DNA from: an uncultured Lachnospiraceae bacterium
GTDB taxonomy: Bacteria; Bacillota; Clostridia; Lachnospirales; Lachnospiraceae
Direction: 5' to 3'
Assembly (NCBI GenBank): GCA_949738465.1
Contig: CATJBQ010000097.1
Span: forward strand, 1 to 45,616
Length of the DNA stretch: 45,616 nt
The first letter of the stretch is position 1. Every line of letters begins with the position of its first letter. The notes under the pieces were generated by a model. It was not told the origin of the DNA. It saw only the letters and a program-made list of their open reading frames with translations, and made no database searches. A program made the position numbers and the translations under genes. Below, one piece after another: positions 1 to 45,616 of the stretch.

Positions 1-37
1 ATGCCTTCAGTGTGATTCTCATTACTTGACTTGCCAT
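1..37 (-). CDS. rpsJ: 30S ribosomal protein S10, N-terminal 12 codons only (truncated by window edge)
   Basis: Minus strand reads ATG GCA AGT CAA GTA ATG AGA ATC ACA CTG AAG GCA = MASQVMRITLKA, typical Firmicute S10 N-terminus; AGGAGG upstream at about 49-54. Not in the supplied ORF track because it is too short. Confidence 0.85.
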   Translation of the reverse strand, partial: MASQVMRITLKA

Positions 38-262
38 AAAAAAAGTCGCCTCCTTTTCGCACTCTAATAGCAGTACGACAAGCGGTGACTGTACACTCTA
101 CCGTGTGTGTCCTGCTGTTCACGCACGGCCTCTACCCCTCGGTAGATGTCCTATTGGGTACAGTGACTTGTCGCCAGTTTCCTAACTTGACATTCGCTCC
201 ACGGAAAAACCTGCCACAATGGGCAGCAACCTCGCGCTTCATCGCTATCAATGCCACAGCAC
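38..262 (-). promoter_or_regulatory. Structured 5' leader of the S10 (rpsJ) operon with promoter
   Basis: -10 TATACT (rc of 268-273) and -35-like TTGCAT (rc of 291-296) with 17-nt spacer; leader has long-range helix 158-173 with 76-94 (CGACAAG/CUUGUCG and ACUGUAC/GUACAGU) enclosing hairpins at 132-145 and 101-128. Confidence 0.7.
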
Positions 263-351
263 GTACTAGTATACAGGATGTTTTTGGGAAATGCAAGAGT
301 TTTTATGGAAATATTGTTTTTTTTTCGGTACAATCTTTTTTTTATAAACAG

Positions 352-386
352 ACGCTCCGCAGCCTGCACCGCGGAGCGCTTTTTTA
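352..386 (+). terminator. Rho-independent terminator-like hairpin
   Basis: ACGCTCCGC-agcctgcacc-GCGGAGCGC followed by TTTTTT on + strand; poorer T-run on minus strand. Confidence 0.6.
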
Positions 387-1997
387 TAAATCATCAAAAT
401 CAATAAAATCGATATCCTTATCTTCGTCCTTCTTCTTTCGGGAGCCGCCCCGCCTGCCAAATACCAGGATATTAACAATGGCAATCACCGCGGCCACCGC
501 CACCAGAACCGCCACACACGTCATCAGATGTGCCCGGTCCTTTTCCTTCCGGTACTTCTCCTGCAGCGTCTGGTAATCCTTCTGGTATCTTTCTTCGTCA
601 AAGGCAGGTTCTTCTTCCTCCGGCTGCCCCACAACGCCAATCTGGACGAACCGCTGCAGACTGCCCTCTACACTGTCAAACTGATACCAGCCATAAGTCC
701 CGCTGCTGCTTACGCCGTACACCAGATAAAAGTCCCCGGCGCCCTCAATTCCTTCCGTATAAATGTCAGCCAGCCGGAAGCCGTCCATGGCATATTCCCC
801 GAAAGCCACCTCTGCGGCCTCGTACCCTTCCGGAACGGCCGTTTCCGTGTTATATGCGAGTGGAAGAACAATCGCATAATTACTTCCCACCGGGATATTA
901 ATATATGGAAAGAACGTATTCGTTCCTTCATTATAAAAATAGCAGCCCTCGCTCCCGCCTTCGGTTCCTTCCGGGACCTCCTCCTGCAGATAGTACAGCT
1001 TTAAGTTTCCATGAGAAAATTGATAGATTTCCACTTCTTCTCCATCGTAGGCTGCCTGTGACTTTTCAAATTCCTCCGGCAGCGTCATATCCTCCGGAAA
1101 GGCTGCGCTGACTTTATAGCTCTTACCGCCGATTTGGATTCCCGTCCCGGGCGTTTCCCCCGGATCTTCCTCCCCGGGCACTTCTTCCGGGTCTTCTGTG
1201 GCGGCTCCGCCCCTGTTTACCGTAATCGTGTAAACCGCTATAGTTCCGTTTTCCGCCTTCACCACAATCTTGACCGTATTCTCGCCCGGCTTCAGATCCG
1301 TATTGCCGGTCACGGACTCCACGCTGGCCTTGGCGTTGGACACCTGGGCGTCCACCGCAATGCTGGTCACATCCGCACCCACGGAAGCGGTATATTTGGT
1401 GGTGGAATATTTAAAGGCAGGGGACAGTGTTCCCGGAGAAATCGTCAGGGATTTCAGGGAATTGTCCGCCGATTTACCGGCATTGCTATCCCCGCTGTTA
1501 TCCGCACCACCGTTGTTTCCGCCGCCTCCGCCTCCGCCATTGTCTCCGCCTCCGTTATTTCCGCCGCCACCATCTCCGGAGGCAGCGTTGTTGACGGTGA
1601 CGGATGCGCTGGCGCCGCCAATTGACATTCCTTCTGCCGTTTCTACGGCATAAGCTTCCACTACCGATGCAGAAAACGTTACCGTTCCCGGAGAAGTCGC
1701 CCGATAGGTCAGCGATGCTGAATCTGATCCTCCCGCCGAGGGTTCCAGGATGGCCGCGCTGTTTCCGCTTCCCGTATACTCCGCGCCACCGGAACAGCTT
1801 ACATTTACCTGAATCAATGCCGTTACATCTGCACTGCCGCTTACCGTAACCGTTATGGTATCTCCAATATTTACCGTACTAGATGAGACGCTAAGGGATA
1901 CACTACCCGTTGCCGCCCTGGCCGGCATGGAAAAACTGCCCATAGCCATAACCGTTACCATACAAATTCCCAAAATAGTTCCAAATATTCGTTTCAT
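384..1997 (-). CDS. Secreted/membrane-anchored surface protein: Ig/cohesin-like N-terminal domain, Gly/Asn-rich linker, cadherin-like beta-sandwich domain, C-terminal TM
   Basis: Signal peptide MKRIFGTILGICMVTVMAMGSFSMPARA; LKSLTISPGTLSPAFKYSTTKYTASV...YTITVNR cadherin-like module; C-terminal TM VAVLVAVAAVIAIVNILVFG then KKK. Start set to 1997 behind a GGAGG. Confidence 0.75.
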   Translation of the reverse strand: MKRIFGTILGICMVTVMAMGSFSMPARAATGSVSLSVSSSTVNIGDTITVTVSGSADVTALIQVNVSCSGGAEYTGSGNSAAILEPSAGGSDSASLTYRATSPGTVTFSASVVEAYAVETAEGMSIGGASASVTVNNAASGDGGGGNNGGGDNGGGGGGGNNGGADNSGDSNAGKSADNSLKSLTISPGTLSPAFKYSTTKYTASVGADVTSIAVDAQVSNAKASVESVTGNTDLKPGENTVKIVVKAENGTIAVYTITVNRGGAATEDPEEVPGEEDPGETPGTGIQIGGKSYKVSAAFPEDMTLPEEFEKSQAAYDGEEVEIYQFSHGNLKLYYLQEEVPEGTEGGSEGCYFYNEGTNTFFPYINIPVGSNYAIVLPLAYNTETAVPEGYEAAEVAFGEYAMDGFRLADIYTEGIEGAGDFYLVYGVSSSGTYGWYQFDSVEGSLQRFVQIGVVGQPEEEEPAFDEERYQKDYQTLQEKYRKEKDRAHLMTCVAVLVAVAAVIAIVNILVFGRRGGSRKKKDEDKDIDFIDFDDL

Positions 1998-2008
1998 TCT
2001 AACCTCCA

Positions 2009-4228
2009 TCATTGGATGATCTCATATCCCAAAATGTGACGCTTGATCTTCAGGCAGTCCAAAAGATCCACCTTTCCGTCTCCGTTGATATCTGCTGCCT
2101 GGAATTTTTCGCCCGTAAGCGTCTCGATCCCAAGAATATGACGTTTTACAACCAGCACATCTAATAAAGAGATTGATCCATCCCCATTAGCATCCCCTTT
2201 TATGACCTGCGCATTCCCCTGCCGCACAATATTCACAACATACTCCCTGACCGCTCCATTCTGGGCCGTACAGGTCACCTTCACCGGATTGCTTCCGTGC
2301 TTCAGATTCACGGTCCCCGTCCCCGAAATCGAGGATGTGGAAGCCACCGTGCTGGCGCTGAGCGTTACAGCGGAAACCTCCTTGCCCACGATTAAGGAAT
2401 ACTCGTTCTTCCCGCCATTGAAGGCCGGCGTCAGATTATAGCCGTTCACCGTCAATGATTTCAGCCAGTTGTTGGGGTTGCCGTTATTTGGCAGAGCGCA
2501 GGCATTCTCCGGCATATTGGTATAAACCGGAATCCGGAATACATAGGCCTGCTCCTTGTTGCTGTAGGCATTTCCCATGGTCCTTCCTTCACTCTCAGCA
2601 GCCTGCACATTGGCCATATATTGATGCCGGAAAAGGCCGCTGTAGGAATTGGTCACATTAAATTTCTGGAAATACAACGTATCCTGTCCCAGGTTGACAT
2701 ATTTTTTTGCCACCTCGGAAGCTCCTCCTACAATGGAGGCGCGCACACTGTTCCACCCGTTATTTTTTGCCGTAGTCAGCCCTCTCTGATAAAGTACGGA
2801 GGTGGGCGTACCATAGGCGCCAATATTAAAATAATTGTAGTATCCAGCGAACCCCGGGTAGGTACCGCTAATCAGCGGACTGGTTCCCTTTCCCTGCTCC
2901 TGCTTGCAGCGGGCCGCAAGATGCGTGGGATTTACTTTCGCACTCTGCCCCGCCTCCATAAAGGTCGACGCATAAGTTCTGCTGCCGTCATCCCGCAGTG
3001 CTCCGGACATAAAGGTTCCCGCTAACACCTTTTGCACATCTGCCTCATTCTGGTAAGACGCAAGCTGCAATGTCTCAAATTGGAAAATATAGGTATCGTT
3101 TAAAAAATTCCGGGGATCCATATAATAGGAAATCACTGCCGGGGAAGCGCCCACCCAACTGCTTCCATCCAGCACCGTCCACTTGTTGTTGGCCCAGTTA
3201 TAAGCGCCGGCCGCCGTAGACTTCCAGGAATCGTTGGCGCTGATGGGCACCATATTGACTCCAAGCACGCTTTCCTCGGTAATTACCTTATTCCAGTCAA
3301 GATTCGTCTTCACCGGTTCAAATATCCAGGACGGATGCTTTGCGTGCAGACCTGCCAGCGGAACGGCATAGCTCTGGGGAAATCCGGCATTGATTAACTG
3401 TTGTATGTATTGGGGATCCGCATCGGGATCCGTCACGACCCCGTTGGAATCCTGCAGCTTGATGTAATCTTTGGAAACATAGCCTTCCCCCCCGCCGTAG
3501 TTCACCTTATACCAGCCGTTTTCTTCCCCAAGGATCGTAACCGTCGTTCCCTGGTATATGTAGGTGATGATATCATGGTCGGTTCCCGGCCCCTTCCGCA
3601 CATACAGTGTGCCGCCATTGGTTACAACTATTCCAATCTGTGCCGCCCTGGCTAAGGCATTTCCAAGGACTCCATCCAGGGATATGGCTCCCGCAGCCAC
3701 CGGGTTCTCTGTTCCCGGCACCGCATCCTTCGGATCCTCCACCACGGGCTCGTCCCCACTCAGATCCCCAGTTCCCGGCTCATTTCCCGGCCCTGCGCTG
3801 TCATCTTCTGTATTCCCCGGCCCTGTACTTCCGTTTCCTTCATTCCCCGGCCCTGTACTTCCGCTTCCTTCATTTCCTTGCTCTGTACTTCCGTTTCCTG
3901 CATTTTCTGGCCCTATGCTTTCGTTTCCTTCATTCCCCGGCCCTACGCTTCCGTCTCCTACATTCCCCGGCTCTGTACTTCCGCTTCCTGTATTTCCTTC
4001 TCTCCCATAGCCGGAATCCTGATCCCCTGTATCCCCGGTTCCCGGATTCTTCTGCTCTCCGGAGGCCCCCTGCTCCGCCGCCAGATCCGTCTGGGCAGAC
4101 GCACGGCTGATGGTCACATATTGATAAATGCCCCCGCCTAATACAGCGGCAAGCGTCAGGATTCCCGCATATTTTTTTACTTTCTTTTTTATCTTAAGTT
4201 TTATCTCAGAAGTCATTTTAAAAGACAT
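2009..4228 (-). CDS. Beta-N-acetylglucosaminidase-like cell wall hydrolase: SH3b domain, glucosaminidase domain, cadherin-like domain, C-terminal type I dockerin
   Basis: SH3b (VVTNGGTLYVRKGPGTDHDIITYIYQGTTVTILGEENGWYKV), glucosaminidase region (AGQSAKVNPTHLAARCKQEQGKGTSPLISGTYPGFAGYYNYFNIGAYG), dockerin repeats GDANGDGSISLLDVLVVKRHILG / ADINGDGKVDLLDCLKIKRHILG. AGGAGG supports ATG at 4228. Confidence 0.85.
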   Translation of the reverse strand: MSFKMTSEIKLKIKKKVKKYAGILTLAAVLGGGIYQYVTISRASAQTDLAAEQGASGEQKNPGTGDTGDQDSGYGREGNTGSGSTEPGNVGDGSVGPGNEGNESIGPENAGNGSTEQGNEGSGSTGPGNEGNGSTGPGNTEDDSAGPGNEPGTGDLSGDEPVVEDPKDAVPGTENPVAAGAISLDGVLGNALARAAQIGIVVTNGGTLYVRKGPGTDHDIITYIYQGTTVTILGEENGWYKVNYGGGEGYVSKDYIKLQDSNGVVTDPDADPQYIQQLINAGFPQSYAVPLAGLHAKHPSWIFEPVKTNLDWNKVITEESVLGVNMVPISANDSWKSTAAGAYNWANNKWTVLDGSSWVGASPAVISYYMDPRNFLNDTYIFQFETLQLASYQNEADVQKVLAGTFMSGALRDDGSRTYASTFMEAGQSAKVNPTHLAARCKQEQGKGTSPLISGTYPGFAGYYNYFNIGAYGTPTSVLYQRGLTTAKNNGWNSVRASIVGGASEVAKKYVNLGQDTLYFQKFNVTNSYSGLFRHQYMANVQAAESEGRTMGNAYSNKEQAYVFRIPVYTNMPENACALPNNGNPNNWLKSLTVNGYNLTPAFNGGKNEYSLIVGKEVSAVTLSASTVASTSSISGTGTVNLKHGSNPVKVTCTAQNGAVREYVVNIVRQGNAQVIKGDANGDGSISLLDVLVVKRHILGIETLTGEKFQAADINGDGKVDLLDCLKIKRHILGYEIIQ
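3778..3995. repeat. ~30-bp tandem repeat (about 7 degenerate copies) encoding GSTGPGNEGN-type decapeptides
   Basis: GSTEPGNVGD / GSVGPGNEGN / ESIGPENAGN / GSTEQGNEGS / GSTGPGNEGN / GSTGPGNTED / DSAGPGNEPG within the linker of the 2009-4228 gene. Confidence 0.85.
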
Positions 4229-4404
4229 TGCTACCTCCTGTTCCGCAGTATATGCAAAATAGACAAAGAAACCCATTTTCAATCATATTATAAAATTATT
4301 TTCCAATACTTGTCAACACACAGTTTTCGCATATTGATTCTTTTCCACATTTTGAGTATAATAATGTTTATATCGACACTTCACCAGGAAAGGGTTAGAC
4401 CAAT

Positions 4405-5262
4405 ATGTGGATTGCTAAGAATTGGAAGGATTATGAAGTCATAGACTGCTCTGCCGGAGAAAAGCTGGAACGCTGGGGAGACTATCTCCTGGTGCGCCCC
4501 GACCCCCAGGTCATCTGGGACACACCAAAAAAGCATCCTGGCTGGCACAAACGAAACGGCCACTACCACCGCAGCAAAAAGGGCGGCGGCGAGTGGGAAT
4601 TTTTTGATCTGCCAAAGCAATGGCAGATTCATTACGGCTCACTGACCTTCAACCTGAAGCCCTTTTCCTCCAAGCATACGGGCCTGTTCCCGGAGCAGGC
4701 CGCCAATTGGGACTGGTTTCATGAAAAATTAAAAAAGGCCGGGCGGCCCATCAAGGTACTGAATCTCTTTGCATATACCGGCGGCGCTACGCTCTCAGCG
4801 GCCGCCGCAGGGGCCAGCGTCACCCATGTGGACGCCTCCAAGGGCATGGTAACCTGGGCAAAAGAGAACGCCATTTCCTCCGGCCTGGGAGATGCGCCCA
4901 TCCGCTGGATCGTAGACGACTGTGTCAAATTCGTGGAACGGGAGCTTCGCCGTGGCAGCCGCTACGACGCCATTATCATGGATCCCCCCTCCTACGGACG
5001 CGGACCCAAGGGCGAGATCTGGAAAATCGAGGATGCCATCCATCCCCTGGTCAGGCTGTGCGCACAGCTTTTGTCCCGAAATCCATTGTTTTTCCTGATC
5101 AATTCCTATACTACCGGATTGCAGCCCGCCGTCCTTGCCTACATGATGGGGCTGGAGCTTGACTCCCTGGGGGGACACATAGACGCCCAGGAGATCGGAC
5201 TTCCCGTGTCGGGAAACGGCCTGGTGCTGCCCTGCGGCGCCAGCGGAAGGTGGGAGGCTTAA
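4405..5262 (+). CDS. Class I SAM-dependent (rRNA-type) methyltransferase
   Basis: VLNLFAYTGGATLSAAAAGASVTHVDASKGMVTWAKEN SAM-binding motif and IIMDPPSYGRG catalytic motif. Confidence 0.85.
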   Translation: MWIAKNWKDYEVIDCSAGEKLERWGDYLLVRPDPQVIWDTPKKHPGWHKRNGHYHRSKKGGGEWEFFDLPKQWQIHYGSLTFNLKPFSSKHTGLFPEQAANWDWFHEKLKKAGRPIKVLNLFAYTGGATLSAAAAGASVTHVDASKGMVTWAKENAISSGLGDAPIRWIVDDCVKFVERELRRGSRYDAIIMDPPSYGRGPKGEIWKIEDAIHPLVRLCAQLLSRNPLFFLINSYTTGLQPAVLAYMMGLELDSLGGHIDAQEIGLPVSGNGLVLPCGASGRWEA

Positions 5263-5271
5263 AATACGGCG

Positions 5272-5306
5272 AAAATCCTCCGCAGCGCAATGCTGTGGGG
5301 GATTTT
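5272..5306. terminator. Bidirectional terminator between convergent genes
   Basis: AAAATCCTCCGCAGC-gcaat-GCTGTGGGGGATTTT hairpin. Confidence 0.75.
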
Positions 5307-6303
5307 ATTCTGCTGCGCGCACCTTCTCCGCTTCCCGGACAGTCTCGCACAGATACCGCATCGCCTCCACCGGATACTTCCCCACCGCCGTCTCACCAGT
5401 CACCATCACCGAGGATGCGCCATGCAGAACGGCGTAGAAAATATCCGACACCTCCGCCCGGGTCGGCGCCGGCCTATACTCCATAGAGGCCAGCATCTGC
5501 GTCACCACCATATAAGGCTTCCCCGACTCCCGGCAGCGCCGCCCAGTCTCATACTGCACGGCAGGCAGCTCCCACAGGGGCATGTCATTGCCCAAATCGC
5601 CCCGGGCAATGACAATCTCGTCGGCATAGGGGAAAAATTCCGGAAGACGCTCCACCCCCCGCCGGTTCTCGATCTTTGCAAAAATCCGGATATTTCCTGC
5701 CCCCGCATCATCCAATGCTTCCCGCAATTCCAGCAAATCCTCCGCAGAGCGCACAAAGGGCTGCATCACACCGGTAACGCCAAATTCTGCGGCACAGCGG
5801 ATATTTTCCCGATCCATCGGCGTGAGGGCGGGACGTGGAATCTCTACCCCCGGCAGGGCAATGCTCTTATGCGGCTTCAGATAACCGCCCCGCCGCACAC
5901 GACCAAAAACGTTGCCCTCCTCTGCCGCCTCCTCAATCTCCACAAGAAGCTTCCCATCATCCAACAATAACCGGCGGCCCGGCTTAAGGCAGGGGATTAC
6001 AAGCTCCGGCACAGGAATTCCCAAATTCCCCACAAGAACCCTGCCGCCCTCTTCCAGATCCATAGAAACATTTCCCGTTCTCAATTCCGGCCCCTGCAGA
6101 TCAACCAGAAGCTTCAACGGCCGGCCGACGGCAAGAGCTGCTCCACGCACCGCCGCAATCCAGGAGCTGCGCTCCCTAAGGCTGCCGTGGGAAAGATTCA
6201 GGCGCAGGCCGCTCATCCCGCAGGCCGCCATATCCTTTAAAATATCAATATCTGCGCAGGACGGCCCAAGGGTTCCGTAAATCTCCGTTCTCTCATTATT
6301 CAT
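5305..6303 (-). CDS. Short pyruvate-kinase-like protein lacking the C-terminal regulatory domain
   Basis: PK motifs GLRLNLSHG, VDLQGPELRTG, FAKIENRRGVE, EIVIARGDLGNDMP, VVTQMLASM, PTRAEVSD, VMVTGETAVGKYPVEA; ORF stops immediately after. Start ATG overlaps the upstream stop (ATGA). Confidence 0.8.
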   Translation of the reverse strand: MNNERTEIYGTLGPSCADIDILKDMAACGMSGLRLNLSHGSLRERSSWIAAVRGAALAVGRPLKLLVDLQGPELRTGNVSMDLEEGGRVLVGNLGIPVPELVIPCLKPGRRLLLDDGKLLVEIEEAAEEGNVFGRVRRGGYLKPHKSIALPGVEIPRPALTPMDRENIRCAAEFGVTGVMQPFVRSAEDLLELREALDDAGAGNIRIFAKIENRRGVERLPEFFPYADEIVIARGDLGNDMPLWELPAVQYETGRRCRESGKPYMVVTQMLASMEYRPAPTRAEVSDIFYAVLHGASSVMVTGETAVGKYPVEAMRYLCETVREAEKVRAAE

Positions 6304-6575
6304 CTGCTGTCCCCGCTTTTCACCCATTCCAGTCTCAATTCCACACCAACTGCATGGCCAAGCTTTACCAGATTCTCAATGGTAGGCAAATTCCTCCCAC
6401 TCTCAATCCGAACCACATTGGTGCGATGCATTCCGGTACGGTCTGCAATATCCTGCTGTGTCAACCCCTTCTCCTTCCGAAGTGCAATATATGACTGCAG
6501 AATATCCATTTTCAATTCCCTTACCTGCTCCTCAATCAGCCACTCCTGTTGACCATTCTTAACATAATAATCCAT
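6300..6575 (-). CDS. XRE-family HTH transcriptional regulator
   Basis: LRKEKGLTQQDIADRTGMHRTNVVRIESGRNLPTIENLVKLGHAVG helix-turn-helix; GGAG RBS. Confidence 0.85.
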   Translation of the reverse strand: MDYYVKNGQQEWLIEEQVRELKMDILQSYIALRKEKGLTQQDIADRTGMHRTNVVRIESGRNLPTIENLVKLGHAVGVELRLEWVKSGDSR

Positions 6576-6629
6576 AAAAATTCTCCAAAGCCTCTTGTAA
6601 ATCTTTACAAAATCACTTATAATGTCCTT

Positions 6630-6726
6630 AACAAGAGAGCCATTGACTGGAGAACAGCCAGCCGTCGGCGGAATATTTTTGCAAAAGTAGCGTCTACATC
6701 TGCCAGGACGAGAGCGCTACTTTTTG
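6630..6726 (+). ncRNA. Candidate antisense RNA antitoxin of type I TA locus
   Basis: Promoter TTGTAA (6595-6600)-17 nt-TATAAT (6618-6623); ends in hairpin AAAAGTAGCG...CGCTACTTTTT overlapping the 3' end of the opposing toxin ORF. Confidence 0.65.
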
Positions 6727-6806
6727 TGTTTCATAACGAGCATTACAATTGTTATTACCGCACAAAGCATAATTACAAAGTTGAACAAATCAGCATATGT
6801 AACCAT
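6717..6806 (-). CDS. 29-aa putative holin-like / type I TA membrane toxin peptide
   Basis: Minus strand: MVTYADLFNFVIMLCAVITIVMLVMKHKK stop; AAAGGAG RBS upstream; single hydrophobic helix plus charged C-terminus. Below the size cut-off of the ORF track. Confidence 0.75.
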   Translation of the reverse strand: MVTYADLFNFVIMLCAVITIVMLVMKHKK

Positions 6807-6911
6807 TGGCACCAGCTCCTTTCACAAAATCCGAAGCTGACGTATCGCCCCATTGGCTCCCTTGTTAAATCATTATTTTTCGTTACATTTATCATACGTA
6901 TCAACGATATA

Positions 6912-6940
6912 ACTATCCCATATTTTATTCCCTTTGTCAA
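6912..6940 (-). promoter_or_regulatory. Putative toxin promoter
   Basis: TTGACA (rc of 6935-6940)-17 nt-GATAGT (rc of 6912-6917). Confidence 0.5.
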
Positions 6941-7109
6941 GTTTTATTTCGTTCAATAGCAACGACCGAAGTGGAACGTAGACGGCCGCGCAAGCGGCAT
7001 CTTCCTTTCCGCCCGTATGCAATCGAGTAGGGAAGATTTTCCCCTGCTCGCCGCGCTGGGCGCCCGTCAGCTCTGCTGACAATCTTCCTTTGGGTGCCCG
7101 TGTGCATAA

Positions 7110-7145
7110 AAAAGGAAGCGTCTTTTGGCATCCACGCTTCCTTTT
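7110..7145. terminator. Bidirectional terminator hairpin
   Basis: AAAAGGAAGCGT-cttttggcatcc-ACGCTTCCTTTT. Confidence 0.7.
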
Positions 7146-7192
7146 ACACATCCATAAGCTCTCACAACGCTTTCTACCCGTTTTTCCTGCTC

Positions 7193-8680
7193 TTACTGCT
7201 TTTCCTCCGGCGGCTCCACATAAGAATACGCATTGGAGATCTTGCAGTTCTCAGCCGTAAGCTCAATGGGCTCCCGGTAATATGCAATTACCGGCGTATC
7301 CACCTCCACCATCTCATAGAGCTGCCGCGCCACCTCTCCCGGCAGGTTCAGGCAGCCGTGGGAACCGGATGTCTTATAATACTCTCCGCCAAACTGGCTT
7401 CTCCAGGAAGCGTCATGGAACCCGACATTGTAAGCAAAGGGCATAAAATATTCCACATCCGATTCATAATCCTCACCTTTCAGCACCGCCGGACTCTTCT
7501 TGTATACAATCTTAAATAACCCGTCGGGGGAACCGTTTCCCTTGGCAATATTTCCGGATACCAGATCCGATTCCAGCCTCAACTGACCCTCCACATAATA
7601 CCACATATGCTGCTTGGTATAATCCACTTCAATGTAAGTGCTCCCAATGTCCTCAAAGCCCTCTACCTTGGCCCGCTGGGAGTACACCGGCTCCCTGGTA
7701 ACCTTCTGGCCGGACAGCACATCCTCCATAAGCTGCACAGCTTCCTTCTCCTTATTCACCACCCATCCGTAATCACCGCCGCCAATAGTAATGGTATCCC
7801 CGGAGGAAGTGGCAAACTGCCGGTCGTCTCCATAGGTGTTGTATTTACTGGCCAGGTACTGCACATAGTCCGCTACCTTCTGCTCATCCAGGGAAAGAGA
7901 AAAATCCTCTCCCACAATCAGCATCTCAGCAATCTTCTCCGTGCCTAACTGCTCGTCATAATCGGAAATCTTGTATACAATCCCGCCCTGCAGCACATTC
8001 GAAATCCGCTCCAGCGCCTCTACAATCACCGGGCTGTCCGAATAAATCGACGGATTCACATAAGCGTCATCCGGAAGCGTCACATCTCCCTCGCCGTTAT
8101 TGACCGCCTCTCCCACATACGCCGCCACCTTATCCAGGACCAGCTCGTTGCCCAAAGTCTCCGGCACAATCTTGTAGCCTTCCTCGTCCTGGGCCAGCGT
8201 TGCATTGACAGGATGAACAATATTCTCCTCCGAAAAACAGGGCAACGCCGCTATGGTCCGCTTCAGCGCTTCCTCATCATAGACCATGGGCGTAGGGACG
8301 TGAATCTCATGATCCTTGAACAAATAAGGAATCCAGGCAAACATATTCTGCTCCTCTAAGGCCCGCTTCAGGGAACCGTCCGGCACATAGGAGCACCCGA
8401 TCTCACGCCCCATCACATGGTACTTCTCCCCATCCCTTCCATGGATGGTTAAAAGGTAATCGCCCACCTCCCGGGCAATCTTCTCCTCCCCCTGTGACAC
8501 CGTCTTGCCGCCCACCTTCAATCCATTGATCTGCGTACGAAAATAAAAATGGCTCTTAAAATAAAAGGACATCAAAAGATATGCCATCACCAACAGGGAT
8601 ACCATTATAATCACAGTCAGCAGGACCGCCCCCCGCTGCCTCTGCTTTCTCCGCTTCTCTCTGATCGTTGCTGCTCTCAT
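7193..8680 (-). CDS. L,D-transpeptidase (YkuD) with N-terminal TM and peptidoglycan-binding-type domain
   Basis: IEVDYTKQHMWYYVEGQLRLESDLVSGN and catalytic SHGCLNLP motif; N-terminal TM. Confidence 0.9.
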   Translation of the reverse strand: MRAATIREKRRKQRQRGAVLLTVIIMVSLLVMAYLLMSFYFKSHFYFRTQINGLKVGGKTVSQGEEKIAREVGDYLLTIHGRDGEKYHVMGREIGCSYVPDGSLKRALEEQNMFAWIPYLFKDHEIHVPTPMVYDEEALKRTIAALPCFSEENIVHPVNATLAQDEEGYKIVPETLGNELVLDKVAAYVGEAVNNGEGDVTLPDDAYVNPSIYSDSPVIVEALERISNVLQGGIVYKISDYDEQLGTEKIAEMLIVGEDFSLSLDEQKVADYVQYLASKYNTYGDDRQFATSSGDTITIGGGDYGWVVNKEKEAVQLMEDVLSGQKVTREPVYSQRAKVEGFEDIGSTYIEVDYTKQHMWYYVEGQLRLESDLVSGNIAKGNGSPDGLFKIVYKKSPAVLKGEDYESDVEYFMPFAYNVGFHDASWRSQFGGEYYKTSGSHGCLNLPGEVARQLYEMVEVDTPVIAYYREPIELTAENCKISNAYSYVEPPEEKQ

Positions 8681-8808
8681 ACTTCTTCATTCCTCCGTCC
8701 TGGTTTTTGAACACACATATGATGACAGGCGCTTTCTCACCTCTTTTACAAATATAGCATATCTTTTGCAGGAATAGCTTATGTTCTTTCTTAATATTTT
8801 ATGAAAAA

Positions 8809-9951
8809 TCATTCGCCCGGATCATCAAATTCATCATACAATGGAATTCCATTGACCGCAACCTTATCCTCAATGGCGATCACCAGGCAGTTGCGGCCAT
8901 CAATCTCCCGTGTCTCCAGTAAATGGGTAAATTCCGGCTTCACCTGCACCGTAATGTTGGGGGTCTTTACCTCAAACCTCTTGGCATTGACCACATTGGC
9001 CGCCACAATGGGCGTATTCTCCGGCATGATTCTGGTATAGGCCTCCTCAAACTGCTGCATCTGCTCCTCATTGGCGCCGCTCTGGGTAAGGATCTGTTCC
9101 ACGTCCCGCTTGTCCAGTGTCAGCGGCCTGGGATTATCCTTACTCTCCTCCATGCGCTCCTGGATATTCTCCTGGATACTCATAATCGTCTCATACTCAC
9201 GCTTCTCCCCCAGGGTATCCTCAATCAGCTCCTGGAACATCTCCCGCTGGCTGCAGACCGGGATCGGAACTGCCGCTCCCAGGACAGAATCCACAAACTC
9301 CTCATGGGGCGCATCCGGATTCTTCGTATAATAAAGGACGCTGTGCAGATCCGTGCTCCGGTCTGTAAAGGCCGGAAACAGAAATCCCACCTCCGGCAGC
9401 TCCACCAGCCAGTCCCGGCTGCAGTTCTGGAACAAATTGCTCTCCGGGTGATAGGACAGGCCCGGCTTCGACAGGTTCACCGGGCAGATGGAGCACAGCA
9501 GATAAGAGAACACCTCGTCGGAAGCGTCCTCCATATCCAGACCGTCGCTGGCCCGCCCCGGCACGTCATAGGCATTGTGGATCAGCAGGATCAGATAATT
9601 CCCCACATAGTAATAATACTGGATCACCTTATCGTAAAATTCATCCAGCAGCGCGTCATCCATAAGCTCACTATTGCGAAGGCGCAGCAAAAATTCCTGG
9701 GTTCCTCCCTCAAACTCGGAATCCAGGGGAAACTCCAGATCCAGAAGGTTCCGCCCCGGCGTCCCGGAAAGGGTCTTCTTAAAAATCTCGTAATACTTAT
9801 AGGTATCCTCCTCCTGCAGGGCATAAAAGGCCTCCCGGAACGAAGTAATCTTCTCCTTCTCGCCCCCCACATAGCAGCCGCAGATCCGGGTAATACAGCC
9901 GCCGTCCTTCTGATACTGCTTCTTCAGTTCATTGATCTCTTTTTTTGTCAT
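8809..9951 (-). CDS. DUF4317-type protein
   Basis: MTKKEINELKKQYQKDGGCITRICGCYVGGEKEKI N-terminus resembles this Firmicute family; start placed at 9951. Confidence 0.75.
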   Translation of the reverse strand: MTKKEINELKKQYQKDGGCITRICGCYVGGEKEKITSFREAFYALQEEDTYKYYEIFKKTLSGTPGRNLLDLEFPLDSEFEGGTQEFLLRLRNSELMDDALLDEFYDKVIQYYYYVGNYLILLIHNAYDVPGRASDGLDMEDASDEVFSYLLCSICPVNLSKPGLSYHPESNLFQNCSRDWLVELPEVGFLFPAFTDRSTDLHSVLYYTKNPDAPHEEFVDSVLGAAVPIPVCSQREMFQELIEDTLGEKREYETIMSIQENIQERMEESKDNPRPLTLDKRDVEQILTQSGANEEQMQQFEEAYTRIMPENTPIVAANVVNAKRFEVKTPNITVQVKPEFTHLLETREIDGRNCLVIAIEDKVAVNGIPLYDEFDDPGE

Positions 9952-10066
9952 ATCCTCATCCTCTTCCGGAAAATTTTGACACAATCGCAAGTCTGTGTTA
10001 TAATTTTTGATTATAGCACAGAACTTACGTTCTATCAACCTATTTTTTCATAGAAAGGATTTTATC

Positions 10067-11770
10067 ATGAATACCTCTCAACAACTGCGCCAGTCCATTC
10101 TGGCCATGGAACACAAGAGCTATCCGGCCTACAAATCCCTGGCCGGACGTTATCAGTTTGACAGCTATGTCCTTTGCATCGACCATGTGCAGGGCGATCC
10201 CTTTGCCTCCCCATCCAAGGTGCATGTGGAGCTTGCGCCCAGGACAGCCGGATTCCCGGCACAGCTTTACGATACGAAGGAGAAGCGCATTGCCCTGGAA
10301 GACTACCTGACCCGCAAGTTCGGCCGGGAGCTGTCCGCGGTCAGCAAGAAGGCCGGCGGCTCCGGAAAGAGCGGCCTGATTTCAGTCAGCCGCTGCGGCC
10401 AGCAGATCTTAGAGCGCTCCTGCTGTGAGCTCAACCCTGCAAGCGGCGCACTCCTGTTCCGCCTGGAGGTAGGATTTCCCGCCAACGGCCGCTCCATCAA
10501 CGCCAGAGAGCTTATTAAGATCCTGTTTGATTTCCTGCCGGACTGCGTGGAGAAGAGCCTGATCTGCCGAAGCCTTAAGATGCAGGAGCTTCGGGCTGTC
10601 GCCCAGCTCTGCGAGGATCAAGTGTATATCCGGGAGCAGTTGAAGGAGCTGGGGCTCTGCGCTTTTGTGGCCAACGGCGCGATCCTGCCCCGGGTATCCG
10701 GCGTTTCCCAACGCCCTTTGAAGGAAGCGATTGCATTTAAAAGTCCGACTTCCCTGGAGGTTACCCTGCAGCTTCCCCACCATGGCCCCCTCACCGGTAT
10801 GGGCATCCGCAAGGGCATTACGCTGATTGTCGGCGGCGGCTTCCATGGCAAGTCCACCCTGCTGAATGCTTTGGAGCTGGGCGTTTACAACCATATCGCC
10901 GGGGACGGGAGAGAATATGTGATTACCGACGAGAACGCCTTTAAGCTGCGGGCCGAGGACTCCCGCTATATCAGCAACAGCAATATTTCCCTGTTCATTC
11001 AGAACCTTCCCGGCCGGAAGGACACCACCGCCTTTTCCACCGAGGATGCCAGCGGAAGCACCTCCCAGGCGGCCAACACCATCGAGGCCATCGAATCCGG
11101 CAGCCGTCTGCTTTTAATCGACGAGGACACCTCCGCCACCAATTTTATGATCCGGGACCAGTTGATGCAGAGCGTCATCACGGACCGTGAGGAGCCCATT
11201 ACGCCTTTTATCAGCCGGGTCAGCGCCCTCTATGGGCAGAGCGGCATCTCCTCCATCATCGTGGCCGGAAGCTCCGGCGCTTATTTCCATGTGGCGGACA
11301 CGGTGCTGCAGATGAAGGAATATGTCCCCTTGGATATTACGGAGAAGGCGAAGACAGCGGCAGCCGGATACCCTGCCCTGCATGTGGACGGCCTTTCCTA
11401 TCGGCTTCCGGATTTTTCCCGCCATCCCAGGGCCGGCGGGGAGCTTATGCATCTTGACCGTGTGAAGATGAAGAGTATGGGCTTGGACGGCATCCAGATC
11501 AACCACTCCAACACGGATCTGCGCTACTTAGAACAGCTTTGCGACAGCGAGCAGCTTACCGCCCTGGCTTATATGGTGGTGTACGGCGCCAAGCATCTGA
11601 TGGACGGGCGGCGGACCCTCACCCAGCTTGTGGACCAGCTAGAACAGCTTCTGGAGAAAAAGGGACTGGCAGGGCTGGCCGAGGGCTCTTATCTGCCCGC
11701 CAACTTAAGCAGGCCCAGGCGGCAGGAGATTTTCGCCTGCTTCAACCGTTGCAGGGATCTACGGTTTTAA
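10067..11770 (+). CDS. Predicted ABC-class ATPase
   Basis: GITLIVGGGFHGKSTLLNALELGVYNHI Walker A and LLLIDEDTSATNFMIRD Walker B, typical of the ABC-ATPase family; start at 10067 behind GAAAGGA. Confidence 0.85.
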   Translation: MNTSQQLRQSILAMEHKSYPAYKSLAGRYQFDSYVLCIDHVQGDPFASPSKVHVELAPRTAGFPAQLYDTKEKRIALEDYLTRKFGRELSAVSKKAGGSGKSGLISVSRCGQQILERSCCELNPASGALLFRLEVGFPANGRSINARELIKILFDFLPDCVEKSLICRSLKMQELRAVAQLCEDQVYIREQLKELGLCAFVANGAILPRVSGVSQRPLKEAIAFKSPTSLEVTLQLPHHGPLTGMGIRKGITLIVGGGFHGKSTLLNALELGVYNHIAGDGREYVITDENAFKLRAEDSRYISNSNISLFIQNLPGRKDTTAFSTEDASGSTSQAANTIEAIESGSRLLLIDEDTSATNFMIRDQLMQSVITDREEPITPFISRVSALYGQSGISSIIVAGSSGAYFHVADTVLQMKEYVPLDITEKAKTAAAGYPALHVDGLSYRLPDFSRHPRAGGELMHLDRVKMKSMGLDGIQINHSNTDLRYLEQLCDSEQLTALAYMVVYGAKHLMDGRRTLTQLVDQLEQLLEKKGLAGLAEGSYLPANLSRPRRQEIFACFNRCRDLRF

Positions 11771-11784
11771 TAGACACACAACAC

Positions 11785-11822
11785 AGGAGGAGACGTCCCT
11801 TACGGGAAAGTCTCCTCCTTTC
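11785..11822. terminator. Terminator between convergent genes
   Basis: AGGAGGAGAC-g-TCCC-ttac-GGGA-aa-GTCTCCTCCT hairpin. Confidence 0.75.
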
Positions 11823-11843
11823 TGCTTTCGACAATTCTGATTT

Positions 11844-12377
11844 TTATTCCTCCGGCCATCGGGCCTCCTGCCCCTCCGGCCCGCCCACCATATCCAGCGC
11901 ATCCCCGATCAGACGCACCATCTCCCAGATCGAGCGGAAATTCACGGTTTTATTCTGATCCGCCCAGGTGATCCGGCCCTGCCAGCTACTGTTCTGCCGG
12001 TGCTGCACCCGTACAATGAACGTCCCCAGATCCCCATGCTGTTTCAATAATTCTTCCTCATCCATGACCCTTCTCCTTTCCTCAATTTGATTGCGCGGTT
12101 CTCTGCGCATACTGTTACGCCCTAAGGGCGCTTCATCATCATTGCGTTGCTCTTTTCGCACCCCGGCAAATCCTCGCCTGCTCTGTGCCGGATAAGGAAA
12201 TTTCAGACTGTCAAAAAAGCGCTCCATTCCAAACACCAGTTCTTCCAGGCTGTGAAACCGCTCCCCTTCCCGGCTGCAGCAATGGTAATACCTCCCCGTT
12301 ATGCTCTGTCCTGCTGCCCGGTCCACACATACCACCAGTCCGCAGGGCGTTCCGATATAAATCTGTGAGCCTTCCAT
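11844..12377 (-). CDS. Hypothetical protein
   Basis: Intact ORF without recognised catalytic motif; C-terminal GTFIVRVQHRQNSSWQGRITWADQNKTVNFRSIWEMVRLIGDAL. Confidence 0.6.
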   Translation of the reverse strand: MEGSQIYIGTPCGLVVCVDRAAGQSITGRYYHCCSREGERFHSLEELVFGMERFFDSLKFPYPAQSRRGFAGVRKEQRNDDEAPLGRNSMRREPRNQIEERRRVMDEEELLKQHGDLGTFIVRVQHRQNSSWQGRITWADQNKTVNFRSIWEMVRLIGDALDMVGGPEGQEARWPEE

Positions 12378-12446
12378 CCACCGTTTCTCCTTCTATTTTA
12401 CGGCCGCCTCCATCTCCTGTTTTCTTTCATTGGTCATACGCAACCC

Positions 12447-13440
12447 TCATCCATCCTTTGGCAGCGCTTCCTGGAAATCCTCCTCCACACTGCTGACATG
12501 GTACTCCACGCCGATCCGCTGGCGGTTCACCATAAATTCCCGGCTGATCCGCCGCTGCACCACACGGCAGTCCTCCCGGGTGGTATTTACCAAGAGCACC
12601 AGGTATTGGCCTCGTCCGTAACGGCTGATGACATCGCTGCGTCTCACCGCTTTGCGGATGCACTCTCCCAGACGTTCAGAGAGCTCCTCCAGCTTCTGCA
12701 CCATGTCCTGCATCTTCCTTGAAGGCGTAAAGCCCTGCTCCCTTAAATACAGCTCCAGGGTATCATTATAAAATCTGCGGGCCTACAGATGCCTTCCCGA
12801 AACCGTCAGCGCCTCCATAGTCAGCGTTTCCCAATCCGCCAGCAGATCTGCTCCGGACGCAAACCTTCCCAGTTCTTCTAGTATAGCGAATATTAAGTCT
12901 CTGATACATTGACGCAGGATGATTGTTTCATATGCAAGGCGGAGGAATGAGGCGTAGCGGTGGCTACGCCGATTGACGACAACGCCGCAGATGAAAAATC
13001 AGACAAGTCAAGGTGTCAGTTACTTAGTATTCGCTATACTAGTTTCTCATAGTCCCCGGTCTCCCTAAGGAGGGAGGCTGCACGCTCCACGCAGACGCAG
13101 AACAGCCCATGATACCTGCGGGCCTCCTGCGCCGCCCATACCGCGCTGTTCTGGGCGCTCAGAAAATCTCCGGTGTAGGTATGGCAGGCTTCCAGGTACA
13201 GCGCAAGCTTTCGCCCCGGCTCCGGTTCTTTCTCCGCCTCCGCCGCCAGCCGCTCCATCTCCCGGGCGTCCTCCTCCACCGGCACCTCCCGGCACCAGTA
13301 ATACCGCCCGTCCCGCTGCCGGATATAGCCCTCCCCTTCCGGGAGTCCGGCCGCAGCCAGCTTCTTCCTGGCATTATAAATCACGCTCCTTAAGGCATGA
13401 TTGGCGTTCTCCAGATCCCGCTCCTCAAAAACCACCGCCT
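12447..13440 (-). pseudogene. Remnant of a BTAD/SARP-like regulator with GGDEF-like C-terminus, interrupted by a palindromic element
   Basis: ENANHALRSVIYNARKKL...YYW...YTGDFL (BTAD-like) on one side; EELGRFASGADLLADWETLTMEALTVSGRHL*ARRFYNDTLELYLREQGFTPS and VRRSDVISRYGRGQYLVLLVNT on the other; internal stop plus 165-bp insertion; N-terminus missing. Confidence 0.7.
12878..13042. repeat. 165-bp near-full-length palindromic (MITE-like) element
   Basis: Termini CTAGTATAGCGAATATTAAGT and ACTTAGTATTCGCTATACTAG; centre GGCGTAGC-GGTG-GCTACGCC; complementarity continues inward along both arms. Confidence 0.8.
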
Positions 13441-13454
13441 TATTTCCTGCTCCT

Positions 13455-13742
13455 CTAAGGTTCCTTTTTCTGTGCGTGCCTTTCCCAGAGGCTTCCCGCA
13501 AGGTTCAATACCACTCCCAGAAGTACCGCCGCTGCCGCCGCAAGCTTCCCATATAGCGAGGTCAGCAGGGTCATGACCACTCCCAGATAGGGAAGAGCCA
13601 GGATTACGCTGCCGATATACTGGTCATAGGACACCGGAAGATACGGCTCCATGCTGCCGCTGAGCACATGGTACATATGGCATCCAAACACTTCGGGCAG
13701 CACCAGCAGGGAACACAGCAGAACCACAATGAAAATCATCAT
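13455..13742 (-). pseudogene. Signal peptidase I-like remnant with internal deletion
   Basis: MYHVLSGSMEPYLPV retains the Ser motif, then jumps to a C-terminal TM segment; no catalytic Lys region. Confidence 0.6.
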
Positions 13743-13756
13743 GGTTCCTGCCGCGC

Positions 13757-14398
13757 TTAAAACCCTGCCGGCCCTGCCGGTTCCGTTCCCGGAGTCTGGA
13801 CGCCAACCGGCGCATACCGAAAATCAAAGACATTTTCCGCCTCATTGGCCGAGAGGGTTTTCACCAGGCTCAACGCCTGGGGCTGGTACCCTTCCACATA
13901 GCGGGAGGACACATACTGCCGCTCGCCAACGTTGCCGTAATACGTATCGCTGGCCATGATCTGGTTTCCTTCCATATCCAGGTAATTCACCCGATAAGCC
14001 GCCATATCGCCGCTGATTCCGTAGGCAACCACATAATCCCGGTCGCAGGCCACCCGGAAGGCAGGCGCTTCCGCCTCCGAATTATCCCTGCCGGAACGGC
14101 GGACGCCCTTCACATAATACCTTGCGTCCGTGGCCGCAGCCGCCTCCTGGGGACGGATATACACCGTATCTCCGTATCTCAGCCCCGTAACCGTCGTGCA
14201 GTCCCTGCCATAGACCACGCTGGCCGTATCGGAAATCACATCCACGCCGCCCTCTGAAAGCTCTCCCTGATTCCCGGCATAGAGCTTCACCGTATAGGTA
14301 TATTCTTCGTCTGCCGCAGATACGCGCCCGCCGCCGGCCGTCAGAAAAAACAGCGCAAAGAGCAGAACGCCTGCGGATATTTTTTTCAAAAATCTCAT
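13757..14398 (-). CDS. Secreted protein with MucBP-like repeat, probably C-terminally truncated
   Basis: Signal peptide MRFLKKISAGVLLFALFFLTAGGGRVSA; AYRVNYLDMEGNQIMASDTYYGNVGERQYVSSRYVEGYQPQALSLVKTLSANEAENVFDFRYAP. Confidence 0.6.
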   Translation of the reverse strand: MRFLKKISAGVLLFALFFLTAGGGRVSAADEEYTYTVKLYAGNQGELSEGGVDVISDTASVVYGRDCTTVTGLRYGDTVYIRPQEAAAATDARYYVKGVRRSGRDNSEAEAPAFRVACDRDYVVAYGISGDMAAYRVNYLDMEGNQIMASDTYYGNVGERQYVSSRYVEGYQPQALSLVKTLSANEAENVFDFRYAPVGVQTPGTEPAGPAGF

Positions 14399-14724
14399 GC
14401 TAACTCCTCCCTGCCTGTGAATATTATATGATTAGTATATACGATGTTAAGGCAAATAACCTGTATAAAGAAAAAACCGCCACCTTTTTCGTGACGGTTC
14501 TTTTTCATATGGATTCGATCTTCCAGAAAGCTCAACTGCCGGATGCGGGGATGGGAAGCATGCACCGAGTAAAACGGCGTCTTTGTCCCCACCTGTTCCA
14601 AGGGAAGCAGCCCCTCCTCTCCGGCAAGAATTCGTTTGCCCCTGCCGCTTACGCTCTCTCCCCAGGCCCGGGCAATCTTCTGGGTATTTCCAGTCTGGGA
14701 ATAGTAGATAATCAGTACCTTCAT
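14395..14724 (-). pseudogene. Truncated flavodoxin remnant
   Basis: MKVLIIYYSQTGNTQKIARA flavodoxin N-terminus, then no flavodoxin-like sequence; ORF reads through a terminator hairpin at about 14469-14506. Confidence 0.6.
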
Positions 14725-14772
14725 CGTTTTTCTGCCTTTCTTATTCAATATGTACTCCTGAAAGCTCTTCTG

Positions 14773-14805
14773 AAAAAACAAAAACGGCTGAAATCCTTCA
14801 GCCGC
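14773..14805 (-). terminator. Terminator downstream of tRNA-Gly
   Basis: Minus strand CGGCTGAAGGATTTCAGCCG followed by TTTTTGTTTTTT. Confidence 0.75.
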
Positions 14806-14815
14806 CTGTTGTACA

Positions 14816-14886
14816 AGCAGGATACGGGAGTCGGACCCGCCTCTTCAGCTTGGGAAGCTGACATACTACCGATGTACTAATCCTGC
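14816..14886 (-). tRNA. tRNA-Gly (anticodon CCC)
   Basis: Minus strand GCAGGAT TA GTAC ATCGGTA GTAT G TCAGC TTCCCAA GCTGA AGAG GCGGG TCCGACT CCCGT ATCCTGC; all four stems form. Confidence 0.92.
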
Positions 14887-15032
14887 ATGTCTCTATTATA
14901 ACAGACTGTCGGGAGATTTCAACCATTATTTTTAAATTTTTTCATTTTTTTGTATTTTTTCGAATTCAGAAAATATTTAACTTCACAGAAAAAAATATTG
15001 ACGGCAAAGAATAAAAATATTAAAATTGGAGC

Positions 15033-15123
15033 AACTTATAAAAGAACCCTTTCGTGGGCAGAAAAATTTACAGTCATTCACTTGACAACCCGAGGGCAAC
15101 GGTTACACCGTTGCCCCCTTTTG
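15033..15123 (+). ncRNA. Candidate orphan small RNA (~90 nt)
   Basis: Promoter TTGACG (14998-15003)-17 nt-TAAAAT (15021-15026); terminator GGGCAACGGTTACACCGTTGCCCCCTTTTG at 15094-15123; no ATG in between. Confidence 0.55.
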
Positions 15124-17103
15124 TTATGTCTCCGTGGATGCCACAGCGCAGATCCAGGCCGCAATCATCCCCCCGTCCTGCCAGTCTTTTCCGGCCGATG
15201 CATAGTCCCGCACCCGGAAGCTCCCGCCATCGCGAAGCGGTATCTCCAATTCCACCATAGATGCACCCGTTTGCCCCGCCTCTATTATCTGCCCAGGAAC
15301 ATATCCGTCTTCTCCCACCGCAATGTCAAACTCTCCGGACGCGTCCACCCCAAGGGCGCTGTCCGCCGCCAGCACCAGCGGCCCCCGGCGCAGGCAGACA
15401 TGATCCCTGGCCCTGGGATCTTCTTCATCGTAGCAGGGAACCACATAGTTCTCCTCCCAGACAACCTGGTTCATCAAAATATCATGCCCATAGGGAACCG
15501 AACGGACCGCCTCCGTCCTCATATCCAGCTCCAGCAGAATCTCGCAGCCCCCATGCCAGCTTCCATAGAGAAAAATATATCCGTCTTCCGTCCATTGTTT
15601 CCCGATCTGTCCGCCGCTGACGGACACCTCCGTTCCCTTGCTCCAGCCCGGATCCCTAAGGCCAATGGCAAAGGGCGCTTCTTCCTCCGTCCTCACCAGG
15701 ATACGCACCCGGCCGTCCCTGGGGTAATCCGTTTCCACTTCCAGGCGGAACCTCTCCCCCCTGGGCAGCTCCGTTTCCATCACACCCGGAAGATAGAGGT
15801 TCACCACAACCCCGCCGCTGTTTCCCATTAACGCCATTTTGGGGACCAGCCCGGCTCCGGCCGCGCCGATACAGGCACAGCAGCCGTAGGCATGGCCATC
15901 CGCCATGGCCTTAAGCCCCCCGATCCCCTGCCCCCGCAACCCCGCTGTCAGCGGACTATAGCTGTCAAAGGGAAACGGCTCCTGCACCGCCAAAGGAAAC
16001 AGTTCTCCCAAGAGCGGCGAAACCTTCTCCTTCGTGTTCACCGCCCCCAGGTAGGCATTGTAATAGGAACGCTCAAAGGCGTCTGCATAGATGCCCTTTC
16101 CCGTCAGCCCTGCCATCTGCCAGAAAAACTTCATCAGCGTAACCGTCACGCAGGTCTCCTGCATCAGTGCCCCGCCGGCGGGATTGGCCTGGCGCACGGT
16201 GGAATGGTCAAACAGCTCATGGGTGCACCCGCTGCTGCCGATCACCGTAAAATCGCTTTCCAGAAGCCGGTCCGCGAAACGGATTACCGCCTCCTTGTGC
16301 CAGGGGATCCTCCGCACCCGCCAGTATTCCAGCAGGCCCTCAAAGCAGGAGATCATTTCATAGGCCTTGGTGACGGGATACTGGTAGGGCAGCAGCCGGT
16401 CTTCGTAGGCCAGGCAGAAAAGATCCGCCACCGAGGTCCCGCCAGCCGCTACAATCTCATCCGCAAAGGCCAGGTATTTTTCCTCTCCCGTCAAATGGTA
16501 CAGGCGTACCACCGGTTCTAAGACCGACGAGGAATTTAAGCCCCTCCAATGGTCCGACGCCTTGGTAATGGGCAGCTTCCCTTCCCTGGATCCGATATGA
16601 GCCATCAGGTAATCAGCCTGTCGGCACATGGAGGCAATAAGCCGCTTTGAGAGCACGTCGTCCCTGCAGATTTCCAAAAAATACTGCATGCCAAGAAGAA
16701 CATATTTTCGGTCCCAGATATCCCAGCCGGTAAATTCCACGTCCTTAGCATAGGTGCTGATTCTTCCCTCGCCGTCCTCACATTCCAGCAGGTCAAGGAC
16801 CGTTTCCGTCAAGATCTCATAGAGGGCTTCCCTCCCGGTATAGGCGTATATGAAACAGGCCCCACGCATCATTTTCCCCCAATATTCTCCCCGCCAGCCC
16901 GCGTCCTTGGTATCAGCCTCTGTACGGAACTGCTCCACGAAACGATGCCACAGATCCGCATCCATCAACTGGACCTCCTGGATAAACGCTATGGTCCACT
17001 GGGTAAGCCCCTCGAACCGGCAGCTTCCGCCGGACCAATAGCGGTCCCCGTCCTTGGGCCGGCAGTCCTTGGGCCCGATTATTCTTTGTATTTCCTGCTG
17101 CAT
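15124..17103 (-). CDS. Glycoside hydrolase of GH127-like (beta-L-arabinofuranosidase) type
   Basis: CFIYAYTGREALYEILTETVLDLL, TKASDHWRGLNSSSVLEPVVRLYHLTGEEKYLAFADEI, ETCVTVTLMKFFWQMAGLTGKGIYADAFERSYYNAYLGAVN, YGCCACIGAAG match the family layout. Confidence 0.8.
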   Translation of the reverse strand: MQQEIQRIIGPKDCRPKDGDRYWSGGSCRFEGLTQWTIAFIQEVQLMDADLWHRFVEQFRTEADTKDAGWRGEYWGKMMRGACFIYAYTGREALYEILTETVLDLLECEDGEGRISTYAKDVEFTGWDIWDRKYVLLGMQYFLEICRDDVLSKRLIASMCRQADYLMAHIGSREGKLPITKASDHWRGLNSSSVLEPVVRLYHLTGEEKYLAFADEIVAAGGTSVADLFCLAYEDRLLPYQYPVTKAYEMISCFEGLLEYWRVRRIPWHKEAVIRFADRLLESDFTVIGSSGCTHELFDHSTVRQANPAGGALMQETCVTVTLMKFFWQMAGLTGKGIYADAFERSYYNAYLGAVNTKEKVSPLLGELFPLAVQEPFPFDSYSPLTAGLRGQGIGGLKAMADGHAYGCCACIGAAGAGLVPKMALMGNSGGVVVNLYLPGVMETELPRGERFRLEVETDYPRDGRVRILVRTEEEAPFAIGLRDPGWSKGTEVSVSGGQIGKQWTEDGYIFLYGSWHGGCEILLELDMRTEAVRSVPYGHDILMNQVVWEENYVVPCYDEEDPRARDHVCLRRGPLVLAADSALGVDASGEFDIAVGEDGYVPGQIIEAGQTGASMVELEIPLRDGGSFRVRDYASAGKDWQDGGMIAAWICAVASTET

Positions 17104-17120
17104 CCAACTTCCCTCTCCTA

Positions 17121-20100
17121 CTAATTCTTATACTCCGCATAAATCGACGTTACATACACCGTCGCTCCACTTGCATTCATGAAACGGTAAATGGTATGGT
17201 TGGGCCCGGCTTCAAAAATATTCTGGCCATCCTTGTTCTGTGGCGCCGTCGCTCCACCAGTTCTGGGCAGAACCACCTTCGTCCACTGACCCGGCGTCAG
17301 ATCTGTATCGCCGCACCACCAGCCGCCGGCTTTCACATTCGCATCGTCAGTATAAGCATAGTAGTATACCTGGTCATAATCACGGATATCATTCGTCACC
17401 GCGCCCGGTACGCTGAATGCCGCCTCGTTATCTGTAATCGTCAGCTTCATGGAACCGGCTGCGTCTCCGCCTTTCACCAATGCGTCCCCACCGTCATATT
17501 TTTTGGAAGCATCATATCCTGCACTCACGCCAGCAGTATGGGCAGTGCTTAGATCCACACCCTGAATATCATTTACCTTGGCCGGCGCAGGCTTCATTTC
17601 CGCATACAGCGAGGTCACATAGAACACGATCCCATTTGTCCCTCCCATAAAACGATAGACGAAATTGTCCGGTCCTGCGGCAAAGATCGACTGGCCCGTC
17701 GGATTCTGCGGCCCCATCTCCTTTGTCAGCGTAACCCTCGTCCACTGGCCCGGGGTAAGGGGCGTATCGCCGCACCACCAGCCGCCGGACTGGGTATTTT
17801 GGGCATCGGTATACACATAGAAGTATACCTTATCGTATCCGCTGATATCCGAAACTATGGCTCCGTTCACAGCAAAGCCTGCTTCTCCGCCGCCAACCGT
17901 CACCTTCAGCACGCCGCTGTCGCTGGCCTTTACCAGCGCGTCATCGCCATTATACTTCTTATCCGTCACATATGCAACTGTTCCGCCGTCATGCTGCGGT
18001 GCAATCTGGGCAGTATTCACTTCCAGCACCTTCACCCCCTGGGTTCCGGGGTTCCGGTACAAAGCCTCAACTGTATACAACTGGCCGCCCCGATAGGTAA
18101 AGGTATCTCCCTCAATCCGCTTTCCATTGACCGCAAATCCCGCTGCCTCCAGCCCGGTAGGCGCCTGTGCGGCCTTCAAGGTCACGGTTTCTCCATATTT
18201 GTAGGCGTTCTTGTCTGTCGTACATCCCTTCAGGGCAATATGTCCCTCCACCGGATCCGGCGACAGCTTCACTGCATACAGAGAGGTTACATAGAAGGTT
18301 GTGCCTTCTGCCATGGGCGTCGCATAGTCATTGCTCATAAAGCGGTATACAAAGTTATCCGGCCCGTTTTCGAAAATTTTACCGTAACCTACGTTCACCA
18401 ATGCGTTCCGGTCTGACAGGGTTACCTTTGTCCACTGACCTGGCGTCAGGTCAATATCTCCGGTCCACCAGCTTCCGGCCCTCATATTCTGGGCATCCGT
18501 ATACACATAGAAGTATAATTCATCATATCCGCTAAGATCCTTCTCCAGTGCGCCGCCAATACAGATTCCAATATCCGCTTTCCCGCTGACAGGCGTCACC
18601 TTCAAGACCCCTCTGTCACTGGCTTTCACCAGCTCATCGCTGCCGTCATACTTTTTGTTCGTTACATATTCCGCCGTACCGCAGTCCTCGGGCGCCGGGG
18701 ATACCCATTCACTGTCTGTCTCCTGCACCTTAACGCCCTGCGTCTCAAGGTTCCGGTACCAGGCTTCCACCGTGTATACCATCTCTCCCAGGTAAGTAAA
18801 GGTATTACCTTCGATTCTCTGGCCATTTACCATAAACCCGCCGGTTTCCAGCCCGGCCGGAGGTTCTGCAGCCGTCAATATCACGGTTTGCCCCTTCTTA
18901 TAGCCGTCCCGGTCCGTCTTACAGCCATACAGCTTCATATGATCCTTCACCGGTTCCACCGGAAGCCTCTCCGCATACAGGGAGGTCACATAGCACACAT
19001 CGCCGTCCTTGCCGCCCATAAAACGATACACGAATCCATCCGGGCCTTCGGTAAAGATCAACTGGCCATGAAGATTCCAGGGGCCTACCGCCCGCTGTAT
19101 CATGATCTTGGGCAGCGTAATGCGCGTCCACTGTCCTGGGGTAAGGGGCGTGTCGCCGCACCACCAGGCTCCGGCCTGCAGACCCGGCGCATCGGTATAA
19201 GCGTAGAAATAAACGCTGTCATAACCGCTGATATCGCTGATCAATGTATTGCTGACAGATACGGCGGCTTCCGGCCCGGTCAGCTTCACCTTCAAGGATC
19301 CGGTCTCGTAAGCGCGCACCAGCGGATCATCCCCATCGTACAGCTTCTGCGTTCCGTAACCCTCCGCCCTGGCTCCATCCTGGAACAGAACCTGCTCGCC
19401 GCCTGTACCAAGCACCGGAACGGCATCGGTGGCCGGATTGCACAGAAGCGCTTCCGCCGTGTATTTCTTATTTACGTCTTCCATCACAAAGGTATTTCCA
19501 GCCAAAGGCTTTCCATTTACCACATACAGGATCTTTAATCCGGCAGGCGCCTTGACCGAAGCGGTCAGCGTCACGGTTTCTCCCTGCTGGTAGCTGTCCT
19601 TGTCGGTGATCACATTTTTCGCTGACACACTGGCCTCCTTGGGGCCTGTGGCCTTTGACGCATACAGGGATGTGGCGTAAAATACGTCGCCATCGCTGCC
19701 GCCCATAAACCGGTAAACAAAATTGTTCGGTGTCCCTGTAAAAATGGATTGGCCTGCCAGGTTCTGGGGTCCCATTTCCTTGGTCAGCGTAATCTTGGTC
19801 CACTGTCCCGGGCTTAAGGGCGTATCGCCGCACCACCATCCGCCGGACCGGGCGTTCTTTCCCTCGGTATACACATAGAAATACACCTCATTATAGTGGC
19901 TGATATCGTCAATACACGCTTCCGCCACAGCTACGCCGGCCTCTGGACCGCCCACAGTCACCTTCATAGAACCGTTTTCACTACCGGTCACCAGCTTGTT
20001 GGGCCCATCATAAGCCCGCTGCGTGGTATAAACGGCGCTTTTTGCCTCGTGCTGCAGGCTGAAATCATCGGTATTGGCGTTCACCACCATAAGCGCTTCC

Positions 20101-23100
20101 CCGCTGACGCTGGCAGGATCCTTGCAATAAGCCTTCACAGAGGACAGCCAGAACTCCGTCCCTTCAGTACAGCCTGTGCCAAAAAGGCGGGCGATCATTC
20201 TTCCTTCTTTTACTTCGCCATTCTTATTGGGCCATAGATCTCCCAAGATAGGATTGGTCAGCACCAGATTTTCCTCATTCAGCCGGACATAAACCTTCGT
20301 CCATTTTCCCGGCCGCAGGGGCGTATCCCCACACCACCAGCTTCCGGCCTGTGTTCCCTCCGTGTTGGTATACACGTAGAATACCACATAATCATAGCCG
20401 GTAAAATTATAGCTTCTTAAAAATACGCCGTTGTCTTCCCCGGATACCGTTACCTTCACGGAACCCTGATCCTCCCCATGGGACAGATTCCGGTCATATT
20501 CCACCCGGCTCTCGCCTGCTCCCAGGCCCTCCACGCCAAATTCGTTGATGTAAAGCACGGTATTTTTCGGCCGGTAGAAGGCTTCGATCACATACTCCCG
20601 ATCCAGAGCTTCGATGCTCAGCGCATCGGTGCGCTCTCCGTTGATGGAGAAATAATCCAGGATCATCCCCTCCGGCGCCTCCGGATTCAGATGAATGGTA
20701 TCGCCCTGCATATAGCTGCTCTTGTCGGTAGAACAATTCTTTGTGGTTACCGTTACCGGCCCGTAGGCGCCGGCCTGCACGGAAGAAACCCAGAAGCTTA
20801 CGCCCTTCCCGCAGCCTTCGCCCATAAACCGCAGCGCCAGGCGTCCCCGGTAGGGCTGTCCCTTATGCCATTTATTGGGGCAGTAATCCGCACCTTTTTC
20901 ATCTTTCAGATAGACGTTTTCATCCGCAAGCTTGATTCTTACCCGCGTCCATGCTCCCGGCTTTAAGGCCGTATCGCCCAGCCAGTAGGAACCGGATATG
21001 GTGTCCTGGGCTTCTGTGTATACCCAGTAATCCACATAATCATAGCCGGTAAAATCAAATATATTTAAAAATACCGCTACATCGCCCTCCTTGGCTGTCA
21101 CCCGGATCGCTCCGTGGTCGCCGCCATGGGAAATACTGTTGTCAAAGGCCACCTCATTGCCATCCGGGTTGATGGTGGGGACTGCCACCGGATCCGGCTC
21201 CATGATAACACCGGATCTTTTCTGCACCGTCATCCGTGCGGACGCTTTCAGTTTCCCGCTGTTCTCCGGGTGATCCGCCTGATAGGTCAGCCGCAGGTTG
21301 ACGGCTCCGCCATACGGAATGGTGACATTCCTGCCCTTTGCAGAGAAAGAATCTCCACCCTCGCTGACAGCCGTAAGCCAGGTCTTTGCACCCTTTACCG
21401 CATTTCCTTCCACATCCTTCACCTGCACCAGCGGCGCCTGGTAGATGTCTCCGTCGATGACGGCTATGGCCTCATAATCGGCAACCTGCAGATAATATTT
21501 CTTCGCCTCATAGACAAAACCGGTACGTTCCTCGCCGGATACTGCCTTCAGGTTTTTAATTTTTGGAGTGGCAACGCCTTTTTGCTCCACCCGGGCCCCA
21601 TAGCCAAACCAGTCTCCCCGGACCGGCTTGTCGACGATGGCAGTCTTGCCGATGAAAAATTCATCCACAAAGAGGTAGATGTCGCCCTCCCGGCGGATCA
21701 CCTGCACATTGGCGGGATTTGAAGATGAGGCGTTCATAAATCGCTCCACCACCTCCTGGGGCAGCACAGAGACGGTATCCTCCCAGGCCCCCTCTCCATA
21801 CCATTTGCATACGGAATCGGAGTAATGATTCACCTGGAATTCAATGATATGCTCCGTCCCCAGCATCACTGCCACCCCAAAGAGCTGGTTGGTTTCCAGA
21901 TCCGGATCGTAGCCGCCGGTGACGTCAAAGCTAAGCGCCCAGTTCTTTTCTTCGTTGATACCCTTGGCCACGCAATTGTTCCCCGTCAGCCAGGCCTCGT
22001 TCCCCCACCATTTAGGCTCGTAGCTGTAACGGCCCCAGGTCATGGTATCGTAGGACAATTGATCCACGTAACGCACCGTAATGGTATGCTTTGCTTTTGT
22101 GGGGATAAAGGTGTCCCCGGTCAGCGGGATATCGTCTGCCAGGAAACAGTCTACCACCTTGCCTTCGATTTCCTCGGCCCGTAGCTGCACCGTCTCTCCC
22201 TGCCAGTAGGTGGTGCGGTCCAGAAGCACATGCTCGCCGGCGATCAGCTCGCTTTCCTCCCTGCGGACAACCTTCATCGGAGAAAAATACAACGTTCCGC
22301 TTGGAGCTACTTCTCCGCTGTAATCAAACAAAATACGAATGACCGTCCCGGAGATATCCCCGGCGCTGATGGTTTTGATATTGTCTGTTCCTACATTTCC
22401 GTTTTCACCGCCCCAGCCGTTCACCGGCCAGACCACCCGGGTCCATTCCCCGGCCTTTACTACCTGGTCATTCCACCAGCGCGATCCCATAATGACATCG
22501 GCCTCGCCGTCATTATAGACGTACATTCCCATTTCCTGGCAGTTGCTGATATCCAGGATTGCCGGCGTCTTCATAACCACGTAGCCTTCATTAGCCTCGG
22601 TTTCCTCACCGCTGAAGGTCAGTTTGTAGGAACCGCTTTCTTCGCCATATACCCGGTCCGGCTCCTGCTCCTTCGACACAAACTCGCCGGTATATTTGCT
22701 GCTCTCTAAAAGTTCCACCTGCCTTACGCCAAATTCTTCCCCAAAATACAGGACCGTATCCGCCTCAAAATGTTCCGGGCCGTCTATGCTGCGGGCATAC
22801 TCATATTCATTGGCGTTGCCGGCGTTATCCTCCACATGGATCCGGATGATATAGGAGCCGCTTTCCTGGTCCACCAGAAACTGGTTATTTTTCAGCGCAA
22901 CCTCCTGCTCCTTCCCGTCCTCCGGAAGATAATATACACCTGTCCAGCATTTTGAGATCTCCGCATCCCCCTCTACCGTATAGGAGGGCATTTTATAGGC
23001 ATTTCCTGTAATATAGAAGTCCGGCAGCGTCCCGGTAAGCTTGATGGAGGGCGCCGTCCGGTCGCCAAAGTCTACCTGTACCGTCTCGTCCCTCACATTC

Positions 23101-23435
23101 TCTACACCTGCCGTGTATACAAACTCATAGATTCCTGGCGTTTCCACCATCAGGGAATCCCAGGAGGCGTCCAACGCCTCCCCGTCGGGACCTGTCACCG
23201 ACTGCAGATCCACCTGGTAGCCGGCCAGGATCATCCCGTTGGCGTCCACCACCTCATACTCCGGCAGCAGATAGGTGCCAAGGCTCTCCTCCACCACACC
23301 GTCGGGTACATTGATGAAGGCGGTGATGATATCCTTAATGCCGCGAACGGCGAAGGTAATTCCGCCGGCTGCCAGTACCACCACCAGGATTCCCAAACCA
23401 ATGATCAAACCTTTTTTCTTTTTTAATTTTTCCAT
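17121..23435 (-). CDS. Giant (2104 aa) N-terminally anchored surface protein with about eight repeated beta-sandwich modules
   Basis: N-terminal TM KKKKGLIIGLGILVVVLAAGGITFAV; eight W-motif copies (e.g. GGWWCGDTPLTPGQWTR, GSWWTGDIDLTPGQWTK, GSYWLGDTALKPGAWTR, GSRWWNDQVVKAGEWTR) alternating with TDK..Y..G..V.L.A modules. Confidence 0.85.
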   Translation of the reverse strand: MEKLKKKKGLIIGLGILVVVLAAGGITFAVRGIKDIITAFINVPDGVVEESLGTYLLPEYEVVDANGMILAGYQVDLQSVTGPDGEALDASWDSLMVETPGIYEFVYTAGVENVRDETVQVDFGDRTAPSIKLTGTLPDFYITGNAYKMPSYTVEGDAEISKCWTGVYYLPEDGKEQEVALKNNQFLVDQESGSYIIRIHVEDNAGNANEYEYARSIDGPEHFEADTVLYFGEEFGVRQVELLESSKYTGEFVSKEQEPDRVYGEESGSYKLTFSGEETEANEGYVVMKTPAILDISNCQEMGMYVYNDGEADVIMGSRWWNDQVVKAGEWTRVVWPVNGWGGENGNVGTDNIKTISAGDISGTVIRILFDYSGEVAPSGTLYFSPMKVVRREESELIAGEHVLLDRTTYWQGETVQLRAEEIEGKVVDCFLADDIPLTGDTFIPTKAKHTITVRYVDQLSYDTMTWGRYSYEPKWWGNEAWLTGNNCVAKGINEEKNWALSFDVTGGYDPDLETNQLFGVAVMLGTEHIIEFQVNHYSDSVCKWYGEGAWEDTVSVLPQEVVERFMNASSSNPANVQVIRREGDIYLFVDEFFIGKTAIVDKPVRGDWFGYGARVEQKGVATPKIKNLKAVSGEERTGFVYEAKKYYLQVADYEAIAVIDGDIYQAPLVQVKDVEGNAVKGAKTWLTAVSEGGDSFSAKGRNVTIPYGGAVNLRLTYQADHPENSGKLKASARMTVQKRSGVIMEPDPVAVPTINPDGNEVAFDNSISHGGDHGAIRVTAKEGDVAVFLNIFDFTGYDYVDYWVYTEAQDTISGSYWLGDTALKPGAWTRVRIKLADENVYLKDEKGADYCPNKWHKGQPYRGRLALRFMGEGCGKGVSFWVSSVQAGAYGPVTVTTKNCSTDKSSYMQGDTIHLNPEAPEGMILDYFSINGERTDALSIEALDREYVIEAFYRPKNTVLYINEFGVEGLGAGESRVEYDRNLSHGEDQGSVKVTVSGEDNGVFLRSYNFTGYDYVVFYVYTNTEGTQAGSWWCGDTPLRPGKWTKVYVRLNEENLVLTNPILGDLWPNKNGEVKEGRMIARLFGTGCTEGTEFWLSSVKAYCKDPASVSGEALMVVNANTDDFSLQHEAKSAVYTTQRAYDGPNKLVTGSENGSMKVTVGGPEAGVAVAEACIDDISHYNEVYFYVYTEGKNARSGGWWCGDTPLSPGQWTKITLTKEMGPQNLAGQSIFTGTPNNFVYRFMGGSDGDVFYATSLYASKATGPKEASVSAKNVITDKDSYQQGETVTLTASVKAPAGLKILYVVNGKPLAGNTFVMEDVNKKYTAEALLCNPATDAVPVLGTGGEQVLFQDGARAEGYGTQKLYDGDDPLVRAYETGSLKVKLTGPEAAVSVSNTLISDISGYDSVYFYAYTDAPGLQAGAWWCGDTPLTPGQWTRITLPKIMIQRAVGPWNLHGQLIFTEGPDGFVYRFMGGKDGDVCYVTSLYAERLPVEPVKDHMKLYGCKTDRDGYKKGQTVILTAAEPPAGLETGGFMVNGQRIEGNTFTYLGEMVYTVEAWYRNLETQGVKVQETDSEWVSPAPEDCGTAEYVTNKKYDGSDELVKASDRGVLKVTPVSGKADIGICIGGALEKDLSGYDELYFYVYTDAQNMRAGSWWTGDIDLTPGQWTKVTLSDRNALVNVGYGKIFENGPDNFVYRFMSNDYATPMAEGTTFYVTSLYAVKLSPDPVEGHIALKGCTTDKNAYKYGETVTLKAAQAPTGLEAAGFAVNGKRIEGDTFTYRGGQLYTVEALYRNPGTQGVKVLEVNTAQIAPQHDGGTVAYVTDKKYNGDDALVKASDSGVLKVTVGGGEAGFAVNGAIVSDISGYDKVYFYVYTDAQNTQSGGWWCGDTPLTPGQWTRVTLTKEMGPQNPTGQSIFAAGPDNFVYRFMGGTNGIVFYVTSLYAEMKPAPAKVNDIQGVDLSTAHTAGVSAGYDASKKYDGGDALVKGGDAAGSMKLTITDNEAAFSVPGAVTNDIRDYDQVYYYAYTDDANVKAGGWWCGDTDLTPGQWTKVVLPRTGGATAPQNKDGQNIFEAGPNHTIYRFMNASGATVYVTSIYAEYKN

Positions 23436-23453
23436 ATTAAACCTCCACGACGC

Positions 23454-25055
23454 CTATTGGGCTGTCGTCTGACTGGTCTCTAGGGCTTTCCTGTAATTTT
23501 CCCAGTTGGCCTCCATTCCCTGAGCGCTGGCCGCCAGGATGGAATCGGCGCTCTCTCCGTCCATCAGCTTGCCGTCGATGGCGTTTCCTACCCCCGGGAA
23601 CTCCGCCAGGCCGCCCCGGTACATCATGGGCGAGGAGTTATTGGGGAACACCGGTATCATATCCTTCCCAAAGGCGTCCAGCTTGGTGCGGATAAAATCG
23701 CTGACGGAAATGGTCTCGTCTACCTCATATCCATAGGGCATGGTCAGACCTTTCAGCTCCTTGGCATAGATCTTCTGGGCCCGCTCGGAACACAGGTATA
23801 CCAGGAAATCCTTAGCTAACTGCTTCTGCTCCTCGGGCCGGTAGCTGGGGATTCCGATGGGGTAATTGGGCGTGGCCGTATAGCACATGAGCCTGGCCTG
23901 CTGCACCGCCGCAAAATCCTCGTCGCTAACGCCGTCACAGGAGGAAGCGCCCTCATCCACTGCGGCCACCACTGCCGCAAGCTTCTCCTCGGTCTGAATC
24001 GTAGGCAGCTTCTGGGCCAGTTCGCTCACCACCGGGGCACGCATCATGCCAATGTTCTGGGGATTACTGATGAGCCAGGAAAACATCTCGTTTTCCAGCC
24101 AGTCGCCGTTTACCATAAAGGCCGCCTTTTTGCTGTCGTCCCGGTAGCCGTTGGAGAGGAATGCCGCCTGGGCTTCTTCAAAATTCATGTATTTTGCATA
24201 GGCGTGCAGGTACCCGTTCTTCAGATCCAGCAGCTCGGACAGGGTTTCAAGAGCCACCCGCCGTCCCGGGGCGTCGTTGATTTTGGTCCCTTGCTGCCAC
24301 TCTCCTGCTTCGTCTTGATACAGGCCCTTGTAAAAATTGTTGTAGCTTTCCAGCCCGTCGTACTGGGCCCACCACACAACCCCAAGGTAATCCCAGTTAT
24401 AATTGATCCCGGAGCAGGCAGAAAAGGCGTAATATCCCTTGCCTGTCAGCTCCTTGGCCATTTCTAAAAGCTCGTTGGTGGTGCGGGGCAGCTGCCAGTT
24501 TCCTTCCCCGAAGGCCTCGTTCAGGGTGTCGGCGTTGTAGCAAAAAGCCGACACGGAATTGCTGCCGTACATGATATAGCGCTTTCCATCCCCCGCTAAG
24601 CTGTACTCATAGAGGGTCTGGTTCATCTTCTCCTTGATGGCCGCGGATTCCCCTTCGCAGACCGCGTCGTACACCGGCGTCAGGTCCTCCAGCATATGGG
24701 CATCCTGGGCCTGATACATATTTAACAAAGGCATCACGATGTCATTATATTCCTGTTCCGAGTTCAGCAGGGACTGGATCTCTCCCGTGGAATAGCTGGG
24801 CACCCATTTGACATTTACGCCTGTCAGGGTTTTATAGTCCTGGCTGATGGCATCCATCCATTCATTGCCAAAACCGCCGGCGCTGTAGTGTACGCTGACG
24901 ACGCCTCCTCCTGACGGCGTTTCCTGACCGCCGGCGCTATCTCCATTTTCCAGTTCTGCTGTTCCCGTCGTATCCTGGCCGCCACATCCGCCAAGGGTAC
25001 CGGCTGCCAAAACAAAAGCCGCAAACAGGCTCAAGACTTGTTTTCTTCTTTTCAT
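23454..25055 (-). CDS. ABC transporter extracellular (sugar) solute-binding lipoprotein
   Basis: Lipobox LGGCGG; SBP family 1-like sequence VVSVHYSAGGFGNEWMDAISQDYKTLTGVNVKWVPSYS. Confidence 0.85.
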   Translation of the reverse strand: MKRRKQVLSLFAAFVLAAGTLGGCGGQDTTGTAELENGDSAGGQETPSGGGVVSVHYSAGGFGNEWMDAISQDYKTLTGVNVKWVPSYSTGEIQSLLNSEQEYNDIVMPLLNMYQAQDAHMLEDLTPVYDAVCEGESAAIKEKMNQTLYEYSLAGDGKRYIMYGSNSVSAFCYNADTLNEAFGEGNWQLPRTTNELLEMAKELTGKGYYAFSACSGINYNWDYLGVVWWAQYDGLESYNNFYKGLYQDEAGEWQQGTKINDAPGRRVALETLSELLDLKNGYLHAYAKYMNFEEAQAAFLSNGYRDDSKKAAFMVNGDWLENEMFSWLISNPQNIGMMRAPVVSELAQKLPTIQTEEKLAAVVAAVDEGASSCDGVSDEDFAAVQQARLMCYTATPNYPIGIPSYRPEEQKQLAKDFLVYLCSERAQKIYAKELKGLTMPYGYEVDETISVSDFIRTKLDAFGKDMIPVFPNNSSPMMYRGGLAEFPGVGNAIDGKLMDGESADSILAASAQGMEANWENYRKALETSQTTAQ

Positions 25056-25093
25056 TTTCGTTCTCCTCCTTTTTCTTTCCCAATACTGTTTTG

Positions 25094-26455
25094 CTACTCT
25101 ATTTTTAAGGGGATCAGAAAGACCCCTTCTCCGGGCGACAGGGTAAGTTCCAGTTGGTTATCCTTTACCTCATAAATCTTACGTTCGCCACTGCGGTAAA
25201 CCATGGCCCGGTTGGCGTCCTTAAAGGTGAAGCTCACCTTATCCTTCATCTGCTGGATCGGGTCTGTGAAATTTGTAACAATCAGGCCGTCCCTGCCATC
25301 CGCATCCCGGAACTGGCCGATCAGGGTATCCTGGGTTCCCGACACCTGTGTGGCACAGGAAAGCCCCGTCAGGGGATAGGCAATCGCCGCAAACAGGCTG
25401 TTCTGATAGCTGGGATCCTCCGCCAGGTGGTCGCTGCCATTCACCGGCAGTACGCCCTCCCAGTCAAAGGACAGGTACACATGGTCGAAGTTCGCAATCT
25501 CTCGGTTGACCTCCTGGGCCCAGTGATATGTGGGTGTCGGCGTACAGGATGTATCGTTTTCCACACAGCCTCCCCCGAAGCCCTCCAGGAAAGATTTCCG
25601 GTAGGTAAAATAACTGAACCCCTTGATCCCAAAGGCCATATCCGTATAGATCTGGAACGTCAGATCCTCACGGCCGGTAAGCTCCCGCTGTTCCCCCGAC
25701 GTGTAGGATTGGATAAACATATGGAAGTCCGCATCATTTTCCTTGGCGAAACGGGCATACTGGCTCATATGCTCCAGCCACATACTGCTGATGACATACT
25801 CCCCCCGGGTATAGAGCAAAGGGTAAATATCGGTGGACAGGATCTTCCGCCCCGGAATCCGGGAAAGGATCCGGTCACAGAACTGGGACACATAATCCTC
25901 CGTACTTGTCAGCGTGCCGGGCTGGGCCACGCAGTTGTAGGGATCCATATTGACATACAGCGTCATATCCTTCCCCTCATAAATCTCCTTCATGGCGTCG
26001 ATCCGCCCCACCACATCGTCAAACTGCTGAATGGGCGGTTCATCCCAGAGGTTGATCATATCTACCGCCGGGTAGATGCTGTAATCGAAGGTATCCACCG
26101 TCACGTTGGCGGAATTATCCAGAGCGGTATCCATACCCACAATCGCCTTCAGGCCCACCTCCTCGCAATATTTAAGCTGCTGATAGTACCCGTCCGTTCC
26201 CCGGGAGGCAAATATCCCGTCGATGAACATATGGGTCAACCCCATATCCTTGGCCATCTGGTAATCTTCCAGGGTATTGATGGGAACATCCCAGCCGCCG
26301 ATCCACATCTCCTTATCATCCGCATACTCGGGATATTCCTCCTTTGGCGGCTCCTTGGGCTCCCCGCACCCGGCAAGGCTGCCTGTGGCAATGGCGGCCA
26401 CAAGGAGCAGCGCAGCCTGTCTCTTTCTTTTTTTCCACCCAAAACATTTTTTCAT
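25094..26455 (-). CDS. Lipoprotein with TIM-barrel-like glycosidase fold (putative)
   Basis: Lipobox SLAGCGE; WIGGWDVPINTLEDYQMAKDMGLTHMFIDG and INLWDEPPIQQF motifs. Confidence 0.65.
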   Translation of the reverse strand: MKKCFGWKKRKRQAALLLVAAIATGSLAGCGEPKEPPKEEYPEYADDKEMWIGGWDVPINTLEDYQMAKDMGLTHMFIDGIFASRGTDGYYQQLKYCEEVGLKAIVGMDTALDNSANVTVDTFDYSIYPAVDMINLWDEPPIQQFDDVVGRIDAMKEIYEGKDMTLYVNMDPYNCVAQPGTLTSTEDYVSQFCDRILSRIPGRKILSTDIYPLLYTRGEYVISSMWLEHMSQYARFAKENDADFHMFIQSYTSGEQRELTGREDLTFQIYTDMAFGIKGFSYFTYRKSFLEGFGGGCVENDTSCTPTPTYHWAQEVNREIANFDHVYLSFDWEGVLPVNGSDHLAEDPSYQNSLFAAIAYPLTGLSCATQVSGTQDTLIGQFRDADGRDGLIVTNFTDPIQQMKDKVSFTFKDANRAMVYRSGERKIYEVKDNQLELTLSPGEGVFLIPLKIE

Positions 26456-26470
26456 AGGTTCCTCCTTTCA

Positions 26471-27373
26471 TCAGCCCTTGAGACCGCCCATGCTCATGGA
26501 TTCCATCATGGTATTCTGGAATTTTACAAACAGGATAATCACAGGGATCACACTTACGATCAGTCCCGCAAAAAGCAGCGGGTAGTTGGTTCCTCTCGTC
26601 ATCTCCAGTTGGAAGACATACAGGCCGGAGGAGAGGGTGGGATGGGACTGCAAAAACAAATTCGGTTCCATATATTCGTTCCACAATTGTACCGTGGATA
26701 CAAGGAACAGAGATCCCATCACCGGAAGGGCCTGGGGCAGCATTACCTTTAAGAATACCTTCAAATGGCTGGCCCCATCCATAAAAGCGGCTTCTGCGTA
26801 GGTCCAGGACAAGGTCTTAAAGAAGGAATACAGCATAACAAAATTGAAGCCAAAGCCGCTGAATTTTGTCACCAGAAGCAGGGGGCTGTCTAAAATTCCC
26901 AAGACCGAATACATCCGGTACTGGGACGGGAAGGAGCCTACTACCGGGATCATCATGGTTACCAAAGCCACCGCATAGATCAGCTTCCGCCCCGGAAACT
27001 CATATTTTGCCACCACATAAGCCACCATGGAGGAGGCGATCACTCCCAGCAACGCGCCGCCACAGGAGTACCAGAGGGAATTGAAGAACATTTCAAGCAT
27101 GTTATGTCCGCCGGCCTGCACCGAGCGGAAGGCTTGAAGATAATTCCCGAACTGCCAGTCCCTGGGCAATCCAATCAGGTTGGTGGAAAACTCCGTCTGA
27201 GTCTTTAAGGACGACAGAACCGCCCACACCATGGCATAGATCAATGTAAAAGCATAAATCGCCAGCAGGAGAAATACAATGATACGACAGATGGAAAATC
27301 CTGCTTTTTTTCCATGCCTGTTCCTTTTCTGTCCCCCTGGTGCAGGGGATGCTGATTTTTTCACTTTTTCCAT
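26471..27373 (-). CDS. Carbohydrate ABC transporter permease (MalG-type)
   Basis: Six TM segments and EAAFMDGASHLKVFLKVMLPQALPVMGSL EAA loop. Confidence 0.9.
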   Translation of the reverse strand: MEKVKKSASPAPGGQKRNRHGKKAGFSICRIIVFLLLAIYAFTLIYAMVWAVLSSLKTQTEFSTNLIGLPRDWQFGNYLQAFRSVQAGGHNMLEMFFNSLWYSCGGALLGVIASSMVAYVVAKYEFPGRKLIYAVALVTMMIPVVGSFPSQYRMYSVLGILDSPLLLVTKFSGFGFNFVMLYSFFKTLSWTYAEAAFMDGASHLKVFLKVMLPQALPVMGSLFLVSTVQLWNEYMEPNLFLQSHPTLSSGLYVFQLEMTRGTNYPLLFAGLIVSVIPVIILFVKFQNTMMESMSMGGLKG

Positions 27374-27382
27374 ATGCCCTCC

Positions 27383-28336
27383 TTAGTACTCGACTTCCGG
27401 ATCGATCTTGTTAAAGAAATAACGAACCAGGAATACGATGGGGATGCTGACCAATGTATAGAACATTCCGATGGCCGCCGGATAATTCAGGTTCGCCCCC
27501 TTAAAGGTCTGGCGATAGATCCAGAAGGCCGTGGTGGTAATGGCCGGGTTATCCACCTCCACGCCGGATCCCTGGAACAGCAGGATCGGCCCGGTGCTGT
27601 TAAACAGTGAGGTGATCAGCAGAATCAGCGTGGTGGAAAGGGTGGGCCAGACCATGGGGATGATGATGCTTACGATCTCCTTATACCAGGGCACCCCGTC
27701 CAACTGGCCGGCCTCAATGACCTCCTCCGGAATCCGGCTCATGGCGCTTTGGTACAGGATCATATTTACGCCAAACCCGGTCCAGATGGTGAAGGCAATG
27801 ATGGTTCCGGTGGCCGTGGCATTGTCGGTCAAAAGCGGCGGGATCCTGCCTCCCACCAGGGACAGCAAAAGATCCACGGGTCCGCCGTAGCCAATCAGGT
27901 TCTTGTAGGTGGTCACAAACAGCATAGCGCTGACGATGGACGGCAGGAAGAACAGCACCCGGAAAAATTTGTAGCCGGGAATCTTCTTATATAAGAAGTA
28001 GGCCACCAGAAACGTTAGGGGTACCATACAGACCGCCGCGGTAAAATATTTGAAAGTGTTCCGAAGGGCCGACATGACCACAGACGTCTCCGGATTAGCC
28101 CATTCCTTAAAAAACATCCGGAAATTTTCCAGGGACCAGCAGAAGACTTCCCCGCCGTCCGCCGCATAACCGGCAAATTCCTTGAAGGCCATCACGATCG
28201 AGTTCATGTTGATCCCGATGTAAAAAATACAAAACTGAATCACCGGAAGAAGCAGCATCCCGTATACAAAGAGATATTTGCTTTTATTTTTCCGAAGCGT
28301 TTTCAAACGCTTTCCCGTTCTCTGTTTCCCCTCCAT
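27383..28336 (-). CDS. Sugar ABC transporter permease (MalF-type)
   Basis: EVIEAGQLDGVPWYKEIVSIIIPMVWPTLSTT EAA loop; multiple TMs. Confidence 0.9.
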   Translation of the reverse strand: MEGKQRTGKRLKTLRKNKSKYLFVYGMLLLPVIQFCIFYIGINMNSIVMAFKEFAGYAADGGEVFCWSLENFRMFFKEWANPETSVVMSALRNTFKYFTAAVCMVPLTFLVAYFLYKKIPGYKFFRVLFFLPSIVSAMLFVTTYKNLIGYGGPVDLLLSLVGGRIPPLLTDNATATGTIIAFTIWTGFGVNMILYQSAMSRIPEEVIEAGQLDGVPWYKEIVSIIIPMVWPTLSTTLILLITSLFNSTGPILLFQGSGVEVDNPAITTTAFWIYRQTFKGANLNYPAAIGMFYTLVSIPIVFLVRYFFNKIDPEVEY

Positions 28337-28357
28337 ATCCTTCTCCTTTTCTCGTTT

Positions 28358-30121
28358 TTACTCAATGGCCGCCCGGATCCGGTTGCACTCTCTGATCCGT
28401 TTCATGGCCGCCGGACTTAGTTTTGGCTGTCTTGCATATGTATAAAACCCGTTTTCTTCCTGCTCGATATCATACAACTGTGTATAGCAGAAGCCGCTGA
28501 GCTTGCCGCAGCGAAGGAGCCGCCCGGTCAGCCTCCGGTAACGTTCTACGAACGTATGTTCATCCCTGCAGATACTGTATCCCCAACCTTCCTCGGCTTC
28601 GATGGCCGCCGTTTTATCCTCCCGGGCGCTCATATCCCGCTTCCCATTCCCATTGCCGGAGTAAGCGATACCGCCGTATTCGCTGGCATTTATGGGAATC
28701 TCTCCCTTGCAGAGAATATTTTCCTGGGCGCTCTTAGGCGGGTATAGCGTCTCCACCGTCAGCAGATCCTCCTGCTCTAGGCGTTTCAAGCAGCCGTCCA
28801 GTTCTTCCTGGGAACCGTAGCAGTGAAAATCAAAGACATCCGTGTATTTCCCGTGGTAGCCGCCGCTGGTATCAATGCAGGGCCTTGTATCATCCAGGGT
28901 CTTTGTCACCACGTAGACGCTTTCCACAAAACGCACGTCCCGCACCTTCCGTTTGTCCAGAAGATTGCTCCAGGCTTCGTTTAAGGGGCACCAGGTGATG
29001 ATAGAAGGATGGTTGAAATACTGTTCCACCGTCTCGCTCCATTCGCTGATAAATCGTCCCAGAAAGTCCAGCTTCTCGTATTCTACGCCCCAGCTTGGAA
29101 ATTCTCCCCAGACCATATAGCCCAACTGGTCACATTCATACAGGAAACGCTGCTCAAATACTTTCTGATGCAGTCTTGCGCCATTGAAGCCCAGTGCGAT
29201 CCCCCGCTGGATATCCTGGCGCATCTGTTCCACCGACGGGGCCGTATAAATGCCTTTGGCGTAGTACCCCTGATCCAGTACCAGGCGCTGGAAGACGCTC
29301 TCTCCGTTTAGCAGGAATTTTCTTCCCTCGTACTTTACCTGGCGGAGGCCAAAGTAACTGTGCACCCAGTCTTCCCCCACGGTGATCTCCACATCATACA
29401 GGTTTCCCTCCCCCAGCTTCCAGAGATGCTTCTCTGCCAGCGGGATCTGGAATCTCCGGCGGAACGCCGTCTCTCCCTGGGCCTCCCCCACTGTCCTGCC
29501 CTCATAAAAGACCCGGATCCGCACGGGAGCGCTCCCTTCGATCTCTACCGCCGCTTCCACAGCACCTTCCTCAATGTCCGAAAAAAATTTAATCCTCTTT
29601 AAATAAATACTTGGCGTCCGCTCCAGCCAAACGCTCTGCCAGATCCCGGTAGTCCGTGTGTAAAAGCAGCCAAAGGAATGCTGTTTTCTGGTCTGCTTCC
29701 CGCTGGGGATATTTTCCCGCATATCATCGTGTACGGTTACCGTGATCCGGTTCTCCCCAGGACGGACAGCCTGGGTAATGTCGGCCTCAAAGGCCGTGTA
29801 TCCCCCCACATGGGATGTGACATACTGTCCGTTCACATAAACTCCGGCCTCATAATCCACCGCCCCAAAGTGCAGGACCAGCCTTCCTGCCAGATCCTCC
29901 TTACGCACGGTGATCAGCCGTGAGTAAATGCAGTCGTCGATGAAATCTGTGATTCCCACCCCCGACATCTCCGACTGGGGGCAAAAGGGAACCTCGATCC
30001 GGTCCGGCAGCGGCTCATTCAGTCGGCCGTTTCCTTTTCCGATGGCAAATTCCCACGGGCCATTCAGGCTCACATAATAGCTCCGCTCAAATTGCGGATT
30101 TGGATGTTCGCTTCGATACAT
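28358..30121 (-). CDS. Glycoside hydrolase family 2 protein (beta-galactosidase/beta-glucuronidase type)
   Basis: SLNGPWEFAIG sugar-binding domain; WCPLNEAWSNL acid/base motif; NASEYGGIAYS nucleophile motif. Confidence 0.85.
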   Translation of the reverse strand: MYRSEHPNPQFERSYYVSLNGPWEFAIGKGNGRLNEPLPDRIEVPFCPQSEMSGVGITDFIDDCIYSRLITVRKEDLAGRLVLHFGAVDYEAGVYVNGQYVTSHVGGYTAFEADITQAVRPGENRITVTVHDDMRENIPSGKQTRKQHSFGCFYTRTTGIWQSVWLERTPSIYLKRIKFFSDIEEGAVEAAVEIEGSAPVRIRVFYEGRTVGEAQGETAFRRRFQIPLAEKHLWKLGEGNLYDVEITVGEDWVHSYFGLRQVKYEGRKFLLNGESVFQRLVLDQGYYAKGIYTAPSVEQMRQDIQRGIALGFNGARLHQKVFEQRFLYECDQLGYMVWGEFPSWGVEYEKLDFLGRFISEWSETVEQYFNHPSIITWCPLNEAWSNLLDKRKVRDVRFVESVYVVTKTLDDTRPCIDTSGGYHGKYTDVFDFHCYGSQEELDGCLKRLEQEDLLTVETLYPPKSAQENILCKGEIPINASEYGGIAYSGNGNGKRDMSAREDKTAAIEAEEGWGYSICRDEHTFVERYRRLTGRLLRCGKLSGFCYTQLYDIEQEENGFYTYARQPKLSPAAMKRIRECNRIRAAIE

Positions 30122-30243
30122 TGTAACCCCTCTCCATAAAAATTTTCTGTAGCGGAAAGGTTCGCCTCCGGCTCTCCTCGGGAAACCCGAACTTAAGCTT
30201 CGCTACGTTTGGGTAGCGGAAAGGTTCGCCTCCGGCTCTCCTT
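30122..30243 (-). promoter_or_regulatory. Structured 5' leader of the GH2 operon containing a duplicated 30-nt element
   Basis: Promoter TTGTTT (rc 30273-30278)-17-TATAAT (rc 30250-30255); direct repeat gtagcggaaaggttcgcctccggctctcct at 30149-30178 and 30213-30242. Confidence 0.65.
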
Positions 30244-30467
30244 TCCTTCATTATATACAAACAATTATGGAAAAACAATGATTTGGACCTTGCCACATTT
30301 TGACGTTTCGAAGATAAAGGCCTCTCATTTTTTGATAAGGTAACCAAAAACCATTTGTAATCAGCGCTGTTTTTGGTCAAAGTATATATGAAACTGTCGT
30401 TCTTCCCAGCATTTTACATTATGCCATCGGCCACCCGCCTCATCCGCTGGGGCAGGCGCCGGGACCG

Positions 30468-30617
30468 TCAAAAAAACGCCATACCTATAAGGGGCACAGC
30501 GCTTTTGCTTTTTTTAATGTAATTGTATTCTATTACTGGTTGAGTTGGCAGGCTTTTAAAATAGCGCTTGTCAATACAGAGAAAAACCTTCTTCTGCGGC
30601 GTTAAAGTATCGCTCAT
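30468..30617 (-). pseudogene. Duplicated 5' fragment of the ArsR-like regulator gene (N-terminal ~16 codons)
   Basis: MSDTLTPQKKVFLCID matches MSDILTPQKKVFLCVD of the gene at 33855-34805, including the upstream RBS region, then diverges. Confidence 0.65.
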
Positions 30618-30622
30618 AAAAA

Positions 30623-31891
30623 TTACCTCCTCACCCATTTTCCAAACAACGTTTTCCTGTAATGAAGCAATTCTTCTCTGGCTTCCTTCAAACTTCCCGC
30701 CTTCTTCAAGTATTCCACTCCCTTGGGTATATCCTCGGGCACGCCCAGGCCATTGCCGTAAATTACCCCCAGCATATAAAACGCTTCCCGGTTCGTCCAG
30801 TCTACCTGCTCCAGGAACTCTCTTGCTTTCCCGTAATCCTGCGGCGTTCCCAGCCCTCGGAAATAACACTTGCCCAGATAGCAGACTCCGTATGTCGTCC
30901 CCTGATCATACCCGTACTTTAATAATTGAAAGGCCCTGGCGTAATCCTTCTCTACGCCTCTTCCATCATAATACATGGATCCCAGCCGGTTAGCACAGCC
31001 CACGCGCTTGCCGCTGTCCTTTTTCTGTGCCAGTCCTTTCTCATAACAGGCGGCCGCATAAGCCAGATCCTCCAAAGCGCCTTCACCGTCCTCATAAGCC
31101 TTTCCCACATGATACCAGCATTCCAGTTGACCGCCCTCTGCCGCCATTTTGTACCACTGCAGAGCCTCCTCCTTTCGTCCCTCTTTTTCCAGATCCTCCC
31201 CGTAAATCCACTGATGGATGGGGTATCCCATCTCCGCCCCCTGCCTATACAGATCCCTGGCAAGCTCCGGGCGGGGAGCAATCAAGTCCTCATCTCCTTG
31301 ATTGTAATAACGGTTCAAATTATTGGCTGCAAGATACATGCCGCCTTTAAACGCTTTCCAGAACCATTCCTCACATTTGGAAATATTCTCCGCAAGATAG
31401 GCCTTATACTCCTTCTCACTGGAAAAGGAATCCCGGCCCTTGCCCTGGATCTGGATAAAATCCCACCAAAAGTAGGAATTTGCCACCGTATACTGGCAAA
31501 ATGCATCCCCGGCCCGAGCTTTTTCCAAAACACTGTCAAAAGCCTCCTCCAGGCTTCCAAAGGGCATCTTCCGCTTTAAGGCAGACTTGAGCTCCCCGGT
31601 CCGCAAAGCCACCATAACGCCAATACCGCTACCCTGTTCCACAGATCTTCGAATCAATGCGACAGCCTTATCGTCATCCTCCGGGAAATCATGTCCGCTC
31701 CAGACGTACTGATTTCCGCAGTAGCACCGGGCCAGTATGCAGGATGCGTCCCCGTCTCCCGCAGCCGACGCTTTCTCCAAAATTGCAAGTCCCTCCGCAC
31801 CCTTCCCTGCACGCAGATCATAATAGATATACGTAAGTGCTTGTTCAACCTCATCACTAAAGCATCTTCCCATGACATTATATCCTTTCAT
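30623..31891 (-). CDS. SEL1-like repeat protein
   Basis: Repeats such as AEGGQLECWYHVGKAYEDGEGALEDLAYAAACYEKG, CANRLGSMYYDGRGVEKDYARAFQLLKYG, YLGKCYFRGLGTPQDYGKAREFL. Confidence 0.85.
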   Translation of the reverse strand: MKGYNVMGRCFSDEVEQALTYIYYDLRAGKGAEGLAILEKASAAGDGDASCILARCYCGNQYVWSGHDFPEDDDKAVALIRRSVEQGSGIGVMVALRTGELKSALKRKMPFGSLEEAFDSVLEKARAGDAFCQYTVANSYFWWDFIQIQGKGRDSFSSEKEYKAYLAENISKCEEWFWKAFKGGMYLAANNLNRYYNQGDEDLIAPRPELARDLYRQGAEMGYPIHQWIYGEDLEKEGRKEEALQWYKMAAEGGQLECWYHVGKAYEDGEGALEDLAYAAACYEKGLAQKKDSGKRVGCANRLGSMYYDGRGVEKDYARAFQLLKYGYDQGTTYGVCYLGKCYFRGLGTPQDYGKAREFLEQVDWTNREAFYMLGVIYGNGLGVPEDIPKGVEYLKKAGSLKEAREELLHYRKTLFGKWVRR

Positions 31892-31925
31892 AATATTATT
31901 TTTTACATAAATATTTATCTTTCAT

Positions 31926-32684
31926 TTAATATTTTACCTTGTAGTCGGACATTTCCCGTTCTCCCTGTCTTACCCGGTATTCCCGCAGCATATTTTCCCA
32001 TTCCATATCCGGCTTCTGGATCCATTTGGCATATTCATTGTAGGGCCTTTGCAAAGCATCCGGCGCCCGAAGGGAAATGTATTCCAGAAGCGCTTTCAGC
32101 TCTTTTGGCTTGCGAAGTGTAGTCATCTGATGCTGCCGGCGGTCGTCTAAGATATGCAGCTCCAGGATCCGGGTGGTATTGATCCGCTCTCCGCTGCGGC
32201 GGCTTCTGATCTCATCTCTGCCAAAAAATACCCGGATCCGGGGAATATAGCTGGCCTCATCTCCCAGCACCCATTCCTTTCCCACCGCCACCTTATCGAA
32301 CCACAGGCCGTTTTCCTCAATATCACGGTCCACCATGGCAAACAGTTCCCTCACGTCCAGCGCCGCTTCGGGATGGGGAAGCTGGGATCGGATGGACTTA
32401 GCCAGGGCGCTCCTGCCGGGACAAAGGGCATCTCTAAGAGCCGTAAAGGCCGTACCCAGCCCGGAAATCAGGAAGAGTGCCGCGCCGCCTAAACCGACAG
32501 CCATTTTCAGGTAGTCCGTGATCTTCCAGAGGGATTTATCTTCATTCAACTGTATCCAGCCATATATGCCCAGCAATGCCCCTACGCACAACAGCAGCAA
32601 CGCCAACCACAGAGACAGCAAGCGCTTTCGCGTAATGCAGAGGCAGTAGCTTTTTGTGTATTTTCCCGATCCATGTTTACTCAA
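31926..32684 (-). CDS. Hypothetical two-TM membrane protein
   Basis: Two N-terminal hydrophobic helices (SLWLALLLLCVGALLGIYGW; MAVGLGGAALFLISGLGTAF), soluble C-terminal domain. Confidence 0.6.
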   Translation of the reverse strand: MSKHGSGKYTKSYCLCITRKRLLSLWLALLLLCVGALLGIYGWIQLNEDKSLWKITDYLKMAVGLGGAALFLISGLGTAFTALRDALCPGRSALAKSIRSQLPHPEAALDVRELFAMVDRDIEENGLWFDKVAVGKEWVLGDEASYIPRIRVFFGRDEIRSRRSGERINTTRILELHILDDRRQHQMTTLRKPKELKALLEYISLRAPDALQRPYNEYAKWIQKPDMEWENMLREYRVRQGEREMSDYKVKY

Positions 32685-32715
32685 AGATTTTCTTCCCCCT
32701 TCTTGTGGTTTTCAC

Positions 32716-32752
32716 TGTAATCAATTTTATCATATCTATACCAGATTCGCAA
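32716..32752 (-). promoter_or_regulatory. Promoter-bearing 37-38 bp repeat, copy 1
   Basis: tgtaatcaattttatcatatctataccagattcgcaa; minus reading TTGCGA-17-TAAAAT; near-identical to 40595-40632. Confidence 0.6.
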
Positions 32753-32813
32753 TACAACGAAAAACCTGGTTCTGGCAATAGTTTTATATTCGTTCCTTAG
32801 TACTCTGGCCTCT

Positions 32814-33002
32814 ATGCTCCCGCAGCCGGAGTCTGAAAAAGAAGCCCTGGATGGCTATGAGGCATTTGTAGACGAATACTGCAAATTTGTGGAAACTTAT
32901 TCCAATACCGACGCAGGAGATCTGGTTTCCATGATGTCAGACTACAATGACATGATACAAAAGGAGCTGGAATGGGCGCAGAAGCTGGAAGTATTGCAAT
33001 GA
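32814..33002 (+). pseudogene. C-terminal fragment of a small secreted lipoprotein family
   Basis: ESEKEALDGYEAFVDEYCKFVETYSNTDAGDLVSMMSDYNDMIQKELEWAQKLEVLQ; no signal peptide. Confidence 0.5.
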
Positions 33003-33018
33003 TCAAAAGCATACCAAA

Positions 33019-33044
33019 GGGGAAGACCAAGACACGTCTTCCCC
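33019..33044. terminator. Terminator-like hairpin between convergent fragments
   Basis: GGGGAAGAC-caagacac-GTCTTCCCC. Confidence 0.55.
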
Positions 33045-33054
33045 TGTTCTATCC

Positions 33055-33745
33055 TTACAGCTCCTCCACCTTACAGATATGCTCCTTCGTCTTCCTGTCA
33101 TAACCAATCCCAACCAGCAGGATCCTCCCCTCCACCTTAGGCTCCTCAGCTATCTTCCCCTGAAACCGCAGAGCATACCTCTTTTTATCCCGTTCTGTAA
33201 TAAAATCCTTATGGAAAATGGCATCCCATTCATCCATCACAAATATGACTTTCTTATCCTCCTGCTCCAGAATCGTCTTCAGATTATCCCAGACCGGCTT
33301 CTCCACATCAATATCCCGCTCGGGATATGCCTGGTTCAAATCCTCCTTCATCCCATCGGAAATACGTCTTATATATGCATCATAAGAATTACAATTCTCC
33401 GGCAGCCTGCTGAAATCAATATAGATCACCTCTTGCCGCCCCAAATGCTCCTGATAACGATCACTCTCTGCAATCCTGAGGCCGTCAAACACCTCTCCGG
33501 CTCCCTCTGGTCTGCCAAAAAAAAGCCCCGATCATACAGGCCGTAACACTCTTTCCAAACCTCCGGGGCCTGGTGATACAAATGTATCTCTGCCCGCCCT
33601 CCACAACCACCGTCAGAAGCTCATCGATCATCTCCGATTTATCCACAAAAAATCTGGTCCTGGCAAGAGTTTTGTACTCCTCCAGAGGCGACCTGCTGTT
33701 CAAAAACATTCCCATACACGCTTCTCCCTTCCCATGAGCCTGCAC
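33055..33745 (-). pseudogene. Degraded AAA-ATPase / PD-(D/E)XK nuclease-superfamily gene (DUF1703-like)
   Basis: SPLEEYKTLARTRFFVDKSEMIDELL...YICITRPRRFGKSVTACMIGAFF (frame 1) continues in another frame as FDGLRIAESDRYQEHLGRQEVIYIDFSRLP...VIFVMDEWDAIF, joined directly to YALRFQGKIAEEPKVEGRILLVGIGYDRKTKEHICKVEEL. Confidence 0.75.
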
Positions 33746-33854
33746 TTTTCATCGTCTGGCGTATACCGTTTCCCTGGGGCCTTCCTGCCGAGTGCCGGAT
33801 CCCTTCCTTGCCTTCCCTGTCTTTATACAATATTATAAGCGATTTTTCCGCATT

Positions 33855-34805
33855 TCATTTTAACGACATCACAATCGCCTGGGGATAATCGCCGAAGCTC
33901 CGTCCAAAAAGGTTAACGCCGCCCCGGTGCACTGCATCCTCCTTCACGCCGATATCCAGACGGATGGTGGAATCCTCCCCGATCTTCAAATTCTGGAACC
34001 TCACCTTGTCGGATACAAGCACCTGATCCTCCCACACGCCCTTTTCGTCCACGGTGATCCGCTTCAGCACGCCGAACTGGGTACTGGTGACCGGCCAGTA
34101 CAGGGGCGTATATTTGCCCCGGCGGCCGCCAAAGTCCCCGGCTGAGGTGAAGGTAAGAATCTCCCGCTGGTTGATGCAGACCGTGATATCCGATTCCCAC
34201 TCATTATTGTAATACATGGTCTCCGAGCATACCTCGAAGGAAAAGGTAATCTGGGAATACCGGCAGTCCCTGGGAAAATCGGTGGGGAAGTTATAGCTGA
34301 TGAAGCCCTGGTCAAACCAGATGCATTCTGCCTGCACCCGCTTGGGCGAGAAAAACACGTTGGGATCGTCGAAGGATTCCACGTATTCCTCCACGCCGGT
34401 CATCCCGCAGGGCGCCTTGATCTGGCACCGGGAGAACATACCGATGGGCATCTCCACCGTATAGCCCTTTTTCTCCTGGCTTGTACCCACCGGCTCCAAG
34501 GAAACGGCAAACTCCAGGATCGCCTGGGAGCAGTACTTGATATGGCCCTTGGGGCTGGGCTTAAACATCACATAGACAAGCCCCGCCTCCGCCAGCACGT
34601 CGATGTGGCGGGAGACGCTGGAAGCCGGGATATCCAGCTCCTTTGAGATGGCCGCTATGCTTTTTGACGCATTTAACAGACTCTTCATAATCTGCACACG
34701 CTCCGGCACGGACAGGGCGCGCCCCATTTTAGCGATCAGCTCATGATCGGCCGGGTTGTCCACACAGAGAAATACTTTCTTCTGCGGCGTTAAAATATCG
34801 CTCAT
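33855..34805 (-). CDS. ArsR/winged-helix-type transcriptional regulator with C-terminal sensory domain
   Basis: RALSVPERVQIMKSLLNASKSIAAISKELDIPASSVSRHIDVLAEAGLVYV HTH; start at 34805. Confidence 0.8.
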   Translation of the reverse strand: MSDILTPQKKVFLCVDNPADHELIAKMGRALSVPERVQIMKSLLNASKSIAAISKELDIPASSVSRHIDVLAEAGLVYVMFKPSPKGHIKYCSQAILEFAVSLEPVGTSQEKKGYTVEMPIGMFSRCQIKAPCGMTGVEEYVESFDDPNVFFSPKRVQAECIWFDQGFISYNFPTDFPRDCRYSQITFSFEVCSETMYYNNEWESDITVCINQREILTFTSAGDFGGRRGKYTPLYWPVTSTQFGVLKRITVDEKGVWEDQVLVSDKVRFQNLKIGEDSTIRLDIGVKEDAVHRGGVNLFGRSFGDYPQAIVMSLK

Positions 34806-34830
34806 AAAAATTGCCTCCTCCCATGATAGA

Positions 34831-35577
34831 TTAATTGGCCTCGGCAATCATCCGAAAGCGCGTAGTCGCCGCTACCCAGAGCGTATTGGAATATTCAATG
34901 GGAATTCCGGAGTCCAGAAAATGCGTGGAAATAATTTTTAATGCCGGAGCATCGTAGCTGTTCTCCAGCAAAGCCGCTTCCTGGGCATTCATTTTCGCCG
35001 CCTCAATATAGTTCTCCACCTTCTGGATCTTATACTGGTATCTCTGATTTAACGTGTCCGTAACGCTCTTATTGACAAGGCCTTTCTCAATCAGATCCGG
35101 CACCATCTCCGCCGGAAACCATGTGTGATTCAGGCCCACCGGTATGTCGTTCCGAAGAAACAGCCGGCTCAAAAAAATCAATTCCTGATTTTCCCTGATC
35201 CGGAACATCTGCTGCACATAAAGGGGAATCTCCTTCATATATTTCCATTCCAGTACCCTGGAATCATTTTTTTTGCTCTTTTCCTGATTGGGGCTTGGAA
35301 AATTCAGGCTCTCAATAAATGGCGTGGGATTGGTTGTCAAAAAGGACCCCTTCCCCCTCTGCCTCTCAATAATCCCTCTTTGCTCCAGCTCCGCCAGGGC
35401 CTGGCGCATGGTCACACGGCTCACCTCATACTCCTGGATCAATTCCGTTTCAGGCGGAAACCGGTCCCCGACAATCCACTCCCCCTTTGAAATCCGCTCG
35501 ATCAGATCGGAAGCAATCTGATGATAAACCGGAATCGGGGAGCTTTTATCAATGGTAATTCCTGTGGATAATAGCAT
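34831..35577 (-). CDS. GntR-family transcriptional regulator (UTRA domain)
   Basis: SPIPVYHQIASDLIERISKGEWIVGDRFPPETELIQEYEVSRVTMRQALAELEQRGIIERQRGKGSF. Confidence 0.9.
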   Translation of the reverse strand: MLLSTGITIDKSSPIPVYHQIASDLIERISKGEWIVGDRFPPETELIQEYEVSRVTMRQALAELEQRGIIERQRGKGSFLTTNPTPFIESLNFPSPNQEKSKKNDSRVLEWKYMKEIPLYVQQMFRIRENQELIFLSRLFLRNDIPVGLNHTWFPAEMVPDLIEKGLVNKSVTDTLNQRYQYKIQKVENYIEAAKMNAQEAALLENSYDAPALKIISTHFLDSGIPIEYSNTLWVAATTRFRMIAEAN

Positions 35578-35778
35578 ACACATCTCCTTTGTCCTGCATT
35601 CATGCATTTTCCTTCCATATTTATATAAGGATAGAAATACAGAAAAGTTTAAATTTATTATCCGATATGTTTGAAAAAAAGTCAATTTGTATTATTAAAA
35701 TATTTGCCAAAATGTATTGAAATATTTATTTTATTGTGTTAACATATATACAAACAAATCAGAAGCATGGAGGCATGT

Positions 35779-36681
35779 ATGGCAAAATATCTTGTGGTTT
35801 CAACGGTTGTTACGGATGAGGTCTGGACCGCGGACCGGCAATATACCGGAGCATATCTGGGCGGCGCAGGGCTGTACGCATATTGCGGCCTGCGTCTCTG
35901 GACCGATGACGCCGCCATAATTTCCGGCGTAGGAGAGGACTTCTTTTCCCTGCACGGCTCCTGGCTCAGAGAGAACCGGGTCTGTACCGACGGCCTCTCC
36001 ATCCGCGATCCCCATACCCCCTGCACGGTGATACAATATCGCCCAGACGGAGAGCGCACAGAAACGCCCCGGTATGGGAAGGAGCACTACCGCAGAATGG
36101 AGGCTTCCCCCTCCGATATGATTCCGTTTTTTGAAGATGCCAGGGGCGTATATATTTTTCAGAAAATCCCTGAAAATTACTGGGAGATCATTCTTGCGGA
36201 AAAGGAAAACAATCGTTTTTCTTTAGCCTGGGAGCTTCACGCCAATATTGCGGCTCCTGCGCACCTGGCCCAGGTCCGTAAAATCGCGGAAGCCTGCGAT
36301 ATCCTCTCCCTCAACCAGACGGAAGCGCTTTCCCTGCTGGGCTTTGGGAATCTTACGGAAGCCGCAGAGCGCCTATCCACCTGGCAGGTTCCCCTGATTT
36401 ATTTGCGGGCCGGCGCCCGTGGCGGAATGATCCTGGAAAAGGGCCGCATCATCAAAGTCCCGCCTGTTTCCGGCGTACATGCAGCAGACCCTACCGGCGC
36501 GGGCAACAGCTCTACCGCCGCCGTGCTTTACGGCTTCTGCGAAGGCTATACGCCCCGCCAATGCGGGGTTATGGGGAGCATCAGCGCCGCAAAATGCATT
36601 GCACAGATGGGGCCGCCACCGCTTTCCGGTATCGACCGTAACCAGCTCCACCTTCTGCTGGCCCAAATGAGCGAATCATAA
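35779..36681 (+). CDS. PfkB-family carbohydrate kinase-like protein
   Basis: GGAGLYAYCGLRLWTDDAAIISGVGEDFF and C-terminal HAADPTGAGNSSTAAVLYGF motif. Confidence 0.8.
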   Translation: MAKYLVVSTVVTDEVWTADRQYTGAYLGGAGLYAYCGLRLWTDDAAIISGVGEDFFSLHGSWLRENRVCTDGLSIRDPHTPCTVIQYRPDGERTETPRYGKEHYRRMEASPSDMIPFFEDARGVYIFQKIPENYWEIILAEKENNRFSLAWELHANIAAPAHLAQVRKIAEACDILSLNQTEALSLLGFGNLTEAAERLSTWQVPLIYLRAGARGGMILEKGRIIKVPPVSGVHAADPTGAGNSSTAAVLYGFCEGYTPRQCGVMGSISAAKCIAQMGPPPLSGIDRNQLHLLLAQMSES

Positions 36682-36725
36682 AAGGATCCGTCAGATACGA
36701 TTCCTGTACCTGACGGATCCTTTTT
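36681..36725. terminator. Bidirectional terminator
   Basis: AAAGGATCCGTCAG...CTGACGGATCCTTTTT. Confidence 0.75.
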
Positions 36726-38022
36726 ACTCCCCATGCTCCAGAAGCAGTTCTCCTAAAACGCGCCCGGGAAGATCCGGGATTTTCAAATGAAGCAGCCTGG
36801 CAAAGGTTGGAAGCTCATCCAGAATGTCTCCGCGCTCCAGCCATACATTTTTACGGAAGTCCGGTCCAGAGGCCAGCAGAACCGGCTGAGGACCAAGCTG
36901 GGGACGATGGCCATGCCCTGCAATCACATAGGCGTAATCTTCATCCACCGGCAAAATCACTGCCCTGCCGGTATGACGATGGCCAAAGGCCGTCCCCTCC
37001 TCCCCTTCCACCACGAACGAGAAGGGACCGGATAAAGCAAATTCCCGCCTTGCTTCTGCTTTTGTATAAATCCTGCGAATCCCATACCGTTTCTCCTGCT
37101 GCAGATTGCAGAGCAGCTCCCATACGGTTCTGTAAAGCGAAGGATCCCCGGGATTTTTCAGCATAATCTGGCCGGACAGGCTGGCGCTGTGGCAATATGC
37201 CCGATAATCTGTCATCACTCCCTGTCCATCGGTTGTGATCAGTCCCTGTTCCCTGAAAATCACATTCAGATTCAGTTCCCTGGTAATCATCAGATGGCCA
37301 TGATCGCTGCATATGATAAAGTCGGTATGCTCTGCACAGCCGGCGGCCCGGATTGCCGCCATAAGCCTTATAATCCATCGGTCCACCTGCTCAAGGGCTC
37401 CATAGACTTCTTTGCAAAAAATCCCATGGTAATGCCGGGCAATATCCACCGCCGACACATGGAGAAAGGATACATCCGGCATCTCATGTTCCAGAATATC
37501 TTCTGCCAGACAGATCGCAAACTCATCATATGCCGGCTTGGGATGCCATCCCAGCTTATCCACATGCTTTTTGAAATATTCATATCCCCCGGGGGAACAG
37601 TATTTTTGATAAATACGGTGGGGATCATCCCAATCCTCCCTATCCCAGACCTCCGGAATATTAAAATCAATGTCTGCTCCCGCCAGAACCGGCCACATAA
37701 TGGCACAGGTGGAAAGCCCCTGCTCCTTTGCCGCGTCAAATATGGTCGGCGTCTTAATATGCTTCACATCCCAGCACCAGTCCGGCTCCAGCCTGCCCGG
37801 CTGAAATGCTTCATTATTATAGACGCCCGTGTCCATCATATTTCTTCCGGTAATCTGCATTACATGGATGGGATAGGTCAGCGTCGGAAATGCACTCCTG
37901 ACCCGTTTTACACCGCATCCGTTTTTCATAACCGCCCCAAAGCCCGGCAATTCCCCTGCCAGCGCCAGATCCTCCGATACCAGCGCATCCACCGATAATA
38001 CAACCAGCTTTCGTCGTTTCAT
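36724..38022 (-). CDS. Alkaline phosphatase superfamily / type I phosphodiesterase-nucleotide pyrophosphatase
   Basis: VVLSVDALVSEDL, nucleophile region SAFPTLTYPIHVMQITG, FIICSDHGHLMI, GHRHTGRAVILP. Confidence 0.85.
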   Translation of the reverse strand: MKRRKLVVLSVDALVSEDLALAGELPGFGAVMKNGCGVKRVRSAFPTLTYPIHVMQITGRNMMDTGVYNNEAFQPGRLEPDWCWDVKHIKTPTIFDAAKEQGLSTCAIMWPVLAGADIDFNIPEVWDREDWDDPHRIYQKYCSPGGYEYFKKHVDKLGWHPKPAYDEFAICLAEDILEHEMPDVSFLHVSAVDIARHYHGIFCKEVYGALEQVDRWIIRLMAAIRAAGCAEHTDFIICSDHGHLMITRELNLNVIFREQGLITTDGQGVMTDYRAYCHSASLSGQIMLKNPGDPSLYRTVWELLCNLQQEKRYGIRRIYTKAEARREFALSGPFSFVVEGEEGTAFGHRHTGRAVILPVDEDYAYVIAGHGHRPQLGPQPVLLASGPDFRKNVWLERGDILDELPTFARLLHLKIPDLPGRVLGELLLEHGE

Positions 38023-38023
38023 A

Positions 38024-38428
38024 TCACCCTGCCACCACACTTACAAAATATTCACGATTTCTGGGGCCGTCGAACTCCAGGAAATAAATGCCCTGGGAAT
38101 GCCCCAGAAGAAGCCTGCCTTCGTGTACAATCAGAGTCATTGTCACCCCAAGTAAGGATGATTTTACATGGCCCGCCGCATCCTGGGGCGTATCATGCTG
38201 ATGCTTAAAATCCACACGCGTAGGAACCAGCCGGCCTATTTCATCCTGCAGATCCTCAAATCCATGGGGATCCCAGAAGGAGGTAATCGTTACGGCCGCT
38301 GTCGTATGGGGAATTGTAATTGTGCAGATTCCTTCCTGTACGCCGCATTCTTCAACAAAAGCCTTTACGTCGTCTGTAATCGCATATACATCCTGTGCCG
38401 TCGTACGAATCTTAAAATTCTTTAACAT
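38024..38428 (-). CDS. YjbQ/UPF0047 family (secondary thiamine-phosphate synthase-like) protein
   Basis: CTITIPHTTAAVTI, FKHQHDTPQDAAGHVKSSLLG, GRLLLGHSQGIYFLEFDGPRNREY. Confidence 0.85.
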   Translation of the reverse strand: MLKNFKIRTTAQDVYAITDDVKAFVEECGVQEGICTITIPHTTAAVTITSFWDPHGFEDLQDEIGRLVPTRVDFKHQHDTPQDAAGHVKSSLLGVTMTLIVHEGRLLLGHSQGIYFLEFDGPRNREYFVSVVAG

Positions 38429-38437
38429 GATGCCTCC

Positions 38438-39268
38438 TCACTTCACAATGATCTTACTTAAGCGCACGCCGTTTCCATTTTGGGCGAAGGACCATACTCC
38501 CTTACAACCCCGCCCGTATTCTTCGCCCAGAAGCTTCGCCAGATATCCCGTCAGAAGCGCCGGCGGAATAAACTGGGACAGCAGGGCCGTGTATGTATAT
38601 CCGGGCCTGGGCAGTATCACCTGCTCCACCTCGGCATTGGGAATCTTCACCGGGGTATCGGTAATAAGCAGCGTCGGCCGCTTCATGTACCCCACCGCAT
38701 ATTCCAATACCTCCTCCGTACGGCTTCTTGCTTCATCCGCCCGGGAGGAAATGAGAATCGTTCCTATTTTCTCCACATTTTTCAGAAAAAAGTTGAGATG
38801 CAGCCATTCCTCCGTATTCACGCTCATGGCATATTTCCCAACCGCTTCATATACCTTCGCCTGCCCATAAAGCGCCGCCGCGAAATCCGGCCCGCTCCCG
38901 ATAAAATCAAACGCCTCCATCTGGCTCCAGCGCTGTGCAAGATCCAGCATCTGTGCGTTTAGAGCCTCCATTCCGTTTTCCAGGTCATAGGAATGACGGC
39001 ACAGATCCATCCGGTAATCCATGGCCTCATCCATCGTATAACGCCCGCGTACCTCGCCGATCCGGATTGCCAGAAGCAGCAGCGCCAGAACGGATACCAT
39101 ATAGCTTCTTACCCCGGGCGAGCTTGGAAAAGGCGGAATATCCAGCTTCAGGACCCTGGTGGACGCATTCCCCAGCAGGGAATCCGGATTCCCGGTAATC
39201 CCCAGAACAAAGCCTCCCCTGCTGCCCACACGCCTGGCGGCCTCTGCGATCCTGGCCGCATTTCCAGT
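38438..39268 (-). pseudogene. 5'-truncated SIS-domain sugar isomerase-like gene
   Basis: Frame begins at TGNAARIAEAARRVGSRGGFVLGITGNPDSLLG and runs to a normal-looking C-terminus; N-terminal part replaced by the nucleoside hydrolase fragment. Confidence 0.65.
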
Positions 39269-39426
39269 ATTTTCAAGGCATTTGCCGCCGTCACCTCCAC
39301 CGGATAATTGCCGTTTACCGTGGTGATTGCCTTCACCTCCAGCAGCGGAGATTTCACAGCCATCACAATGGCCATGGAGTCATCCATTCCCGGATCGCAG
39401 TCCAGAATAATTTTTTTCCTGCCCAT
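39268..39426 (-). pseudogene. 5' fragment of a nucleoside hydrolase (IunH-like) gene
   Basis: MGRKKIILDCDPGMDDSMAIVMAVKSPLLEVKAITTVNGNYPVEVTAANALKILE, then out-of-frame fusion to the SIS gene. Confidence 0.75.
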
Positions 39427-39542
39427 TTTCCTCCTCCTGTGTTTTTGCTTTTGATAAATTATTGGTAAATACTTAATGTTTGATAAATTATATCACCTTT
39501 TTCTCAATTATGCAACAAAAAAAGACTGACGAAGCAGCCTTT

Positions 39543-40568
39543 TTATCGAAACTCCTGTTTTCCAACAGACGCTCTCTTGTGCAGAATCGGCGTATAATAA
39601 AAATTTTGTGCAGGTGTTGGGTGATCCTCCTCTTTGATCTGCTTCAGCATCAGATCCACAGCCGTTTCCGCCATGGAAAAGATATTCTGCTCCATGCTGG
39701 CTAACGGCGGCTCAAGAAATTCACAGAGCTTCGTATCGTCATATCCCACCACCGAAAGGTCTTTTCCGATCTGAAGACCAGATTCCTCCGCATACTGATA
39801 AATTCCTTTGGCAATCAGGTCATTTGTGGCAAAAATAGCGGTTACTCCCTGCTTCCTCAACGCTTCCGCCCCGGCATATCCGCTCTCCGGCGCATAAATG
39901 CCGCGATATATATACCGTTCCTCCCATACGATCTTATGCTTTGCCAGGGCCTCTTTGTAGCCTTCCAGCCGTTTATCTGCCGTATAGGTGGATCCTCCCC
40001 CCATAATAATCCCTATTTTTTCATGGCCGCAGGCGATCAAATACTCCGTTGCACATTTTCCGCCATATTTATTATCGGAGGTTACAAAATCACAGAACAC
40101 GGAATATACGGCACGATCCACCAATACCAATGGCATCCCCGATGTCTGCAACGATTTTATCAAGCGGATTCCTTCTTTATCAATCGTTTCCGGCGGAATG
40201 AGCAGTACCCCGTCCATATTTTTTCCAATAAAGCATTCGATTATGTTTTTCAAGGATTCAAAGGTTTTCCCGGCATAACACAGAAAAACCGTATAGCCCT
40301 TTTCTTCTGCCCTCTCCACAATTTGCTCCGCCAACGATAAAAAAAAAGGATTTTCATGCTCCGGTACAATCAGTCCAATGCAGTTTACTTTTTTAAATCC
40401 TTGAAAAATCCCATAGTTTTCCTGCTGGTATCGCAATTCCTCATATATCCGGAAAATCCGTTCTTTTGTCTCTTCTGACACACGGCAGGGCTTCTGGTTT
40501 AATACAAGCGAGGCCGTTGTTGCAGATACCTTCGCCAGGGCCGCAACGTCCTTTACCTTTATTTTCAA
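39543..40568 (-). CDS. LacI-family transcriptional regulator (probable TTG start)
   Basis: LKIKVKDVAALAKVSATTASLVLNQKPCRVSEETKERI HTH; periplasmic-binding-like domain; GGGGGTG RBS before TTG at 40568. Confidence 0.85.
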   Translation of the reverse strand: MKIKVKDVAALAKVSATTASLVLNQKPCRVSEETKERIFRIYEELRYQQENYGIFQGFKKVNCIGLIVPEHENPFFLSLAEQIVERAEEKGYTVFLCYAGKTFESLKNIIECFIGKNMDGVLLIPPETIDKEGIRLIKSLQTSGMPLVLVDRAVYSVFCDFVTSDNKYGGKCATEYLIACGHEKIGIIMGGGSTYTADKRLEGYKEALAKHKIVWEERYIYRGIYAPESGYAGAEALRKQGVTAIFATNDLIAKGIYQYAEESGLQIGKDLSVVGYDDTKLCEFLEPPLASMEQNIFSMAETAVDLMLKQIKEEDHPTPAQNFYYTPILHKRASVGKQEFR

Positions 40569-40594
40569 GTTTCTCACCCCCTTTGGGCTTGTAA

Positions 40595-40632
40595 TTGTAA
40601 TCAATTTTATCATATCTGTACCAGATTCGCAA
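40595..40632 (-). promoter_or_regulatory. Promoter-bearing 37-38 bp repeat, copy 2 (upstream of LacI gene)
   Basis: tgtaatcaattttatcatatctgtaccagattcgcaac, one difference from copy 1 within the shared core. Confidence 0.6.
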
Positions 40633-40639
40633 CGGAACG

Positions 40640-41833
40640 ATTGTTTTCCTATACCGCGCCGTGTTTGACGAAGCTCAGAACCCCATCGGACTGGTGGGCG
40701 GCGGCGTCTATACCAGCGGGCTGGTAGAGACGCTGGACGGATTGACGCTCAACGGCTTAAAAACCACACTGACTATTTTTTTCGATCGGTACGTTGATCG
40801 CTTTGTGTATTGTCTCCCTCTTTATTATTCAGCGGCTGACAAAACCATTGAAAACCATCGAAAACCATCGAGAACAGCATTGTCGCCTTGCAGAATTTTG
40901 ATATAACGGAAAAGGACGACATCCGCAAATACAGCAGCCGGAAGGATGAGGTTGGAAGCATGACAACCGCCACAGAGAGTATGATCCTCTCTCTGCGGGA
41001 CATTATTGATACTCTGCAGATTTTCTTCTTCCATTGAAAATACCAATTCCATCGTATTAAATGTGGACGGAGAGATTGGTAAGATCAACACCGTGGTTCA
41101 AGAAGTGCTGGATAATATTTCTTCCTCGGCCGGCGCCAGCCATGAAGTGATTCTCAGCGCCCAGTCTATGAAGGAGCAGACGGATTCCGCCTATGACAAC
41201 GGGCAGGATACCCTGGCCAAGACCAAGACTTCCGTGCAGGAGGCCATTGCCAGCCTCCGGGAGCTTTCCAGAATCAATGACCTGGCCGCCCAGATTTTCA
41301 GTATTTCTGAGCAGACGAATCTCCTGTCGCCAAATGCCACGATAGAGGCTGCAAGGGCAGGTGAATCCGGACGCGGCTTTACCGTTGTAGCCAGTGAGAT
41401 CGGGGATCTGGCCGGTACCTCCAGGAGTACGGCCTCCGCAATCCAGGCGCTCTGTAAGGAGGCAAACTTAAGTATAGAAACCGCGAATTCCTGCTTTGAC
41501 TCCATCATCTGTTTTATTGAGGAAGATGTGGTGAAGAAATTCAAGGATTTCGCCGAGAAATCAACAAAATACAGTCCGGAGGTAGACGCAATCCGCAAGC
41601 AGCTTGATTTTGCGGAAGACCTGGTACAGCAGTTATGCCAATCCGTCACGCATGTTTCAGAAAACATGGAAAATGTAAAATGTATTACCCATGAAAACCA
41701 ACTGGCAATTGATGCGATTATCGGGAAAAATGAAGGTACTTCCGACATTGCCAATGTGATTCAGGAGCTGGCCGAAAAGAACAAGGAGCTGGCTGATCAA
41801 TCGGAAGGGCTGATTGATAAATTTATAAAATAA
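40640..41833 (+). pseudogene. Methyl-accepting chemotaxis protein remnant, truncated and frameshifted
   Basis: Frame pieces GTIVFLYRAVFDEAQNPIGLVGGGVYTSGLVETL, IGTLIALCIVSLFIIQRLTKPLKTI and [33 protein letters not shown] lie in different frames; shift at T7 run near 40776. Confidence 0.8.
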
Positions 41834-41858
41834 TATCCTTACTTTCTCACCAGAAAGA

Positions 41859-41895
41859 GAAATCCCCAGGCTGCCCGCCTGGGGATTTCTTTTTT
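41859..41895. terminator. Bidirectional terminator
   Basis: GAAATCCCCAGGC-tgccc-GCCTGGGGATTTC followed by TTTTTT. Confidence 0.8.
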
Positions 41896-41913
41896 CATAT
41901 TTAAATCAATCTC

Positions 41914-43023
41914 TTACAGGTAAATTTCCTTACCGGTCTCAGCGGACTTGTAGATCGCCTCCAGAATCTGGGTAACCACAAACGCCTGCTCCGGCTTTAC
42001 AAGCGGCTCGCCGTCATTGATGATGGCATCCATCCACTGCTGCTGTTCCTTTACGGCCTCGGCTGCAGCGCCGCCTTCGAAGAAGTCAACAACGCCTGCG
42101 GGAGAGATGGTCTTCTCCATCAACTGATTGTGCTCCGTGAAGTTGTAGATCAGCTCGTCGTTGGGGTAGCTTCCGCCATGATGGATCTCAGCGCCTGCCT
42201 TGGTTCCACACAGGGTGGTGGATGCTTCCATGGACTTCAATACATTCAGCGCCCAGGATGACTCCAGGTAAATAGTAGCGCCGTTCTTCATCTTGATCAG
42301 ACCAAACGCGGAATCCTCTACCTCAAAGGTCTCCGGATCCCAGGGGCCAAATACGTTGCCTTCCGGACCGTCCGCCTGGCGTCCCAGCTTGTAGAATACC
42401 TGGCCGCTTACGGATACCGGCTCATAGTTGTCCATCATCCACAGGGTGATATCCAGCGCATGGGTTCCGATATCGATCAAGGGACCGCCGCCCTGCAGAG
42501 CCTTGTTGGGGAATACGCCCCAGGTAGGAACTGCACGTCTGCGCAGAGCATGTGCTTTCGCGAAGTAGATCTCGCCCAGCTCGCCGTCTGCACAGGAAGC
42601 ATGAAGGGTCTGTGTGTCATCGCGGAAACGGTTCTGATATCCGATGGTGAACTTCTTGCCGGATGCCTTCCAGGCATCGATCATCTTCTGGGCATCCTCG
42701 GTATTGTGAGCCATGGGCTTCTCACACATTACATGCTTGCCGGCCTCAAAAGCCGCAATCGTGATGGGGCAGTGCGCTACGTTGGGAGTACATACATGAA
42801 CCACATCAAACTCGATGCTCTTATCTGCAAGCATCTCCTTGTAGTCGGTGTACACCTTGGCGCCCGGTACGCCATAGTCAGCAGCGGCCTTCTGGGCACG
42901 CTCCTCGATGATATCGCAGAATGCCACCATCTCCGCCTTCTCCGGCATGGTCTTTAAGGACGGCATGTGCTTCTGATTGGCGATACCGCCGCATCCAACG
43001 ATTGCTACTCTTACTTTAGACAT
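41914..43023 (-). CDS. Gfo/Idh/MocA family NAD(P)-dependent oxidoreductase (DgpA-like candidate)
   Basis: VRVAIVGCGGIANQKHMPSL Rossmann motif, HVMCEKPMA, GGGPLIDIGTHALDITLWMM. Confidence 0.9.
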   Translation of the reverse strand: MSKVRVAIVGCGGIANQKHMPSLKTMPEKAEMVAFCDIIEERAQKAAADYGVPGAKVYTDYKEMLADKSIEFDVVHVCTPNVAHCPITIAAFEAGKHVMCEKPMAHNTEDAQKMIDAWKASGKKFTIGYQNRFRDDTQTLHASCADGELGEIYFAKAHALRRRAVPTWGVFPNKALQGGGPLIDIGTHALDITLWMMDNYEPVSVSGQVFYKLGRQADGPEGNVFGPWDPETFEVEDSAFGLIKMKNGATIYLESSWALNVLKSMEASTTLCGTKAGAEIHHGGSYPNDELIYNFTEHNQLMEKTISPAGVVDFFEGGAAAEAVKEQQQWMDAIINDGEPLVKPEQAFVVTQILEAIYKSAETGKEIYL

Positions 43024-43072
43024 AGAATTGTCCTCCTTTTATATAAATTTAATTGCCTCCATTTTATCAGAT

Positions 43073-44122
43073 CTACCGCTCCAGATGGATCGCGTCGCCT
43101 GTTCTGGCAGATTCGCGGATGGCATCCATCATGCAGAGTACCCGGCGCACCTGGGGAGCCTGGATCACAATCTCTTCCTCTCCCTTCAGGGCTTTCAGAT
43201 AATGCTCAAAATAATTGCGGTGGGATACATTTACCTCCGGCAGCGGCTCCTCGTAAAGCAGGCCCGGCTCCGGCGGTCCAAAGCTTCTGGTAGGCCCTGC
43301 CGCCGTCATGGTAATCTTACCTGGAACATTCTCCAGAAGATGTCTGGTATGTACGATGGTACCTTCACCGCCAAAACCATCGATAAATGCACTTCCGCCC
43401 TTACCGCCCACAAACCATGCACGCTTGGGTGACAGGTAGTAGGTTCCCAGTTCAATCTCCGCGGTAATCTGATTCTTAAACTTAATGATAATCTTAAAAT
43501 AATCGTCTACATTCTCATTGATGACATTCTGTACATCGGCAAATACGGTGTCAACCTCGCTGTCCACCATATTCAGGATCTGGTCGATGAGGTGTACGCC
43601 CCAGTCATAAAGCATACCGCCGCCCATCTCCGGATAAATATGCCAGTCGTGCATATTGCCATTCACGCCATAAAGCTGGGACTTAATCAGATAAACGTCG
43701 CCTACCATGTGTTTATCGTAAACTTCCTTCATGATCCGGTAGTCGGTATCCCATCTTCTCTGATGGTGGATGGTGAACAGTACCCCTGCTTCCTTCGTAA
43801 CGGCGACCATCTCGTCAAATTCCGCCACTGACATTGCCGCCGGCTTCTCGCAGATAATATTCTTGCCTGCCTTAGCCGCAAGCTTTACCATCTCAAGATG
43901 GGACGGGTTGGGGGTGGAAATGATTACGGTATTGATCTCATCGATCGCCAGAAGATCCTCTGCCTTGTCCAATACCTTCACACCCTCCGGTGCGTCCGCC
44001 ACCTGTTCGGGATTGGTATCGCATACTGCCACCGGCTCGATCTCGTCGAATGTTTTGAGCATGTTGTAGTGCTCATGGCCCATAAAACCGTAGCCAATGA
44101 TTCCAAATTTCACTTTGCTCAT
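43073..44122 (-). CDS. Gfo/Idh/MocA family oxidoreductase
   Basis: VKFGIIGYGFMGHEHYNML, NIICEKPAAMS, GGGMLYDWGVHLIDQILNM. Confidence 0.9.
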   Translation of the reverse strand: MSKVKFGIIGYGFMGHEHYNMLKTFDEIEPVAVCDTNPEQVADAPEGVKVLDKAEDLLAIDEINTVIISTPNPSHLEMVKLAAKAGKNIICEKPAAMSVAEFDEMVAVTKEAGVLFTIHHQRRWDTDYRIMKEVYDKHMVGDVYLIKSQLYGVNGNMHDWHIYPEMGGGMLYDWGVHLIDQILNMVDSEVDTVFADVQNVINENVDDYFKIIIKFKNQITAEIELGTYYLSPKRAWFVGGKGGSAFIDGFGGEGTIVHTRHLLENVPGKITMTAAGPTRSFGPPEPGLLYEEPLPEVNVSHRNYFEHYLKALKGEEEIVIQAPQVRRVLCMMDAIRESARTGDAIHLER

Positions 44123-44143
44123 GTTCCTTCAACCTCCTTTTGT

Positions 44144-45202
44144 TCAGTCTTCGATCGCTCTGCGCATTGCCTCCTGGTGTCTTCTCACCTGTTCGATACT
44201 GTCAACCTCCGTAAAGTAACGCAGATGCTCCCCACCTTCATACTCAGAGCTTAAATACCCCTTGTATCCGGCTTTCTTATACGCTTCAACAACCTCCGGG
44301 ATTGCCACAGCCGTCTCTACATAGTCCTCGCTGACATGGTAGAACTTCGCATGGGTATGATAAATATAATCAATGTTATCGATGATATCCTGGGGCTCAG
44401 ACCAGGAATAGGTAAAGGAAGATCCGGCATACATCATGTCTGCAGGGCCGCCTCCGGCCTTCTCAACCGCCTCCATCATCTCCTTCATGCCGTTTGCCAT
44501 ACGATATTCCATATTGGCCTTTCCAAGGTCAAGGTCATATTTGATCTTGACAAAGCCTTTTGCCAGCCTCTGGGCATACGCATCATCCACAATTTTGATG
44601 CACTCGTCCTTGGCCCCCATTTTCTTTGCCTTATCGCGGAGCACGCTGGGGATATTTTTACAGAAAATACCCATATCCGGAATAAATCCGAAATGCTTCG
44701 TACCGGTTCTTAAGATCATCTCCATATAGCCGTCTGCCCAGCCGGAATTCAGAGAGAAAGGCGCATGCACCTCAAGGCCGATTCTCACGTCCATCTCTGC
44801 CGCATAGTCCAGGCTGCCTTCGATTACGTCCATAGGAGTGGACACCAGCGTACGCAGATTGTGGAAGCCCAGCAAGGAAGCAAGGCGGATATCGCGTTTC
44901 ATCATATTCACCTGCTCGCCCAGGCTCAGCATGCGGTTGGCATAGATGTGGTTCTCCAGGAACGCATCGTAGCAGGAGGGCTCCAGGTTATACTTCTTCA
45001 GCCAGGTAAACCACTGATCGCGGAACTCCTGCGTCTCAATGGGCATAGGAAAACGCTTAATCATCTGCTCGGCCAGCAGCTCTACGCCAGTGGCGCCTGT
45101 CTTGGCAGTCTCCCGAAGACATCCTTCCAGATCCAATCTCCCATCGTAATATTCGTCCTGATAGCTGTACAGGGAAACACTTCTTTTAATATCGTAGCTC
45201 AT
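44144..45202 (-). CDS. Sugar phosphate isomerase/epimerase (xylose-isomerase-like TIM barrel); candidate C-glycoside deglycosidase alpha subunit
   Basis: TIM-barrel signatures TGATGVELLAEQMI, IGLEVHAPFSL, YHTHAKFYHV, GYKGYLSSEYEGG. Confidence 0.85.
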   Translation of the reverse strand: MSYDIKRSVSLYSYQDEYYDGRLDLEGCLRETAKTGATGVELLAEQMIKRFPMPIETQEFRDQWFTWLKKYNLEPSCYDAFLENHIYANRMLSLGEQVNMMKRDIRLASLLGFHNLRTLVSTPMDVIEGSLDYAAEMDVRIGLEVHAPFSLNSGWADGYMEMILRTGTKHFGFIPDMGIFCKNIPSVLRDKAKKMGAKDECIKIVDDAYAQRLAKGFVKIKYDLDLGKANMEYRMANGMKEMMEAVEKAGGGPADMMYAGSSFTYSWSEPQDIIDNIDYIYHTHAKFYHVSEDYVETAVAIPEVVEAYKKAGYKGYLSSEYEGGEHLRYFTEVDSIEQVRRHQEAMRRAIED

Positions 45203-45214
45203 TTCGCGCCCTCC

Positions 45215-45610
45215 TTACCGAATCTCGAAATCTGTCTCATTGGTCATTTCCATGGGGAATGGCATATAAGACGGAACAATCTTCTGATATGCTGCAATGT
45301 GATGGGTTCCCTTGGCCAGCCCGCCTTCCTTCATTACAGACACCGTAGCAAATTCTCCAAACTCCCAGCGGTAGTCGGAATCCACAACCGTAGTCATCTC
45401 ATCCAGCGTGAAGGTCTCGCCGTTCACCGTAAAACGGATGTCCTCCGGCGCTGCCTTTTCCCCGTCCACAGTCACCTGAATGTCACGCACAATAGAAAGT
45501 GTTACTCCCCGGTAATACTGTGCCTTGAACTGAAACTCATAGCCGATCACTTTTCCGTCCTGTTCGATGTTGCAAAAACCGTCCGGATTAAATACCTGTC
45601 TTCCAGCCAT
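45215..45610 (-). CDS. DUF6379 / CGDB-type protein; candidate C-glycoside deglycosidase beta subunit
   Basis: 131-aa beta-rich ORF (NPDGFCNIEQDGKVIGYEFQFKAQYYRGVTLSIVRDIQVTVDGE...VPSYMPFPMEM) directly upstream of the TIM-barrel gene. Confidence 0.75.
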   Translation of the reverse strand: MAGRQVFNPDGFCNIEQDGKVIGYEFQFKAQYYRGVTLSIVRDIQVTVDGEKAAPEDIRFTVNGETFTLDEMTTVVDSDYRWEFGEFATVSVMKEGGLAKGTHHIAAYQKIVPSYMPFPMEMTNETDFEIR

Positions 45611-45616
45611 GTGAAA

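Follow-up and report, generated by a model that had tools for sequence, protein, structure and literature searches.

Known C-glycoside deglycosylation systems and the window operon

C-glycosides withstand ordinary glycosidases, and the gut bacteria that release their aglycones affect uptake in people and animals. Several systems with this activity have been described. They include the dgp system of Dorea sp. strain PUE (DgpA, DgpB and DgpC, acting on puerarin) and the dfg system of Eubacterium cellulosolvens (DfgA, DfgB and DfgE, acting on homoorientin). Structures are available for the C-glycoside deglycosidase (CGD) of Deinococcus aerius (8qvc, 8umc) and for DgpA1, DgpA2, DgpB and DgpC from P581a and W974-1 (9m37, 9m39, 9m3a, 9m3b and 9m3d), with the lyase entries released in March 2026; a literature search for the P581a and W974-1 strains found no paper. 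An earlier survey covered dgpABC clusters in genomes from the human gut (PMC8398226), and four to six CGD pairs have been reported in Catenibacillus (PMC11170127). The dgp-type cluster is itself a known kind, and the labels DgpA1 and DgpA2 are already in the PDB.

The window analyzed here, a stretch of 45,616 nucleotides from a gut-type genome of the Lachnospiraceae, carries a four-gene operon (Table 1) that is a relative of the puerarin-degrading dgp system, real but expected. Three enzyme families are common to the window and strain PUE, A1 is 68% identical to DgpA, and every lyase residue that binds the metal or serves as the base is conserved in C; C itself, however, is only 32% identical to DgpC and falls in another clade. 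The window operon also includes an additional DgpA2-type oxidoreductase when set against strain PUE, which was compared by DgpA, DgpB and DgpC alone. The P581a/W974-1 part set is equal to that of the window, with both oxidoreductase types included. Here A2 is 61% identical to P581a DgpA2 and B 41% to DgpB1, but C is only 31% identical to DgpC1 and again in a separate clade. The D. aerius enzyme is the closest solved alpha subunit to C, but it comes from another phylum and its tree link to the clade of C has a support of only 80. The dfg system has chemistry and families in common with the window, with identities of 37% for C and 39% for B, but the Eu-like pair of this genome is on a different contig (C87). 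For these identities, and for the trees, the known reference sequences were taken from printed HMMER alignments, in which a few unaligned residues are missing.

Table 1. Genes, intergenic gaps and downstream stem-loop of the operon, in order of transcription.
Feature	Position	Strand	Length or remark
B: CGD beta subunit (CGDB, DgpB-like), predicted	45215..45610	-	131 aa
B-C gap, with the AGGAGG ribosome-binding site of C beside the end of B	45203..45214	-	12 bp
C: CGD alpha subunit (DgpC-like TIM barrel), predicted	44144..45202	-	352 aa
C-A2 gap, with AGGAGG ribosome-binding site	44123..44143	-	21 bp
A2: Gfo/Idh/MocA oxidoreductase, DgpA2-like	43073..44122	-	349 aa
A2-A1 gap, with AGGAGG ribosome-binding site	43024..43072	-	49 bp
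A1: Gfo/Idh/MocA oxidoreductase, DgpA-like glucoside 3-oxidoreductase	41914..43023	-	369 aa
Terminator-like stem-loop 3' of A1	41858..41890	-	14 pairs; T tail weak on the minus strand

Operon layout and genomic setting

The original prediction had described a small CGDB-like protein, a TIM barrel and two Gfo/Idh/MocA oxidoreductases, in that order on the minus strand, and all four genes lie exactly where it had put them. The short gaps between them, together with the AGGAGG motifs that precede C, A2 and A1, indicate that B, C, A2 and A1 very probably form a single operon. Differences between the window and a sibling species are found mostly at third codon positions (34, 19 and 161 differences at positions 1, 2 and 3 in C), as expected for conserved proteins.

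The stem-loop downstream of A1 has its T run on the plus-strand side, where it may serve the convergent gene; such terminator-like sites occur no more often than in shuffles of the sequence. By eye, the convergent region (40640-41833, plus strand) holds the remains of a methyl-accepting-chemotaxis-like gene in apparently broken frames, and looks decayed or misassembled. Elsewhere in the window, a truncated nucleoside-hydrolase-like start (39148-39426, minus strand) continues into an ORF of a different frame that is SIS-domain-like (38438-39229, with a weak glmS match), a junction at which a deletion, a pseudogene or an assembly error is possible. A 2104-aa ORF (17121-23435, minus strand) has a GH127-like gene on one side and an ABC sugar-transport system on the other, and matches no Pfam family at E 1e-6.

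The window makes up all of contig C97 in a draft genome, G000 (263 contigs, 76% complete). This contig stops 6 bp ahead of the start codon (ATG) of B, and no other contig of the same genome matches its final 127 bases, so that the region upstream of B cannot be read there. In two sibling genomes (G001 and G002) the operon reads from a DgpA-like gene through genes for two solute-binding proteins and for two permeases to B, C and A2, and then to a second B/C pair and A1, which places an ABC sugar transporter directly upstream of B; in G002, an FGGY kinase and a MATE transporter directly follow. The counterpart of this transporter in G000 is on contig C70, joined to a second B/C pair that is like the second pair of the sibling operons. 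Two further CGD pairs of G000, one DfgAB-like (C87) and one puerarin-type (C154), bring the additional pairs to three, drawn from three clades other than that of the window. Among the siblings, G001, G002 and G003 have five to six CGDB genes each and G004 and G005 have none.

The lyase subunits

B matches the Pfam family CGDB (PF19906, ‘C-glycoside deglycosidase beta subunit’) with an E-value of 4e-40 and 136.6 bits (cut-off 27.6), and a search of 14 control genomes with the same profile gave no matches. It aligns with the solved beta subunits 9m3a, 9m3b, 7bvs and 7bvr, and a fold search with its AlphaFold2 model (pLDDT 81) returned CGD chains at all of places 1 to 17. Profile, solved sequences and predicted fold agree in placing the small ORF within CGDB, the assignment on which the original prediction depended. 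A literature search for DUF6379 by name returned no papers.

C matches Pfam AP_endonuc_2, and its best solved match is 8qvc (E 2e-69, 40% identity over aligned residues). Its AlphaFold2 model (pLDDT 90) superposes on the same structure with TM-scores of 0.88/0.96. The first 16 places of the fold search are all CGDs (E 1e-33 to 8e-20), followed by a xylose-isomerase-domain protein and sugar epimerases at E 6e-11 and weaker. The genes of B and C are 12 bp apart, an alpha-beta adjacency as in CGD heteromers.

Residues with known roles can be compared directly. In AgCGD2, Mn is bound by Glu147, Asp179, His269, Lys271 and Glu305, with His149 as the base (His143 in PuCGD) and Glu307 also described (PMC8563793). 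Mapped through the PuCGD alignment, the counterparts in C are E144, D176, H284, K286 and E320 as metal ligands, H146 as the base, and E322, and all seven are invariant in 22 of 22 aligned sequences. The CGD metal site of two Glu, one Asp, one His and one Lys, with the catalytic His and the second-shell Glu, is complete in C; the comparison of metal-binding residues with known C-deglycosidases that had been proposed as a check finds all five ligands conserved. In the beta subunit of PuCGE, Tyr39 is needed for the cleavage of C-glycosides and hardly for that of O-glycosides (PMC10628242). Its counterpart in B is Tyr33, within a YYRG motif and invariant in six of six aligned sequences. The roles of the metal ligands, the His base and the beta-subunit Tyr come from mutagenesis (PMC8563793, PMC10628242), and all are matched in the window proteins. 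Two other positions differ: Asn144 of PuCGE, which activates the His, is replaced by Ala147 in C (Ala also in 8qvc and P581a DgpC1), and Tyr303 of PuCGE has no clear counterpart in the alignment. Sequence, residue set and predicted fold together identify the TIM barrel as a C-deglycosidase subunit, as had been predicted, and B and C as the putative beta and alpha subunits of one CGD.

Two oxidoreductases

A1 and A2 both match Pfam GFO_IDH_MocA (A2 to PF01408 at E 4.5e-24), and the view that they are dgp-type enzymes of this family is borne out by their closest solved relatives. A1 aligns with DgpA (7xr9, a puerarin 3-oxidase) at E 8.5e-170 and 67.6% identity, and is 63% identical to W974-1 DgpA1 (9m3d). 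The relative of A2 at 61% identity is 9m37, deposited as ‘P581a DgpA2 and isoorientin complex structure’; the identity of A2 to DgpA is only about 30%. A maximum-likelihood tree places A1 in the DgpA clade with a support of 95 and A2 in the P581a DgpA2 clade with an SH-aLRT support of 98, with Listeria 3e18 outside. Both proteins have the EKP motif (101-103 in A1, 92-94 in A2) and a D-x3-H motif (DIGTH 184-188 and DWGVH 173-177, respectively).

Distribution in related bacteria

One scan for orthologues of C returned 80 loci with identities of 64-93%, mostly from Lachnospiraceae and also from Clostridiaceae, Oscillospiraceae and one Treponema; cultured carriers among them include strains of Faecalicatena orotica and Mediterraneibacter glycyrrhizinilyticus. 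In a tree that included six known structures, although not every biochemically characterized CGD, C and representatives of its orthologues form a separate clade with a support of 100, and all six structures lie outside it. Within the sequences compared, this clade is without a solved member, and C lies outside the puerarin-type PuCGD clade and is not grouped with DgpC.

Neighboring genes in these relatives, identified by tblastn, point to a close association of the two oxidoreductases. Among 40 loci whose flanks each extend over 6 kb or more, 23 have A1 together with an A2-family gene, two have A1 alone, six A2 alone and nine neither. In a sample of 150 genomes of the family, all six with a C orthologue also have A1 and A2 (Fisher p of about 1e-8, without correction for relatedness). 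The order B, C, A2, A1 recurs at locus L134 around a lyase only 34% like PuCGD, and at locus L136 A1 and A2 neighbor a puerarin-type lyase. This adjacency, even beside divergent CGD types, fits a shared role in the pathway without assigning reactions; A1 and A2 look like partners.

Other genes are found near C orthologues. A recurrent accessory module (loci L010, L015, L018, L026, L051, L072, L079, L142 and L143) encodes a xylose-isomerase-like TIM barrel (306 aa), an FAD_binding_2 flavoprotein (483 aa), a NuoG-like iron-sulfur/pyridine-nucleotide protein (705 aa) and a NuoF-like 4Fe-4S protein, and at some loci also an FMN reductase; a possible role is the reduction of the aglycone or of the enone sugar that is released. 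G000 has a 76% orthologue of the flavoprotein (C134:34540-35988) near ABC permeases and an FMN reductase, with no CGD pair seen within 20 kb around it. Beside many CGD clusters there are also proteins of about 800 aa that combine a cupin, an AraC-type HTH_18 and a GH39 domain (L015:4327-6729, L010:4597-7005, L134:4582-6999 and others). Their GH39 part could be a glycoside sensor, and such proteins might account for the high number of GH39 described in Catenibacillus; a literature search for AraC-GH39 fusion regulators found nothing relevant.

Proposed pathway and alternative readings

From the gene set, layout, families, residues, folds and co-occurrence we infer the activity of the pathway, its substrate and the order of its redox steps. 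The operon very likely serves a two-step deglycosylation of C-glycosides, and probably also of O-glucosides, in which 3-oxidation is followed by beta-elimination. A1, probably along with A2, would use tightly bound NAD to oxidize the glucosyl 3-hydroxyl of a plant phenolic glucoside. In the complex of C and B, Mn2+ would be held by E144, D176, H284, K286 and E320; His146 would act as the base that takes the C2 proton, and beta-elimination would expel the aglycone, with Tyr33 of the beta subunit helping to stabilize its ionized phenol. The sugar would be released as 2-hydroxy-3-keto-glucal and converted to 3-keto-glucose and then glucose, this last reduction re-oxidizing NADH. Counted against C-glycoside deglycosylation are the identity of C to any solved CGD, at most 40%, and the differences at Asn144 and Tyr303 of PuCGE. 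The same machinery might also be a general 3-keto-glucoside lyase operon with mainly or only O-glucosides as natural substrates and C-C cleavage as a side ability. PuCGE cleaves both O- and C-linked 3-keto-glucosides, and plant glucosides are mostly O-linked (PMC10628242), so that the natural substrate of the window lyase may be an O-glucoside; D3dgpA oxidizes many O-glucosides (PMC11239390), and the substrate pocket in the CGD clade of C is uncharacterized. We nevertheless regard this as rather unlikely, given a beta subunit with the invariant Tyr that in PuCGE matters for C-cleavage, and a nearest solved relative of A2 that was deposited with a C-glycoside. Far less probable still is a role in the catabolism of inositol or sugar acids, in which dehydrogenases of the Gfo/Idh/MocA family likewise cluster with xylose-isomerase-like TIM barrels. 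The best NCBIfam models for A1 and A2 are indeed inositol 2-dehydrogenases, but with scores of 115 and 124 bits, far below the cut-off (355), this assignment was rejected; a CGDB subunit is present, the fold search separates CGDs from epimerases and isomerases, and the nearest solved relatives of the two oxidoreductases are DgpA and DgpA2.

Within C-glycoside deglycosylation, the presence of two oxidoreductases can be read in different ways. The isoorientin in the solved relative of A2 suggests that A2 may be a second glycoside oxidase, and DgpA, of the A1 type, acts on puerarin (PMC8563793). A1 and A2, each only 28-32% identical to the reference of the other, could both be glycoside 3-oxidases, with different ranges of aglycones or linkages, and together widen the substrate spectrum of one lyase, which we give a little less than an even chance; both accompany several CGD clades, which is less expected of substrate specialists. 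Their occurrence together far more often than alone, and beside divergent lyases, would also fit a division of labor in which oxidation of the glycoside falls to one of them and reduction of the liberated 3-keto-glucose or 3-keto-glucal to its partner, and in Agrobacterium a separate Gfo enzyme does reduce 3-keto-glucose (PMC10628242). A single DgpA, however, performs both half-reactions by redox cycling with 3-oxo-glucose (PMC11239390), and the isoorientin complex points to A2 as a glycoside oxidase, which leaves such a division doubtful. In its strongest form, the pair would be an obligate relay, a redox-neutral two-enzyme cycle within a CGD clade widespread in Lachnospiraceae and directed at a class of plant glycosides that no studied CGD prefers; this we consider improbable.

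Significance for Lachnospiraceae

The clade of C occurs in 80 loci, mostly of Lachnospiraceae, yet has no solved structure in the set searched. Both the substrate of C and the role of the second oxidoreductase can be addressed with four genes.
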